Both the position numbers and the translations under genes were made by a program. The notes under the pieces are model-generated. The model made no database searches and was not told the origin of the DNA. It was given only the letters and a program-made list of their open reading frames with translations. Positions 1 to 64,000 of a DNA stretch of 64,000 bases are shown here, piece after piece; position 1 is the first letter of the stretch, and every line of letters begins with the position of its first letter. Source of the DNA: Streptomyces sp. OfavH-34-F (GTDB lineage Bacteria; Actinomycetota; Actinomycetes; Streptomycetales; Streptomycetaceae). The DNA is taken from positions 1 through 64,000 of the forward strand of contig NZ_JAKRGC010000004.1 in assembly GCF_022347745.1 (NCBI RefSeq). The letters are read 5' to 3'.

Positions 1-2448
1 GCGGGTCCGGGCCGCGCGTCCCGGCAAGGCACCCGCCACGGTCAGCTCGGCCGTGCCGCCCAGCAGATCGGTGATCCGGGTGGCCAGGTCGGCGCGGGCG
101 GGGGCCAGCAGCCGTTCCGCCCGGCGGGCGCAGGCGCCGCTGAGCAGGGGAACCCCGACGCCCGCCAGGAGCAGCCCGACGGCCAGGACGACGCCCGCCT
201 CGGGGAGCAGCCAGCCGGTGAAGCCCACGGTCGCGGCGCCCACGAGGACGGCGGTGCCGACGGGCAGCAGCCAGCGCAGCCAGTAGTCCTGGAGCGCGTC
301 CACGTCCGCCACCAGCCGCGAGAGCAGGTCCCCACGCCGGGCACCGCGCAGTCCGCCCGGCGCGATGCGCTCCAGGCTGCGGTACACGGCGACGCGGAGT
401 TCGGCGAGCATGCGCAGGACCGCGTCGTGCGAGACGAGGCGCTCGGCGTAGCGGAAGACCGCCCGGCCGATCCCGAAGGCACGGGTCGCCGTCACCGCGA
501 CCATCAGGTACAGGACGGGGGGTTGTTCGGAGGCGCGGGAGATCAGCCAGCCGGAGACCGCCATCAGCCCGACCGCCGATCCCAGCGCAAGGCTCCCCAG
601 CAGCAGGGCAAGCCCGAACCGGCCGCGCCGGGCACCCGCCGCTTCGCGGACCCGCGTGAGCACATGGCGTCGGTCGGTATCCCGTCCCGGTGTGCCGGGA
701 GCCGACACCGGCTCCGCGTACGCCTGAGACGTGGGCATCGGCTCGACGGCGGGGGCGCCGGGCGCGTCCACGGGACGGAGGGCAACTGCCGGTGCCGGCT
801 CGGGCGCCGGGGCGGTCAGGGTCACCACGCGGTCCGCCACCGCCAGCAGCGCCGGCCGGTGCACCACCAGCAGGACGGTCCGCCCTGCGGCCAGCCTCCG
901 TACGGCCTCGACGATGCCCGCTTCCGTCTCGCCGTCCAGGCTCGCGGTCGGCTCGTCGAGCAGCAGCACGGGCCGGTCCGCGAGGAAGGCGCGAGCGAGC
1001 GCGATCCGCTGGCGCTGACCGGCGGAGAGCCCGGCGCCGTCCTCACCGAGCAGGGTGCGGTCGCCGTCCGGGAGTTCTCGTACGAAGTCGTACGCCCCCG
1101 CCGCACGCAGCGCCGCCGTCACCGCGCTGTCGTCGGCGGCCGGACGGGCGAGCCTGACGTTCTCCGCGATGGTGCCCGCGAAGAGGTGCGGGTGCTGCGG
1201 CACCCAGGCGATGTGCTCCCGCCAGCGTTCGAGGGACACCTCGGCGAGGTCGGTGCCGCCGATCCGCACCCTGCCCTCGTCGGGTGCGGTGAACCCCAGC
1301 ACCACGTTCAGCAGGGTGGTCTTGCCCACTCCGCTGGGGCCGACCAGGGCGACCGTCCCTCCTTGCTCGACGGTCAGCGTGGTGGGCGCGAGTGAAGGCG
1401 CGGAGCGGCCCTCGTGCCGGACGGTCAGCCTGTCCAGCTCCAGGCGCAGCGAGCCGGGGACCTCCCCCGTACCGCTCGCGCGGGGCTCCGTCTCCAGGAC
1501 GGCGAAGACCTCCTCGGCCGCCGAAAGCCCCTCGGCGGCGGCGTGGAACTGCGCTCCCACCTGACGGATGGGCAGATAGGCCTCGGGGGCGAGGATCAGT
1601 ACCAGCAGACCGGTGTAGAGGTCGAGTTCGCCGTGCACCAGCCGCATGCCGATGGTGACGGCGACCAGAGCCACCGAGAGCGTGGCGAGGAGTTCCAGGG
1701 CGAAGGAGGACAGGAAGGCGATCCGCAGGGTGCGCAGGGTGGCCTGCCGGTACTCCGAGGTGATCCTGCGGATGGACTCGGCCTGTGCCTTGGCCCTGCC
1801 GAAGACCTTCAGTGTCGGGAGCCCGGCCACCACATCGAGGAAGTGACCGGAGAGCCGGGAGAGCAGCCGCCACTGGCGATCCATGCGGGACTGGGTGGCC
1901 CAGCCGATCAGGATCATGAAAAGCGGAATGAGCGGCAGCGTGACGACGATGATCGCCGCCGACACCCAGTCCTCGGTCACGATCCTGGCGAGCACCGCCA
2001 CCGGCACGACCACCGCGAGCCCGAGCTGGGGCAGATAGCGCGCGAAGTAGTCGTCGAGCGCGTCGATCCCCCGCGTGGCCAGCGTCACCAGCGAACCGGT
2101 GCGCTGCCCGCTCAGCCAGTCCGGCCCCAGCTCGGCCGCCCGGTCGAGCAGCCGCCCGCGCAGTTCGGACTTCACCGACGCGCCGGCGCGGTGGGCGGCC
2201 AGCTCGGTGAGCCAGGCGACCAGGGCCCGCCCGAGCGCGACCGCCCCGAGCAGCAGGAGGGGAGTACGCAGCTCTCCGGCCGTGAGTCCCTTCTGGAAAC
2301 CGCCCACCACGATCTCGGCGACGAGCATCGCCTGGGCGATGACCAGCGCCGCCCCGGCGGCACCGAGAACCACCACCGCCACCATGAACAGGCGCGTGGC
2401 GCGGGCGTGACGAAGCAGACGCGGGTCGATCGGTTTCACGTGAAACAT
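1..2448 (-). CDS. cydD: CydDC fusion: thiol/heme-type ABC exporter for cytochrome bd assembly (partial, C-terminus outside window)
   Basis: This ABC exporter moves thiols (and possibly heme) across the membrane and is needed to assemble cytochrome bd. The reading frame is open from the ATG at 2448 to the window edge (816 codons). It begins MFHVKPIDPRLLRHA, then has a membrane domain (about residues 15-300) and an ATPase domain with Walker A GPSGVGKTT (Lys about 376), signature LSAGQ (about 476) and Walker B VLLLDEPTA (about 495). A linker follows, then a second membrane domain from about residue 590. So CydD and CydC are fused, as is usual in actinobacteria; the second ATPase lies beyond the edge. 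It follows cydB by 36 bp and is probably co-transcribed from the Rex-controlled cydA promoter. The start codon overlaps a perfect parS site, which encodes the FHVK at residues 2-5. Confidence 0.93.
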   Translation of the reverse strand, partial: MFHVKPIDPRLLRHARATRLFMVAVVVLGAAGAALVIAQAMLVAEIVVGGFQKGLTAGELRTPLLLLGAVALGRALVAWLTELAAHRAGASVKSELRGRLLDRAAELGPDWLSGQRTGSLVTLATRGIDALDDYFARYLPQLGLAVVVPVAVLARIVTEDWVSAAIIVVTLPLIPLFMILIGWATQSRMDRQWRLLSRLSGHFLDVVAGLPTLKVFGRAKAQAESIRRITSEYRQATLRTLRIAFLSSFALELLATLSVALVAVTIGMRLVHGELDLYTGLLVLILAPEAYLPIRQVGAQFHAAAEGLSAAEEVFAVLETEPRASGTGEVPGSLRLELDRLTVRHEGRSAPSLAPTTLTVEQGGTVALVGPSGVGKTTLLNVVLGFTAPDEGRVRIGGTDLAEVSLERWREHIAWVPQHPHLFAGTIAENVRLARPAADDSAVTAALRAAGAYDFVRELPDGDRTLLGEDGAGLSAGQRQRIALARAFLADRPVLLLDEPTASLDGETEAGIVEAVRRLAAGRTVLLVVHRPALLAVADRVVTLTAPAPEPAPAVALRPVDAPGAPAVEPMPTSQAYAEPVSAPGTPGRDTDRRHVLTRVREAAGARRGRFGLALLLGSLALGSAVGLMAVSGWLISRASEQPPVLYLMVAVTATRAFGIGRAVFRYAERLVSHDAVLRMLAELRVAVYRSLERIAPGGLRGARRGDLLSRLVADVDALQDYWLRWLLPVGTAVLVGAATVGFTGWLLPEAGVVLAVGLLLAGVGVPLLSGACARRAERLLAPARADLATRITDLLGGTAELTVAGALPGRAARTR
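2433..2446. other. parS site (perfect), overlapping cydCD start
   Basis: The 14-bp palindrome GTTTCACGTGAAAC is the known Streptomyces ParB-binding site. It overlaps the first codons of cydCD, so it also encodes residues 2-5 (FHVK) of that protein. It is the parS copy farthest from oriC in this window. Confidence 0.9.
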
Positions 2449-2484
2449 CCCCTGCGGCTCGGCGCGGTCAGGACGTGCATGGCG

Positions 2485-3486
<1,002 letters not shown>

Positions 3487-3502
3487 TACTCGGCTCCCGC
3501 TC

Positions 3503-5011
3503 TCAGTAGGAGAAGGCCATGGGCCGGTCGGCGTCGGCGTGGTCGCCGCCGATCCGGGTGGGCGGGTTGAGGTCGTCCTCCGTGAGCTCCGGCGGCCCGG
3601 CCTTGATGTACTTCAGGAGGAGCCTGACCTCGATCACGGCCAGCACCGCGTACAGCACGGAGAAGACGATCAGCGAGGTGAGCACTTCGGCCTGCGAGAC
3701 GCCGGGGGAGACCGCGTCGCGGGTCTGCAGCACCCCGTACACCACCCAGGGCTGGCGGCCCATCTCGGTGAAGATCCAGCCCCAGGAGTTGGCGATCAGC
3801 GGGAAGAGCAGCGTCCACAGGGCGACCAGCCAGTAGCACCGGGCGAGACGCGGGCTGAGGGCCTTGCTCTTGAAGAGGACCAGATGCGGCACCTCGTCCT
3901 CACCCGTGCGCAGCGCCTCGGGCAGCATGAACTTCTTCCGGGTGAGCCACAGCCCCAGGAGTCCGAGGCCGAAGGAGGCCATCCCGAAGCCGATCATCCA
4001 CCGGAAGCTCCAGAAGGCGACGGGGATGTTGGGCCGGTAGTCGCCGGGTCCGAAGCGCTCCTGCTCCGCCTTGTTGATGTCGTTGATGCCGGGGACGTAC
4101 GAATCGAAGTCGTCGTCGGCGAGGAAGGACAGGACACCGGGGATGGAGATCTCCACGGAGTTGTGCCCCTTGCTCACGTCTCCGTAGGCGAAGATCGAGA
4201 AGGGTGCCGAGTTCTGGCCGTCCCACAGGGCCTCGGCCGCCGCCATCTTCATCGGCTGCTGCTTGAACATCACCTTGCCGAGCTGGTCACCGCTGACCGC
4301 CGTGAGAAGGCCGGAGATCACCACGGTGATCAGGCCGAGCCGCAGCGAGGTCCGCATCACCGGGATGTGCTTCTTGCGGGCCAGGTGGAAGGCCGCGATG
4401 CCCACCATGAACGCCCCGCCGACCAGGAAGGCGGCGGTGATGGTGTGGAAGAACTGGGCGAGCGCGGTGTTCTGGGTGAGCACCTGCCAGAAGTCCGTGA
4501 GCTCGGCGCGCCCGCGTTCCTCGTTGATGCGGTAGCCGACCGGGTGCTGCATCCAGGAGTTGGCCGCCAGGATGAAGTAGGCGGAGAGAACGGTGCCGAG
4601 GGACACCATCCAGATGCAGGCGAGGTGGATCTTCTTGGGGAGCTTGTCCCAGCCGAAGATCCACAGCCCGATGAAGGTGGACTCGAAGAAGAACGCGATC
4701 AGGGCCTCGAAGGCGAGGGGCGCCCCGAAGATGTCACCGACGAACCGCGAGTAGTCGGACCAGTTCATGCCGAACTGGAACTCCTGGACGATGCCGGTGA
4801 CGACACCCATGGCGATGTTGATCAGGAAGAGCTTTCCCCAGAACTTGGTCGCCCGGAGGTACTTCTCCTTGTTCGTCCGAACCCAGGCGGTCTGCAGACC
4901 GGCGGTGAGCGCCGCGAGAGAGATCGTCAGAGGAACGAAGAGGAAGTGGTAGACGGTCGTCGTACCGAACTGCCATCGCGCCAGGGTCTCCGGCGCCAGA
5001 GCTAGCTCCAC
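3503..5011 (-). CDS. cydA: Cytochrome bd ubiquinol/menaquinol oxidase subunit I (CydA)
   Basis: CydA carries the three hemes and the quinol site of cytochrome bd. The 502-residue protein has the early histidine in TTVYHFLFVPLTIS (heme b595 ligand region) and the conserved GRQPW motif in GWIFTEMGRQPWVVYG near residue 415. It also has many membrane helices. The GTG at 5011 is preceded by a good ribosome site, AAGGAGAAG. The gene heads the cydA-cydB-cydCD operon. A perfect Rex palindrome about 85 bp upstream predicts derepression when NADH/NAD+ is high, that is, under low oxygen. Confidence 0.97.
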   Translation of the reverse strand: MELALAPETLARWQFGTTTVYHFLFVPLTISLAALTAGLQTAWVRTNKEKYLRATKFWGKLFLINIAMGVVTGIVQEFQFGMNWSDYSRFVGDIFGAPLAFEALIAFFFESTFIGLWIFGWDKLPKKIHLACIWMVSLGTVLSAYFILAANSWMQHPVGYRINEERGRAELTDFWQVLTQNTALAQFFHTITAAFLVGGAFMVGIAAFHLARKKHIPVMRTSLRLGLITVVISGLLTAVSGDQLGKVMFKQQPMKMAAAEALWDGQNSAPFSIFAYGDVSKGHNSVEISIPGVLSFLADDDFDSYVPGINDINKAEQERFGPGDYRPNIPVAFWSFRWMIGFGMASFGLGLLGLWLTRKKFMLPEALRTGEDEVPHLVLFKSKALSPRLARCYWLVALWTLLFPLIANSWGWIFTEMGRQPWVVYGVLQTRDAVSPGVSQAEVLTSLIVFSVLYAVLAVIEVRLLLKYIKAGPPELTEDDLNPPTRIGGDHADADRPMAFSY

Positions 5012-5095
5012 GTCGACTTCTCCTTACGTCACCGCCGGAGCTCCGGCGATTTGTCCGCGAAATCCAACGGATCACGGGAGGAAGCAGGACACGCT

Positions 5096-5111
5096 TGTGA
5101 ACGCGTTCACA
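5096..5111. promoter_or_regulatory. Rex operator (ROP) upstream of cydA
   Basis: TGTGAACGCGTTCACA is a perfect 16-bp palindrome and matches the published Streptomyces Rex site TGTGAACNNNTTCACA exactly. It is followed by a further TTCACAA half-site at 5112-5118. It lies 85 bp upstream of the cydA GTG, in the promoter region. Rex is an NADH-sensing repressor, so this site should link the oxidase operon to redox state. Confidence 0.9.
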
Positions 5112-5198
5112 TTCACAAGCAATTATGGCGCACACCCTTTCGGGCCTCGCACGCGGGGGCCCCTTGCCACCTTCCGCCCCATACCGGGCATACGAAAA

Positions 5199-5230
5199 GG
5201 CCCCGTACCTCGCGTGCGAGGTACGGGGCC
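5199..5230 (-). terminator. Terminator after the HisC-like gene
   Basis: Perfect 15-bp inverted repeat GGCCCCGTACCTCGC / GCGAGGTACGGGGCC (5199-5213 and 5216-5230). Read on the minus strand it is followed by a short run of T. It lies between the aminotransferase stop and the cyd promoter, so it insulates the cyd operon from read-through. Confidence 0.85.
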
Positions 5231-5252
5231 GGCCCGGGCTTCCGGGCGCCGG

Positions 5253-6332
5253 TTACAGCTCCCTGCGGTACGCCTCCGCCACCTTCAGGAACAGGTCGTT
5301 CGCCTCGTCCTCGCCGATGGTGACGCGTACGCCCTCGCCCGCGAACGGCCGGACCACCACGCCGGCCTTCTCACAGGCGGCCGCGAAGTCCAGCGTGCGC
5401 TCGCCCAGCCGCAGCCAGACGAAGTTGGCCTGCGACGTGGGCACCGTCCAGCCCTGTCCCAGCAGCGCCTCGGACACCCGGTCCCGCTCGCACACCAGCG
5501 ACCCCACCCGGCCGAGCAGCTCGTCCTCGGCCCGCAGCGAAGCCACCGCGGCGTCCTGGGCGAGCTGGCTGACGCCGAACGGCACCGCCGTCTTGCGCAG
5601 CGCCGCCGCCACCGGCTCGTGCGCCACCGCGAAGCCGACCCGCAGCCCGGCCAGGCCGTACGCCTTGGAGAAGGTCCGCAGCACCGCCACATTCGGGCGG
5701 TCGCGGTAGATCTCGATGCCGTCCGGGACCTCGGCGTCGCGGATGAACTCCCGGTACGCCTCGTCCAGCACCACGAGCACATCGCGCGGCACCCGGTCGA
5801 GGAACCGTTCCAGCTCGGCCCTGCGCACGACGGTGCCGGTCGGGTTGTTCGGGTTGCAGACGAAGATCAACCGCGTCCGGTCCGTGATCGCGTCCGCCAT
5901 CGCGTCCAGGTCGTGCACATCGCCGTCCGTCAGCGGCACCTTCACCGAGGTCGCACCGCTGACCTGCGTGATGATCGGGTACGCCTCGAAGGAGCGCCAG
6001 GCGTAGATCACCTCGTCACCCGGACCGGAGGTGGCCTGGAGCAGCTGCTGGGCCACGCCCACCGAACCGGTACCGGTGGCCAGGTGCGAGACGGGCACAC
6101 CGAAACGGTCCGCCAGCTCGTTCATCAGGCCCGTGCAGGCCATGTCCGGGTAGCGGTTGAAGTTCGCCGCCGCGGCGAGCGCGCTCTCCATCACTCCCGG
6201 CAGCGGCGGGTACGGGTTCTCGTTGGAGGACAGCTTGAACGCGGCCGGCCCGTCCGCCGACGCCGGTTTGCCCGGCACATAGGCGGGAACGCCGTCCAGC
6301 TCGGCACGCAACTTGGGACTCGTCTCGCTCAC
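5253..6332 (-). CDS. hisC: HisC-like histidinol-phosphate / aromatic aminotransferase
   Basis: A fold-type I PLP aminotransferase of the HisC/Pat group, which transfers the amino group between glutamate and histidinol-phosphate or aromatic 2-oxo acids. The 359-residue protein shows [12 protein letters not shown]-type substrate/PLP contacts and the PLP lysine in [15 protein letters not shown] (Lys about 223). The start chosen is GTG at 6332 ([12 protein letters not shown]), because GAGGAGG lies 8 nt upstream; a longer frame to 6365 has no ribosome site. It is not in a his operon here, so it may be the second HisC paralogue or an aromatic aminotransferase (Pat); sequence alone does not decide. 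It is transcribed away from a LacI-type regulator. Confidence 0.88.
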
Positions 6333-6703
6333 CGCAGGACCTCCTCGGCCATCCGTACAGATCAATACTGCTCACCTTATGAGGATTGGCCGCCCCTGCG
6401 AACGGGTGAACAGTGGATTCGTCCGGTGGACCCCGGAATGAGGGGGAGCGCGCCCGGTCATGGCGCGCGCCGGTGGCTCACTCCGTGGCGCGCGTCCCTC
6501 GAAGAGGTGAGTTGAGACCTCTTCGAGACCTCGCCCCGACGCCAGGCCCATCCGGTCACACGCTTGACACATGACGGTAAAGCAGCCCAACGTCCTTGCT
6601 AAGCAAGGCGATTGACCCAAAATGATCATGCAGAAACGTGCCTGTCAACGTCCGCATATGCGGCCGGGCCAACCCCCCTGCGGCGCCCTACTATCGGCAC
6701 GCC
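6333..6703. promoter_or_regulatory. Divergent intergenic region between hisC-like gene and LacI regulator
   Basis: No credible gene is seen in these 371 bp. They hold two inverted repeats: an 11-bp stem CTCGAAGAGGT / ACCTCTTCGAG (6498-6508 and 6517-6527), and a compact palindrome CCTTGCT-A-AGCAAGG (6594-6608). The second resembles LacI-family operators (TTGC..GCAA symmetry) and lies about 95 bp upstream of the regulator start. Both genes must be expressed from promoters here. Confidence 0.5.
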
Positions 6704-7816
6704 ATGACAGCAGCAGGGAAGCACCAGGTGAGCCGGACGGAGACCCCCCGGCGCGGCGGCAGGCAGGGACGTGCCGGGATCCGCGACGTGGCGGCCGCCG
6801 CCGGCGTCTCCATCACGACCGTCTCAGACGCGCTCAACGGCAAGGGCAGGCTCCCGGACGCCACCCGCCGCCATGTCCGCGAGGTCGCAGAGCGCCTGGG
6901 CTACCGCCCTTCCGCAGCGGCCCGAACGCTCCGTACCGGCAAGTCGGGCCTCATCGGCCTGACCGTGACGACATACGGGGATGAACCTTTCACCTTCACC
7001 GAGTTCGCGTACTTCGCGGAAATGGCGAGGGCGGCCACCTCCGCGGCCCTCGCCCGCGGCTACGCTCTCGTCATCCTCCCCGCCACCTCGCGCCACGACG
7101 TGTGGTCGAACGTGGCACTCGACGGCACCGTCGTCATCGATCCCTCCGACCAGGACCCGGTCGTCACCGAGCTGGTCCGCCAGGGACTGCCCGTCGTCTC
7201 GGACGGCCGCCCCGCCGGATCGCTCCCGGTCACCGCCTGGGTGGACAACGACCACCGGGCGGCCGTGCTCGACCTCCTCGACCATCTCGCCGCCGCGGGC
7301 GCCCGCCGCATCGGGCTGCTCACCGGCACCACCACCGACACCTACACGCGGCTCTCCACCACCGCCTACCTGCACTGGTGCGAGCGCGTGGGGCAGGACC
7401 CGGTGTACGAGTCCTACCCGGCGCACGACCCGTGCGCCGGCGCGGTGGCCGCCGACCGGCTGCTGGCCCGCCCGGACCGGCCCGACGCCGTCTACGGGCT
7501 CTTCGACCCCAACGGCACGGACCTGCTGGCGGCCGCCCGCCGCTACGGCCTGCGCGTCCCCGACGACCTGCTGCTGGTCTGCTGCAGCGAGTCCACCGTC
7601 TACGCCACGACCGAGCCGCCCATCACGACGCTCTCGCTGAAACCGCGGCGGATCGGCACGGCGGTCGTCCAACTGCTCATCGACGCGATCGAGGGCGTCG
7701 ACCACGACGGTCCGGTCGAGCGGGTGATACCGACGGAGCTGATCGTCCGGACGTCCTCGCAACGCCGTCCGCCCCGCACCACGGTCAGTGCGCCGCGTTC
7801 CCCGGCAGGGGACTGA
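6704..7816 (+). CDS. LacI-family transcriptional regulator
   Basis: The 370-residue protein has an N-terminal LacI helix-turn-helix (GIRDVAAAAGVSITTVSDALNGKGRLPDATR..., about residues 24-70) with the hinge region SAAARTLRTGKSGLIGL. A periplasmic-binding-protein type effector domain follows to about residue 350. It should repress genes unless a small ligand binds; the ligand cannot be told. I use ATG 6704; GTG 6728, with AGGGA upstream, is an equally plausible start. It is monocistronic and divergent from the HisC-like gene. S. coelicolor has a LacI-type regulator at the same place (annotated rstP, from memory). The palindrome at 6594-6608 is a possible autoregulatory operator. Confidence 0.9.
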   Translation: MTAAGKHQVSRTETPRRGGRQGRAGIRDVAAAAGVSITTVSDALNGKGRLPDATRRHVREVAERLGYRPSAAARTLRTGKSGLIGLTVTTYGDEPFTFTEFAYFAEMARAATSAALARGYALVILPATSRHDVWSNVALDGTVVIDPSDQDPVVTELVRQGLPVVSDGRPAGSLPVTAWVDNDHRAAVLDLLDHLAAAGARRIGLLTGTTTDTYTRLSTTAYLHWCERVGQDPVYESYPAHDPCAGAVAADRLLARPDRPDAVYGLFDPNGTDLLAAARRYGLRVPDDLLLVCCSESTVYATTEPPITTLSLKPRRIGTAVVQLLIDAIEGVDHDGPVERVIPTELIVRTSSQRRPPRTTVSAPRSPAGD

Positions 7817-7991
7817 TCAGCCCAATTGGGACCAATCGACCGACGAACCTGGCATGCGGAAGGATTCACCACCCCTGGTGCGTCCCAGAGCACGATCCGC
7901 ATTCCTATGATGGGCGCACGACACCGCGGACCAACCCGACCAGCAGGGCCCGTCAGGTGTACGGCGGCGCGACGGTGGTGTGGAGGGGTCG

Positions 7992-9050
7992 ATGACACAG
8001 GGGGCCGGTCAGGAGCCCGTGGTGCGGACGGCGACGTTGCGCGACTTCCGCGTACCGCCCTATGCGCAGTCCCCTGCGCCGCCCGCGTCACCGCATCCCG
8101 GAAGCGCTTTCCCCGAGGGTGAGCCCCCTGAGGGGTACACGCCCACGGCGCGCGACCTTCCCGTCATCAGCGTCGACGAAACGGCCCGGGCGCAGCCCGC
8201 GCCCGAGCCGCGTCCCGCCGCCGCTCCCGGCCTCGGCCCGCTGTACGTGGTCGGCGACGTCCACGGCTACCTGGACGAGCTGCTGGCCGCCCTCGCCGAG
8301 CAGGGCCTGATCGACTCCGAGGGCCGCTGGGCCGCCGGCAACGCCCGCCTCTGGTTCCTCGGCGACTTCACCGACCGGGGCCCGGACGGCATCGGCGTCA
8401 TCGACCTCGTCATGCGGCTCTCCGCCGAGGCAGCGGCCGCGGGCGGTTACTGCAAGGCCCTGATGGGGAACCACGAGCTGCTGCTCATCGGCGCCAAACG
8501 GTTCGGCGACACCCCGGTGAACTCCGGCGCCGGTACCGCCACCTTCCAGGCCGCCTGGCTGCTCAACGGCGGTCAGAAGACGGACATGGAACGCCTCCAG
8601 GACGTCCACCTCCAGTGGATGTCGCGCCTCGACGCGATCGTCCAGGAGGACGAGCACCTCCTGCTGCACTCGGACACCACGGCGTACCTCGACTACGGCT
8701 CCACCATCGAGGACGTCAACGACACGGTGCACGCCATTCTCACGCGCAACGACGCCGACGAGTGCTGGGACCTGTTCCGCAAGCTCACCAAGCGGTTCGC
8801 GTTCCGTGACGAGTCCGGCGCCGGTGCGGTCCAGGAGCTGATGGCGGCGTACGGCGGCCGGCGCGTCGTCCACGGGCACAGCCCCATCCCGTACCTGACC
8901 GGCGAGGTGGGCTCCGAGGACGGCGAGGACGGTGCCGGTCCTCAGGTCGAAGGCCCCCATGTCTACGCGGACGGCCTGGCCATCGCCATGGACGGCGGGG
9001 TGACCATGGCCGGAAAGCTGCTGGTCGCCCGACTTCCCCTGCATGACTGA
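7992..9050 (+). CDS. Metallophosphoesterase (PPP-type protein phosphatase family)
   Basis: A calcineurin-like phosphoesterase of 352 residues. In order it shows GDVHG (about residue 88), GDFTDRGPD (about 122), MGNHE (about 158), and the later histidine motif VHGHSPIPY (about 295). These are the metal-binding signatures of the PPP family, with two metal ions at the active site. The first 80 residues are proline/alanine rich without clear fold. The ATG at 7992 follows GGAGGGG. The substrate is unknown: it could be a phosphoprotein or a small phosphate ester. The next gene encodes a membrane protein and is separately spaced by 180 bp, so co-transcription is uncertain. Confidence 0.9.
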   Translation: MTQGAGQEPVVRTATLRDFRVPPYAQSPAPPASPHPGSAFPEGEPPEGYTPTARDLPVISVDETARAQPAPEPRPAAAPGLGPLYVVGDVHGYLDELLAALAEQGLIDSEGRWAAGNARLWFLGDFTDRGPDGIGVIDLVMRLSAEAAAAGGYCKALMGNHELLLIGAKRFGDTPVNSGAGTATFQAAWLLNGGQKTDMERLQDVHLQWMSRLDAIVQEDEHLLLHSDTTAYLDYGSTIEDVNDTVHAILTRNDADECWDLFRKLTKRFAFRDESGAGAVQELMAAYGGRRVVHGHSPIPYLTGEVGSEDGEDGAGPQVEGPHVYADGLAIAMDGGVTMAGKLLVARLPLHD

Positions 9051-9232
9051 CGCTCAGCGGGGAAGGGACGTCCCGGCAGGACCGCCCCGAGTGGCGGGCC
9101 TATTTCCGCAAATCCTCTGTCACCCCGTGCTGTACGCGCTCTAACATCGGGCCTACCAGTAGCAGGCTCTCCTCCGTTTCCGCCCAACTGCCCGCCCCCA
9201 GCGGGCAGACAGGCTCGACGGAGCATCGGGGG

Positions 9233-10033
9233 ATGCACATGAACAGCGCTCCGCACCTGCTGACCGAGGACCGGCCCGAGTACGAACGGCTCCTCGACGA
9301 CGCACTGCGTCACGCTCATGAACGACCTGAACTGGCCGCCGTCGGGGAACGCCTCAACGCCGCCCAGTTGCGCACCATGGCACTGGCGGCCGTCGCGCTG
9401 ATCACCGCCACGGCCTCGGCCGAGTACGAGCGGTATGTGAAGGTCCGCGAGGAACTGCGCGCGCCCGGCCGGGGCACCGAGCCGGACGACCTTCCGCAGT
9501 CGGGCGCCGGCATAGGAGCGGTCCTCACCGTTCTGACGCCGATGCTGGCGGCTACGGCGGCGGCCATATTCCTGCTGGCCGGCTACCTCCTGAGAATGCT
9601 GGAACCGCCACCGGCGTTCGCCAGGACCATGGTCGGTGCCGGCTGGTTCTTCGCCGCCGTCACCGCCGCCGCCACCCTGGTCGCCGCCATCGGACTGCTC
9701 CTCGCCGCCCTGCGCAACGGCTCCACGTCCCTGACGGCCCGTGACACCGCCGAGGCGCTGCCCGACGAGGTGGCACTGGCGAAGGAAGCCTGGCGGCAGG
9801 CACTGCTGGAACGGGGCATCGTGCCCTTCCTGCGCGACGCGCTCGCCGAGCCCGCCACCGGCACCGTGGTCCCGGCCCCGCACCGCGCGGCGGGGCGCCT
9901 CCCGAAGATCGGCTACAGCAGACCCGACTTCGCGGGCCCGGCCGAGGGACCGGCCGCCGCGCCCCGGCCCACGTACACCAGCCCGGACTTCTCCAGCCCC
10001 GACTTCGGCGGCCCGGAGCACGAACTGGACTGA
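9233..10033 (+). CDS. Conserved two-helix membrane protein, function unknown
   Basis: I do not recognise a function. The 266-residue protein has a helical N-terminal half (about residues 10-85) rich in Ala/Glu/Arg, then two strong membrane segments at about 93-123 and 135-163, then a hydrophilic tail. The tail ends in a short near-repeat of aromatic/proline units (YSRPDFAG, YTSPDFSS, PDFGG). The pattern suggests a cytoplasmic N-domain, a membrane hairpin and a disordered tail. ATG 9233 is used; ATG 9239 is possible. A strong terminator follows at 10096-10127. Confidence 0.75.
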   Translation: MHMNSAPHLLTEDRPEYERLLDDALRHAHERPELAAVGERLNAAQLRTMALAAVALITATASAEYERYVKVREELRAPGRGTEPDDLPQSGAGIGAVLTVLTPMLAATAAAIFLLAGYLLRMLEPPPAFARTMVGAGWFFAAVTAAATLVAAIGLLLAALRNGSTSLTARDTAEALPDEVALAKEAWRQALLERGIVPFLRDALAEPATGTVVPAPHRAAGRLPKIGYSRPDFAGPAEGPAAAPRPTYTSPDFSSPDFGGPEHELD

Positions 10034-10095
10034 CGAGCCGGGGAGCCGGCAGGGCGGGCGCGCTCCCGCACCTGCCGCGGGCGTCCGGCGCGCGC

Positions 10096-10127
10096 AGGCG
10101 TCCGGCCCGGTGAGGGGCCGGACGCCT
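10096..10127. terminator. Bidirectional terminator between membrane protein and thiC
   Basis: A 13-bp perfect stem AGGCGTCCGGCCC / GGGCCGGACGCCT (10096-10108 and 10115-10127) lies between two convergent genes, so it can serve both. Confidence 0.8.
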
Positions 10128-10142
10128 CGACCGCGTACCGGG

Positions 10143-12073
<1,931 letters not shown>

Positions 12074-12147
12074 AAAGGTGCCACCACGCTAGCCTCCGGG
12101 CGGGTGGGCTGAACAGAGGGCCCCTTCCTTCTTGCGATGATCGGCCG

Positions 12148-13479
12148 GTGACGCCCCCTCATCGCGACTCAGAACCGCAGGGCCATCAGCACGGCCACAC
12201 GCACAGCCACGGCCCCGCCGCCCCGGTCTCAACCCGTCTGCGCAAAGTGATCGCCGCAGTGCTGATCCCCTTCGCGGCCGCCGTACTCGTCGGCCTCGTG
12301 GCGCTGTGGCCGGGCAGTGCGCCGGCGCACGAACGGACCGGGGTCGGCTTCGACCGGGAGACCCAGCAGGGAAAGGTGGTGAGTGTCGTCAGGATCGACT
12401 GCGGGGACGTCAACGCGTCCCAGGTTCCCGTCGACACCGGCACCGGCCCGCCCGAGGGACGGCCGGCGACCGGCCGCGGCCGCTGCGGAAAGGCCACCGT
12501 CGAGGTCACCACCGGTTCCGACAAGGGACGCCGGTTCGCCGAGGTGGTCCAGCCGGACGCGCCCCGGCAGCTGCGCGCGGGCCAGGAGGTGGTGGTGGCG
12601 TACGCCCCCGACGCGCCCCGTGACCTCCAGTACTCCGTGACGGACGTGAACCGGAAGTTCCCGCTGGTGCTGCTCGCCGGCATCTTCGCCGTCGCGGTGG
12701 TGCTCGTGGGCAGGATGCGCGGAGTCATGGCCCTGGTGGCGCTCGCCCTGTCGTTCGCCGTGCTGACGCTGTTCATCCTGCCGGCCATACTGCAGGGCTC
12801 GAATCCGTTGCTGGTGGCGGTCGTCGGGGCAGGCGCGATCATGCTGATCGCGCTCTACATCTGCCACGGGCCGACCGCCCGCACCTCCGTCGCCGTCATC
12901 GGCACCCTGGTGTCACTGATGCTGATCGGGCTGCTCGGCTCGCTCTTCATCGGCTGGGCGAGCCTGAGCGGGAACACCGACGACAGCACCGGCATCATCC
13001 ACGGCCTGTATCCGCACATCGACATGAGCGGCCTGCTGCTGGCCGGTGTCATCATCGGCTCGCTCGGCGTGCTCGACGACGTCACGGTCACCCAGACCTC
13101 GGCGGTCTGGGAACTGCGACAGGCGAACCCCACCATGAGTACGCGGCAGCTCTACCGGGCCGGGATCAGGATCGGACGCGATCACATCGCCTCCGTCGTC
13201 AACACCCTGGTGCTCGCATATGCGGGCGCGGCGCTGCCCCTTCTGCTCCTGTTCACGGTCGCACAGAGCGGCATGGGAACGGTCGCCAACAGCGAGCTGG
13301 TGGCGGAGGAGATCGTGCGGACGCTCGTCGGGTCGATCGGGCTGGTCGCCTCCGTACCGGTGACGACCGCGCTCGCGGCGGTGGTCGTCTCTGCGGACCG
13401 CACGGGGATCGGCGCGGAAGCCATGGCTTCGGCACCCGTACGGGCCGGCCGGGGCCGACGGCGGCGGGCGAGATCCTGA
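12148..13479 (+). CDS. YibE/F family multi-pass membrane protein
   Basis: The 443-residue protein matches the YibE/F family, whose function is not established. It has a histidine-rich start (HQHGHTHSHG, about residues 12-21), one membrane segment near 35-55, then a soluble domain of about 130 residues. Seven or so membrane helices follow from about 165, with the family signature LLAGVIIGSLGVLDDVTVTQTSAVWEL. The GTG at 12148 was chosen because the sequence upstream of it is riboswitch DNA on the other strand. The His cluster suggests metal binding, but that is inference. Confidence 0.85.
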   Translation: MTPPHRDSEPQGHQHGHTHSHGPAAPVSTRLRKVIAAVLIPFAAAVLVGLVALWPGSAPAHERTGVGFDRETQQGKVVSVVRIDCGDVNASQVPVDTGTGPPEGRPATGRGRCGKATVEVTTGSDKGRRFAEVVQPDAPRQLRAGQEVVVAYAPDAPRDLQYSVTDVNRKFPLVLLAGIFAVAVVLVGRMRGVMALVALALSFAVLTLFILPAILQGSNPLLVAVVGAGAIMLIALYICHGPTARTSVAVIGTLVSLMLIGLLGSLFIGWASLSGNTDDSTGIIHGLYPHIDMSGLLLAGVIIGSLGVLDDVTVTQTSAVWELRQANPTMSTRQLYRAGIRIGRDHIASVVNTLVLAYAGAALPLLLLFTVAQSGMGTVANSELVAEEIVRTLVGSIGLVASVPVTTALAAVVVSADRTGIGAEAMASAPVRAGRGRRRRARS

Positions 13480-13558
13480 CCGGACGACGGAGGGTGATTC
13501 ACCCGATCGGCAGGCGTCCTGTTCGAGTGGCATGGATGATCCGTGGGCAGGCTCCTTG

Positions 13559-13996
13559 TCAGCCGGCGTTCTGCTCTTCGGTCAGGATGCGACCCAGCGC
13601 CTCCTCGAGGTTGCCGTCGAAATCACCCAGCGTGCACTCCTGCCCCAGCGGCACGAGCTTGTCCGTACGGTCGAGAAAGGCGACCAGCGGTGCCGTCCCC
13701 GCCCGGAAGAGCGCACGGTCGGCCCCCACCTGCAAACGGATGTGGACATCGGACAGGCCCTCGGGCTCGGTCGGCGCAATGTGCACATCGCCGTCCCCGC
13801 TGGGGCTGTTGAGGCCGTCGAGCAGCAGCTCGCGGCCGAAGGCCCAGGTGACGGGGGCGTCGCCGGGCAGATGGAAGGTCATCCGGATCGCGTACGGATC
13901 GCACACTTCGTACCGGAGCTCCACCGGGATACGGAATGAGAGCTCCTCGGAGACGAGGAAGCTCATCATGACCTCAGCTTGAACCGACTCACGCAT
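13559..13996 (-). CDS. ssgA: Sporulation-specific cell division activator SsgA
   Basis: The 145-residue protein (MRESVQAEVMMSFLVSEELS...) has the SsgA-like protein fold and is, from memory, nearly identical to S. coelicolor SsgA. SsgA helps place septa and remodel the wall during sporulation, acting with SsgB to recruit FtsZ. The gene lies directly downstream of the IclR-type regulator ssgR, 101 bp away. That arrangement is diagnostic for SsgA rather than one of the other SsgA-like proteins. Confidence 0.95.
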   Translation of the reverse strand: MRESVQAEVMMSFLVSEELSFRIPVELRYEVCDPYAIRMTFHLPGDAPVTWAFGRELLLDGLNSPSGDGDVHIAPTEPEGLSDVHIRLQVGADRALFRAGTAPLVAFLDRTDKLVPLGQECTLGDFDGNLEEALGRILTEEQNAG

Positions 13997-14097
13997 CGTT
14001 CAACCCCGCAGTAGATGAATCTGGCCAGGAATGATCCCCCATGGCCCTATTGACGCCATCGTGGTGCACGCGATAGCAGATCACAAGGAGTGATTTT

Positions 14098-14868
14098 TCA
14101 GATACTGATAGAGAACACGAACGAACGCAAGAGGCTACCCACTTCACCGCGTAGCCGTTCGACTGCGGGGAGCAACCGTTCTTCCTCATGCAGGGGTACG
14201 GAAATGGCCATCGCGGCAGCGGTGAATCCGGCCGTGAGGGGGATGGCGGCACAGACCGTGCCGAGCGCGTACTCCTGCCGCTCGATGACCGGCTCCGTAC
14301 GCTCCAGCGAGCGCAGCCGCGCCAGGAACGTCGCCCGGTCACGGACGGAATACCTGGTCAGGGGGCGGACCGGGTACCGGTCCAGGTGATCTTCGCGGGC
14401 CTTCTCGTCGAGGCGGCTCAGCAGGCACTGGCCGAGCGCATGTGCGTGCCCGGTCTCACGGAAGGCCGCCCACTCGTCGACCGCCGGGCGCTCCGGGCTG
14501 TCCGCGACGGCGAGCAGTTCGATCTCGCCCTCCCGGTAGATGGCGCAGTACACCGGGGCCTCGACGATGTCCCGCCAGCGGTGCAGGGACCGGGCCAGGC
14601 TGCTGCGGCGGTTCTGCAGGGCGCCGTCACCCATCAGCCGTTCGGCGGCGGCACCGAAGAGGAAGACGCCGTTCTCCCGGCGCAGATAGCCCTCGTGGGT
14701 CAGGGTGCGCAGCAGGTGATAGGCGGTGGGGAGGGGGAGCCCGGCTTCCCTCGCGAGCTGTTTGGCCGGGGCCCCGTCACGGTGGGTACCCACAGCCTCC
14801 AGCAGCCTCAGCGCCCGCTGCACCGACCCGATGAGCGTCGGAACAGCCGTACTCGATGCCGCGGTCAA
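14098..14868 (-). CDS. ssgR: IclR-family regulator SsgR (activator of ssgA)
   Basis: The 256-residue protein has an IclR helix-turn-helix at about 12-75 (SVQRALRLLEAVGTH... TAYHLLRTLTHEGYLRRENG) and an IclR effector domain to the C-terminus. It sits immediately upstream of ssgA in the same direction, the known ssgR-ssgA pair in which SsgR activates ssgA during development. The start is TTG 14868 after GGGGGTGA; no better ATG or GTG exists before the helix-turn-helix. No TTA codon was noticed, so direct bldA control is not suggested. Confidence 0.92.
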   Translation of the reverse strand: MTAASSTAVPTLIGSVQRALRLLEAVGTHRDGAPAKQLAREAGLPLPTAYHLLRTLTHEGYLRRENGVFLFGAAAERLMGDGALQNRRSSLARSLHRWRDIVEAPVYCAIYREGEIELLAVADSPERPAVDEWAAFRETGHAHALGQCLLSRLDEKAREDHLDRYPVRPLTRYSVRDRATFLARLRSLERTEPVIERQEYALGTVCAAIPLTAGFTAAAMAISVPLHEEERLLPAVERLRGEVGSLLRSFVFSISI

Positions 14869-14906
14869 CGGTCACCCCCAGGCGTGGTGACGGGCGGTCA
14901 GCCCGC

Positions 14907-14929
14907 CCGTGGGGGCCGCCCCCACGGGT
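14907..14929 (-). terminator. Hairpin upstream of ssgR (terminator for the DUF5326 transcript)
   Basis: A 10-bp perfect stem CCCGTGGGGG / CCCCCACGGG with a 3-nt loop lies between ssgR and the small membrane gene at 15109-15324. It would end transcripts from the latter. Confidence 0.6.
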
Positions 14930-15108
14930 CTGCCGCGGAACTGGGGGCCCGAAGGCCGGATTCCGTACAAACCACTGGTCGGGGTGGTGACTTACGGCGT
15001 TTTCCCAGGTGGCGGCAGCGGACTGTCACTGTAACGGCAGCTCTCCGCCCGAGTGCCGATTCGCCTTTCCCTTAGCTCACCTGGGCTAATCCCCCGTCGG
15101 GCGTACGG

Positions 15109-15324
15109 TCACCACCCGCTGCGCGAGGACGACGACATGAACTTCCGTACGACGAAGACGAGCCCGCCGACCAGGATCACGAAGATCAGGATCTTGAACA
15201 GCAGACCGACCACGAACGCGAGCAGGCTGGCGATCAGACCGCCGAACACGACGATCGCGATCACGGGCACCGCGATCCACTTCACCCACCAGGGCATCCC
15301 AGCGAATATCTCCCGCACGGCCAT
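15109..15324 (-). CDS. Small DUF5326-like membrane protein
   Basis: A 71-residue protein with two membrane segments (about residues 14-40 and 42-61) and a basic, serine-rich end (RKFMSSSSRSGW). It matches what I recall as the DUF5326 family of Streptomyces; its function is unknown. The ATG at 15324 follows AAGGAC. It stands alone between a cupin gene and ssgR, all on the minus strand. Confidence 0.8.
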   Translation of the reverse strand: MAVREIFAGMPWWVKWIAVPVIAIVVFGGLIASLLAFVVGLLFKILIFVILVGGLVFVVRKFMSSSSRSGW

Positions 15325-15454
15325 CGTCCTTACCTCGTCTCTGTGAGTTCCTGCTTCGATGCTAGAGGCGAAAGGGTGGCCGCCGGGCCCTGGGAAGCCC
15401 TTGTCCTCCCCTGATCGATCCCCTAGGGAACCCGGAGAAGCGCCGGCCCCCGAC

Positions 15455-15772
15455 TCATCCCTCGGGGGGCGAGAAGACCACCATCACGCGCAGGTCCTCG
15501 GTGATGTGGTGGAACTTGTGGGCCGTACCCGCGGGCACGTACACCACACTCCCTCTTCCCACCTGTGTCGTTTCCATGCCGACGGTGATCGACGCGCGAC
15601 CGCTGACCACGAAGTACACCTCGTCCTGGCCGTGCGGCTGCTGGGGGTCGAGCTGTCCCGCGTCCAGGGCGTACAAGCCGACCGACATGTTCCGTTCACG
15701 AAGGAACTGCAGGTACGCCCCGTCGTTGGCGGCCCGTTCCGCCTCCAGTTCGTCCAGCCTGAACGCCTTCAT
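15455..15772 (-). CDS. Small cupin-domain protein
   Basis: A single-cupin protein of 105 residues. Motif 1 (about residues 44-66, around PHGQDEVYFVVSGRASI) keeps His and Glu ligands, and motif 2 (GSVVYVPAGTAHKFHHI) keeps the second-half His. Metal binding is therefore likely, and the activity is unknown. I use ATG 15772 (MKAFRLDELE), which has GGCAGG upstream. GTG 15814 would add 14 residues but overlaps the divergent promoter. It is divergent from the holin-like gene. Confidence 0.82.
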   Translation of the reverse strand: MKAFRLDELEAERAANDGAYLQFLRERNMSVGLYALDAGQLDPQQPHGQDEVYFVVSGRASITVGMETTQVGRGSVVYVPAGTAHKFHHITEDLRVMVVFSPPEG

Positions 15773-15840
15773 GACCTGCCCGCCCCTTGCCTGTGCCCGG
15801 TCGGTGTCCGCCACCGATCATGTCTGCCACGATCAGACAC

Positions 15841-16218
15841 ATGAAGAATTTCGTAGTCAAGACGATCGCCAACGCGGGTGCGCTGGCCGTGGCCATCTGG
15901 CTGCTCCACGACATCACGCTGACCGGTGGCAGCACCGGCCGCAAGGCCCTGACCCTGATCCTCGTCGCGGTGGTCTTCGGCCTGGTCAACTCCGTGGTCA
16001 AGCCGATTGTGAAGCTGCTCACCCTGCCCCTGTTCATCCTCACGCTGGGCCTGATCACCCTCGTGGTCAACGCGCTGATGCTGCTGCTCACCTCGTGGCT
16101 GGCGGGCGTACTGGACCTGAGCTTCCACGTCGACGGCTTCTGGACCGCCGTTCTCGGCGGCCTCATCATCTCGATCGTGTCCTGGGCGCTCAACGTCGTC
16201 CTGCCGGACGAGGACTGA
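15841..16218 (+). CDS. Phage-holin-4-like small membrane protein
   Basis: The 125-residue protein is mostly membrane helices (about four) with the family core VVFGLVNSVVKPIVKLLTLPLFILTLGLITLVVNALMLLL. This family (often labelled phage holin family 4, or YvlD-like) is widespread in bacteria with no phage link; its role is unknown. ATG 15841 is used. It is divergent from the cupin gene, and 86 bp separate it from the next gene. Confidence 0.85.
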   Translation: MKNFVVKTIANAGALAVAIWLLHDITLTGGSTGRKALTLILVAVVFGLVNSVVKPIVKLLTLPLFILTLGLITLVVNALMLLLTSWLAGVLDLSFHVDGFWTAVLGGLIISIVSWALNVVLPDED

Positions 16219-16304
16219 TCCGCCCGCCGCGACGCACCCCGCGTCCACCTGAAACAGTGCGGTCGGGCCCGGTGACCGGCCGGGGAGAGAAGCGAGGACG
16301 ACAC

Positions 16305-17435
16305 ATGAGCACCATGGGCGACGGAACCCGTGCGGTACGCGCGGGCCTGCCACAACCTCAGCAGTACGAACCCACCCTCCCCGGGCCGGTCTTCGCCGCG
16401 CATTACCACCTGTCCGGCGAGCCCACCGGTCCCTACACCTACGGCCGGGAGACCAACCCGACCTGGACGCATCTGGAACGGGCCATCGGGGAGCTCGAAG
16501 CACCGGGCGAGCGGGTGGAGACGACGGTCTTCGCCTCCGGGATGGCGGCGATCTCAGCCGTGCTGCTCTCCCGGGCGCGCAGCGGCGACATCGTCGTCCT
16601 CCCCGATGACGGCTATCAGGCACTCCCCCTGCTGCGGGCCCAGCTGGAGGCGTACGGAGTCGAGGTGCGGACCGCGCCGACCGGGGGCGACGCGCAACTG
16701 GCCGTGCTGGAGGGCGCCACGCTCCTGTGGATCGAGACGCCCTCGAATCCGGGGCTCGACGTCTGCGACGTACGGCGGCTCGTGGAGGCCGCACACGCCG
16801 GCGGCACGCTCGTCGCCGTCGACAACACCCTTGCCACCCCGCTCGGCCAGCGTCCGCTCGAACTGGGCGCCGACTTCTCGGTGGCCAGTGACACCAAGGG
16901 CATGACGGGCCACGGCGACCTGCTGCTCGGCCACGTCACCTGCCGCGATCCGGAACTCGCGGCGGGGGTACGGCACTGGCGCAAGATCGTCGGCGCCATC
17001 CCCGGGCCCATGGAGGCCTGGCTGGCCCATCGGGCGCTGGCCACCCTCGAACTGCGGATCGAGCGCCAGTGCGCCAACGCCCTCGCGCTCGCCGAGGCAC
17101 TCGCAGGACACCAGGAGGTTTCCGGGCTGCGCTATCCCGGCCTGCCCACCGACCCCTCGCACCCGAACGCTGCGCGGCAGATGCGGCGCTTCGGCTCCGT
17201 GGTGTCGTTCGTCCTGGCCGACCGGGGGACCGCGGAACGCTTCCTGGACGCCTTGAAGCTGGTCGACGACGCCACCAGTTTCGGCAGCGTGCGCTCCACC
17301 GCCGAGCGGCGGGGCCGCTGGGGCGGCGACGCCGTGCCGGAAGGGTTCATCCGCTTCTCCGTCGGCGCCGAGAACACCGACGACCTCCTGGCCGATGTCG
17401 CCCAGGCGCTGGCCGCGGCCACCGGCGGAAACTGA
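16305..17435 (+). CDS. Cystathionine gamma-lyase/synthase-type PLP enzyme
   Basis: A Cys/Met-metabolism PLP enzyme of 376 residues. It has the PLP lysine in SDTKGMTGHGD (Lys198), the upstream aspartate in VDNTLATPLGQRPLELGAD, and the C-terminal SFGSVRSTAERR region that holds the substrate. It likely acts as cystathionine gamma-lyase (cystathionine to cysteine), but lyase and synthase cannot be separated by sequence here. ATG 16305 has GCGAGGA upstream. A 15-bp terminator follows the gene. Confidence 0.88.
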   Translation: MSTMGDGTRAVRAGLPQPQQYEPTLPGPVFAAHYHLSGEPTGPYTYGRETNPTWTHLERAIGELEAPGERVETTVFASGMAAISAVLLSRARSGDIVVLPDDGYQALPLLRAQLEAYGVEVRTAPTGGDAQLAVLEGATLLWIETPSNPGLDVCDVRRLVEAAHAGGTLVAVDNTLATPLGQRPLELGADFSVASDTKGMTGHGDLLLGHVTCRDPELAAGVRHWRKIVGAIPGPMEAWLAHRALATLELRIERQCANALALAEALAGHQEVSGLRYPGLPTDPSHPNAARQMRRFGSVVSFVLADRGTAERFLDALKLVDDATSFGSVRSTAERRGRWGGDAVPEGFIRFSVGAENTDDLLADVAQALAAATGGN

Positions 17436-17460
17436 TCTCACCGCTGTCCGCTGCGCGGTA

Positions 17461-17501
17461 CAGGTGGTCCGAGCCTCCCCCCTCGTGGCTCGGACCACCT
17501 G
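17461..17501 (+). terminator. Terminator after the cystathionine lyase gene
   Basis: Perfect 15-bp inverted repeat CAGGTGGTCCGAGCC / GGCTCGGACCACCTG (17461-17475 and 17487-17501) with an 11-nt loop, 25 bp after the stop codon. Confidence 0.85.
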
Positions 17502-17659
17502 CGGCTCTCCTCGTTCGCCCTCGGAAGAACCGCCTCGACAAGGCTAGTTGACTCTGCGTCAGTGTCCAATCACAGTAGCGGCAGCGACCTATCGACATAT
17601 TTATCGTTGACCGGGGCGCACCGGATGCGTCATCACGGGAGGACGAGGAGGGACGGAAC

Positions 17660-18556
17660 GTGGATCTGGCCCTGCTGCGCACCTTCGTCACCGTGCACCG
17701 TGCCGGTTCCTTCACGCGCGCCGCCGCGCTCCTCGGCCTCTCCCAGCCGGCGGTGACCTCGCAGATACGCACGCTGGAACGACAGCTGGGCCGGCCGCTC
17801 TTTCTGCGCCGCGCCCGTGGGGTGACGCCGACCACGATCGGCGACGAACTCGCCCACCGGGCCGCTCCCCACCTCGACGCCCTCGTGGAGATCACCGAGG
17901 CGGGCCTCGACGAGGAGGCGGGCGTCCAGACCCTGCATCTGGCGGGGCCCCCGGAATTCCTCTCGCTGCGGGTTCTGCCCGCGCTCGCTCCGCTGACCGC
18001 GCAGGGCCTCGCGCTGCGCGGCTCGTTCTCCGCCGACACCGACGAGACCCTGGAGGGTCTGGCCGCCGGGCACCACGACCTGGCCATCGTCACGGCCCGG
18101 CCGCGCGGGGAACTGCTCACGACCACCCCGCTCTGGGACGAGGAGCACGTCCTGGTCGCCGCGCCCCGCTGGGCCCGCCGGCTGGGGCCGGGAACGCTGC
18201 GGCGCAACGGCCCGGTCGTGCTGGAGCAGCTGCCCGTGGTCGAGGTGCACGAGAGCCTCCCTCTGGTCTCCCGGTACTGGTCCGCCGTCTTCGACAGCCC
18301 GCCGGCGGCCACCGGCACCGTCATCACGCCGGACCTGCGTGCGGTTCTGGAGTGCGCGGTCGCCGGCGCCGGGCTCGCCGTTCTGCCGCGCTATCTGTGC
18401 GCGGGAGCTCTGGAGCGCGGCGAGGTGGTGGCGCTGCTGGACCCGCCGGTTCCGCCGCTGCGCACCTACTTCCTGGTCGCGCGGACCGGCACGCTCGCGC
18501 TCCCACGTCTCTCGCGGGCCCATGAAGGGCTCCTCCGAGCCGCCGCCGACTGGTGA
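17660..18556 (+). CDS. LysR-family transcriptional regulator
   Basis: The 298-residue protein begins MDLALLRTFVTVHRAGSFTRAAALLGLSQPAVTSQIRTLE, a classic LysR helix-turn-helix, followed by the two-lobed effector domain. The start is GTG 17660, with GAGGAGGGA upstream. The target genes and ligand are unknown. LysR regulators usually act on a divergent neighbour, but the gene upstream here is in the same direction and has its own terminator, so the target may be elsewhere. Confidence 0.9.
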   Translation: MDLALLRTFVTVHRAGSFTRAAALLGLSQPAVTSQIRTLERQLGRPLFLRRARGVTPTTIGDELAHRAAPHLDALVEITEAGLDEEAGVQTLHLAGPPEFLSLRVLPALAPLTAQGLALRGSFSADTDETLEGLAAGHHDLAIVTARPRGELLTTTPLWDEEHVLVAAPRWARRLGPGTLRRNGPVVLEQLPVVEVHESLPLVSRYWSAVFDSPPAATGTVITPDLRAVLECAVAGAGLAVLPRYLCAGALERGEVVALLDPPVPPLRTYFLVARTGTLALPRLSRAHEGLLRAAADW

Positions 18557-18619
18557 CGACAGGAGCGCGAGACCGCGCCCCGGTGTTTCAGAAGGCGTCT
18601 CTTGGGCCACGCTTCTGCC

Positions 18620-19099
18620 ATGACCGAACGTCCTGTGGTCAAGCGAACCGCACGCGCCATCCTGCTCGACGGTGACGACCTCATCCTCATCAAGCGCACC
18701 AAGCCCGGAGTGGACCCGTACTGGCTCACCCCAGGCGGCGGGGTCGAGCCCGGGGACGCCACCGTGGTCGACGCCCTGCACCGCGAGGTGGACGAGGAGC
18801 TGGGCGCGAAGATCACTGACGTGGTGCCCTGCTTCGTCGACACCGTGGAGCACATCGAGGAAGGCGGGGTGAAGGGCGTCAAGGTGCAGCACTTCTTCGT
18901 CTGCCGCCTCGACTCCATGGACCTGTCGCTGCGCCACGGCCCCGAGATCGACGACCCCTGCGGGGAGTACGACGTCGTCCGGGTGCCGTTCAGCCGGGTC
19001 GGCATCGCCGCCGTGCACCTGGTGCCACTGTCGTTGCGGCACTATCTGGACGGCAATATCGAAGGGGTGCGCGCCTTGCACGCCGCCGACCTGGGCTGA
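18620..19099 (+). CDS. NUDIX hydrolase
   Basis: A 159-residue NUDIX protein that should split a nucleoside diphosphate linked to another group, using Mg2+. The box reads GGGVEPGD...HREVDEELGA: the REVxEExG half is intact, while the first Glu is replaced by Asp and one extra residue precedes RE. The catalytic glutamates of the helix remain. ATG 18620 is used. It is followed by a 9-bp hairpin and a parS site. The substrate is unknown. Confidence 0.87.
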   Translation: MTERPVVKRTARAILLDGDDLILIKRTKPGVDPYWLTPGGGVEPGDATVVDALHREVDEELGAKITDVVPCFVDTVEHIEEGGVKGVKVQHFFVCRLDSMDLSLRHGPEIDDPCGEYDVVRVPFSRVGIAAVHLVPLSLRHYLDGNIEGVRALHAADLG

Positions 19100-19100
19100 C

Positions 19101-19128
19101 GCGCCGAGCGACGCCCAGGGCTCGGCGC
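19101..19128 (+). terminator. Hairpin after the NUDIX gene
   Basis: A 9-bp stem GCGCCGAGC / GCTCGGCGC starts right at the stop codon; likely a terminator. A parS site lies 17 bp further on. Confidence 0.65.
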
Positions 19129-19144
19129 CCGCTCAGAAGACCGT

Positions 19145-19158
19145 GTTTCACGTGAAAC
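19145..19158. other. parS site (perfect)
   Basis: GTTTCACGTGAAAC in the gap between the NUDIX gene and the acetyltransferase gene. It is the exact Streptomyces parS sequence. Confidence 0.92.
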
Positions 19159-19259
19159 CGTGTGCGTCAGCCGCTGCGACCCGATTTTCGGCTGCGCGTC
19201 TCGGCCAGTTCCGGTAAAGCGGTGGACGGGCGATCATCACGTCGGACAGCCTGGCCCGT

Positions 19260-20138
19260 ATGCCCAGCTCACTGCCTCGCCCGCTGTCCGATCTACCCAT
19301 CCGGCGCCTCACTCGGGACGACTTGGCCGCCTGCGCCGATCTCAGCGAGGACCGCGGCTGGCCGCGTGACGAGGAGCGCTGGGCGCTGCTGCTCGCCGCC
19401 GGAACGGGCTACGGGATCGACGACCCCGACAGCAAGGGGCTGATGGCCACCTGTGTGGTGGTCTCGTACGGCACCGGGATGGCTGCCGTCGGCATGCTGC
19501 TGGTCGCCGGACGTCATACCCGGCGCGGTATCGGCCGCTACCTGATGCAGAGGGTGATCGAGGCGGCCGGAGAAACCCCGCTCAGCCTCCACGCCACATC
19601 GGCGGGGTGCCCTCTCTACGAGGAACTCGGTTTCCTCTCGGTGGGGCGCACCCTCCGGCTGACCGGCTTCTTCCAGGCGCCTGCGGCATCCGGCCCGCTC
19701 AGTGACTCCGGGACCACCGTCCGCCCTGCCTCCGCCCATGACCTGCGGGCCCTCGTGGAACTCGACTCGGTCGTCTTCGGGCTCGACCGAACCCATCTGC
19801 TGACCCGGCTCCCCACGTTCGCCGACCACATGCGGGTCGCCGAGAGGGACGGGGAACTGATCGGGTACGCCGCGCTCTCCCCGAGCGCGGAGCACCACGC
19901 GCTCGGCCCCCTGGTCGCTGTGGACACGGCAACAGCCAAGCTGCTGCTGGTCTCGCTCGCGGAAGCGACGGACCGGCCGCTGCGTGCGGACATCGATGCC
20001 CGCCACGAAGACGTGGTCGACTGGCTCGGCGCCTGTGGGCTGCGCTCCCATTCTGAGACCACGGTGATGGTCCTCGGCGCGGACCGGCACGGGGACTGGA
20101 CTCGGTACTTCGCGCCCTTCAGCCTGGCGACGGGCTGA
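19260..20138 (+). CDS. GNAT N-acetyltransferase with tandem acetyltransferase domains
   Basis: The 292-residue protein has an N-terminal GNAT domain with the acetyl-CoA loop RHTRRGIGRYLMQRVIEAAGE (about residues 80-100). A second, weaker GNAT-like half follows (about 155-290), with EYxGYAALSP-like strands (GELIGYAALSPSAEHHALGPLV). It transfers an acetyl group from acetyl-CoA to an unknown amine. ATG 19260 is used. It is convergent with the MFS gene. Confidence 0.85.
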   Translation: MPSSLPRPLSDLPIRRLTRDDLAACADLSEDRGWPRDEERWALLLAAGTGYGIDDPDSKGLMATCVVVSYGTGMAAVGMLLVAGRHTRRGIGRYLMQRVIEAAGETPLSLHATSAGCPLYEELGFLSVGRTLRLTGFFQAPAASGPLSDSGTTVRPASAHDLRALVELDSVVFGLDRTHLLTRLPTFADHMRVAERDGELIGYAALSPSAEHHALGPLVAVDTATAKLLLVSLAEATDRPLRADIDARHEDVVDWLGACGLRSHSETTVMVLGADRHGDWTRYFAPFSLATG

Positions 20139-20174
20139 CCCCGGCCCGCTCCCGTCCTGAGGCCGGCGCCTCGG

Positions 20175-21386
20175 TCAGCTCCGCACCGCCGGGGTCTGCG
20201 CCGGTTCCGGGGTGTGTGCGGCGACGAGGCGGCTCGGGGTGACCGTAGGGCGCTCCAGGACACTGGAGATCGCGGCGAGCACCAGGGCCGACGCGGCCAG
20301 GGCCGCTCCGACCCAGTTGGGGGCGGTGTAGCCGAGGCCGGCCCCGATGACCAGGCCGCCGAGCCAGGCCGAGAGCGCGTTGCCCAGGTTGAAGGCGCCG
20401 ATGTTCATCGCCGAGGCCAGAGTCGGGGCGCCTGCCGCGTGGTCGAGCACCCGCTTCTGCAGCGGGGGCACGGTGGCGAAGCCGAGTGCCCCGATCAGGA
20501 TGAGGGTGATCGCTGCCGTGATCTTGTTGTGGGCGGTCCAGGTGAACAGGGCCAGCACCAGGGCGAGGCCGGCCAGCGACACATGGAGCAGCGGCATGGT
20601 GTGCCGGTCGGCGAGCCTGCCGCCGAGCAGATTGCCGCCGAGCATGCCGATCCCGAAGAGGATCAGCAGCCAGGTGACCGCGGAGGCCGGGTAGCCGGCG
20701 ATCTCCGTCATCATCGGCGTGATGTAGGTGATCGCCGCGAAGACACCGCCGAAACCGAGGACCGTCATCGCCATCGCGAGAAGGACCTGGGCGTTGCGGA
20801 AGGCCGCGAGCTCCTGTCCCAGCCTGACCCGTTCGGTGCGGGGCTGCTCGGGGATGAGCCGGGCGACGCCGACCAGGCCGAGAACGCCCAGCGCCGCGAC
20901 GACGAAGAAGGTGACGCGCCAGCCGGAGTGCAAACCGATGTACGTCCCCACCGGTACGCCCACGACGTTGGCGACGGTGAGGCCGGTGAACATCAAGGCG
21001 ATGGCCCCCGCCTTCTTCTGCGGGGCCACCAGATCGGCCGCCACGACCGCTCCGATGCCGAAGAAGGCGCCGTGGGCGAGCGAGGCGACCACCCGGCCGA
21101 CGATCATCACCTCGAAGACGGGCGCGCTCGCGGTCACCACATTACCCACGACGAACAGGCCCATGAGGATCATCAGCATCCGCTTACGGCTGACCCTCGT
21201 GCCGAGCACGGTCATCAGCGGGGCTCCCAGCACCACGCCGAGCGCGTATCCCGTGACGAGGAAGCCGGCGGCCGGAATGGACACCTGGAAGTCGGCGGCC
21301 ACCTCGGGAAGCAATCCCATGATCACGAACTCGGTCGTACCGATCCCGAAAGCCCCGATGGCCAGGGCGAGGAGCGCGAGTGGCAT
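20175..21386 (-). CDS. MFS exporter of the AraJ/Cmx type
   Basis: The 403-residue protein has twelve membrane segments and begins LALLALAIGAFGIGTTEFVIMGLLPEVA, the signature of the drug/sugar efflux (AraJ/NepI/Cmx) branch of the MFS. GAFFGIGAVVAADLV and LVTGYALGVVLGAPL are further markers. The ATG at 21386 has GGAAGGTG upstream. It is divergent from a MarR regulator with a 138-bp shared promoter region, so the regulator probably represses this exporter. The substrate is unknown. Confidence 0.9.
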   Translation of the reverse strand: MPLALLALAIGAFGIGTTEFVIMGLLPEVAADFQVSIPAAGFLVTGYALGVVLGAPLMTVLGTRVSRKRMLMILMGLFVVGNVVTASAPVFEVMIVGRVVASLAHGAFFGIGAVVAADLVAPQKKAGAIALMFTGLTVANVVGVPVGTYIGLHSGWRVTFFVVAALGVLGLVGVARLIPEQPRTERVRLGQELAAFRNAQVLLAMAMTVLGFGGVFAAITYITPMMTEIAGYPASAVTWLLILFGIGMLGGNLLGGRLADRHTMPLLHVSLAGLALVLALFTWTAHNKITAAITLILIGALGFATVPPLQKRVLDHAAGAPTLASAMNIGAFNLGNALSAWLGGLVIGAGLGYTAPNWVGAALAASALVLAAISSVLERPTVTPSRLVAAHTPEPAQTPAVRS

Positions 21387-21438
21387 GGGTACACCTTCCC
21401 AAAAAGTTGCTACTGCACCTTACGGGCGTAGACAATAA

Positions 21439-21468
21439 TTGCAGACGCCGATTAATTGCAAACGCCGA
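21439..21468. promoter_or_regulatory. Tandem 13-bp repeats between the MFS and MarR genes (probable operator)
   Basis: TTGCAGACGCCGA (21439-21451) and TTGCAAACGCCGA (21456-21468) are direct repeats with a 17-bp period, inside an AT-rich stretch that is unusual for this genome. Their place in a divergent MarR-exporter promoter suggests MarR binding sites. Confidence 0.55.
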
Positions 21469-21524
21469 CTATTGCGCAGCCTGGGTATCCTGGTCATCAG
21501 CAGCTCCACCACGGAGGAGAGACC

Positions 21525-21986
21525 ATGACTGCCACGGACCCGGCTCTGACCGCCCTTTCCCAGAGCTGGATCGCGCTCTCGCTGCTCCACGGCAGGATCG
21601 AGTCCCGCATCGAACGGGCGCTGCAGAGCGGCCACGACCTCAGCGTGCGGGAGTACTCCCTGCTGGACGTGCTCAGCCGACAGCACAGCGGACCTGGCGG
21701 GCATCTGCAGATGAAGCAGGTCGCGGACTCCGTGGGGCTGAGCCAGAGCGCCACCACCCGGCTGGTCACCCGCCTGGAGGACCGCGGTCTGCTCACCCGC
21801 TATCTGTGCGACACCGACCGCAGGGGCATCTACACCGATGTCACCGAAGACGGACTGGCCCTGCTCTCCGAGGCCCGGCCGACCAATGACAGCGCCCTGC
21901 GAGCCGCGCTCGACGAAGCCGCCGAGAACCCCGAACTGGCCCCGTTGGTCAGGGCCGTGGAAGAACTGAAGACCGTCCCCGTGTAG
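21525..21986 (+). CDS. MarR-family regulator
   Basis: The 153-residue protein has the MarR winged helix (MKQVADSVGLSQSATTRLVTRLEDRGLLTRYLCDTDRRGIYTDVTEDG, about 64-115) between helical dimer ends. The ATG at 21525 has GGAGGAGAG upstream. It lies divergently from an MFS exporter, the usual MarR-efflux layout, and the tandem repeats between them are candidate operators. The following GNAT gene starts 31 bp downstream and may be co-transcribed. Confidence 0.92.
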   Translation: MTATDPALTALSQSWIALSLLHGRIESRIERALQSGHDLSVREYSLLDVLSRQHSGPGGHLQMKQVADSVGLSQSATTRLVTRLEDRGLLTRYLCDTDRRGIYTDVTEDGLALLSEARPTNDSALRAALDEAAENPELAPLVRAVEELKTVPV

Positions 21987-22017
21987 CCGCGGGCCGCGAC
22001 TGCGTAGGCTGCCGCTC

Positions 22018-22470
22018 ATGACCGACCTGGACATACGCCGTGCGACCGCTGACGATCTGGCCGCGATCGTCGCGCTGCTCGCCGACGACCCGCTGGGCGC
22101 CCAGCGCGAGTCTCCGGACGACCTCGCGCCGTACCGGACGGCGCTCCGGCGGCTGACCAACGATCCGCATCAGCATCTGATGGTGGCGGTGCGCCAGGAG
22201 CGCGTCGTCGGCACCCTCCAGCTCACCGTGATCCCCGGCCTGTCCCGGCGCGGTTCGACCCGCTCGGTGATCGAGGGCGTCCGCGTCCACGCGGACGAAC
22301 GGGGGAGCGGCCTCGGCACCCGGCTGATCCAGTGGGCCGTGGACGAGTCGCGCCGCCAGGGCTGCCAGCTGGTGCAACTCACCTCGGACACGACCCGCAC
22401 CGACGCGCATCGCTTCTACGAGCGCCTCGGCTTCGTCGCCAGCCATGTGGGATTCAAGCTCGCTCTCTGA
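22018..22470 (+). CDS. GNAT-family N-acetyltransferase
   Basis: The single-domain GNAT protein of 150 residues has the acetyl-CoA motif VHADERGSGLGTRLIQWAVDESRRQGC (about 90-116) and the late TRTDAHRFYERLGF segment. The substrate is unknown. It follows the MarR gene by 31 bp and precedes the winged-helix gene by 26 bp, so the three probably form one transcript. Confidence 0.9.
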   Translation: MTDLDIRRATADDLAAIVALLADDPLGAQRESPDDLAPYRTALRRLTNDPHQHLMVAVRQERVVGTLQLTVIPGLSRRGSTRSVIEGVRVHADERGSGLGTRLIQWAVDESRRQGCQLVQLTSDTTRTDAHRFYERLGFVASHVGFKLAL

Positions 22471-22496
22471 CTCCGCCGTACCGCCTGGGGGCCACC

Positions 22497-23660
22497 GTGC
22501 AACGCATCAGTGACGAACAACGACGCATCCGGATCGGCCGCCGTCATCTGCTCGCCTCCGAGGCCCGGGCCTCCTCGCCCGTGGCCGTGGCCGACGCCCT
22601 CGTCGCGCTCCACGCGACCGATGCGGCCACCGTGTTCCTGTCCGCCTGCGCCCGCCTTGCCGAACCCGGCGTCGCCGCGGTGGAGCGATGCCTCTACGAG
22701 GAGGTCTCGCTGGTGCGGATGCTGTCGCTGCGCAACACCCTCTTCGTCGTATCGGAGGGGGCGGCCCCCCACATCGAGGCTGCCAACGCGCGCGCCGTGG
22801 CCGCCAAGGAGCGCCGCACCCTGCTCAAGCACCTCCGGGAGGACGGCAACGGCCTGGACGAACACTGGCTCGACGAGGCCGAACGGAGCGCCCTCGCCTT
22901 CCTGGACAAGAGCGGACCGGTCTCGGGCAGCGAACTCGCCGCAGGGGTACCCGCCCTCCGCACCAAGATCACGGTGTTCCCCGGAAAGAAGCAGGAGACG
23001 GTCCAGGGCGTCGCCACACGGGTGATCCGGGTGCTGGCCGCAGAGGGCAGGATCCGCCGGGACCGGCCACGCGGCTCCTGGACCTCCAGCCAGTTCCGCT
23101 GGGCCCCCGCCCTCCCCCGCCCGGTCGAGGAAACCGCTCCGGCCCAGGCGGAGGTGGCCCTGCGCTGGCTCCGCGCCTACGGACCGGGCACCGAAGGCGA
23201 TCTCAAGTGGTGGACCGGGTGGGGAGCGCGCGAGGTCCGGGCGGCGCTGGCGGCGGCCGGAGCCGTGGAGGTGCGGCTCGAGCACGGTGCTGCGGCGTGG
23301 GTCGCCCCCGGTGATACGGAGCCCGAGCCGGCCCCCGCCCCGTGGGCGGCCCTGCTGCCCGCGCTCGACCCGAGCGGGATGGGCTGGGCGGACCGCGACT
23401 TCCATCTGCCGGCCGAGCACCGGGCGGCCCTCTTCGACCGCTCGGGCAACATCGGACCCACGGTCTGGTGGAATGGCCGCATCGTGGGCGGCTGGGCGCA
23501 GCGAAGTGACGGCGAACTGACGTGGCGGCTACTGACTGATCCCGGTCGGGAGGCCACGGCCGCGATCGAGTCCGAGGCATCCCGACTGGCGTCCTGGGTG
23601 GGAGAGGCACGGATCACTCCGCGCTTCCGGACACCTCTGGAGCGGGAGCTGACGGCGTAG
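22497..23660 (+). CDS. Winged-helix protein of the AlkZ/YcaQ (HTH_42) superfamily
   Basis: The 387-residue protein belongs to the winged-helix DNA-binding superfamily that includes the DNA glycosylases AlkZ and YcaQ, which remove bulky or cross-linked bases. Recognisable parts are LVRMLSLRNTLFVV, the winged-helix core GPVSGSELAAGVPAL and the C-terminal GRIVGGWAQR. Where AlkZ and YcaQ carry a catalytic Gln-x-Gln or Gln-x-Asp, this protein has ALHATDAAT, so activity is doubtful or uses other residues. GTG 22497 is used. It ends before a hairpin that contains a parS-like site. Confidence 0.8.
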   Translation: MQRISDEQRRIRIGRRHLLASEARASSPVAVADALVALHATDAATVFLSACARLAEPGVAAVERCLYEEVSLVRMLSLRNTLFVVSEGAAPHIEAANARAVAAKERRTLLKHLREDGNGLDEHWLDEAERSALAFLDKSGPVSGSELAAGVPALRTKITVFPGKKQETVQGVATRVIRVLAAEGRIRRDRPRGSWTSSQFRWAPALPRPVEETAPAQAEVALRWLRAYGPGTEGDLKWWTGWGAREVRAALAAAGAVEVRLEHGAAAWVAPGDTEPEPAPAPWAALLPALDPSGMGWADRDFHLPAEHRAALFDRSGNIGPTVWWNGRIVGGWAQRSDGELTWRLLTDPGREATAAIESEASRLASWVGEARITPRFRTPLERELTA

Positions 23661-23666
23661 GACATG

Positions 23667-23698
23667 CGTCCGGCCGTTTCACGTGGAACGGCCGGACG
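23667..23698. terminator. Terminator hairpin with an imperfect parS in its loop
   Basis: A 12-bp perfect stem CGTCCGGCCGTT / AACGGCCGGACG (23667-23678 and 23687-23698) lies between convergent genes. Its loop and stem bases form GTTTCACGTGGAAC (23676-23689), one base away from parS. Confidence 0.75.
23676..23689. other. parS-like site (13 of 14 bases)
   Basis: GTTTCACGTGGAAC differs from parS by A to G at position 11. Degenerate parS copies are known in Streptomyces, but whether ParB binds this one is untested. The changed base lets the flanking terminator stem pair. Confidence 0.55.
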
Positions 23699-23722
23699 TC
23701 GCTCCCGTCTCCTCCCGCCGCC

Positions 23723-25102
23723 TCAGTCCCCCAGGCCGCGCCAGCCCTCCGGGTCCACGCCGCCGGGTACGGGGGCCGCCGGCTCGTAGGGCTCCCGTGT
23801 GAAGACGAAGGACCCCAGGTCGAGATGGCTCACGCTGCCGTCCGTGTTCCGCACGACCCGCAGTGTCTCCCCCGCGTAGTAGCCGTCCAGGCCCACCCAG
23901 GTCCCATCGGGACGTGCGACGAAGCGGGCGCCCCGGCCCTGGCCGTTCGCCGGGCGCAGGTCCAACCCGCGCCCGGCGGTCAGGCGCAGGATGTGGGGCC
24001 GGGTGGCCCAGTACCAGGCGCCGGTCAGGGCGAGGAGTTCCCCATCGACCTCGGGCAGCGGGCGCCACGGCTCCGGAATCCGGGGTTCGGCCTCGGCGAC
24101 GATGTCCACGAGGTCGGCGGCGACCTCACCGATCGCCACCCCGGACGTCGCGTTGACGAGCACCACGGCGGCCACATCGTCCTCGGCGCTCACCCAGAGG
24201 GCGGCCAGGAAGCCGGGGAGCGAGCCGGTGTGCCCGATGAGGGTGCGCCCCTTCCTCCGGAGCAGCTGGAGCCCCAGGCCGTAGTGGTCGAGGCTTCCGG
24301 TCTCGGGAGCGGACGACGGCTGCTTCATCTCCTCGACCGACGCGGCGCAGAGCACACGGTCGTCCCCCTCGGCGAGGAAGCCCGCGAAGCGGAGCAGATC
24401 GGCGGTGGTGGACCAGAGCTGCCCGGCCGGGGCCATCAGCCCCAGGTCCTCCGCCGGCTCGGGAAGCATCGCGTCGGCCCAGGGGTGCACCGCCCAGCCG
24501 CCGGCATGCGGAGCCTGGGGGAGGAAGCTGGTGCGGTGCATGCCGAGGGGCTCCAGGATCTCCTGGCGCAGCACCTCCTCCCAGGACGCTCCGCGCACGG
24601 CTTCGATCAGCGAACCGAGGAGCGTGTACCCGGGATTGGAATAGTGGTGGCGCCGACCGGGCGGGTGCAGGGCGATCTGCTCACCGAGCACGTCCGCGAG
24701 GGTCGGGCGCAGGCTGCCGGGGGTCCGCTCCCACCACGGCGCGGTCGTCTCGGCTCCGAGGCCCGCGCTGTGACCCAGCAGTTGATGGACGGTCACCTCG
24801 CCCGCGCCGGTGCCCGGAAGATGCTTCTCCAGCGGATCGGACAGATCGAGGAGCCCCTCGTCGCGCAGCCGCAGCACCAGCACCGCGGTGAACGTCTTGG
24901 TGAGGGAGCCGATCCTGAACTGTGTGTCCGGGTCGGGGGCGTGGCCCTCGACACAGCTGCGCGAGCCGTCCCAGACGGTCTGCCCCTGCCGCCGCACGGC
25001 GGCGACGAGAGAAGGAGTACGCCCTTCGGCCTGCGCCGTGGCGATGCGATGCAGCAACGCACGGCGGGTACCGGGGAGCAACGGTTCAACGGGAGAAGTC
25101 AT
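23723..25102 (-). CDS. Serine hydrolase, class C beta-lactamase / DD-peptidase fold
   Basis: The 459-residue protein has the three penicillin-recognising motifs: SLTK (in RIGSLTKTF, about 71-75), YSN (in HYSNPGYTLLG, about 155) and HTG (in LIGHTGSLPGF, about 285). A C-terminal beta-rich domain of about 130 residues follows. No signal peptide is seen, so it probably acts in the cytoplasm as an esterase or peptidase rather than on antibiotics. ATG 25102 is used; GTG 25111 is an alternative. It follows dnaB with 70 bp between. Confidence 0.85.
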   Translation of the reverse strand: MTSPVEPLLPGTRRALLHRIATAQAEGRTPSLVAAVRRQGQTVWDGSRSCVEGHAPDPDTQFRIGSLTKTFTAVLVLRLRDEGLLDLSDPLEKHLPGTGAGEVTVHQLLGHSAGLGAETTAPWWERTPGSLRPTLADVLGEQIALHPPGRRHHYSNPGYTLLGSLIEAVRGASWEEVLRQEILEPLGMHRTSFLPQAPHAGGWAVHPWADAMLPEPAEDLGLMAPAGQLWSTTADLLRFAGFLAEGDDRVLCAASVEEMKQPSSAPETGSLDHYGLGLQLLRRKGRTLIGHTGSLPGFLAALWVSAEDDVAAVVLVNATSGVAIGEVAADLVDIVAEAEPRIPEPWRPLPEVDGELLALTGAWYWATRPHILRLTAGRGLDLRPANGQGRGARFVARPDGTWVGLDGYYAGETLRVVRNTDGSVSHLDLGSFVFTREPYEPAAPVPGGVDPEGWRGLGD

Positions 25103-25172
25103 CACCCACAACTACCGCCCGCACTCCCGGATGGCGACTCCATTTCCCGCGCCGTATCCGCATCCGTCGGGA

Positions 25173-26651
25173 TCAGGTCTGGGCCATGTCCACGAAGCGT
25201 GAGTAGTGGCCCTGGAAGGCGACCGTGATCGTTGCCGTGGGACCGTTTCGGTGCTTCGCCACGATCAGGTCCGCTTCGCCGGCGCGCGGCGACTCCTTCT
25301 CGTACGCGTCCTCGCGGTGCAGCAGGATCACCATGTCGGCGTCCTGCTCGATGGAGCCGGACTCGCGCAGGTCGGAGACCATCGGCTTCTTGTCCGTGCG
25401 CTGCTCGGGCCCACGGTTCAGCTGGGAGAGCGCGATGACCGGGAGCTGCAGCTCCTTGGCCAGCAGCTTGAGGTTTCGCGACATGTCGGAGACCTCCTGC
25501 TGGCGGCTCTCGGCACGCTTCGAGCCGCCGGACTGCATCAGCTGCAGGTAGTCGATGACCACGAGCTTGAGGTCGTTGCGCTGCTTCAGCCGCCGGCACT
25601 TCGCCCGGATCTCCATCATGGAGAGGTTGGGGGAGTCGTCGATGTAGAGCGGGGCCGCGGAGACGTCCGGCATCCGCCGGGCCAGCCGCGTCCAGTCCTC
25701 GTCGGTCATCGTGCCGGAACGCATGTGGTGCAGGGCCACGCGCGCCTCGGCGGACAGCAGGCGCATGGCGATCTCGTTGCGCCCCATCTCCAGGGAGAAG
25801 ATCACGCTGGGCATGTTGCTCTTGATCGAGCAGGCGCGGGCGAAGTCCAGCGCCAGGGTGGACTTACCCATGGCGGGACGGGCCGCGATGACCACCATCT
25901 GGCCGGGATGCAGGCCGTTGGTCAGGGCGTCGAGGTCGGTGAAGCCCGTGGGCACCCCCGTCATCTCACCGCTGCGGGAGCCGATCGCCTCGATCTCGTC
26001 GAGGGCGCCCTCCATGATGTCGCCGAGCGGGAGGTAGTCCTCGCTGGTCCGCTGCTCGGTGACGGCGTAGATCTCGGCCTGCGCGGAGTTGACGATGTCG
26101 TCCACATCGCCGTCCGCCGCGTATCCCATTTGCGTGATCTTCGTACCGGCCTCGACGAGTCGCCGCAGGACGGCGCGCTCGTGGACGATCTCCGCGTAGT
26201 ACGAGGCGTTGGCCGCCGTGGGGACCGACTGGACCAGCGTGTGCAGATACGGCGCCCCGCCCACCTTGGTGATCTCGCCGCGCTTGACCAGCTCGGCCGC
26301 CACGGTGATCGGGTCGGCCGGCTCACCCTTGGCGTAGAGGTCGAGGATCGCCTGGTAGACGGTTTCGTGAGCCGGGCGGTAGAAGTCGTGGGGCTTGAGG
26401 ACCTCCACGACTTCGGCGATGGCGTCCTTGGAGAGGAGCATGCCGCCGAGCACGGACTGCTCCGCGTCGAGGTCCTGCGGCGGCACCCGTTCGAAACCCG
26501 CGGAGCCGCCTTCCCAGTCATGGCTCTCCCGGCCGCGGTCGTGCCGCTCGCTCCGGTCCCGGTCCTCACTCCTGCGCTGGCGGGAGACGGGCAGCCGGTC
26601 ACTGGGGCCGGTGTCCGCCCAGGGATCGTCCAAGGGTTCGGGAATGCTCAC
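25173..26651 (-). CDS. dnaB: Replicative DNA helicase DnaB
   Basis: DnaB unwinds DNA at the fork and recruits primase. The 492-residue protein has a charged, disordered start (about 60 residues), the DnaB N-terminal domain beginning PPQDLDAEQSVLGGMLL, and a RecA-like core with Walker A ARPAMGKSTLA (Lys263) and Walker B LVVIDYLQLM. No intein interrupts it. The start is GTG 26651, because GGAGGAGGT lies just upstream; a longer frame to 26828 is not needed. A DnaA-box cluster lies 183-271 bp upstream. Confidence 0.96.
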   Translation of the reverse strand: MSIPEPLDDPWADTGPSDRLPVSRQRRSEDRDRSERHDRGRESHDWEGGSAGFERVPPQDLDAEQSVLGGMLLSKDAIAEVVEVLKPHDFYRPAHETVYQAILDLYAKGEPADPITVAAELVKRGEITKVGGAPYLHTLVQSVPTAANASYYAEIVHERAVLRRLVEAGTKITQMGYAADGDVDDIVNSAQAEIYAVTEQRTSEDYLPLGDIMEGALDEIEAIGSRSGEMTGVPTGFTDLDALTNGLHPGQMVVIAARPAMGKSTLALDFARACSIKSNMPSVIFSLEMGRNEIAMRLLSAEARVALHHMRSGTMTDEDWTRLARRMPDVSAAPLYIDDSPNLSMMEIRAKCRRLKQRNDLKLVVIDYLQLMQSGGSKRAESRQQEVSDMSRNLKLLAKELQLPVIALSQLNRGPEQRTDKKPMVSDLRESGSIEQDADMVILLHREDAYEKESPRAGEADLIVAKHRNGPTATITVAFQGHYSRFVDMAQT

Positions 26652-27110
26652 CCGGCCACCTCCTCCCGTCCGCTCCGCGGACCTAGCCGTGCTCCTCTTT
26701 CTTACGGCACGGCACCGACAAACAACGGCCCCGACTCCGGTTCCGGTGTGTCGAGTTCTGCACTGTCGCAGAGCCGAAACAGGGTGGGGGCGCCGGACTA
26801 CGGTAGGCGGCTCGGCACCGTCAGCCAATCTGGTTATCCACAGGCCCTGTGGACGAGCGCCCTGATGCTGTGGAGAACTCCTCAGAACCTGTGCACGGAC
26901 CGGGGGACAGCACTGTGGACAAACTCATAGCCCTCCCATGAAGACCGCCCTGACCTGGAGCTTTTCCATCCACGGGCTGTGGGGGAGAAAAAGTTGGGCC
27001 GTCCGGCCGCGATCGTGGCGCCTCCTGCACGGGAGTGACCTACAGCCGCGTAGATGTAAGGACTCCTGACTGATTGCATCTATTACCTGTGGAAGATTAG
27101 ATTGGCTGCC
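26652..27110. promoter_or_regulatory. Divergent region between dnaB and the MATE gene
   Basis: No gene is seen in these 459 bp. They carry the dnaB promoter region and a DnaA-box cluster at 26834-26922 (separate entry). The stretch 26985-27100 is less GC-rich than its surroundings. Confidence 0.6.
26834..26922. promoter_or_regulatory. DnaA-box cluster upstream of dnaB
   Basis: TTATCCACA (26834-26842, plus strand) and TTGTCCACA (26914-26922, minus strand) are perfect DnaA boxes. TCGTCCACA (26848-26856, minus) and TTCTCCACA (26869-26877, minus) each differ from TTGTCCACA at one base. The first box is half of an interrupted palindrome, TCCACAGG-C-CCTGTGGA. Four boxes in 89 bp outside oriC is well above chance in GC-rich DNA. 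Confidence 0.75.
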
Positions 27111-28445
27111 ATGATCCAGCCACCGGGAGCCTCTTCTTCCCGTCGCCGCCACGACCGCGAGATCATCGCGCTCGCCGTCCCGGCCTTCGGCGCCCTTGTG
27201 GCCGAGCCGCTGTTCGTCATGGTCGACAGTGCGATCGTCGGCCACCTCGGCACTCCCCAACTCGCGGGACTGGCCGTCGCCGCCGCCCTGCTGACGACCG
27301 CGGTGAGCATCTTCGTCTTCCTCGCCTACGCCACCACGGCGGCCGTCGCCAGACGGGTGGGCGCCGGCGATCTGGCCGCCGCGATCCGCCAGGGCATGGA
27401 CGGCATCTGGCTGGCGGTCCTGCTGGGGATCGCCGTCATCGCGCTGACGCTCCCCCTGGCCCCCTGGCTCGTCGACGCGTTCGGCGCCTCCTCCACGGCG
27501 GCACCCCACGCCATCACGTATCTCCGTATCTCCAGCCTCGGCATCCCCGCGATGCTGGTGGTCCTGGCCGCGACCGGCGTCCTCCGGGGCCTCCAGGACA
27601 CCCGTACTCCGCTCTACGTCGCCATCGGAGGGTTCGCCGCCAACGCGGCCCTCAACGCCGTTCTCGTCTACGGCGCCGGTCTGGGAATCGCCGGATCGGC
27701 CTGGGGAACGGTCATAGCCCAGCTCGCGATGGCCGCCGCCTACCTCGTCGTGGTCGTACGCGGCGCCCGCAGGCACGGCGCGTCCCTACGGCCCGATGCC
27801 GCCGGTATCCGGGCCTGCGCACAAGCGGGCGCGCCCCTGCTGGTCCGTACCCTGTCGCTCCGCGCCGTCCTGCTCATCGCCACGGCGGTGGCCGCTCGGC
27901 TCGGGGACACCGACATCGCCGCGCATCAGATCGTCCTGTCCCTGTGGAGCCTGATGGCCTTCGCCCTCGACGCCATCGCCATCGCCGGACAGGCCATCAT
28001 CGGCCGGTACCTCGGTGCGAACGACGTGGGGGGCGCCCGCGAGGCCTGTCGCCGGATGGTGGAGTGGGGCGTCGCGGCCGGTGTGGTCCTGGGCGTGCTG
28101 ATCGTCCTGGCCCGTCCGCTCTTCGTACCGCTGTTCACCAGCGACACCGCGGTCCAGGACGCCCTCCTCCCCGCGCTCCTGGTGGTCGCCGCCACTCAGC
28201 CGATCGCCGGTGTCGTCTTCGTTCTGGACGGAGTCCTGATGGGTGCCGGGGACGGGCCCTACCTGGCCTGGGCGATGTTGCTGACCCTGGCCGTCTTCGC
28301 TCCGGCAGCCCTCCTGGTCCCCACCCTGGGCGGCGGGCTCGGGGCCCTGTGGTGTGCGATGGCACTCATGATGATCGTGCGGATGGCGACGCTCTGGCTC
28401 CGTACCCGCTCGGGCAAGTGGCTGGTCACCGGCGCGACCCGCTGA
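27111..28445 (+). CDS. MATE-family efflux transporter
   Basis: The 444-residue protein has twelve membrane segments and the MATE signatures EIIALAVPAFGALVAEPLFVMVDSAIVGHLG and the matching repeat near VRTLSLRAVLLIATAVAARLGDTDIAAHQI. It should export cationic drugs or metabolites using H+ or Na+. ATG 27111 is used. TTG 27102 has GGAAG at better spacing and may be the true start, adding three residues. It is divergent from dnaB and convergent with rplI. Confidence 0.9.
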   Translation: MIQPPGASSSRRRHDREIIALAVPAFGALVAEPLFVMVDSAIVGHLGTPQLAGLAVAAALLTTAVSIFVFLAYATTAAVARRVGAGDLAAAIRQGMDGIWLAVLLGIAVIALTLPLAPWLVDAFGASSTAAPHAITYLRISSLGIPAMLVVLAATGVLRGLQDTRTPLYVAIGGFAANAALNAVLVYGAGLGIAGSAWGTVIAQLAMAAAYLVVVVRGARRHGASLRPDAAGIRACAQAGAPLLVRTLSLRAVLLIATAVAARLGDTDIAAHQIVLSLWSLMAFALDAIAIAGQAIIGRYLGANDVGGAREACRRMVEWGVAAGVVLGVLIVLARPLFVPLFTSDTAVQDALLPALLVVAATQPIAGVVFVLDGVLMGAGDGPYLAWAMLLTLAVFAPAALLVPTLGGGLGALWCAMALMMIVRMATLWLRTRSGKWLVTGATR

Positions 28446-28484
28446 TTCGGTCCGATAACCGGCCGCGCCGTACTCCGCCCTCGT

Positions 28485-28498
28485 GTTTCACGTGAAAC
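28485..28498. other. parS site (perfect)
   Basis: GTTTCACGTGAAAC in the convergent gap between the MATE gene and rplI, 3 bp from the terminator stem of the ribosomal operon. Confidence 0.92.
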
Positions 28499-28501
28499 GG
28501 C

Positions 28502-28531
28502 GAAGGGCCGCACCCGGAGGTGCGGCCCTTC
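28502..28531 (-). terminator. Terminator of the rpsF-ssb-rpsR-rplI operon
   Basis: A 13-bp perfect stem GAAGGGCCGCACC / GGTGCGGCCCTTC (28502-28514 and 28519-28531), 24 bp after the rplI stop. It can also end MATE transcripts from the other side. Confidence 0.85.
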
Positions 28532-28555
28532 ACTGTTCTGCTGAGGTGCGGCCGA

Positions 28556-29002
28556 TCAGGCGGCGACGACCTCGATGCCGAGCTTCGCAGCGACCTCGGG
28601 GTGCAGACGCACGGACACCTGGTGCCCGCCGAGCGTCTTGATCGGCGAGCCGAGCTCGACGCGACGCTTGTCGACGTCCGGACCACCGGCGGCCTTGATC
28701 GCCGAGGCGATGTCGGCCGGGGTGACGGAGCCGAAGAGGCGGCCGGCGTCGCCGGAGCGAACGGCCAGACGGACCTTGACGGCCTCCAGCTTCGCCTTGA
28801 CCTCGTTGGCCTGCTCGATCGTGGCGATCTCGTGGATCTTGCGGGCGCGGCGGATCTGCGCCACGTCCTTCTCGCCACCCTTGGTCCAGCGGATGGCGAA
28901 GCCACGCGGAACCAGGTAGTTACGGGCGTACCCGTCCTTGACGTCGACGACGTCGCCCGCAGCACCGAGGCCGGTGACCTCGTGGGTGAGGATGATCTTC
29001 AT
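28556..29002 (-). CDS. rplI: 50S ribosomal protein L9
   Basis: The 148-residue L9 has the N-terminal rRNA-binding domain ([36 protein letters not shown]) and the long linking helix to the C-terminal domain. It sits on the large subunit near the L1 stalk. It is the last gene of the operon rpsF-ssb-rpsR-rplI and starts 18 bp after the rpsR stop. Confidence 0.98.
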
Positions 29003-29020
29003 GATTCGGTCACCCTTCCC

Positions 29021-29257
29021 TTATCGCGCGGTGGACGTGTAGGGCAGCAGCGCCATCTCACGGCTGTTCTTGACTGCCGTGGCGACGTCACGCTGGTGCT
29101 GCGTGCAGTTGCCGGTGACGCGGCGGGCACGGATCTTGCCGCGGTCGGAAATGAACTTCCGCAGCATGTTCGTGTCCTTGTAGTCCACGTACTGGGTCTT
29201 GTCCTTGCAGAACGCGCAGACCTTCTTCTTAGGCTTGCGCACAGGCGGCTTCGCCAT
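29021..29257 (-). CDS. rpsR: 30S ribosomal protein S18 (cysteine-containing form)
   Basis: The 78-residue S18 binds S6 on the small subunit. It keeps CAFC and the later CTQH, so it is the zinc-binding (C+) form. Streptomyces also carry a Cys-less paralogue under zinc control, so this is the version expected under zinc-replete growth. It lies 43 bp after ssb in the operon. Confidence 0.97.
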
Positions 29258-29300
29258 GGTGTTTCTCCTGTGTGATCAAGAAGTGGGGGTACGAACTCCC

Positions 29301-29891
29301 CTAGAAGGGGGGCTCGTCCGAGTAGCCGCCGCCGGAGTTTCCACCCCAGCCGCCTCCGCCGCCTTGCTGGCCCCCGCCCTGGCCGCCGGCCGGCGCGCTC
29401 GTGGCCCACGGGTCGTCGGCGGGAGCGCCGCCACCACCCTGCTGGCCACCACCGGGACCGCCGCCCCAGTTACCGCCACCCTGCTGGCCGCCGCCGTATC
29501 CACCCTGGCCGCCCTGGCCACCGCGACCGGTGGTCTTGGTGACCTTGGCCGTGGCGTTCTTGAGGCTGGGGCCGACTTCCTCGACATCCAGCTCGTAGAC
29601 CGTGCGCTTGACGCCCTCGCGGTCTTCGTACGACCGCTGCTTCAGCCGGCCCTGCACGACAACGCGCATGCCTCGCGTGAGCGACTCGGCGACGTTCTCC
29701 GCCGCCTGCCGCCAGACCGAGCAGGTGAGGAACAGGCCTTCGCCGTCCTTCCACTCATTGGTCTGCCGGTCGAAGATGCGGGGAGTGGACGCGACACGGA
29801 ACTTCGCGACCGCCGCACCGGACGGGGTGAAGCGCAGCTCGGGGTCGTCGACGAGATTGCCGACGACCGTGATGACGGTCTCGCCTGCCAT
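29301..29891 (-). CDS. ssb: Single-stranded DNA-binding protein
   Basis: The 196-residue SSB has an OB-fold at about 1-110 (begins [30 protein letters not shown]) and a glycine/glutamine-rich flexible tail. It ends in the acidic tip DEPPF that docks replication and repair partners. It sits between rpsF and rpsR, as in most bacteria. This is the essential replication SSB rather than the shorter SsbB paralogue, judged by place and tip. Confidence 0.97.
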
Positions 29892-29963
29892 GGGTGAACC
29901 TCTCGGCGGGGATTTCTTGGCTGCTTGTTGCTACTCGGACCCGATGACCACTGAGCCGGAAGC

Positions 29964-30254
29964 TCAGTGAATCTCGGGACGGAGGACCTTGGTCCGGAGG
30001 ACCGACTCGTTCAGGTTCATCTGGCGGTCGAGCTCCTTGACGACCGCAGGCTCGGCCTGCAGGTCGATGACCGAGTAGATGCCCTCGGGCTTCTTCTTGA
30101 TCTCGTAAGCGAGACGACGACGGCCCCAGGTGTCGACCTTCTCAACCTTTCCTTCGCCCTCACGGACGACGGAGAGGAAGTTCTCGATCAGCGGGGAGAC
30201 TGCTCGCTCCTCGAGATCGGGGTCGAGGATGACCATCACCTCGTAGTGACGCAT
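29964..30254 (-). CDS. rpsF: 30S ribosomal protein S6
   Basis: S6 (96 residues, [22 protein letters not shown]...) pairs with S18 in the platform of the small subunit. ATG 30254 follows AAAGGAGGTGGG, a strong ribosome site; a longer upstream frame is not supported. It is the first gene of the operon rpsF-ssb-rpsR-rplI. Confidence 0.97.
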
Positions 30255-30532
30255 GTGGAACCCACCTCCTTTGGACTCAGCGGCCACGGTCGTTCCGTGG
30301 CAGGAGGGCCGTGATGCGTTGAGCAACGGTGCCCGAGTAAAACAGTCGCCACTGACAGCGCCCTCGGTGAGGAGAGGCGGTCCGTGCCGGCCTGGGCAGA
30401 CACCGGTGCAGACCGACCAGAGTACCCGCAGACCCGCTTCCGGTTGAAATCCGATGGTCAGGGGACGCAATCTGGACACATCGGGTGTGAGCGGCGCCAC
30501 GATCGCGCCGCATGTCGGCCAGGAGGTCATCC

Positions 30533-30847
30533 ATGGCACACGTAACGCGGACCCGCCCCTCCGTCTCCCTCTTCGCCACGGACGGCAGGCCCCATCCGCT
30601 CCAGAACGGGCTCGTGGTGATCACGCTCGTGCTGGGCGCCCTCGCCTTCATCACGGCGATGTTCCACCACCTGCATCTGATCAGCTCCTGGGCCGGACTC
30701 ATCGGCATCCTCACCGGTGGTTACGGCCAGTACATCTCCGCGACCACGCGCGAGAGGTTCCCTCTCATCCTCGGCATGGGCGCGTCCGCCCTCGGGTTCT
30801 TCCTCGGCATGGCCCACGGCGGACTCTTCGGCGGCGTGATCGGCTGA
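30533..30847 (+). CDS. Small conserved membrane protein, function unknown
   Basis: I do not recognise a function. The 104-residue protein has a basic start, then three hydrophobic segments (about 28-45, 50-65 and 78-102) with a glycine-rich end ([17 protein letters not shown]). ATG 30533 has a strong AGGAGG upstream. It is divergent from rpsF and sits ahead of femX, 174 bp away. Confidence 0.8.
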
Positions 30848-31021
30848 CCCCCGCGGTCCCGGTCCGGGCGGCTCCGTCACCGACGGGGCCGCCCCCGCAC
30901 GCCGGGCGGAACGCACAGTGCACGACGGGGCCAGACCGCCCGCTTCCCGGCCACAGTAGGCTTCGGCGCGAGAGCCGGAGCCCCTGACCGATGGGGACAC
31001 ACCTGCCGAGGAGCGCCCCGC

Positions 31022-32140
31022 ATGAGCCTGACCCTGAGGACCATCAGCCGAGAGCAACACCTGGCGTACATCCAGAGTCTGCCCGCGGCCAGTCACATGC
31101 AGGTCCCGGCATGGGCGGATGTGAAGGCCGAGTGGCGCTCGGAGAGCCTGGGCTGGTTCGACAAGACCGGCCAGCTCGTCGGAGCGGGCCTGGTGCTCTA
31201 CCGGCAGCTCCCCAAGATCAAGCGGTACCTGGCCTATCTGCCCGAGGGCCCGGTCATCAACTGGTACGCCCCCAATCTGAGCGACTGGCTGCAGCCGATG
31301 CTGGCGCACCTCAAGCAGCAGGGCGCCTTCTCCGTGAAGATGGGCCCCCCGGTCGTCATCCGCCGCTGGGACGCCGCGGCCATCAAGGCCGGCATCCAGG
31401 ACCCGGAGGTCAAGCGCCTGCGGGACGTCGAAGCCACCCACATCGAGCCGCGCGCCTTCGAGGTCGCCGACCGGCTCCGGAAGATGGGCTGGCAGCAGGG
31501 CGAGGACGGCGGCGCCGGGTTCGGTGACGTACAGCCGCGCTACGTGTTCCAGGTGCCGCTGGCGAACCGTTCGCTGGAGGACGTCCACAAGGGCTTCAAT
31601 CAGCTGTGGCGGCGCAACATCAAGAAGGCCGAGAAGGCCGGCGTCGAGGTGGTCCAGGGCAGCTACGCGGAGCTGGCCGAGTGGCAGCGGCTGTACGAGA
31701 TCACGGCGGAGCGCGACCGCTTCCGCCCGCGCCCGCTCGGCTACTTCCAGCGGATGTGGACGGCCCTCAACAGCGAGGACCCCAACCGGATGCGGCTCTA
31801 CTTCGCCCGCCACGAGGGCGAGAACGTCGCGGCGGCGACCATGCTGATCGTCGGCGGCCACGTCTGGTACTCGTACGGCGCCTCTGCCAACCACAAGCGC
31901 GAGGTCCGCCCCTCGAACGCGATGCAGTGGCGGATGCTGCGCGACGCGTACGCCATGGGCGCCACCGTCTACGACCTGCGCGGCATCTCCGACTCGCTGG
32001 ACGAGACCGACCACCTCTTCGGACTGATCCAGTTCAAGGTCGGCACCGGCGGGCAGGCGGCGGAGTACCTGGGCGAGTGGGACTTCCCGCTCAACAAGCT
32101 CCTGCACAAGGCACTCGACATCTACATGTCGCGGCGCTGA
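31022..32140 (+). CDS. femX: FemX-type peptidoglycan bridge-forming aminoacyltransferase
   Basis: The 372-residue protein belongs to the FemABX family, which uses aminoacyl-tRNA to add residues to the wall peptide stem. In Streptomyces, FemX adds the single glycine to LL-diaminopimelate. Both GNAT-like halves are visible, including GQLVGAGLVLYRQLPKIKRYLAYLPEGPV and the family segment NLWRRNIKKAEKAGVEV-like (NQLWRRNIKKAEKAG). The length fits. It is cytoplasmic. It is followed by an alanine-racemase-like gene 105 bp on, another wall-related function. Confidence 0.9.
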   Translation: MSLTLRTISREQHLAYIQSLPAASHMQVPAWADVKAEWRSESLGWFDKTGQLVGAGLVLYRQLPKIKRYLAYLPEGPVINWYAPNLSDWLQPMLAHLKQQGAFSVKMGPPVVIRRWDAAAIKAGIQDPEVKRLRDVEATHIEPRAFEVADRLRKMGWQQGEDGGAGFGDVQPRYVFQVPLANRSLEDVHKGFNQLWRRNIKKAEKAGVEVVQGSYAELAEWQRLYEITAERDRFRPRPLGYFQRMWTALNSEDPNRMRLYFARHEGENVAAATMLIVGGHVWYSYGASANHKREVRPSNAMQWRMLRDAYAMGATVYDLRGISDSLDETDHLFGLIQFKVGTGGQAAEYLGEWDFPLNKLLHKALDIYMSRR

Positions 32141-32245
32141 TCACCGCCCCAGAGCTGACGAAACGGGCTTCATTCGTTTCAATGGGGCCTGAACACGCTT
32201 TCCCATCCGTTCCACCTCAGCCACCAGAAGGGTTCCGGACCGGCC

Positions 32246-33277
32246 ATGGCGCTCTCCCTGTACGTCGACACCGCGCGCTGGCGGGCGCACCAGAAGTCCG
32301 TTATCGACCAGTTTCCGGGCATCGTGCCGGTCTGCAAGGGCAACGGTTACGGCTTCGGCCACGAGCGGCTGGCCGACGAGGCCATCCGCTTCGGCTCCGA
32401 CATCCTCGCGGTCGGCACCACCTACGAGGCGGCCCGCATCAAGGACTGGTTCAGCGGCGATCTGCTGGTCCTCACCCCGTTCCGGCGCGGTGAGGAACCG
32501 GTACCGCTGCCCGACCGCGTCGTCCGGTCTGTCTCGTCCGTGGACGGGGTGCATGCCCTGGTGGGCGCCCGTGTCGTCATCGAGTGCATGAGCTCGATGA
32601 AGCGCCACGGCGTCAAGGAGGAGGAGCTGGGCCTGCTGCACGCCGCCATCGAGGACGTGCGCCTCGAAGGCTTCGCCCTGCACCTGCCGCTGGACCGTAC
32701 GGACGGCTCGGACGCCGTCGAGGAGGTCATCGCGTGGATGGACCGCCTGCGGGCGGCCCGGCTGCCGCTGCACACGATGTTCGTCAGCCATCTGCGCGCC
32801 GACGAGCTGGCCCGGCTGCAGCAGCAGTTCCCGCAGACCCGGTTCCGTGCCCGTATCGGCACCCGGCTCTGGCTCGGGGACCACGAGGCGACGGAGTACC
32901 GGGGCGCCGTGCTCGACGTCACGCGCGTCGTGAAGGGCGACCGGTTCGGCTACCGGCAGCAGAAGGCCGCCTCCGACGGCTGGCTGGTCGTCGTCGCCGG
33001 CGGGACCTCGCACGGCGTGGGCCTGGAGGCGCCCAAGGCGCTGCACGGCGTGATGCCGCGGGCCAAGGGCGTCGCCCGCGCGGGCCTGGCGACCGTGAAC
33101 CGCAACCTGTCGCCCTTCGTCTGGGCGGGCAAGCAGCGCTGGTTCGCCGAGCCGCCGCACATGCAGGTGTCGATCCTGTTCGTGCCCGCGGACGCGGAGG
33201 AGCCGAGGGTGGGCGACGAGCTGGTGGCGCACCTGCGCCACACGACCACCCAGTACGACCGCCTCGTCGAGCGCTGA
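32246..33277 (+). CDS. Alanine-racemase-like PLP protein
   Basis: The 343-residue fold-type III PLP protein has the PLP lysine in PVCKGNGYGFG (Lys31; canonical Alr has VKANAYGHG) and a barrel with FRARIGTRLWLG and a C-terminal beta domain. It differs from housekeeping Alr, which is coded elsewhere in Streptomyces, and the second catalytic tyrosine cannot be placed surely. It might racemise or bind an amino acid used in the wall. It lies just after femX in the same direction and is convergent with the mannosyltransferase gene. Confidence 0.78.
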   Translation: MALSLYVDTARWRAHQKSVIDQFPGIVPVCKGNGYGFGHERLADEAIRFGSDILAVGTTYEAARIKDWFSGDLLVLTPFRRGEEPVPLPDRVVRSVSSVDGVHALVGARVVIECMSSMKRHGVKEEELGLLHAAIEDVRLEGFALHLPLDRTDGSDAVEEVIAWMDRLRAARLPLHTMFVSHLRADELARLQQQFPQTRFRARIGTRLWLGDHEATEYRGAVLDVTRVVKGDRFGYRQQKAASDGWLVVVAGGTSHGVGLEAPKALHGVMPRAKGVARAGLATVNRNLSPFVWAGKQRWFAEPPHMQVSILFVPADAEEPRVGDELVAHLRHTTTQYDRLVER

Positions 33278-33296
33278 GCCCGCGCGCCCGCCCCGT

Positions 33297-34808
33297 TCAG
33301 TCGGCGGCGGGCGCCGCGGCCGTTCCCCACTCGACCCGCGCCCCGGCATCCCCGGCCCCGTCGTGCGCTTCACGGCGTACGCCTCCGGGTTCGGCGAGCC
33401 GGGTGAGCGCGAAGACGTCCTCGGCCCCGTCGAGCACCCCGCCCGACGGGTCGTCCGAGCCGTCGCGCCGCACCCCGTCGCGTTCCGGCATCGAGATGTC
33501 CCGTACGACGAGGGCGCAGAGATAGAGGGTGCCCAGCAGGTGCAGCACGATCGCCAGCTGGTAGCCCTCCGTGGGCAGCCCCTGGTGCTTGTCACCGCTC
33601 CCCGTGTACGCGAGGTACATCCAGATGCCCAGGAAGTACAGGACCTCGCACGCCTGCCAGATCAGGAAGTCCCGCCAGCGGGGCCGCGCCAGCGCGGCGA
33701 GCGGGATGAGCCACAGGACGTACTGCGGTGAGTAGACCTTGTTGACGAGGATGAACACCGCGACGACGAGGAACGCGAGCTGGGCGAACCTCGGCCGGCG
33801 CGGCGCCGTCAGGGCCAGGGCGCCGATCGCCAGGCACAGGACGAGCGTGGCCACCGTCGAGACGGTGTTGACCGTGCTCACGTCGATGGCCTCACCGGTG
33901 CGCTGGGTGATGACCAGCCAGAACGATCCGAAGTCGATGCCGCGTTCCTGGCTGAACGTGTAGAACTTCTTCCACCCCTCGGACGCCGGGAGCATGACCG
34001 GCAGATTGACCACCAGCCAGGAGCCGACCGCCCCCAGCAGGGCCGCGCCGAACGCGCGCCACTTCCCGGCCCGCCAGCACAGCACGAACACGGGCCCCAG
34101 CAGCAGCACGGGGTACAGCTTCGCGGCCGTGGCCAGCCCGATGAGGACGCCGAAGGCCAGCGGACGGCTCCGGGACCACATGAGCATCGCCGCGGCGGTC
34201 AGGGCGACGGCGAGCAGGTCCCAGTTGATCGTGGCGGTGAGGGCGAAGGCGGGCGCGAGCGCCATCAGAAGGCCGTCCCAGGGGCGCCGCCGGTGCGTCC
34301 GGGCGACGCAGACGGCGATCACCGCGGTGCAGATCATCAGCATGCCCGCGTTGGCCAGCCAGTAGGCCTGCTCCTGCTCCTGCAGGGAGCCGCCGCCAGG
34401 CGTCAGCCAGGCCGCGACCTGCATGAACACCCCGGTGAGCACCGGGTACTCCAGGAACTGCATGTCACCGGGCAGCCGGTCGAAGTACGGCACCAGCCCG
34501 TCCGCGAAGCCGCGTCCCGAGTAGAGGTGCGGGATGTCCGAGTAGCAGGCGTGGGTGTACTGGGAGGTGGCTCCCCGGAACCAGGCCCAGTTGTAGCAGG
34601 GCAGCTTCTGCACCATGCCGAGCGCGAACATGCCGATGCCCACCAGGGCGACGGCCGCCACCGGCGTCAGCGCGGTGCTGCCGAGTCGCGCCCAGAGCCC
34701 CGACCTCCCGCCGATCAGCTCGCTGCCGGCCGCCGCGACCTCGTCCCGGTGCGTGGGCCGTACGACGGACCGTTCCTCGTGCACGCTCGTGTCCTCTGCG
34801 CTTGGCAT
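33297..34808 (-). CDS. GT87-type polyprenyl-phosphate-mannose mannosyltransferase (DUF2029-like)
   Basis: The 503-residue protein has about ten to twelve membrane helices after a 45-residue cytoplasmic start. Its first outside loop is rich in aromatic and charged residues (YNWAWFRGATSQYTHACYSDIPHLYSGRG). This is the pattern of the GT-C glycosyltransferases of the GT87 group, which use polyprenyl-phosphate mannose. The acceptor is unknown; wall lipoglycans or secreted proteins are candidates. ATG 34808 is used; ATG 34817 is an in-frame alternative. It lies 123 bp downstream of a class A PBP, same strand. Confidence 0.8.
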   Translation of the reverse strand: MPSAEDTSVHEERSVVRPTHRDEVAAAGSELIGGRSGLWARLGSTALTPVAAVALVGIGMFALGMVQKLPCYNWAWFRGATSQYTHACYSDIPHLYSGRGFADGLVPYFDRLPGDMQFLEYPVLTGVFMQVAAWLTPGGGSLQEQEQAYWLANAGMLMICTAVIAVCVARTHRRRPWDGLLMALAPAFALTATINWDLLAVALTAAAMLMWSRSRPLAFGVLIGLATAAKLYPVLLLGPVFVLCWRAGKWRAFGAALLGAVGSWLVVNLPVMLPASEGWKKFYTFSQERGIDFGSFWLVITQRTGEAIDVSTVNTVSTVATLVLCLAIGALALTAPRRPRFAQLAFLVVAVFILVNKVYSPQYVLWLIPLAALARPRWRDFLIWQACEVLYFLGIWMYLAYTGSGDKHQGLPTEGYQLAIVLHLLGTLYLCALVVRDISMPERDGVRRDGSDDPSGGVLDGAEDVFALTRLAEPGGVRREAHDGAGDAGARVEWGTAAAPAAD

Positions 34809-34931
34809 GTCGCACATCCTGCCGTACGGCGCTGTGGAAGCGGTGAGGGCCGCCGCACCGAAGTGCCGCGGCCCTCACCCCTCGCCGGATTCCCCCCGCG
34901 CCGGACGCGGGGAGCCGGTGCGTGCCGGGCG

Positions 34932-37701
34932 CTACCCGCCCGACTCGCCCCACCAGTTGGTGTTCCCGGTGCTGTTGTTGTTCCCGTTGGTGTTTCCACC
35001 GTTGGTCGTGGTGTTCCCGCCGTCCCCGGTGGAGCCGTCCGTTCCGCCGGCGCCGTCGGTCGTACCGGTGGAGGTGCCGGTGTCCGTGTTGCCGCCGTCG
35101 TTGCCCTGGCTGACACCCGTATCCGTGTTGCCGCCGTCGTTGCCCTGGCTGGTGCCCGTGTTCGCGTTGGCGCCGTTGTTGTTCTGGCAGTTCCAGTCCC
35201 ACGTACCGCAGGTGTCGCTCGGGTCCGGGGTCGGGACCTCGGGCGTGGGCGTGGGCGTGGGGGACGGCTTCTCCGTCTCGGTCTCGGTCGGGGTGGGCGT
35301 GGGGGTCGGCGAGGGCTTCTTGGAGGCGCCGCCGCCGTAGACCTTGTCGCCGATCGGCTCCGCCTCGGGGAACTTCTCGTTCTTCGCGCCCTTCATGGCC
35401 TCGGCCATGTAGTCGTGCCAGACCTGCGCGGGGAACGAGGCGCCGTGGATCTTGTCCTTGCCACCGGTGCCGTACATCGACTCGAACGCGCGGTTCGTGT
35501 TCTTGTCGTCGTCGTCCAGCCGGTACATGCTGATCGCGGTCGACAACTGGGGCGTGTAGCCCACGAACCACGCCGACAGGTTGTCGTCGGTCGTACCGGT
35601 CTTGCCGGCCACGTCGCGGCCCGGAAGGCGGGCGGGCGTACCCGTGCCCTTCTCCACGACGTTCTTGAGGACGTCCGTGACGTTGTCGGCGATGGCGCGG
35701 TCGAAGGCGCTCTTGGTGACCACCTTGTGGCGGTAGACCGGCGCCCCGCGCTTCTTCACCTCGGTGACGGAGAACGGCTCGCGCTGCTGGCCGCGGGCCG
35801 CGAAGGTGGCGTACGCACCGGCCATGCTCGTCGTGCTGGGCGAGGACGTACCGATGGAGAACGACGGCACACCGGCGTCCGCCATGTACTTGTTGTCCTT
35901 CAGGCCGGCCGAGATGGCCGCCGCCTTCACCTTGTCCGTACCGACGTCCATGCCGAGCTGCACGAACGGGGAGTTGGCGGACCACTGCATGGCCTCACGC
36001 AGGGTGATGTTGCCGTACGACTCGTGGTCGTCGTTGGTCTGGAGCCACTCCTTGCCGTCCTCGTCGGTCCAGATGTCGCCGTTGTACTTCTTGATCTTCA
36101 GCTTGTCGTCGCCGTTGTAGATGCTGAGCGGCGAGACCTTCGTGCGCTGCGACTCGTTCTGGTCCGGACCGCCGGACGGATCGCGCTTGCCGTACTCCAT
36201 GGCGGCGGCGAGCACGAACGGCTTGAAGGTGGAGCCGACCGCGGCACCGGTCGGACCGGCGTTGCTGGTGAAGTGCTTGGTCGCGTCCGCACCACCGTAG
36301 ATCGCCCTGATCGCCCCGGTCTTCGGGTCGACCGACGAACCGCCGAACTGCACGTGGGTGTCCTTCTCAGGACGCTTCTTCGGGTCGATGTTCTCGTCGT
36401 AGACCCGCTTGACGGCCTTGCTGAGCTGGTTGACCTTCTTCTTGTCGAAGGTCGTGTGGATCTCGTAGCCGCCCTGGTCGAGCATGTCCTTGGTGATCTT
36501 GGTGTTGTTGATCACCTCGGCATTGGCCATGTTGACGAGGTAGCCGATCTGACCGCCGAGCTGAGCGTTGCGCTTCGGCTTGTCGGGCATCGGGAACTTC
36601 GTGTACTTGTCCCGGTCCTCCTGCGTCATCCGGCCGTCCTTCACCTCCTCGTCGAGAATCCACTTCCAGCGCTTCGTCGCGCGGGCGAGGTTCTTCTCCG
36701 CGGTGGCCTGCACCGGGTCGATCTCCGGCGCGCCGGCCGGGTCGTAGTAGGTGGCGCCCTTGAGAAGGCTGGCCAGGAAGGCGCACTCGCTCGGGTCGAG
36801 GTCCTTGGCGTCCTTGCCGTAATACGTACGGGCCGCGGCCTGAAGACCGGACGCCCCCGTCCGTAGTAGGAGACGTTGAGGTACCCGGCCATGACCTCGG
36901 ACTTCTTCATCTCGCTGCCGACCTTGAGCGTGATGAAGAGTTCCTCGAACTTGCGGGTCAGGGTCTGCTCCTGCGACAGCCGCGAGTTCTTGACGTACTG
37001 CTGGGTGATCGTCGAACCACCCTGGGTCTGACCGCCCTTGGCCATGTTGAACATGGCGCGGGCGATGCCCATGGGGTCGATGCCGTGGTCGGACTCGAAG
37101 GACTTGTTCTCCGCGGAGATGACGGCGTTGCGCATCGCCTCGGGAATCTGCGCGTAGTCGATGACCTGGCGGTTGACCTCACCGCCGGTGGCCACCATCT
37201 GGGTGCCGTCGCTCCAGTAGTAGACGTTGTTCTCCGCCTTCGCGGCGTCCTGGATGTCCGGCTTGGCGACCATCGCGTACGCGAGCCCCGCCAGGCCCAT
37301 CAGCAGACCCAGGAAGCCGATGCACAGACTGGAGACCAGCTTCCAGGACGGAATCCAGCGCCGCAGACCGTTCCGGCCGGCGCGCGGGTAGTCGATGAAG
37401 CGCTTCTTGGCCGGCCGCCCCGGCCGCCGCGCCCCTCCGCCCCGCCGTCCCCGCCACCTCGACGCCGGCCACCACCGCCGCCGTCGGAGCCTCCGCGGCC
37501 CGCACCGCCTCGCTGGGCCGCCCGTCTGGCCGCGGCGCGACCGGCGTACGGGGCCTCCTCACCGTGTGAGGCGGACGGTGAGTCAGAAGTTACTCCGCGT
37601 GACGGTGCCGCGCGGCGTCCGGAGGACTGCTGGGCGGCTCGTCGGGCCGCGGCACGTCCGCCACCTTGCGGTTGCGACGTCTTGCGACGGTGCTCGCTCA
37701 T
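34932..37701 (-). pseudogene. Class A penicillin-binding protein with two apparent single-base frameshifts
   Basis: A PBP1A-type bifunctional wall synthase is spread over three frames. Frame one starts at ATG 37701 (MSEHRRKTSQPQ, basic and glycine-rich cytoplasmic tail). Frame two gives the membrane anchor and glycosyltransferase part (AENKSFESDHGID, GGSTITQQ). Frame three (from about 36850) gives the transpeptidase with STFK, SAN and KTGT, then a long Thr/Pro and Asn/Gly tail. The breaks lie at about 37410-37480 and at a five-C run at 36854-36858. Each is repaired by adding one G to a G run of the coding strand, and the restored protein is otherwise complete. Two sequencing or assembly errors are as likely as a real pseudogene. 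Confidence 0.8.
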
Positions 37702-38088
37702 CGAACGACTACTCCTCGGGCAGGCGAGAGCGCCTGGAAGCGGCAGGTGAGATCCGGTCCCCCGAACGACGGACCGGCCCGGCGACAGGCCCGCCCGCCA
37801 TGCATCCGGCTGCTCCGCGAGCACGGACGTGTGCGCGTGTCTCACGGTTCCCGGTGGTCTGCATGCCGCACAGACTACGCACGGTCAAAACCCTTCTAGG
37901 ACCGAACTTCACCCCAAATAACGCAAGTCGGTTCCTACGAATTGGCGATGTGACGCCGCTCACTGAGGCTCCCCTTGTCGGCACGAGCAACGCGATCTAT
38001 CGTGCTGATGTATCGGGCCGATACATCAGACCGGTACATCGATTCGGCACCAGGGACCGCGGCGGCACAGGAAGAAGGAGGGGCGAGG
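37702..38088. promoter_or_regulatory. Divergent region between PBP gene and PadR gene
   Basis: No credible gene is seen in these 387 bp. The right part is unusually AT-rich for this genome (about 37880-38050) and holds the PadR-like operator. The left part must hold the PBP promoter; no clear motif was recognised there. Confidence 0.5.
38006..38028. promoter_or_regulatory. Probable PadR operator
   Basis: Perfect inverted repeat TGATGTATC-GGGCC-GATACATCA. The ATGTAT/ATACAT halves match the known ATGT-n8-ACAT PadR site type. It lies 61 bp upstream of the TTG start of the padR-like gene, so autoregulation is likely. A further GTACATC half lies at 38034-38040. Confidence 0.7.
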
Positions 38089-38793
38089 TTGAGCAGACGC
38101 TCCGGCATCCTCGAGTTCGCCGTCCTCGGACTGCTCCGCGAATCCCCGATGCACGGCTATGAGCTGCGCAAACGCCTCAACACCTCGTTGGGCATCTTCC
38201 GTGCCTTCAGTTACGGAACCCTCTACCCCTGCCTCAAGACGCTGGTCGCCAACGGCTGGTTGATCGAGGAGCCGGGGACCGCTCCGACGGATTCGGCGTC
38301 CGGCTCCGGCCGGGGCGTCGCTCCTGCCTCGTCCCTCGCGGGACGCCGCGCCAAGATCGTCTACCGATTGACGGCGGAAGGTAAGGAGCACTTCGAGGAG
38401 CTGCTCTCGCACACCGGCCCCGACTCCTGGGAGGACGAGCACTTCGCTGCTCGCTTCGCCTTCTTCGGACAGACGGAGCGGGAGGTGCGGATGCGGGTGC
38501 TGGAAGGCCGTCGCAGCCGGCTGGAGGAGCGCCTGGAGAAGATGAGCGCCTCTCTGGCCCGCACCCGCGAGCGTCTCGACGACTACACACTTGAGCTGCA
38601 GCGACACGGCATGGAGTCCGTGGAGCGCGAAGTGCGCTGGCTGAACGAGCTCATCGAGAGCGAGCGGTCGGGACGGGATCAGCGACGATCCTCGCCCGAG
38701 AGCTCAGCTCAGCAGAACACCGCAGGAGAGCCGGACGGCCTGCCCCGGCGGGGAGACAACCCGTCGGATCCGTCCGGCGACACCGCCAAGTGA
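38089..38793 (+). CDS. PadR-family transcriptional regulator
   Basis: The 234-residue protein has the PadR winged helix at the N-terminus ([24 protein letters not shown]... [19 protein letters not shown]). An insert rich in Ser/Gly/Ala (about 62-85) follows, then a helical, coiled-coil dimer domain (about 95-190) and a disordered tail. The start is TTG 38089, with GAAGGAGGGG upstream; upstream codons lack a site. It ends 61 bp before ino1 and may control it. The operator-like repeat is 61 bp upstream. Confidence 0.9.
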
Positions 38794-38854
38794 GCTCATC
38801 GCAGACCGCGGCGAGCTCATCAGAAACATCCATTACACACAGGGAGCAACCGGA

Positions 38855-39937
38855 ATGGGTTCGGTTCGCGTAGCCATCGTCGGCGTGGGCAACTGCGCCG
38901 CCTCGCTGGTCCAGGGCGTCGAGTACTACAAGGACGCCGATCCGGCCGGCAAGGTGCCCGGTCTGATGCACGTCCAGTTCGGCGACTACCACGTGCGGGA
39001 CGTCGAGTTCGTCGCCGCCTTCGACGTCGACGCGAAGAAGGTCGGCCTGGACCTCTCGGACGCCATCGGCGCGAGCGAGAACAACACCATCAAGCTCTGC
39101 GACGTGCCGAGCACCGGTGTCACCGTCCAGCGCGGCCACACCCACGACGGCCTGGGCAAGTACTACCGCCAGACCATCGAGGAGTCGGCCGAGGCGCCGG
39201 TCGACGTCGTCCAGATCCTCAAGGACCGCAAGGTCGACGTCCTCGTCTGCTACCTCCCGGTGGGCTCCGAGGTCGCCGCGAAGTTCTACGCCCAGTGCGC
39301 CATCGACGCCAAGGTCGCGTTCGTCAACGCCCTCCCGGTCTTCATCGCCGGCACCAAGGAGTGGGCGGACAAGTTCACCGAGGCCGGTGTCCCGATCGTC
39401 GGCGACGACATCAAGTCGCAGGTCGGCGCCACCATCACGCACCGCGTGATGGCGAAGCTCTTCGAGGACCGGGGCGTCGTCCTGGACCGCACGATGCAGC
39501 TGAACGTCGGCGGCAACATGGACTTCAAGAACATGCTCGAGCGCGAGCGCCTGGAGTCCAAGAAGATCTCGAAGACGCAGGCCGTCACCTCGCAGATCCG
39601 TGACCGCGAGCTCGGTGAGGACAACGTCCACATCGGCCCGTCGGACTACGTGGCCTGGCTGGACGACCGCAAGTGGGCGTACGTGCGCCTCGAGGGCCGC
39701 GCCTTCGGTGACGTCCCGCTGAACCTCGAGTACAAGCTCGAGGTGTGGGACTCCCCGAACTCGGCCGGTGTCATCATCGACGCCCTCCGCGCCGCGAAGA
39801 TCGCCAAGGACCGCGGCATCGGTGGCCCCATCCTCTCGGCCTCCTCGTACTTCATGAAGTCCCCGCCGGTGCAGTACTTCGACGACGAGGCCCGCGAGAA
39901 CGTCGAGAAGTTCATCCGCGGTGAGGTCTCCCACTGA
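38855..39937 (+). CDS. ino1: myo-Inositol-3-phosphate synthase
   Basis: This NAD-dependent enzyme turns glucose 6-phosphate into inositol 3-phosphate, the first step to mycothiol and phosphatidylinositol in actinobacteria. The 360-residue protein begins with the NAD motif [20 protein letters not shown]. It contains [21 protein letters not shown] and [11 protein letters not shown], as in the short actinobacterial IPS class. A ribosome site GGAGCAACC precedes ATG 38855. It follows a PadR regulator and ends in a strong terminator. Confidence 0.96.
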
Positions 39938-39996
39938 CTCACCTGAGTCAGCCGAGCGGTGGACGGGCGGCAACGCCTCTCGACTGCCGCGCCGTT

Positions 39997-40029
39997 GAGG
40001 GCCCCCGGGCAATGCGCCCGGGGGCCCTC
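39997..40029 (+). terminator. Terminator after ino1
   Basis: A 14-bp perfect stem GAGGGCCCCCGGGC / GCCCGGGGGCCCTC (39997-40010 and 40016-40029), 60 bp after the ino1 stop. Confidence 0.88.
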
Positions 40030-40051
40030 GCCGTGTGTGACCCTTGCTTCC

Positions 40052-41320
40052 ATGCCCGTCGTGCGTGACCTGCGCATACTCCTGCGCCTACGCGACTTCC
40101 GCCGCCTTCTGGCCGTGCGGGTCCTGTCCCAGTCGGCCGACGGCGTCTACCAGGTGGCCCTCGCCGCCCATGTGGTCTTCGCGCCGGAGAAGCAGACGTC
40201 CGCCGCGGCCATCGCCTCCGCGATGGCCGTGCTCCTGCTGCCCTACTCGCTCATCGGCCCGTTCGCGGGCGTCCTGCTGGACCGCTGGCCCCGGCGCAAG
40301 GTCTTCGTGTACGGCAACCTGCTCCGCGCCGCCCTCGCCTGCTGCACCGCGCTCCTGCTCGCCGGAGCGGCCCCCCTGTGGCTCTTCTACGCCTCCGCGC
40401 TGTGCGTCACCGCGGTGAACCGCTTCGTCCTCGCCGGGCTCTCGGCCGTGCTGCCGCGCGTCGTCCCCCGGGACCACCTGGTGCTCGCCAACTCCCTGTC
40501 GCCGACCGCGGGCACCCTCGCCGCCACGGCGGGCGGCGGGCTGGCCTTCGTCGTCCGGGTGGTCCTGGCGGACTCCGACACCGCCGTGGTGCTGCTGGGG
40601 GCCGTGCTCTACCTCGCCTCGGCACTGGCGGCGCTGAGTCTGGCGGCGGGACTGCTCGGGCCGGATCGCGACGCGGCCCCGGTGCCGCTGCGCGCCGCGC
40701 TCACCACCGCGGCCGGCGGGCTCCTGGACGGACTGCGGCATGTGGCGGAGCACCGGAGCGCCTCGCGGGTGCTGGCAGCGATGACGGTGATCCGCTTCTG
40801 CTTCGGGGCGCTGACCGTCATGGTGCTGATGCTCTGCCGGTACGCCTGGACGGACAGCGACGACGACGGGCTCGCCCTGCTCGGAGCGGCGGTGGTGGTG
40901 TCCGGCGCCGGCTTCTTCGCCGCGGCCGTGCTGACCCCCTGGGCAGCGGCGCGGCTCGGGAGGCTCCGCTGGATGATCGTGTGCGCGGCGGCGGCCGCGG
41001 TGCTCGTACCGGCCCTGGGGCTGTGGTTCGCGCCGGTGCCGATGCTGGTGGCCGCGTTCGTGCTCGGTCTGGTCACCCAGGGAGCGAAGATCGCCACGGA
41101 CACCGTGGTGCAGACGGCCGTGGACGACGACTACCGGGGCAGGGCCTTCTCGTTCTACGACGTGCTGTTCAACGTGGCCTTCGTCGCCGCCGCAGCAGCG
41201 GCCGCGCTGATGCTGCCTCCTGACGGCAGGTCGGCGGCTCTGCTGGGCGGAGTGTCAGTCCTCTACGCAAGCTCTGCCCTGTACCTCGCGCATTGGAGTC
41301 GGGGCCGCGCTGTCCTATAG
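40052..41320 (+). CDS. MFS transporter
   Basis: The 422-residue protein has about twelve membrane helices with the early motif RDFRRLLAVRVLSQSADGVYQVALAAHVVF and the MFS loop LLDRWPRRKVFVYGNLLRAALA. This is the MFS branch often named after MefA/EntS exporters. The substrate is unknown. ATG 40052 is used, since codons upstream fall in the ino1 terminator. The next gene starts 43 bp downstream. Confidence 0.87.
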   Translation: MPVVRDLRILLRLRDFRRLLAVRVLSQSADGVYQVALAAHVVFAPEKQTSAAAIASAMAVLLLPYSLIGPFAGVLLDRWPRRKVFVYGNLLRAALACCTALLLAGAAPLWLFYASALCVTAVNRFVLAGLSAVLPRVVPRDHLVLANSLSPTAGTLAATAGGGLAFVVRVVLADSDTAVVLLGAVLYLASALAALSLAAGLLGPDRDAAPVPLRAALTTAAGGLLDGLRHVAEHRSASRVLAAMTVIRFCFGALTVMVLMLCRYAWTDSDDDGLALLGAAVVVSGAGFFAAAVLTPWAAARLGRLRWMIVCAAAAAVLVPALGLWFAPVPMLVAAFVLGLVTQGAKIATDTVVQTAVDDDYRGRAFSFYDVLFNVAFVAAAAAAALMLPPDGRSAALLGGVSVLYASSALYLAHWSRGRAVL

Positions 41321-41363
41321 CGTGCCCGCGTCAAGCAGGACACACATTCACGGGGGCATCCAG

Positions 41364-41912
41364 ATGACTTACCCGCCACAGCAGGGCAACGGCCCATACG
41401 GCCAGCAGCCGGCCCAGCCCTACCCGCCTCAGCAGGGCGGCTACGGCTTCCCGCCGCAACAGCCGCAGCAGGGGTGGGGCGCTCCTCAGCAGCCGTACCC
41501 CCCGCACCAGGGCCAGCAACCGCAGGGCTGGGGCGCTCCCCAGGGGCCCACGCAGCCGTCCGGTGGCAAGAAGGCGTTCCTCGCCACACGGAACATCATC
41601 ATCATCGTCGTGGGCATCGTCGTTCTCCTCGGCCTCAAGTTCGGCTGGTCCGAGATATTCGAGTCCGACGCCAAGGCCGCCGCGGTGGGCGACTGCCTGG
41701 AGAACAAGGGCACCAACTTCAACCCGGACATGCAGTCCGCCGACTGCGGCTCGTCCGCCGCGGAGTACCGGGTCGAGGAGGTCCACGACAACACGACGGA
41801 CACGGCTCTGTGCGACGCGGAGAAGTACGTCGCCTACACCGAAAGCTCGGGCCGCAGGAAGAGCCGGAGCAGCGTCGTGCTCTGCCTGACGCCGCTCAAG
41901 ACAGCCGACTGA
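41364..41912 (+). CDS. LppU/SCO3897-like membrane-anchored protein
   Basis: The 182-residue protein has a Pro/Gln/Gly/Tyr-rich cytoplasmic start (about 1-65), one membrane helix (NIIIIVVGIVVLLGLKFGW, about 78-97) and an outside domain with four cysteines that could form two disulphides. It fits the family I know as LppU/SCO3897; the function is unknown. ATG 41364 is used. It is convergent with cca and followed by two parS-bearing palindromes. Confidence 0.8.
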   Translation: MTYPPQQGNGPYGQQPAQPYPPQQGGYGFPPQQPQQGWGAPQQPYPPHQGQQPQGWGAPQGPTQPSGGKKAFLATRNIIIIVVGIVVLLGLKFGWSEIFESDAKAAAVGDCLENKGTNFNPDMQSADCGSSAAEYRVEEVHDNTTDTALCDAEKYVAYTESSGRRKSRSSVVLCLTPLKTAD

Positions 41913-41935
41913 GCATCCAGCTCACGCAGCACCGC

Positions 41936-41973
41936 GCCGAGGGCGTTGTTTCACGTGAAACGACGCCCTCGGC
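41936..41973. terminator. Hairpin with a central perfect parS (first of a pair)
   Basis: A 38-bp palindrome with one T/G mismatch (41947/41962), which can pair as a wobble in RNA. Its arms are GCCGAGGGCGT and ACGCCCTCGGC. Its centre is parS 41948-41961. It lies between convergent genes, 23 bp after the LppU-like stop. Confidence 0.8.
41948..41961. other. parS site (perfect)
   Basis: GTTTCACGTGAAAC at the centre of a terminator-like palindrome, 45 bp (centre to centre) from the next parS. Confidence 0.93.
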
Positions 41974-41979
41974 TTACGC

Positions 41980-42019
41980 CGGAGGCGCTCATGTTTCACG
42001 TGAAACATGAGCGCCTCCG
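41980..42019. terminator. 40-bp perfect palindrome with a central parS (second of a pair)
   Basis: The palindrome is perfect over 40 bp, from CGGAGGCGCTCAT on the left to ATGAGCGCCTCCG on the right, with parS 41993-42006 in the middle. It lies 21 bp after the cca stop, so it suits termination of cca from the minus strand. Confidence 0.82.
41993..42006. other. parS site (perfect)
   Basis: GTTTCACGTGAAAC at the centre of the 40-bp palindrome at 41980-42019. Confidence 0.93.
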
Positions 42020-42040
42020 CCGTCCGGGAGCGGCAGGACC

Positions 42041-43483
42041 TCAGTCCTGCGCAGCCCACCACTTCTTCAGTTCCTCAACCGCCTGGTCATGCTCCAGCGG
42101 CCCGTTCTCCAGCCGCAGCTCCAGCAGGAACGCGTATGCCTTGCCGATGACCGGGCCCGGACCCACACCCAGAATCTGCATGATCTCGTTGCCGTTCAGG
42201 TCCGGCCGGATGGCGTCCAGCTCCTCCTGACTCTTCAGCTGGGCAATGCGCTCCTCCAGCCCGTCATAGGTGCGGGAAAGGGCGGCGGCCTTGCGCTTGT
42301 TCCTGGTGGTGCAGTCCGACCGGGTCAGCTTGTGCAGCCGCTCCAGGAGGGGCCCCGCGTCCCTTACATAACGGCGCACTGCGGAGTCGGTCCACTCGCC
42401 GTCTCCGTAACCGTGGAAGCGCAGATGCAGCTCCACCAGCTTCGAGACATCCTTGACCATCTCGTTGGAGTACTTGAGCGCCGTCATGCGCTTCTTGGTC
42501 ATCTTGGCCCCCACCACCTCGTGGTGGTGGAAGGAGACCCGGCCGTCCTTCTCGAACCGTCGCGTCCTCGGCTTGCCGATGTCGTGCAGCAGGGCGGCCA
42601 GGCGCAGGACGAGGTCGGGCCCATCCTCCTCCAGGTCGATCGCCTGCTCCAGGACCGTCAGGGAATGCTCGTACACGTCCTTGTGCCGGTGGTGCTCGTC
42701 GCTCTCCAGGCGAAGCGCGGGCAGTTCGGGCAGCACCTGCTGGGCGAGCCCGGTATCCACAAGGAGGGCCAGGCCCTTCCGGGGGTGCAAGGAGAGCAGC
42801 AGCTTGTTCAGCTCCTCGCGCACCCGCTCGGCGGAGACGATCTCGATCCGGCTGGCCATCTCGGTCATGGCGGTGACGACCTCGGGAGCGACCTCGAAGT
42901 CGAGCTGCGCGGCGAACCGTGCCGCACGGAGCATGCGCAGCGGGTCGTCGGAGAAGGACTCCTCGGGGGTACCGGGAGTGCGCAGCACTCGCTCGGCAAG
43001 GTCCTCCAGGCCCCCGTGGGGGTCGATGAAGTCCTTCTCGGGCAGGGCGACGGCCATGGCGTTGACCGTGAAGTCGCGGCGCACGAGGTCGTCCTCGATG
43101 GAGTCGCCGTAGGACACCTCGGGCTTGCGCGAAGTGCGGTCGTACGCCTCCGACCGGTACGTGGTGACCTCGATCTGGTAGCCGTCCTTCTGGGCCCCCA
43201 CGGTGCCGAAGGCGATGCCGACCTCCCACACGGAGTCGGCCCATGGCCTGACGATCTTCAGCACGTCCTCGGGGCGGGCGTCGGTCGTGAAGTCCAGGTC
43301 GTTCCCCAGCCGGCCGAGAAGTGCGTCCCGGACCGATCCGCCGACCAGTGCGAGACTGAACCCGGCATCCTGGAATCGGCGGGCGAGGTCGTCGGCGACC
43401 GGGGCGACCCGCAGCAGTTCACTGACTGCGCGGTGCTGCACCTGGCTCAGGGCGCTGGAGTTGTCTGCGTTGGCGTTCGGCAC
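42041..43483 (-). CDS. cca: CCA-adding tRNA nucleotidyltransferase
   Basis: The 480-residue enzyme adds or repairs the CCA end of tRNA. It shows the class II nucleotidyltransferase head LVGGSVRDALLG (about 42-53) with the DLDFTTDARPED metal motif, the arginine-rich DDPLRMLRAARFAAQL segment, and an HD phosphohydrolase domain (LLHDIGKPRTRR, about 292). In S. coelicolor the equivalent is labelled pcnA, but no poly(A) polymerase trait is seen beyond the shared fold. It is divergent from the DUF6049-like gene. Confidence 0.94.
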   Translation of the reverse strand: MPNANADNSSALSQVQHRAVSELLRVAPVADDLARRFQDAGFSLALVGGSVRDALLGRLGNDLDFTTDARPEDVLKIVRPWADSVWEVGIAFGTVGAQKDGYQIEVTTYRSEAYDRTSRKPEVSYGDSIEDDLVRRDFTVNAMAVALPEKDFIDPHGGLEDLAERVLRTPGTPEESFSDDPLRMLRAARFAAQLDFEVAPEVVTAMTEMASRIEIVSAERVREELNKLLLSLHPRKGLALLVDTGLAQQVLPELPALRLESDEHHRHKDVYEHSLTVLEQAIDLEEDGPDLVLRLAALLHDIGKPRTRRFEKDGRVSFHHHEVVGAKMTKKRMTALKYSNEMVKDVSKLVELHLRFHGYGDGEWTDSAVRRYVRDAGPLLERLHKLTRSDCTTRNKRKAAALSRTYDGLEERIAQLKSQEELDAIRPDLNGNEIMQILGVGPGPVIGKAYAFLLELRLENGPLEHDQAVEELKKWWAAQD

Positions 43484-43664
43484 AACAGAAAAGGGTACGT
43501 GCCCCGGCCGGTCCGGGCGTCACGCATTTCCCCCGCCCTGCAAGACTCTCCCGATCATGCGGCAGACTCCCCGGCACTTGGTCCCCGCGCACCTCGTTAC
43601 CATGCGGGGACGCAGCAACGGACGATGCTCGACAGCAGCTGACGAAGACGAGGGACGGGTACGC

Positions 43665-45962
43665 GTGGCCGAGGCGGCACACATCCAGGGGTCGCATCCC
43701 TCTCCTGCCCGCCGGTGGCTGCGGCGCACGGCGGCCGCGCTCGCCGGGGCTCCGCTCGTCGCCGCCCTGCTGACCGGGGCCGTCGCGCCGCAGGCCCGTG
43801 CGGACGCGGTGAGCAAGGCTCCGACGGGCTCCAGCACGGTGGCGATCGCGCTGGACGAGGTGACCCCCAGTGCCCCTGAGAAGGGGGACACGCTGCGGAT
43901 CTCCGGCACCCTGACCAACAAGGGCAAGGAGACGGTCACCGACGCCCAGGTGGACCTGCGGGTCGGCCCCCGGCTCTACAGCAGGACGGCTATCGACACG
44001 GCCGACCGCCGCACGGGGTACCTGCCCGGCACGGACCCGTATCCCATCGGCGGCAAGTACACGGTCGAGATCGACAAGCTGCGTTCGGGCATCAGCCAGG
44101 ACTTCACGCTCTCGGTGCCCGTCAGCAAGCTGGGCCTCGGGGACGACGGCGTGTACCAGCTCGGCGTCTCGCTGACCGGCCGTACCTCGCGCGCCGTGTA
44201 CGACCAGGTACTCGGCATCCAGCGGACCTTCCTGCCGTGGCAGGACGGGGAGAGCGACTCCAGAGTCGGCCTCAGCTTTCTGTGGCCCCTGATCGCCTCC
44301 TCGCACCTCACGGCGGAGACCGGCTCGGACGAGCAGCAGATTCCGGTGTTCGCCGACGACGACCTCGCCGCCGAGATCGCACCGGGCGGCCGTCTGGAAC
44401 AGATGGTCTCGCTGGGCAGGCAGCTGCCCGTCACCTGGGTCATCGATCCCGACCTCCTGGCAAGCGTCGACGCGATGACCAAGCCCTACCGGGTGAGGTC
44501 CGGCGACACCACCGTCGCCGGGACCAACCAGAAGGTGGCCAAGAACTGGCTCACCTCGCTGGAGGCGGCCGTCTCCGAGAACAAGGTCGTGGCCCTGCCC
44601 TTCGGCGATCCGGACCTGGCCTCGATCGCCCACCGGGGCAAGAACGTCTCCGGCACCCTCAGCCATCTGCAGAACGCCAGCGAGGTCGCCTCGATGACGG
44701 TGGAGACGATCCTCCACCTGAAGCCCTCGACCGACTTCGCATGGCCGGTGGACGGCGCGGTGGACCCGTCGATCGTGGACGTCGCCACCTCGGCCGGCGC
44801 CCATCACGTGATCGCCCGCAGCGACAGCCTCCAGGAGACCGGGAACCTCGCGTACACCCCCTCCGCCGCCCGCCCCATCGGCGGTGGCACCACGGCGGTG
44901 GTCGCCGACGCGCGGCTCTCCACGGCCTTCCAGGGCGACATGGGCAACGCGGGGAACTCCACACTCGCCGTACAGAAGTTCCTGTCCCTGACCCTCGCCC
45001 TGACCGAGCAGGATACGGACCAGGAGCGCTCCGTCGTCGTCGCCCCCCAGCGCATGCCGACGATCGCCCAAGCGCAGTCGATGGCCCGCGCCCTCCACGT
45101 ACTGAACGACGACCGCTGGACCCGGGCCCAGGATCTGACCCGCGCGGCCACGACCGAACCGGACCCCGAGGCCACCACCAAGGTGCCACCCGCCTCCCGG
45201 TACCCCAAGAAGCTGCGCCGCCAGGAGCTGCTCACCCAGGCGTTCCAGGACATCAAGTCCATCCAGTCCTCGCTCAACAACTTCCAGGTCATCCTCACCC
45301 TCCCCGAGCGCGTGGTGACGCCCTTCGGGAACGCCGTCAACCGGTCCATGTCCACCACATGGCGGGGCAAGCCGCTGAAGGCCCAGCGGTACCGGGACTC
45401 GGTGCGCACCTATCTGCAAGGGCTCGTCGGAGAGGTGCAGCTCGTCCCGAAGTCGGACATCACCCTGTCCGGACGCAGCGCCACCATCCCGGTGACCGTC
45501 CAGAACAGGCTGCTCCAGGACGTGGACAACCTGGTGCTGCGGCTCAAGTCGGACAACGCGACCCGGCTCAAACTGAACGACGGCGGCAGCATCGCGGAGC
45601 AGCCCATCCGGATCGGCGCCGGGCACAGCCAGTCGGTGAAGTTCGACGCGGCGGCCAACATCAACGGCCAGGTCCAGATGACCGCGCAGCTCTACACGAA
45701 GGACGGCACCCCCTACGGTGAGGAGATGGCCTTCACCGTGAAGGTCTCCGAGATCACCCCGACGGTGCTCCTGGTGATCGCCGGCGGGCTGCTGCTGCTG
45801 GTCCTCGCGGGCATCAGGATGTACGCACACCGCAAGCGCACCACCACGGGCGGCGCGACGGGCGACGGCGGCGGTGAACCCGAGCAGCCGAGTGACCCGG
45901 CACCGGACACCGGTCCCGAAAACACGGAGCCGTCCGGCACGGGTGAGAAAGTGGACCGTTGA
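43665..45962 (+). CDS. Secreted, membrane-anchored DUF6049-like protein
   Basis: The 765-residue protein has a twin-arginine-like N-region and hydrophobic stretch (about 17-45, ending QARADA), a large outside part and a C-terminal helix (VLLVIAGGLLLLVLAGIRMYAHRK, about 702-725). An acidic Pro/Gly tail follows. The outside part starts with a beta-sandwich-like DUF (TLRISGTLTNKGKETVTDAQVDLRVG). It corresponds to Rv3909-type proteins placed before murJ in mycobacteria; the function is unknown. GTG 43665 has GAGGGACGGG upstream. It ends 49 bp before murJ, so co-transcription is likely. Confidence 0.85.
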   Translation: MAEAAHIQGSHPSPARRWLRRTAAALAGAPLVAALLTGAVAPQARADAVSKAPTGSSTVAIALDEVTPSAPEKGDTLRISGTLTNKGKETVTDAQVDLRVGPRLYSRTAIDTADRRTGYLPGTDPYPIGGKYTVEIDKLRSGISQDFTLSVPVSKLGLGDDGVYQLGVSLTGRTSRAVYDQVLGIQRTFLPWQDGESDSRVGLSFLWPLIASSHLTAETGSDEQQIPVFADDDLAAEIAPGGRLEQMVSLGRQLPVTWVIDPDLLASVDAMTKPYRVRSGDTTVAGTNQKVAKNWLTSLEAAVSENKVVALPFGDPDLASIAHRGKNVSGTLSHLQNASEVASMTVETILHLKPSTDFAWPVDGAVDPSIVDVATSAGAHHVIARSDSLQETGNLAYTPSAARPIGGGTTAVVADARLSTAFQGDMGNAGNSTLAVQKFLSLTLALTEQDTDQERSVVVAPQRMPTIAQAQSMARALHVLNDDRWTRAQDLTRAATTEPDPEATTKVPPASRYPKKLRRQELLTQAFQDIKSIQSSLNNFQVILTLPERVVTPFGNAVNRSMSTTWRGKPLKAQRYRDSVRTYLQGLVGEVQLVPKSDITLSGRSATIPVTVQNRLLQDVDNLVLRLKSDNATRLKLNDGGSIAEQPIRIGAGHSQSVKFDAAANINGQVQMTAQLYTKDGTPYGEEMAFTVKVSEITPTVLLVIAGGLLLLVLAGIRMYAHRKRTTTGGATGDGGGEPEQPSDPAPDTGPENTEPSGTGEKVDR

Positions 45963-46011
45963 GCGATGTCTGTCGTGGCCGGTCGGCCGGGGACGATGAG
46001 GTGGGGTTTCG

Positions 46012-48159
46012 ATGAACGCGCCGTACGACGGTGACCGCGGTCAGGGTACGGGCGGGGCCGGCTACTCCGGCGGCCCTCCGGTGCCCCCTGGGCCGGAGCA
46101 GCAGCCGCCGCCGGACCCGTATCTGCAGTCGGCGTACGACTACGACCCCTACCGGGCGCAGGACCTCTCCGCCCAGGACCCGGTGAACGAGGCGCTGTAC
46201 GACCGCGCCGCGCACCCGCCGCCGCCCCCCGGCACCTACCAGCAGCCGCAGCCGCTCTACCAGCAGCCGCCGGCCGCCCCGTACGCCCCCGACCCCCGGA
46301 TCTGGGCGCAGACCCCGCCGCCCGAGCCCTCCGGACCCTCCCGACACCTCCCGTACGGCGACAACGCCGCGACGACCCAGTTCGTCGGTGTGGACGATCT
46401 CGTCACCCAGGCCTCCGCCGACCGCGACGAGCCCGACGCCTTCGCCCACCTCTTCCGGGACCAGGAGGGCCCCGCCGCCGTTCCGGCGCCCGCCCCGCCC
46501 GAGCCCGCCCCCGCGCCGCCCAAGTCCGGCGGGCGCGCCTCCGGGCTGCTGAAGTCCAGCGCGGTCATGGCGGCCGGCACGCTCGTCTCGCGCCTCACCG
46601 GCTTCGTCCGCAGCCTCGTGATCACCGCGGCACTCGGCGCCGCGATGCTCGGTGACAGCTTCACCATCCCCTACACGCTTCCCACGATGATCTACATCCT
46701 CACCGTGGGCGGCGGCCTCAACTCCGTCTTCGTCCCGCAGCTCGTCCGCTCCATGAAGGAGGACAAGGACGGCGGCGAGGCGTACGCCAACCGGCTGCTG
46801 ACCCTGGTGATGGTCGCTCTCGGCCTCATCGTCGCCGTGGCCGTCTTCGCGGCCCCCTGGCTCATCCGGCTGATGTCCTCGACGATCGCGGACGAACCGG
46901 CGGCCAACAGCGTCGCCGTCACCTTCGCCCGCTACTGCCTGCCCACCATCTTCTTCATGGGTGTGCACGTCGTGATGGGCCAGATCCTCAACGCTCGCGG
47001 CAAGTTCGGCGCGATGATGTGGACCCCGGTCCTGAACAACATCGTCATGATCTTCACCTTCGGCCTGTTCATCTGGGTCTACGGCACCTCCCACGAGTCC
47101 CAGATGGGTGTGGACACGATCCCGCCGGACGGTGTGCGGCTCCTGGGCGTCGGCACCCTGCTCGGCCTGGTCGTCCAGGCCCTGGCCATGATCCCGTACC
47201 TCCGCGAGGCCGGGTTCCGCTTCCGCCCCCGCTTCGACTGGAAGGGCCACGGGCTCGGCAAGACGGTCAAGCTGGCCAAGTGGACGGTCCTGTTCGTCTT
47301 CGCCAACCAGGCCGGTGTGCTGGTCGTCACCCAGCTCGCGACCTCGGCCGGCAAGGCATCGGGCACGGACGGAGCGGGCTTCCTCGCCTACTCCAACGCC
47401 CAGCTGATCTGGGGCATGCCGCAGGCGATCATCACCGTGTCGGTCATGGCCGCCCTGCTGCCCCGGATCTCCCGCGCCGCGCACGACAACGATCCCGGTG
47501 CCGTCCGCGACGACATCTCGCAGGGGCTGCGCAACTCCGCGGTGGCCATCGTGCCGGTCGCCTTCGCGTTCCTCGCCCTGGGCGTTCCGATGTGCACCCT
47601 GCTCTACGCCTCCACCGGCCCCGAGGCCGCCCGCTCCATGGGCTTCATCCTGATGGCCTTCGGCCTCGGCCTGATCCCGTACTCCGTGCAGTACGTGGTG
47701 CTGCGCGGGTTCTACGCGTACGAGGACACGCGCACCCCCTTCTACAACACCGTCATCGTCGCCCTGGTCAACGCGGCGGCCTCGGCCCTCTGCTACGTCG
47801 TCCTGCCCGCCCGGTGGGCCGTGGTCGGCATGGCGGCCTCCTACGGCCTGGCGTACGCCGTGGGCGTCGGGATCGCCTGGCGCCGGCTGCGCAACCGCCT
47901 CGGCGGTGACCTGGACGGTGCGCACGTCGTCCGTACCTACGCCCGACTGTGCCTCGCCGCGCTGCCCGCCACCGTCGTGGCCGGGGCGGCAGGCTTCGGG
48001 CTGCTGAACGTCCTGGGCGACGGCGCGCTCGGCTCCCTCGTGGCGCTGGTCTGCGGCGGTGCCCTGCTCCTGGGAGTGTTCTTCGTCGCCGCCAAGAGGC
48101 TGCGCATCGAGGAGATCAACGGCATGGTCGGCATGGTCAGGGGGCGGCTCGGCCGCTGA
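46012..48159 (+). CDS. murJ: Lipid II flippase MurJ
   Basis: MurJ moves lipid II, the wall building block, across the membrane. The 715-residue protein has a Pro/Tyr/Gln-rich cytoplasmic extension (about 1-175) and then about fourteen membrane helices with the MviN signatures SAVMAAGTLVSRLTGFVRSLVITAALG, GGGLNSVFVPQLVRSM and NARGKFGAMMWTPVLNNIV. The mycobacterial homologue has a pseudokinase and an outside domain fused at its end; here these are coded by the next gene instead. Confidence 0.96.
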   Translation: MNAPYDGDRGQGTGGAGYSGGPPVPPGPEQQPPPDPYLQSAYDYDPYRAQDLSAQDPVNEALYDRAAHPPPPPGTYQQPQPLYQQPPAAPYAPDPRIWAQTPPPEPSGPSRHLPYGDNAATTQFVGVDDLVTQASADRDEPDAFAHLFRDQEGPAAVPAPAPPEPAPAPPKSGGRASGLLKSSAVMAAGTLVSRLTGFVRSLVITAALGAAMLGDSFTIPYTLPTMIYILTVGGGLNSVFVPQLVRSMKEDKDGGEAYANRLLTLVMVALGLIVAVAVFAAPWLIRLMSSTIADEPAANSVAVTFARYCLPTIFFMGVHVVMGQILNARGKFGAMMWTPVLNNIVMIFTFGLFIWVYGTSHESQMGVDTIPPDGVRLLGVGTLLGLVVQALAMIPYLREAGFRFRPRFDWKGHGLGKTVKLAKWTVLFVFANQAGVLVVTQLATSAGKASGTDGAGFLAYSNAQLIWGMPQAIITVSVMAALLPRISRAAHDNDPGAVRDDISQGLRNSAVAIVPVAFAFLALGVPMCTLLYASTGPEAARSMGFILMAFGLGLIPYSVQYVVLRGFYAYEDTRTPFYNTVIVALVNAAASALCYVVLPARWAVVGMAASYGLAYAVGVGIAWRRLRNRLGGDLDGAHVVRTYARLCLAALPATVVAGAAGFGLLNVLGDGALGSLVALVCGGALLLGVFFVAAKRLRIEEINGMVGMVRGRLGR

Positions 48160-48287
48160 TGACGGCCGGACCGCACAACCATCGCCGGTCTCCGCGTGTC
48201 GTGCATAGCGCCGGAGTGTGGGCACAATTGGCGTGACTGTGCAGAGCTGGGTGGCATCGCGCAACGGATGGGGAGGCAGGAACGACG

Positions 48288-49988
48288 GTGGCGGAACGTA
48301 GCACGGCTGCCGTCGACGTGGCCGCAGACAGCGGGGACGAGCCGCTGACCGCCAAGGCGGACGAGGCCACGACCGACGGGACGGCAGAAGCGCAGGACTC
48401 GGCGGGCACGGACTCCTCGGAGAAGAACGGCGGGCAGACCGCTTCCGAGGCGTATCCGGCCGCCCCGGATCTGCACAGCGGACACAGACTGGCCCGCCGC
48501 TACCGGCTGGAGGAGTGCGTCACCCGGCTGGACGGCTTCAGCAGCTGGCGGGCCGTGGACGAGAAGCTGCGCCGCGCGGTCGGCGTCCACCTCCTCACCG
48601 CGGACCACCCCAGGGCACGTGCCGTCCTGGCCGCCGCCCGGTCCGCCGCCCTGCTGGGCGACCCGCGCTTCGTCCAGGTCCTCGACGCCGTCGAGGAGGA
48701 CGACCTCGTCTATGTCGTCCACGAATGGCTTCCCGACGCCACCGAGCTGACGGCGCTGCTCGGCGCCGGTCCGATGGACGCCCATGACGCCTACCAGCTC
48801 GTCAGCCAGGTCTCCCAGGCCATGGCCGCCGCCCATCGCGAGGGCCTGGCCCACCTCCGGCTGACGCCGGGCGCGGTGCTGCGCAGTTCGTCCGGCCAGT
48901 ACCGCATCCGGGGCCTCGCGGTGAACGCCGCCCTGCGGGGGATCACCTCCGACGGCCCCCAGCGCGCCGACACGGAGGCCATCGGCGCCCTGCTGTACGC
49001 CGCGCTGACCCAGCGCTGGCCGTACGAGAGCGACGCCTACGGGCTCACCGGGCTGCCCAAGGGCATGGGCCTGCTCCCGCCCGACCAGGTGCGGGCGGGA
49101 GTGCACCGGGGGCTCTCCGAGATCGCCATGCGGGCCCTCGCCAACGACGGGGCCACCGCGTCGCGCCAGGAACAGCCCTGCACGACCCCGGACGAGCTGG
49201 CCAAGGCCGTGGCGGCCATGCCCCGCATCCGGCCGCCCGAGCCCGTCTTCACCGCCCCGCCCGAGTACCAGCGGACCACCTACCAGCAGGGAACGTACGG
49301 CAGGCCGGCCGGGCCCGGCGCCGGAGTGACCCAGCCCGTCGTCCCGGTGCCTCCCGCACCCCTGCAGAGCCGCACCGGAAGGGCCCTGAAGTGGGCTGTC
49401 TCCGCTCTGCTGATCGCCGCTCTGGGCCTGGGCAGCTGGCAGCTCGCCGAAACGCTCATCGACCGGAACAACAACTCGGGCAGCGACCCCGGCACCACCC
49501 AGACCAATCCGCGGAACAACGACGCCCCGCCGGTCGAGAAGAGCAAGCCTGTCCCGATCGTCGGCGCCCAGGACTACGACCCGCTCGGCGCCGACGGCAG
49601 TGAGAAGCCCCAGAGCATAGGAAATGTCTACGACGACGACCCCAGTTCGTACTGGAATACGGACGGCTATTACTCCGCCGACTTCGGCAGGCTGAAGGAA
49701 GGCGTCGGGGTCGTCCTCGATCTCGGCAAGACACAGCGGGTCGGCACGGTGGACGTGTCCTTCCTCGGCGGCCCCACGTCGGTCGAGTTGCGGACCACCG
49801 ACGGTGCCACGGTGCCGAGCATGCCCAACGGCTTCGAGAAGGCCGCGCAGGGATCGGGCACCCAGGTGTCGCTCAAGCCGGCCAAGCCCGTAGAGGCTCG
49901 GTACCTGCTCATCTGGCTCACCCAGCTCCCGCCGACCAACGAGGGGAACTTCCGCGGGAAGATCTCGGACATCAAGGTCACCAGCTGA
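48288..49988 (+). CDS. Membrane-anchored pseudokinase with an outside discoidin-like domain (MurJ partner)
   Basis: The 566-residue protein has an acidic start (about 1-60) and a Ser/Thr-kinase-like domain (about 65-305) without the key residues. Where the ATP lysine should be stands VGVHLL, the HRD loop is HLRLTP, and no DFG is present (RGLAV). A Pro-rich linker, one membrane helix (about 364-388) and a C-terminal beta-rich, discoidin-like domain (about 420-566) follow. In M. tuberculosis the same parts are fused to MurJ (Rv3910) and recruit the FHA protein FhaA. Likely role: regulate lipid II flipping. GTG 48288 is used. Confidence 0.85.
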   Translation: MAERSTAAVDVAADSGDEPLTAKADEATTDGTAEAQDSAGTDSSEKNGGQTASEAYPAAPDLHSGHRLARRYRLEECVTRLDGFSSWRAVDEKLRRAVGVHLLTADHPRARAVLAAARSAALLGDPRFVQVLDAVEEDDLVYVVHEWLPDATELTALLGAGPMDAHDAYQLVSQVSQAMAAAHREGLAHLRLTPGAVLRSSSGQYRIRGLAVNAALRGITSDGPQRADTEAIGALLYAALTQRWPYESDAYGLTGLPKGMGLLPPDQVRAGVHRGLSEIAMRALANDGATASRQEQPCTTPDELAKAVAAMPRIRPPEPVFTAPPEYQRTTYQQGTYGRPAGPGAGVTQPVVPVPPAPLQSRTGRALKWAVSALLIAALGLGSWQLAETLIDRNNNSGSDPGTTQTNPRNNDAPPVEKSKPVPIVGAQDYDPLGADGSEKPQSIGNVYDDDPSSYWNTDGYYSADFGRLKEGVGVVLDLGKTQRVGTVDVSFLGGPTSVELRTTDGATVPSMPNGFEKAAQGSGTQVSLKPAKPVEARYLLIWLTQLPPTNEGNFRGKISDIKVTS

Positions 49989-50115
49989 CGTCCACGCGCA
50001 CAAAACAATCGGATTCCCCGCGCCCGCAGAATAGTGGAATCCCCCTTTACGCAATTTCCACCATGCGGTCATCCTCGCCGTTTACTTTCCGGCGGGGATC
50101 GGTTTGAATGCACGG

Positions 50116-50877
50116 ATGGCGACAGCTGAGGGGGGAGACCGCAAGCCTTACGCCGTCGACGCTGACGCCGACGCGACGAGCGATGCGGACCTCCTCGCCC
50201 ATCACGTCGCCGGTGACCCCGAAGCCTTCGGCGAACTCGCGCGTCGCCACCGCGACCGGCTCTGGGCCGTGGCGCTGCGCACACTGGGCGACCGGGAAGA
50301 GGCCGCCGACGCCGTCCAGGACGCCCTGGTGTCCGCCTTTCGCGCCGCCCACACCTTCCGCGGCCAGTCCGCCGTCACGACGTGGCTGCACCGCATCACG
50401 GTCAACGCCTGCCTGGACCGGGTCCGCAAGGCCGCCTCGCGGAAGACCTCGCCGGTCGACGACCCGGAGCGGCTGGACCAGCTCCTGGAGCCCCACGAGT
50501 CGGCGGAGGCACCGGCAGAGCGCCACGCTCTCCACCGCGAACTCCTGGCGGCTCTGGCCACGCTCACCGCCGAGCAGCGCGCAGCCCTCGTCCTGGTGGA
50601 CATGCAGGGGTACCCCGTGGCGGAGGCCGCCCAGATCCTCGACGTGCCCGTGGGCACCGTGAAGAGTCGGTGCGCCAGAGGCCGCGCCCGCCTGGCCCCA
50701 CTGCTGACTCATCTCCGCAGCGACGGAGGTGACCGGCAGCCGGCCGCCGGACCGGAAGGGAACCGGACCCGCAGACCATCCGTCCCACCGGCAGCCGGAC
50801 CACGGGACTCAGTCCGGCCACGAGACACGGACACCAGCGGTCCCACAGCGATGAAGGGCGGAGGTGGACACCGATGA
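50116..50877 (+). CDS. sigM: ECF sigma factor SigM
   Basis: The 253-residue ECF sigma factor has a sigma-2 region (about 20-95, DLLAHHVAGDPEAFGELARRHRDRLWAVA) and a sigma-4 region (about 150-205, YPVAEAAQILDVPVGTVKSRCARGRARL). An unusual Pro/Arg-rich tail of about 45 residues follows. It overlaps the anti-sigma gene by 4 bp (ATGA). The order murJ-sigM-anti-sigma-trxB-trxA equals that of M. tuberculosis Rv3910-Rv3914, where the factor is SigM. ATG 50116 was chosen; TTG 50104 in the same frame is possible. Confidence 0.9.
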   Translation: MATAEGGDRKPYAVDADADATSDADLLAHHVAGDPEAFGELARRHRDRLWAVALRTLGDREEAADAVQDALVSAFRAAHTFRGQSAVTTWLHRITVNACLDRVRKAASRKTSPVDDPERLDQLLEPHESAEAPAERHALHRELLAALATLTAEQRAALVLVDMQGYPVAEAAQILDVPVGTVKSRCARGRARLAPLLTHLRSDGGDRQPAAGPEGNRTRRPSVPPAAGPRDSVRPRDTDTSGPTAMKGGGGHR

Positions 50878-51845
50878 CATCAACAGCCGACACGACCCAG
50901 CACCCGGACGTCACGGAGATCTCCGACCTGACCGAGGGGTTGCTCTCCGAGCCCCGCGCCGCAGAAGTGCGCAACCACATCGCTCTCTGCGATCTCTGCG
51001 GTGACGTTCTCGCCTCGCTGGAGGAAATCAGCGAGCTGCTCGGCGAGCTGCCCGCCCCGGAGCCCATGCCTGCGGAATTCGCCGAACGCCTTGATGCCGC
51101 CTTGGCCGCCGAGGCGCTGACCCGGCTCACGGAAGCGCCCCAGACCGCCGATGTTTCACGTGAAACCAAGCAGCAGCCGATAGCACCGGTCCCGTCGGTC
51201 CGGCCGGAGCCGACGAACCGCCCCACCGGACACGCCCGTGCGGCTACCGGTCCAGGGCGCCGGGCCGGTCGGCACCGGCGTCGCACCGCCGTTCTCGTCG
51301 GTGCGTTCGGAGCCGCTGCTCTGGCTGGCATGGGCGTCTTCCTGCTCCAGAACACACCTGTCGCGCAGAGCAGCAGCGACGCCCCTGCATTCAGCCGGGG
51401 CGCGGCCGCAGGAAGCGACGCCACGACGTTCACCCAGTCCTCCCTCAGGGACCAGGTGCACGCTCTGCTGGAATCTCATGACGCCCCGCCCTCCACCCAG
51501 AGCACCGGCGGCAAGGAGCAGGCCCCGTCCGTCGGGTCCAAGTCCTCCCCCCGGTCCGAGCCCCCGTCGCAGACCGCCCCTTCTGACTCCACGGCCTCCG
51601 ACTCCCCACTCCGCGCTGCCTCCGTGCAGGTGCCGGAGTGCGTGGCGAAGGGCATCGGACAGGACGCCCCCGCCCTCGCCATCGAGAAGGGCACCTACGA
51701 GGGCCTCGACGCGTTCCTCGTCGTCCTGCCCCACCCCACGGACCCGGCCAGTGTCCAGGCCTACGTGGTGGATGCCGCCTGCGTCGGCGCCGAGCCCTCC
51801 ATCAAGGGAAAGCTGCTGCTGACGCACCCCTACTCCCGCCCCTGA
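50874..51845 (+). CDS. Membrane-spanning ZAS-type anti-sigma factor for SigM
   Basis: The 323-residue protein has an N-terminal zinc-associated anti-sigma motif (HIALCDLCGDV, H-x3-C-x2-C, about 34-44) and one membrane helix (about 140-158). A low-complexity outside stretch and a C-terminal outside domain follow. It should hold SigM inactive at the membrane until an envelope or redox signal arrives. It overlaps sigM by 4 bp, so translation is coupled. A perfect parS inside the gene (51153-51166) encodes the VSRET at about residues 94-98. Confidence 0.86.
   Translation: MTSTADTTQHPDVTEISDLTEGLLSEPRAAEVRNHIALCDLCGDVLASLEEISELLGELPAPEPMPAEFAERLDAALAAEALTRLTEAPQTADVSRETKQQPIAPVPSVRPEPTNRPTGHARAATGPGRRAGRHRRRTAVLVGAFGAAALAGMGVFLLQNTPVAQSSSDAPAFSRGAAAGSDATTFTQSSLRDQVHALLESHDAPPSTQSTGGKEQAPSVGSKSSPRSEPPSQTAPSDSTASDSPLRAASVQVPECVAKGIGQDAPALAIEKGTYEGLDAFLVVLPHPTDPASVQAYVVDAACVGAEPSIKGKLLLTHPYSRP
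51153..51166. other. parS site (perfect) inside the anti-sigma gene
   Basis: GTTTCACGTGAAAC in frame as Val-Ser-Arg-Glu-Thr, in the linker between the zinc domain and the membrane helix. Disordered linkers tolerate such an insertion. Confidence 0.92.
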
Positions 51846-51874
51846 CAGCGCACCGCAGCCGCCTCGGCACATCG

Positions 51875-51902
51875 GGGAATGCATCCCCCATAAAATCCGT
51901 TG
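51875..51902 (+). promoter_or_regulatory. Sigma-R type promoter of trxBA
   Basis: GGGAAT (51875-51880), an 18-bp spacer, and GTTG (51899-51902) match the Streptomyces sigma-R promoter consensus GGGAAT-n18-GTT exactly. It lies 76 bp upstream of the trxB GTG. Sigma-R drives the thiol-stress response and is known to transcribe trxBA in S. coelicolor. Confidence 0.85.
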
Positions 51903-51977
51903 GGTGGGGTGAGAGTCGTTGAACCGGCCCCAGTAGGCGTGGACAGTAGGCAGTCTGCAGAGACGAGGAAGAAACCC

Positions 51978-52943
51978 GTGAGCGACGTGCGTAATGTGAT
52001 CATCATTGGCTCGGGCCCGGCCGGCTATACGGCCGCCCTTTACACCGCGCGCGCCTCTCTGAAGCCGCTGGTCTTCGAGGGAGCCGTCACCGCCGGTGGC
52101 GCCCTCATGAACACCACCGACGTAGAGAACTTCCCCGGTTTCCAGGACGGGATCATGGGCCCGGAGCTCATGGACAACATGCGCGCCCAGGCCGAGCGCT
52201 TCGGCGCCGAGCTGGTCCCCGACGATGTGGTCTCCGTCGACCTCACCGGTGACATCAAGACCGTCACCGACACCGCGGGCACGGTTCACCGCGCGAAGGC
52301 CGTCATCGTGACCACCGGTTCGCAGCACCGCAAGCTCGGCCTGCCCAACGAGGACGCTCTCTCCGGACGCGGCGTCTCCTGGTGCGCGACCTGCGACGGC
52401 TTCTTCTTCAAGGACCAGGACATCGCCGTGGTGGGCGGTGGCGACACCGCGATGGAGGAAGCGACCTTCCTCTCGCGCTTCGCCAAGTCGGTCACCATCA
52501 TCCACCGCCGTGACACCCTGCGCGCCTCCAAGACCATGCAGGAACGCGCCTTCGCCGACCCGAAGATCAAGTTCGCCTGGGACAGCGAGGTCGCAGGCAT
52601 CAACGGCGAGCAGAAGCTGGCCGGGGTGACCCTGCGCAACACCAAGACCGGTGAGACGTCCGAGCTGGCCGTGACCGGCCTGTTCATCGCCGTCGGTCAC
52701 GACCCGCGCACCGAACTGTTCAAGGGCCAGCTCGACCTGGACGACGAGGGCTACCTCAAGGTCGCCGCTCCCTCGACGCGCACCAACGTGACCGGGGTCT
52801 TCGGCGCCGGTGACGTCGTCGACCACACCTACCGCCAGGCGATCACCGCAGCCGGCACTGGCTGCTCCGCCGCACTCGACGCCGAGCGCTTCCTCGCCGC
52901 GCTCGCCGACGACGAGAAGGCCGCTTCCGCAGCCGCTGTCTGA
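51978..52943 (+). CDS. trxB: Thioredoxin reductase
   Basis: The 321-residue flavoenzyme reduces thioredoxin with NADPH. It has the FAD motif [15 protein letters not shown], the redox-active CATC (in [13 protein letters not shown], about 136-139), the NADPH motif [12 protein letters not shown] and the second FAD motif [21 protein letters not shown]. The GTG at 51978 has GAGGAAGAA upstream. It forms an operon with trxA 53 bp downstream. Confidence 0.97.
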
Positions 52944-52996
52944 CCCACGCCTCATCCACATCCCCACCCACACCCCGCGAAGTTAAGGAGGACGCC

Positions 52997-53326
52997 GTGG
53001 CCGGCGCCCTGAAGAACGTGACCGACGACACCTTCGAGCAGGATGTCCTCAAGAGCGACAAGCCGGTTCTGGTGGACTTCTGGGCTGCCTGGTGCGGCCC
53101 GTGCCGTCAGATCGCCCCCTCGCTGGAGGCCATCGCCGCAGAGCACGGCGAGATCGAGGTCGTGAAGCTCAACATCGACGAGAACCCGGCCACCGCTGCC
53201 AAGTACGGCGTCATGTCCATCCCGACGCTGAACGTCTACCAGGGCGGCGAGGTCGCCAAGACCATCGTGGGTGCGAAGCCGAAGGCCGCGATCCTTCGCG
53301 AGCTCTCGGGCTTCATCGCCGAGTAA
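52997..53326 (+). CDS. trxA: Thioredoxin
   Basis: The 109-residue thioredoxin has the active site [13 protein letters not shown] and the cis-proline in MSIPTLNVY. It reduces protein disulphides in the cytoplasm, fed by TrxB upstream. GTG 52997 has AAGGAGG upstream. A long terminator that shares bases with a parS site follows. Confidence 0.97.
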
Positions 53327-53344
53327 GGCAGCCCCGCGTCTGCT

Positions 53345-53358
53345 GTTTCACGTGAAAC
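53345..53358. other. parS site (perfect), overlapping the trxA terminator
   Basis: GTTTCACGTGAAAC 18 bp after the trxA stop. Its right half (53352-53358) is the base of the terminator stem. Confidence 0.93.
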
Positions 53359-53389
53359 GGGCCCGTCCGTCAGGACGGGCCCGTTTCAC
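53352..53389 (+). terminator. Terminator after trxA, built on a parS half-site
   Basis: A 17-bp perfect stem (53352-53368 and 53373-53389) with loop GTCA. The left arm begins GTGAAACGGGCCC; the right arm ends GGGCCCGTTTCAC and is followed by TTT. The outer seven pairs come from the right half of parS. Confidence 0.88.
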
Positions 53390-53432
53390 TTTCCCCGGGG
53401 CGATCGCTCGCGCCGTGCTGGTGGACAACCCC

Positions 53433-54050
53433 TCACAACGGCCGCAGCGCGGGCTCCTTCTGCACCGCGCCGAGGAGTCGGTCCAGGGCCATCTCGACAT
53501 CCTCCTTCCAGGAGAGCGTCGTGCGCAGTTCCAACCGCAGCCGAGGGTGGACCGGGTGCGGCCGTACGGTCTTGAACCCCACCGCCAGCAAGTGGTCCGC
53601 AGGAAGTACGCAGGCCGGTTCCTTCCATCGGGCGTCACCGAAGGCTTCGATCGCCTTGAATCCCCGGCGGATCAGATCCTTGGCCACGGTCTGCACCATG
53701 ACCCGTCCCAGCCCTTGCCCCCGGTACCCCGGCATGATCAACGCCGTCATCAGCTGTACGGCGTCGGAGGAGACCGGACTCGTCGGAAAGGCGGTGGCTC
53801 GCGGGACGTAGGCGGGCGGGGCGTAGAGCACAAAGCCGGCCGGTACGTCGTCGACATACAGCACACGGCCGCAGGAGCCCCATTCCAGAAGGACTCCGGA
53901 GATCCATGCTTCCTTCTCCCGGTCGGCCGTTCCGTTCTTGACGGCGGCCTCACCGCTGACCGGGTCGAGCTCCCAGAACACGCAGGAGCGACAGCGCCGG
54001 GGGAGGTCGGGAAGGTTGTCCAGCGTGAGCGGTACGAGCCGACGCCCCAT
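53433..54050 (-). CDS. GNAT-family N-acetyltransferase
   Basis: The 205-residue protein has a GNAT fold with the acetyl-CoA loop MPGYRGQGLGRVMVQTVAKDLIRRGF (about 110-135). A cysteine-containing start (RRCRSCVFWELDP) suggests a metal or structural site. The substrate is unknown. ATG 54050 is used. It lies between trxA and parB, at the place where mycobacteria carry the wall regulator CwlM. Confidence 0.85.
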   Translation of the reverse strand: MGRRLVPLTLDNLPDLPRRCRSCVFWELDPVSGEAAVKNGTADREKEAWISGVLLEWGSCGRVLYVDDVPAGFVLYAPPAYVPRATAFPTSPVSSDAVQLMTALIMPGYRGQGLGRVMVQTVAKDLIRRGFKAIEAFGDARWKEPACVLPADHLLAVGFKTVRPHPVHPRLRLELRTTLSWKEDVEMALDRLLGAVQKEPALRPL

Positions 54051-54155
54051 GAAGGCTGTTCCTCACTTCTCTCGCCCACCGCGTCGTGGGCGGAAATGAC
54101 CTGCCACAACGCATCGTAACGACCCCTCGATCAAGCCGACACCGCGATACAGCAA

Positions 54156-54195
54156 AGGGCGGGCTGTATTCCGTGAACCGGAAACAGCCCGCCCT
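54156..54195 (-). terminator. Terminator after parB
   Basis: A 12-bp stem AGGGCGGGCTGT / ACAGCCCGCCCT (54156-54167 and 54184-54195), 22 bp after the parB stop. Its loop holds a smaller TTCCG/CGGAA pairing. Confidence 0.82.
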
Positions 54196-54217
54196 CAGCG
54201 TCAGAGCCCAGGTGAGA

Positions 54218-55297
54218 TCAGCCTTCGTCGTCCGCGGTCGCGTCCTCGGACTGAGCACGGTCCAGTACCCGGCCCTCGCCCGGCGCGAGACTGCCGAGGA
54301 TGCGGTCCAGATCCTCCATCGAGGCGAACTCGACGACGATCTTTCCCTTCTTCTGCCCCAGATCGACCTTCACGCGCGTCTCGAAGCGATCGGAGAGCCG
54401 GGACGCCAGGTCGGAAAGCGCCGGAGAAACCCGGGCGCCCGCCCGAGGACCCTTGGCCTTCTTGGTGCTCGTGGGCCCGGAACCCATGAGCGTCACGATC
54501 TCCTCGACGGCACGTACCGAAAGCCCCTCGGCCACGATGCGATGGGCCAGCTTGTCCTGCTCCTCGGAGTCGTCCACCGAGAGCAGGGCCCGCGCGTGGC
54601 CCGCCGACAGCACGCCGGCGGCCACCCTGCGCTGGACCGGCGCCGACAACCGCAGCAGCCGCAGCGTGTTGGACACCTGGGGCCTGGACCTCCCGATCCG
54701 GTCGGCCAGCTGGTCATGCGTGCACTTGAAGTCCTTGAGCAGCTGGTCGTACGCAGCCGCTTCCTCCAGCGGGTTCAGCTGAGCCCGGTGCAGGTTCTCC
54801 AGGAGGGCGTCAAGGAGAAGCTTCTCGTCGTCGGTGGCCCGAACGATGGCAGGGATACGCTCCAGGCCCGCCTCTCGGCAGGCCCTCCAACGCCGCTCGC
54901 CCATGATGAGCTCAAAGCGGTCTGTCCCGGTCTTCCGCACCACGACCGGCTGGAGCAGACCCACCTCCTTGATGGAGGTAACCAGTTCCGCCAGCGCGTC
55001 CTCGTCGAAGACCTCACGCGGCTGACGCGGGTTGGGCGTGATGGAGTCGAGCGGTACCTCGGCGAAGTACGCACCGGCCACGTCGCCCTCGACGCGTGCG
55101 TCGGACACCGGCGCGCTCGGCTCCGGCACCACCGGATTGGCACCCAGCGTGGTCACCTTGGCGGCGGCCACCCCGCGTTCCGTGGTGAGAACGGGCGAAC
55201 CGGTTCCGGCACCGTTGGACGGCAGCTGCTTCTCCTGCGGAGCAGCAGGGATCAGGGCACCGAGCCCTCGCCCCAACCCTCGACGACGCTCACTCAC
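54218..55297 (-). CDS. parB: Chromosome-partitioning protein ParB
   Basis: ParB binds parS and spreads as a CTP-dependent clamp, building the segregation complex near oriC. The 359-residue protein starts [17 protein letters not shown] (helix that contacts ParA), has the CTP-binding GERRWRA motif (about 130) and the KorB/ParB helix-turn-helix (about 170-230, [21 protein letters not shown]). It ends in a dimerisation domain. Its ATG overlaps the parA stop by 4 bp, so the two are coupled. Confidence 0.97.
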
Positions 55298-56370
55298 TGG
55301 ATCCCCTCCGAATTGCTCTGCTGACTGATCGAACCGCCCGTGTGGGCGTGCTGGCCCTCGTACTGCACCCCGACCCCTCGCAGCGCGATCTCGCGAGCCG
55401 CCTCAAGGTACGACAGCGAGCCGCTGGAACCGGGGTCGTAGGTGAGCACGGTCTGCCCGTAGCTCGGCGCCTCGGAGATACGGACCGACCGGGGAATGCT
55501 GGTCCGCAGCACCTCCTTGCCGAAGTGGCTGCGCACCTCCTCCGCCACCTGCGACGCCAGCCTGGTACGGCCGTCGTACATGGTGAGGAGGATGGTCGAC
55601 ACATGCAGGTCGGGGTTGAGGTGGCCTCGTACCAGCTCGACGTTGCGCAGGAGCTGGCCCAGCCCCTCCAGCGCGTAGTACTCGCACTGGATGGGGATCA
55701 GCACCTCTGCGCCGGCCACCAGCGCGTTGACCGTCAGCAGACCCAGCGAGGGCGGGCAGTCAATCAGGATGTAGTCCAGCGGCTGCTCATACGCCTGGAT
55801 GGCGCGCTGAAGTCGACTCTCCCGCGCCACCAGCGACACCAGCTCGATCTCCGCACCGGCGAGATCGATGGTGGCCGGGGCGCAGAAGAGGCCTTCGACG
55901 TCCTTTACGGGCTGAACCACATCGGAGAGCGGCTTGCTCTCCACCAGGACGTCATAGATCGAGGGAACTTCGGCGTGATGGTCGATGCCCAGAGCCGTGG
56001 AGGCGTTGCCCTGCGGGTCGAGGTCCACCACCAGGACACGGGCACCGTGCAATGCCAGTGACGCAGCAAGGTTGACCGTGGAGGTGGTCTTACCCACCCC
56101 GCCCTTCTGGTTGGCCACAACCATGACGCGCGTCTGCTCGGGCCTCGGCAGCCCTTCGCCGGCACGGCCGAGGGCTTCCACCGCCAGCTGGGCCGCGCGA
56201 CCGATGGGTGTGTCGTCCATCGGCGGCGGTGTTTCACGTGAAACACCGTCTCCCGCCGATTCGGTTCGGGGACCGGGGACCGGATCGGTCATCGGCCCCG
56301 CGATGTTGGCGTCGGACCGCAAGGATTCACTCTCCTCGACTTCAGGCTCGCAATGAGCAGAGCCTGTCAT
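55294..56370 (-). CDS. parA: Chromosome-partitioning ATPase ParA
   Basis: ParA is the Walker-type ATPase that moves ParB-parS complexes and polarises them in hyphae. The deviant Walker [14 protein letters not shown] is near residue 112 and Walker A' [10 protein letters not shown] follows. The first 90 residues are acidic and disordered. The start is uncertain: ATG 56370 (MTGSAHC) matches what I recall of S. coelicolor ParA but has a weak ribosome site; the open frame reaches 56562, and a later Met is possible. A parS inside the gene encodes VSRET. Confidence 0.94.
56231..56244. other. parS site (perfect) inside the 5' part of parA
   Basis: GTTTCACGTGAAAC, extended to a 22-bp perfect palindrome (56227-56248). 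On the minus strand it encodes VSRET in the disordered start of ParA. ParB bound here could feed back on parAB transcription. Confidence 0.92.
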
Positions 56371-56406
56371 GGTTTCGGGGTCGTGAACCAGCGAGGCCCG
56401 CTCTTC

Positions 56407-56433
56407 TGTGGATGAAACCACTTCTGTGGACAA
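56407..56433 (-). promoter_or_regulatory. DnaA boxes upstream of parA
   Basis: TTGTCCACA (56425-56433, minus strand) is a perfect DnaA box. TCATCCACA (56407-56415, minus) differs from TTATCCACA at one base. Both lie 37-63 bp upstream of the presumed parA start. They may tie partition genes to DnaA level. Confidence 0.6.
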
Positions 56434-56516
56434 CTCCGTAGCCCTAACGGGTCTGCGATGGGGAGGGGCGGCTGCCTCATGACCGCGACCGATGATTCCA
56501 TGCAGCAGAGAACGAC

Positions 56517-56530
56517 GTTTCACGTGAAAC
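56517..56530. other. parS site (perfect) between rsmG and parA
   Basis: GTTTCACGTGAAAC 147 bp upstream of the presumed parA start and 81 bp after the rsmG stop. It is the perfect parS closest to oriC in this window, about 6 kb away. Confidence 0.93.
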
Positions 56531-56611
56531 ACGATGCCTCCGCAGCGTAGCCACGGAGTCACGACACTCCGCGTGGGGCCCCCGTACGCTCCACGCCAGG
56601 GGTTACCGCCC

Positions 56612-57346
56612 TCAGCGGCGGCGCCGTGTCCGGCTGCTTCGGGCAGCCTTGGCCCGCTTCGCGGCGAACCTCACACCCCCTGGGCTCTCCCCGACCACCA
56701 CACGAACCACCGTGGACATCGGATCGACCACTCCTTCACCGACGTGGAGCACCTCGGTCTCGACCACACCCAGCTTGCTGAGTGCGGCGCGGGCACCGTT
56801 GATCTCCTCCTCCGCCGTGTCGCCCTTGAGCGCGAGCATCTCGCCGTAGGGCCGCAGCAGCGGCACACCCCAGCCGGCCAGTCGGTCCAGCGGTGCGACC
56901 GCACGCGCGGTGACCACATGGACGGGCTGCAGGGAGCCGAGGACCTCCTCGGCCCGGCCGCGGACGACCGTCACATGGTCGAGTCCCAGCAGCTCGACGA
57001 CCTCCTGGAGGAAGTTCGTCCGGCGCAGCAGCGGTTCCAGCAGGGTGATCTTCAGGTCCCGGCGCACCAGGGCCAGGGGGATACCCGGAAGCCCTGCGCC
57101 CGAGCCGACGTCGCAGACCGTAACCCCTTCGGGGACGACCTCGGAGAGCACAGCACAGTTCAGGAGATGCCTCTCCCACAGGCGCGGGACCTCACGCGGA
57201 CCGATCAGACCGCGTGTGACTCCCGCGTCCGCCAGCAGTTCCGCGTACCGGACAGCTTCGGGAAAGTACTCACCGAATACTCTCCGGGCCTCTTCCGGCG
57301 CCTCGGGAAGCGCTACTTCCTCCGTCACGGGGGACCGTCCTTCCAT
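56612..57346 (-). CDS. rsmG: 16S rRNA m7G527 methyltransferase RsmG
   Basis: RsmG methylates G527 of 16S rRNA with S-adenosyl methionine; its loss gives low-level streptomycin resistance. The 244-residue protein has the SAM motif [18 protein letters not shown] (about 78) and the active-site neighbourhood [12 protein letters not shown] basic tail (RSSRTRRRR) ends it. It lies between a terminator after jag and the parAB genes. Confidence 0.95.
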
Positions 57347-57392
57347 ACCGCACTACCGCACCATGGGTGGCTGTCTATCAGGCTGACAAAGA

Positions 57393-57422
57393 TCGGCCCC
57401 GTCTGCGAACAGACGGGGCCGA
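57393..57422 (-). terminator. Terminator between jag and rsmG
   Basis: A 13-bp perfect stem TCGGCCCCGTCTG / CAGACGGGGCCGA with loop CGAA (57393-57405 and 57410-57422). It separates the rpmH-jag transcript from rsmG-parAB. Confidence 0.87.
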
Positions 57423-57437
57423 CAGGTAAAGGGCCGG

Positions 57438-57947
57438 TCAGGCCGGCAGAACGACGACGAAGCGCTGCGGCTCCTCGCCCTCCGATTCACTGCGCAGACC
57501 CGCTGCGGCGACTGCGTCGTGCACGACCTTGCGCTCGAACGGGGTCATCGGCTTCAGCTTCACCGGCTCACCGGTGCTCTTGACCTTGTCCGCCGCCTCG
57601 GCACCCAGCTCGGCGAGCTCCGTGCGCTTCTTGGCCCGGAAGCCGGCGATGTCCAGCATCAGCCGGCTCCGGTCTCCGGTCTCCCGGTGCACGGCCAGCC
57701 GCGTCAGCTCCTGGAGAGCCTCCAGGACCTCGCCGTCGCGCCCCACGAGCTTCTGCAGATCGCGCGCCGACTCGCTGATGATGGAGACCGCGGCCCGGTC
57801 CGCCTCGACGTCCATGTCGATGTCACCGTCGAGATCGGCGATGTCGAGCAGGCCCTCGAGGTAGTCCGCTGCGATCTCACCTTCCTGCTCGAGGCGGGTC
57901 AGAGTGTCGCTGCCCTCAGCGGCCGTGGAGGTGGTGCCTTCCGTCAC
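57438..57947 (-). CDS. jag: Jag/KhpB-like RNA-binding protein (KH and R3H domains)
   Basis: The 169-residue protein has an acidic start, a KH domain (about 60-110, around LVGRDGEVLEALQELTRLAV) and an R3H domain with the R-x3-H motif (PFERKVVHDAVAAAG). The N-terminal Jag_N domain of Firmicutes is absent, as is usual in actinobacteria. It binds RNA; in other bacteria KhpB affects cell length. It follows yidC by 14 bp in one operon. Confidence 0.94.
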   Translation of the reverse strand: MTEGTTSTAAEGSDTLTRLEQEGEIAADYLEGLLDIADLDGDIDMDVEADRAAVSIISESARDLQKLVGRDGEVLEALQELTRLAVHRETGDRSRLMLDIAGFRAKKRTELAELGAEAADKVKSTGEPVKLKPMTPFERKVVHDAVAAAGLRSESEGEEPQRFVVVLPA

Positions 57948-57961
57948 GGATGGACTCCTTC

Positions 57962-59224
57962 TTACTTCTTGGACGGGTGCTTGGGTCCCTGCGGACCCTT
58001 GCGCTGTCCGGACTTGGCTTGGCGTGAGGAACCGGACGCGGCCTTGCCCGCCGGCTTCGACTTGGCGCCCTGCGCGGCGCCCTTCTGCAGGGAGGTCTTG
58101 GACGTCGACTCGCCGGAGGCGCTGTCCTTGGTCCCACCCGGGTGTGCCGCACCGGTCTGCCGCTGCGACTTGGTCTGCCGCTTGGGCTGCTGACGGCGCT
58201 GCGCGCCTCCGCCCTCGGCGTCGGCGACGGCGGTGTCACTCTTCGCGACGGTGCCGTCCTCCTGCGGGGCAAGGCCCAGCTTGGCCAGCCCGACGACGAA
58301 CTTGCGCTCGATGTCGTTGCGGTCCGGGCCCTTGGCCACGATCCGCTTGACGGTGTTGCGCCGGGTCCGGCCGCGGACCTCGCCGTGGGCGGTGACGCTC
58401 TTGAGGAGCCGCTCGAGGTACTGGTCCTGCGCCTTGCTGCCCGGCGTCGGGTTCTGGTTGATCACGTACATCTGCTGACCCATGGTCCAGACGTTGGTGG
58501 TCAGCCAGTAGACGAGGACACCGACGGGGAAGTTGATACCCATGACGGCGAAGATCACGGGGAAGATGTACATCAGCATCTTCTGCTGCTGCATGTACGG
58601 GGTCTTGACCGTGAGGTCGACGTTCTTCGTCATCAGCTGGCGCTGGGTGAAGAACTGCGAGGCCGACATCAGCACGATCATGACCGCGGTGACGACCCGG
58701 ACGTCGGTCAGCGAGGCGCCGAGGCTCTGGACCTTCTCCGCGCTGTCCATGAACTTGGCGGCCAGCGGGGCGCCGAAGATGTGCGCCTGACGTGCGCTGT
58801 CGAGCAGCGACTGGTCGATGACGCCGATCTTCTTGTTCGAGGCGATCGCGGAGAGTACGTGGTAGAGCGCGAAGAAGAACGGCGACTGCGCGAGGATGGG
58901 AAGACACGAGGAGAGCGGGTTGGTGCCCGTCTCCTTGTACAGCTTCATCATCTCTTCGGACTGACGCTGCTTGTCGCTCTTGTAGCGCTCCTGGATCGCC
59001 TTCATCTTCGGCTGGAGCAGCTGCATGTTCCGCGTCGACTTGATCTGCTTGACGAACAGCGGGATCAGACAGATACGGATCAGGACCACGAGGGACACGA
59101 TGGACAGACCCCAGGCCCATCCCGTGTCGGGGCCGAAGATCGCCCCGTACAACTTGTGGAACTGGACGATGACCCAGGAGACGGGCCAGGTGATGAAGCT
59201 GAACAGACTGGCAATCGTGTCCAC
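57962..59224 (-). CDS. yidC: Membrane protein insertase YidC (OxaA)
   Basis: YidC inserts membrane proteins alone or with SecYEG. The 420-residue protein has five membrane segments, including [23 protein letters not shown] and the family stretch [19 protein letters not shown]. It ends in a basic tail of about 110 residues ([11 protein letters not shown]...), typical of actinobacteria. GTG 59224 lies 3 bp after the yidD stop. Confidence 0.96.
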
Positions 59225-59227
59225 TAA

Positions 59228-59587
59228 TCAAGCTCCTTGAGCATTGGGCGAAGTCTCTGCGGCCGAACTCGGGAGGTCGTTGGCCGACCCCCCGGAAGGC
59301 ACGTCAGCGGCGGAGTCCCCGCCCTTGCTGCCGCGTATGGCGCTGCGCAGCATCTCGTGCCAACGCGGACGTTTGCGTGGTGGTACGTAGTCCACGCCGC
59401 CGGGTGACCACGGGTTGCATCGCAGGATGCGCCAGGCCGTCAGCGCCGTTCCCTTGATCGCTCCGTGCCGATCGATCGCCGTATATCCGTAGTGGGAACA
59501 CGACGGGTAGTACCGGCAGACCGGCCCGAGGAGCGGGCTGATCGTCCACTGGTACAGCTTGATGAGAGCCAGCAGCGGGTACTTCAT
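59228..59587 (-). CDS. yidD: Membrane protein insertion efficiency factor YidD
   Basis: The 119-residue protein has the YidD core [27 protein letters not shown] and [13 protein letters not shown], with three conserved cysteines. It helps YidC-dependent insertion. Its ATG overlaps the rnpA stop by 4 bp. A 35-residue acidic/Ser tail is extra compared with the short E. coli form. Confidence 0.95.
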
Positions 59588-59955
59588 CGCACGCCCCCTC
59601 CCAGCAGCCGCTGAAAGGCGGCGTCCAGGTCTCGGGCCAGCTGTTCATGGCCGGCGTCACCCGCTCCGGGCAACGCTCGCACCACCACCAGGCTACCGGG
59701 GGGCAGCAGGGCGAGCCGTTCTCGGACCAGGTGACGAAGCTTGCGCTTCACCGCAGTGCGTACGACCGCACCACCTACGGCCTTGCTGACAACGAAACCC
59801 GCACGCGGCGGGGGAACGTTCTCCCCAGTCACGTGCGGGTCGGTTGCACCGCTGCGTAGGTGGACGACGAGGTGCGGACGACCGGCCCGGCGTCCTCGTC
59901 GTACTGCGGTCGCGAAGTCCTCGCGCCGCCTCAGCCGATTCTCGGAAGGCAGCAC
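59584..59955 (-). CDS. rnpA: Ribonuclease P protein component
   Basis: The 123-residue basic protein helps the RNase P RNA cut tRNA 5' leaders. It has the start [24 protein letters not shown] and the RNR-like region [19 protein letters not shown], where Thr stands for the usual Asn. GTG 59955 is used. It is the second gene after rpmH, and its stop overlaps yidD. Confidence 0.95.
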
Positions 59956-59976
59956 GTCATGACGACCTGTACGCGA

Positions 59977-60114
59977 TCAGGCGGACAGGCTGGCGCGACC
60001 CTTGCTGCGGCGGGACGCGAGAATCGCGCGGCCGGCACGGGTGCGCATCCGCAGCCGGAAGCCGTGGGTCTTCGCGCGACGACGGTTGTTCGGCTGGAAG
60101 GTGCGCTTGCTCAC
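59977..60114 (-). CDS. rpmH: 50S ribosomal protein L34
   Basis: This 45-residue protein was found by reading the sequence directly: GTG 60114, then [38 protein letters not shown] and RASLSA, stop at 59977. It is the L34 family in full length. It heads the operon rpmH-rnpA-yidD-yidC-jag and is divergent from dnaA, the universal order at bacterial origins. Confidence 0.97.
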
Positions 60115-60495
60115 TCGGGGGCTCCAGAAATGACTCGGGTGTTGGCGGGACATCGCCTGGCTGTCACCGTGCGCCCACGAGGGACTCGCGTAAACGCTCT
60201 AGTGCACCGCTTCACAATCACAGATCGTGATCTTTGCCCATCGGAGGCAGGCGGCAGCAGCCATCGACAACTCGACCTGGTCACGGTACGCGCGGCTACG
60301 CCATCCGGTCAAACCGACCCTGTCGGGGCCTCCATTGTGCACAGCCTGTGGACAACGACTTGAACGACGCGGGTCGTGCTGACTACCGTGACTGAACTCC
60401 GGTTCTTTTTCTTCCCGCCTGCCGGTCCTCACCCACCCCGACCCCAACCGTCCCGAGAACCACACATTCGTGGGACCAGCGAGAGAGCGTGCCTT
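60115..60495. promoter_or_regulatory. rpmH-dnaA divergent region with dnaA-promoter DnaA boxes
   Basis: No gene is seen in these 381 bp. Two DnaA boxes lie 12 bp apart: TTGTGCACA (60335-60343, plus, one mismatch) and TTGTCCACA (60347-60355, minus, perfect), about 150 bp upstream of the dnaA GTG. DnaA boxes in the dnaA promoter that mediate self-repression are known in Streptomyces. Confidence 0.75.
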
Positions 60496-62298
60496 GTGGC
60501 TGACGTACCTGCCGATCTTGCCGCAGTGTGGCCACGCGTGCTGGAGCAACTCCTCGGGGAGGGGCAGCAGGGCATCGAGCCGAAGGACAAGCAGTGGATC
60601 GAGCGCTGCCAGCCGCTCGCCCTGGTGGCCGACACCGCGCTGCTGGCCGTCCCCAACGAGTGGGGCAAGCGGGTCCTGGAGGGCCGCCTCGCCCCTCTCA
60701 TCAGCGAGACGCTGAGCCGCGAGTGCGGGCGCCCCATCCGGATCGCGATCACGGTGGACGACTCCGCCGGCGAACCGTCGGGTCCGCCCGCGCCCCCGAT
60801 GCACCAGTCCTCCCAGCCGCCCCACCGCTACCAGGGCCCCCAGCACGACGAGGGCCGGCACGGCGACGCGTACGACGGGTACGGAAGCCGGTCCGCGGAC
60901 GACGGCATGCCGACCGCGCGCCCCGCCTACCCCGACTACCAGCAGCAGCGCCCGGAGCCCGGCGCCTGGCCGCGCACCCAGGAGGACCTGTCCTGGCAGC
61001 AGCCCCGGCTCGGCGGCTTCCAGGACCGCGAGCCCTCCGCCGACCAGTGGCGCGAGCCGTACGGCGGCCGGGGTCCGCAGCAGCCGCAGCACGACTACCG
61101 CCCGCAGCCGCCCGAGCGCCAGGGGTACGAGTCCCCGCACACCGAGCGCTCCCGGCCCGAGCTGCCGGAGCCGCAGCACCGCCCCGGCGCGGGCACCGGT
61201 CGGCCGGGCGGAGGCACCGGTCCGATGGGCGCCCAGCCGTCCCCGGCCCCCGGCCCCGGCGAGCCGCACGCCCGGCTCAACCCGAAGTACCTCTTCGACA
61301 CCTTCGTCATCGGGGCCTCGAACCGCTTCGCGCACGCCGCGGCCGTCGCAGTGGCCGAGGCGCCCGCGAAGGCGTACAACCCCCTGTTCGTCTACGGGGA
61401 GTCCGGGCTCGGCAAGACCCATCTGCTGCACGCCATCGGGCACTACGCGCGGAGTCTGTATCCGGGCACCCGGGTGCGGTACGTCAGCTCCGAGGAGTTC
61501 ACCAACGAGTTCATCAACTCGATCCGCGACGGCAAGGGCGATACCTTCCGCAAGCGGTACCGCGACGTGGACATCCTGCTCGTCGACGACATCCAGTTCC
61601 TGGCGAGCAAGGAGTCGACGCAGGAGGAGTTCTTCCACACCTTCAATACGCTCCACAACGCCAACAAGCAGATCGTGCTCTCCTCCGACCGGCCGCCGAA
61701 GCAACTGGTCACGCTGGAGGACCGGCTGCGGAATCGTTTCGAGTGGGGGCTGACCACCGACGTACAGCCGCCCGAGCTGGAGACCCGCATCGCGATCCTG
61801 CGCAAGAAGGCAGTGCAGGAGCAGCTCAACGCCCCGCCGGAGGTGCTGGAGTTCATCGCTTCCCGTATCTCCCGCAACATCCGTGAGCTGGAGGGCGCGC
61901 TCATCCGGGTGACGGCCTTCGCCAGTCTGAACCGCCAGCCGGTGGACCTGGGGCTCACGGAGATCGTGCTGAAGGACCTGATCCCCGGCGGTGAGGACAC
62001 CGCGCCCGAGATCACGGCGACGGCCATCATGGCGGCGACCGCGGACTACTTCGGGCTGACGGTGGAGGACCTGTGCGGATCGTCGCGCAGCCGTGTGCTG
62101 GTGACGGCCCGGCAGATCGCCATGTATCTGTGCCGTGAGCTGACCGATCTCTCGCTGCCGAAGATCGGCGCGCAGTTCGGCGGCCGGGACCATACGACGG
62201 TGATGCACGCGGACCGCAAGATCCGGGCGCTGATGGCCGAACGGCGGTCCATCTACAACCAGGTCACCGAACTCACCAACCGCATCAAGAACGGCTGA
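60496..62298 (+). CDS. dnaA: Chromosomal replication initiator DnaA
   Basis: DnaA binds DnaA boxes and opens oriC. The 600-residue protein has domain I (about 1-85), a very long Pro/Gln/Arg-rich domain II (about 90-250) special to Streptomyces, and AAA+ domain III with Walker [16 protein letters not shown] (Lys307) and Walker [12 protein letters not shown]. Domain IV follows with the signature [18 protein letters not shown] 60496 is used, with GAGAGAGCG upstream. An 18-bp terminator follows. Confidence 0.97.
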
Positions 62299-62370
62299 GG
62301 CGCCCCCCGCGCCTCCACGCCCCGCGCTTCCCGCGGCGCCCGGCCGTCTCCTCACGCACGCGCACCCACG

Positions 62371-62411
62371 AGGGCGCGGTGCGGACTCGTCAGGAGTCCG
62401 CACCGCGCCCT
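62371..62411 (+). terminator. Terminator after dnaA
   Basis: An 18-bp perfect stem (62371-62388 and 62394-62411), left arm AGGGCGCGGTGCGGACTC, loop GTCAG. It is the strongest hairpin in this part and shields oriC from dnaA transcription. Confidence 0.9.
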
Positions 62412-62589
62412 TCCGTGTTCCCGGCGCAGCGGCTCCCTACTCCTCGCCATGCCCTTCGCAACTCCTCCGGAACGGCCCCTTCGCACCCCTCCGAGGGGCT
62501 GCGAGCCGGCTTCCGCACGCCTCCGGACACCCGTCGGGCCCCGACCGCCCCCGGTGCCCACGCCCCGCTCTGTTCGATTACCTGGGAGG

Positions 62590-63175
62590 TCACGGGTGTT
62601 CTCCACAGATCCGGGCACTTTTTTCCCTCCACAGCCTGGGGATCCAAAAGTTGTCCATACTGCATCCACAGGCACAGCCGGCCGAAGCGCATCAGGGCAG
62701 CTCAGAGGGTTGGGGATTTGTGGCCAACGATGATCCACAGGCTGTGGAAAAAATCTTCGTCCACAGGGACCGGTCCGCGTTGTCCACTGGCTACCCACAG
62801 GCCCGAGGCCGTTTTCCCCAGTCAGAGACCGCTTCTCCACACCGCTGTCCACTGTTCGGCAACACGACAGGCCCCGTCACCGACGCGAGTGAAAGGCGTC
62901 ACACCAAGAGGGATGGTTGGCCTGTGGGGAACGGGGGTAAAGCTGGGGACAGACCTGGGGAGAAAGTGACCTCCCCTGTGTACGGCTTGTGCACAACTTC
63001 CGGGTGTCCACAGAGAGCCCGAGTTGTCCACTGGTGCCACCCACAGGCGCGGTGGATAAAAAACGGGCGCTGACCTGCGAAAACGGGGTTATCCACGGTT
63101 TCCACAGGCCCTACTACTACCACCACTCATAGTTGGCCCGGTTTCCGTTTCGAAGTGGGGCCTGTGCACAACTCG
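62590..63175. other. Origin of replication oriC
   Basis: About 20 DnaA boxes (TTGTCCACA and one- or two-base variants) fill the dnaA-dnaN gap. Plus strand: 62599, 62625, 62651, 62662, 62731, 62757, 62780, 62791, 62833, 62845, 63004, 63024, 63037, 63089 and 63098. Minus strand: 62743, 62923, 63051 and 63163. A palindromic TTGTGCACAA is at 62987. All positions are box starts. Few boxes are perfect matches, as is known for Streptomyces oriC. Short A/T runs (62619-62624, 62748-62753, 63057-63063) are candidate opening or spacing elements. No gene is present. Confidence 0.95.
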
Positions 63176-63339
63176 CCCTCGGAGCGCTCCGGGCCTCCCG
63201 CCGCGATTTGACCCCGAGCCGCACCGAGTGTCGGTGCCGTGCGTCAGACTGGTCCCCGGCGTCCTCCGCGTCTCATCGGCGGAGCGGCCCGACCAGACGA
63301 CGAACGCAAGCAGGGCGAAACCAGCAGGAGGCGGTTCCG

Positions 63340-64000
63340 GTGAAGATCCGGGTGGAGCGCGATGTACTCGCGGAGGCGGTGGCCTGGGTGGCCCGCAGCC
63401 TCCCGGCCCGTCCGCCGGCGCCCGTTCTCGCGGGTCTTCTGCTGAAGGCCGAGGACGGAGCGCTCAGCTTCTCCAGCTTCGACTACGAGGTCTCCGCACG
63501 GGTCTCGGTGGAGGCCGAGGTCGAGGAGGACGGCACGGTTCTCGTCTCCGGCCGGCTGCTCGCCGACATCTGCCGCGCCCTGCCCAACCGGCCGGTGGAG
63601 ATTTCCACAGACGGTGTACGGGCGACCGTTTCCTGCGGCTCCTCGCGCTTCACCCTCCACACCCTTCCTGTGGAGGAGTACCCGGCGCTCCCGCAGATGC
63701 CGACCGCGACCGGCACCGTGCCCGGTGAGGTCTTCGCCTCGGCCGCCGCCCAGGTCGCCATCGCCGCCGGCCGCGACGACACGCTGCCCGTCCTGACCGG
63801 CGTGCGCATCGAGATCGAGGGCGACACCGTCACCCTCGCCTCCACCGACCGCTACCGCTTCGCCGTCCGCGAGTTCCTCTGGAAGCCGGAGGACCCGGAG
63901 GCGTCCGCCGTCGCCCTGGTGCCCGCCAAGACGCTGCTGGACACCGCCAAGTCGCTCACCAGCGGGGACACGGTCACGCTGGCGCTGGCCGGCTCGGGCG
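63340..64000 (+). CDS. dnaN: DNA polymerase III beta sliding clamp (partial, 3' end outside window)
   Basis: DnaN forms the ring that holds polymerase on DNA. The first 220 codons are present, starting at GTG 63340 (VKIRVERDVLAEAVAWVARSL) with AGGAGGCGG upstream. Domain I and most of domain II are seen (RDDTLPVLTGVRIEI, ASTDRYRFAVREF). It lies right of oriC, the standard order. Confidence 0.96.
   Translation, partial: MKIRVERDVLAEAVAWVARSLPARPPAPVLAGLLLKAEDGALSFSSFDYEVSARVSVEAEVEEDGTVLVSGRLLADICRALPNRPVEISTDGVRATVSCGSSRFTLHTLPVEEYPALPQMPTATGTVPGEVFASAAAQVAIAAGRDDTLPVLTGVRIEIEGDTVTLASTDRYRFAVREFLWKPEDPEASAVALVPAKTLLDTAKSLTSGDTVTLALAGSG

Follow-up and report, generated by a model that had tools for sequence, protein, structure and literature searches.

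DnaA has been linked to the expression of the replicative helicase gene, dnaB, in a few bacteria. The closest described system is the mycobacterial one: the region upstream of dnaB is one of the five top regions bound by M. tuberculosis DnaA in vitro (IDAP-seq) and by M. smegmatis DnaA in vivo (ChIP-seq), and in the DnaA mutant I282T weaker binding at this site is accompanied by under-expression of dnaB, according to the accessible part of that report (PMC7738170). Predicted DnaA boxes also lie upstream of dnaB in Caulobacter crescentus, a member of another phylum, whose DnaA regulon was found by delaying dnaA transcription and includes dnaB, as summarized in the available text of a review (PMC8203912). 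In E. coli, the promoter of nrdAB, which serves replication supply, likewise carries DnaA boxes, and DnaA can activate or repress it depending on its level and bound nucleotide; this promoter differs in having three boxes, and no helically phased array like the one reported below is described for it in the available text of the same review (PMC8203912). Cells have to match helicase supply to the initiation of replication, and Streptomyces must do so in hyphae that contain many genomes.

Here, we describe a cluster of DnaA boxes upstream of dnaB in Streptomyces sp. OfavH-34-F, within a 64,000-nucleotide stretch of one contig (hereafter the window). By computation, we established the boxes, how far they are conserved, how they are phased, that they go with dnaB and where they stand relative to a conserved promoter-like sequence. 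The cluster is likely to be a conserved DnaA-responsive control region of dnaB. It concerns the same gene, in the same class, as the mycobacterial site, for which the accessible text describes neither box spacing nor promoter position, and its boxes have a fixed spacing of their own.

The cluster consists of four boxes, TTATCCACA, TCGTCCACA, TTCTCCACA and TTGTCCACA, all inside 89 bp (26834-26922), exactly where a preliminary description of this DNA had placed them. Box 1 (TTATCCACA, 26834..26842) is on the plus strand, antisense to dnaB. Box 2 (TCGTCCACA, 26848..26856), box 3 (TTCTCCACA, 26869..26877) and box 4 (TTGTCCACA, 26914..26922) are on the minus strand. Boxes 1 and 4 are the strong end boxes, and boxes 2 and 3 have one mismatch each. 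Boxes 1 and 2 are the halves of a palindrome, CCACAGGCCCTGTGG; the same description had noted that one perfect box is part of a palindrome. Its count of two perfect boxes holds for the degenerate motif TT(A/G)TCCACA but not against the high-affinity box given for S. coelicolor in the available text, TTGTCCACA (PMC4285127), to which the last box alone corresponds perfectly. Two further minus-strand positions, CCGTGCACA (26890..26898) and CTGTCCCCC (26902..26910), are in register and have three mismatches in this genome, where the latter may not work. The minus-strand positions fall at 14, 35, 56, 68 and 80 when counted from the initial base of box 1, those at 56 and 68 being weak.

We counted boxes in the window as TTRTCCACA with at most one mismatch, using 200 dinucleotide shuffles as the null, and found 37 boxes against 8.3 ± 3.0. 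A density of four boxes per 100 bp was reached in the window only in the dnaB gap and at oriC (62719-63097), and in none of the 200 shuffles, which rules out a chance origin of the cluster. Genome-wide, there are 50 perfect TTRTCCACA words, and the dnaB pair is among five pairs spaced by less than 100 bp. The cluster lies about 36 kb from oriC, in the gap between dnaB and a MATE gene, both as originally described. As regards a second replication origin, the box arrangement is unlike that of the window's own oriC, and the two follow different spacing rules (see below): the dnaB cluster extends over approximately 90 bp with four to six box positions, while the box groups of oriC extend over approximately 570 bp. 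Elsewhere in the window, a box pair at 60335/60347 precedes dnaA (60376-62298; Pfam Bac_DnaA and Bac_DnaA_C), which fits the dnaA autoregulation reported in Streptomyces lividans (PMC8203912, available text). Two same-strand boxes, TCATCCACA and TTGTCCACA, lie 18 bp apart at 56407-56433, either within the 5' end of parA or immediately ahead of it.

The array is located about midway in a divergent gap of 459 bp. On one side is dnaB, encoding the replicative DNA helicase (25173..26651, minus strand; TIGR00665, E 3e-166), with a GTG start at 26651 and a ribosome binding site read from the sequence as GGAGGAGG (26659-26666). On the other side is a gene for a MATE family transporter (27111..28445, plus strand; TIGR00797, E 4e-101), with an ATG start at 27111. 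A longer dnaB reading frame from TTG 26828 is unlikely to be the gene, because matches to the protein read from GTG 26651 start at residue 1 in 30/30 related loci, and beyond that point several relatives show stop codons or lose the match. In S. coelicolor numbering, dnaB forms one end of a conserved streptomycete origin island, SCO3872-SCO3911, according to the accessible text of the report (PMC8743542). The dnaB protein matches were split within a single long open frame in many actinobacteria, including some Streptomyces (G103, G271 and G296); splitting inside one frame suggests inteins.

Conservation in Streptomycetaceae was assessed on 30 dnaB loci fetched through a protein match from 61 genomes searched, the present genome included. 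Box 1 is the same 9-mer in all 30. Box 2 is found within one mismatch in 27/30 loci, and boxes 3 and 4 in 30/30, box 4 often as TTGTTCACA. Boxes 1, 3 and 4 keep the same distances in 29 loci, with box 3 at +35 and box 4 at +80; in the remaining one (L022), boxes 3 and 4 are displaced together by 11 bp, one helical turn. Column conservation reached 0.95-1.00 in the boxes, compared with 0.81-0.87 in the spacers between them, 0.81 in the left flank and 0.73 in the right flank. Since the spacers are themselves fairly conserved, the boxes are not the sole conserved element.

A pattern with the exact box spacing matched 233 of 297 Streptomycetaceae genomes, in 13/17 genera and never more than once per genome, and the reversed control pattern matched none of the 297. 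The exact pattern occurs in at least 116 stretches of named genomes; among the matches listed are Streptomyces, two Kitasatospora and a single entry under the name Saccharothrix. The exact pattern was lacking in 64 family genomes, of which 30 were looked at and 28 analysed; G080 and G097 were left out, since the locus retrieved for them was something other than the start of dnaB. Two or more boxes were present in 27 of these 28, and the remaining one (G093) is at a contig edge. The layout was the same in 22 of the 27 save for an altered box or a shift by one base or 11 bp, and was different in five (genera g15 and g18). A set of 139 unique family loci had their boxes pre-selected by the search pattern, and we therefore used them for the promoter and the weak boxes only. 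In this set, the weak position at 26890-26898 was within two mismatches in 68% of loci and that at 26902-26910 in 42%.

At the level of the class, we compared the DNA upstream of dnaB in 118 genomes; these represent 33 families, all but one of which are other than Streptomycetaceae. The set contains 102/108 non-family genomes, 15 genomes of the same order and one Streptomyces (G103); G056, G360, G405, G409 and G429 were left out for lack of a usable N-terminal match or for a contig edge, and G387 is absent through an oversight. The 700 bp before dnaB contain 423 boxes, against 18.7 ± 4.3 in 30 shuffle rounds. Sixty permuted motifs averaged 12.8 matches in the same regions, with 62 at most. Together with the shuffles, these values rule out box-like words arising from base composition. 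At least two boxes were present in 105/118 genomes, compared with 0-5 in ten shuffle rounds. The proximal stretch contains 3.6 boxes per genome and the stretch 750-1450 bp upstream 0.18 (117 regions, the G447 region of 620 bases being absent); the shuffles are the better control, because this distal stretch is probably mostly coding. In 29/33 families, at least one genome has two or more boxes, and the family median is at least two in 27; four families had no genome with two boxes among those examined. The boxes are also oriented, 328/423 pointing in the dnaB direction, with a majority doing so in 28/33 families. Conservation of the boxes upstream of dnaB, which the preliminary description had proposed as a check, is thus kept through the family and most of the examined families of the class. 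The boxes are conserved with the gene that they would regulate, as in a DnaA-regulated promoter. In other classes of the phylum, 73 genomes were searched and 26 loci returned, of which just five had at least two boxes (mean 0.69, compared with 0.27 further upstream). A phylum-wide rule was rejected on this basis.

The same data bear on whether the sequence is kept for another protein or an RNA, its likeness to DnaA boxes being secondary. The entire gap is fairly conserved (mean 0.80 in the 30 family loci), as such an explanation would have it, but only the true letter order of the motif is strongly enriched among the permuted versions, and mycobacterial DnaA itself binds upstream of dnaB, as far as the accessible report describes (PMC7738170). 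We regard this explanation as extremely improbable. A known structured RNA was rejected, as an Rfam search returned no family at the gathering score and one chance-level match (E 0.71) outside the array.

The divergent MATE gene could in principle be the regulated target in place of dnaB. The midway position of the array would suit this, and so would a box-like word with two mismatches (27088-27096) in the spacer of the predicted MATE promoter, TTGCAT-18-TAGATT (27074..27103, plus strand), which we assigned from conserved columns. Across the class, a MATE match was present in the fetched stretch of 40/118 genomes, and the number of boxes did not depend on it: the mean upstream of dnaB was 3.35 with MATE and 3.71 without, and at least two boxes were found in 36/40 genomes with MATE nearby and in 69/78 without. 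MATE as the conserved target was rejected on these numbers, and a role of the array for this gene rather than dnaB is very improbable. The MATE mRNA itself may be leaderless, because its predicted promoter ends just before the ATG (27074-27113).

The spacing of the boxes is helically phased. Same-strand box distances across the class showed a period of 10.8 bp (R = 0.60, 365 pairs; null maximum 0.16), this period having been fitted to the class data. Since related genomes are not independent, we repeated the calculation with one genome per family and obtained a mean R of 0.72 (null maximum 0.34). None of the 166 pairs within 58 bp fell into the out-of-phase bins, which were picked after seeing the data. 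The oriC boxes of the window did not show the 10.8-bp period (R = 0.02; 20 pairs from one genome). Several Streptomyces (L022, L316-L321 and L323; window 26829-26830) have an 11-bp shift and an extra box in the array. Such a natural shift by one turn preserves the phasing, an observation in favour of the phase mattering.

Between the array and dnaB, we predicted a promoter on the minus strand, with TTGGCT as the -35 (26823..26828) and TACCGT as the -10 (26800..26805). Read toward dnaB, the order is box 1, 5 bp, TTGGCT, 17 bp and TACCGT, with transcription expected to start near 26793; the array would then span approximately -41 to -129. These elements were assigned through conservation alone, and a generic sigma-70 scan of the region found no promoter. 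The TTG is present in 139/139 unique family loci and TANNNT in 132/139, and box 1 and the predicted promoter are separated by the same distance in 132/139. The HrdB regulon described for S. coelicolor includes dnaB (SCO3911); the study concerned took TANNNT as the -10 motif and found that most HrdB promoters lack a -35 or conserve it weakly (PMC6344877, accessible text). In the class set, TTG-(16-18)-TANNNT was located near the dnaB-proximal box in only 44/114 box-carrying genomes, a count made without a shuffled control, and 25 of these 44 matches start 0-19 bp beyond that box. In the window, several boxes, more than expected by chance, lie near a predicted promoter.

Because the phased boxes end just upstream of the -35, the array looks like an activating control region, and the effect of DnaA on dnaB is probably activating by analogy with mycobacteria, the sign being taken from one mutant. 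The opposite sign has precedents: E. coli DnaA-ATP represses nrdAB at high levels, and also dnaA itself, according to the available review text (PMC8203912), and a repressing DnaA would lower helicase production when active DnaA is abundant. At the present locus, no box covers the core promoter, all four being located upstream of the predicted -35, and the mycobacterial mutant that binds less at dnaB under-expresses the gene, in the portion of the report available (PMC7738170). Repression is accordingly improbable in our assessment, though less so than a role for MATE.

For the activating control of dnaB, we propose the following mechanism; that DnaA binds at this locus, that it activates and does not repress, and that the boxes fill cooperatively is what we infer. 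DnaA would bind the strong end boxes 1 and 4, which would nucleate the assembly, and the weaker middle boxes would then be occupied cooperatively along a single helical face. Directly upstream of a predicted HrdB-type -35, such an assembly would most likely help RNA polymerase, by contact or by positioning. The supply of helicase would thereby track the level of active DnaA. The proposal of the preliminary description that dnaB is under DnaA control is well supported by indirect evidence, namely the conserved boxes, the adjacent predicted promoter, the independence from MATE and the DnaA occupancy in mycobacteria. A conserved phased array beside the dnaB promoter also makes this coupling testable through small mutations.

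The alternative offered in that description was a DnaA reservoir similar to datA. The datA locus of E. coli, likewise a DnaA-box cluster outside oriC, depends on IHF and stimulates the hydrolysis of ATP bound to DnaA. As a titration site, the array would mainly soak up DnaA and dnaB would merely be adjacent. The cluster lies 36 kb from oriC, any such array must bind some DnaA, and the effect would parallel that of datA or of the extra-oriC clusters described for S. coelicolor. In contrast to datA, the present cluster is tied to a predicted promoter. Two or more boxes precede dnaB in 105/118 genomes of the class set whatever the neighbouring gene, they mostly point toward dnaB, and they occupy a fixed place before the predicted promoter. 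A pure sink needs none of these three features, and titration leaves the tie of the boxes to one gene unexplained. Because the layout is promoter-coupled, dnaB-linked and phased, we argue that titration, which may occur as a side effect, is not the main purpose; as the principal explanation it is unlikely, although it is the least improbable of the rivals to dnaB control.

Three extra-oriC DnaA-box clusters of S. coelicolor, H69, H24 and D78, are named after cosmids. We take H24 to be probably the locus of the dnaB array, on the assumption that cosmid H24 carries parAB and would reach dnaB; in the window, parB and parA occupy 54218-56562 (Pfam). If so, the cluster itself was already seen in 2006. 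A literature search for the cluster names gave no paper, and "cosmid H24" was absent from the papers listed. Control of dnaB by a DnaA-box cluster is a kind of system already known; the class-wide reach, the phasing and the promoter geometry are the new part. Within the partial coverage of our literature search, there was no report of control of dnaB by the Streptomyces cluster, of its class-wide conservation or of its phasing, and term searches of the accessible text of PMC13121528, PMC2824715, PMC3613396, PMC3411110, PMC8653842, PMC9099993 and PMC4255298 gave nothing on this cluster.

A second conserved DnaA site is available for comparison. In this genome, crgA and a rhomboid gene converge, and the interval between their 3' ends holds DnaA boxes (L312 2489-2699; G000:C444:81988-82198), outside the window and approximately 19 kb beyond oriC. 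A match was present in 116 genomes, and our counts cover 30 of them, including ten Streptomyces. The 700 bp adjoining the 3' end of crgA contained at least two boxes in 28/30 loci (L346-L375), including 18/20 from non-Streptomyces; on the 5' side, this was so in 0/30. With Rv0011c taken by us to be crgA, this site may correspond to the mycobacterial Rv0010c-Rv0011c site; we presume that it may also be the H69 cluster of S. coelicolor. According to the accessible text of the report, other species lack an obvious counterpart of the mycobacterial site (PMC7738170). We tentatively suggest, with somewhat less than even confidence, an ancestral circuit of the class Actinomycetes in which the phased array reads the level of active DnaA and sets helicase supply, and the crgA 3' site couples the same signal to cell division. 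If this is true, most of the class would share one fixed wiring between replication and division, and its box phasing would be one that the window's oriC does not show. The coupling at dnaB would turn the single reports from mycobacteria and Caulobacter into a rule for most of one class.

Further box groups were observed at another locus of the genome. Five boxes lie between a prephenate dehydratase gene and serS (L313; G000:C521:12111-12407), and three near 21.5 kb (G000:C521:21477-21530). We assume that these groups are possibly the D78 region of S. coelicolor, which Smulczyk-Krawczyszyn et al. reportedly studied in 2006 as a DnaA sink. The boxes include plus/minus pairs 25 bp apart.
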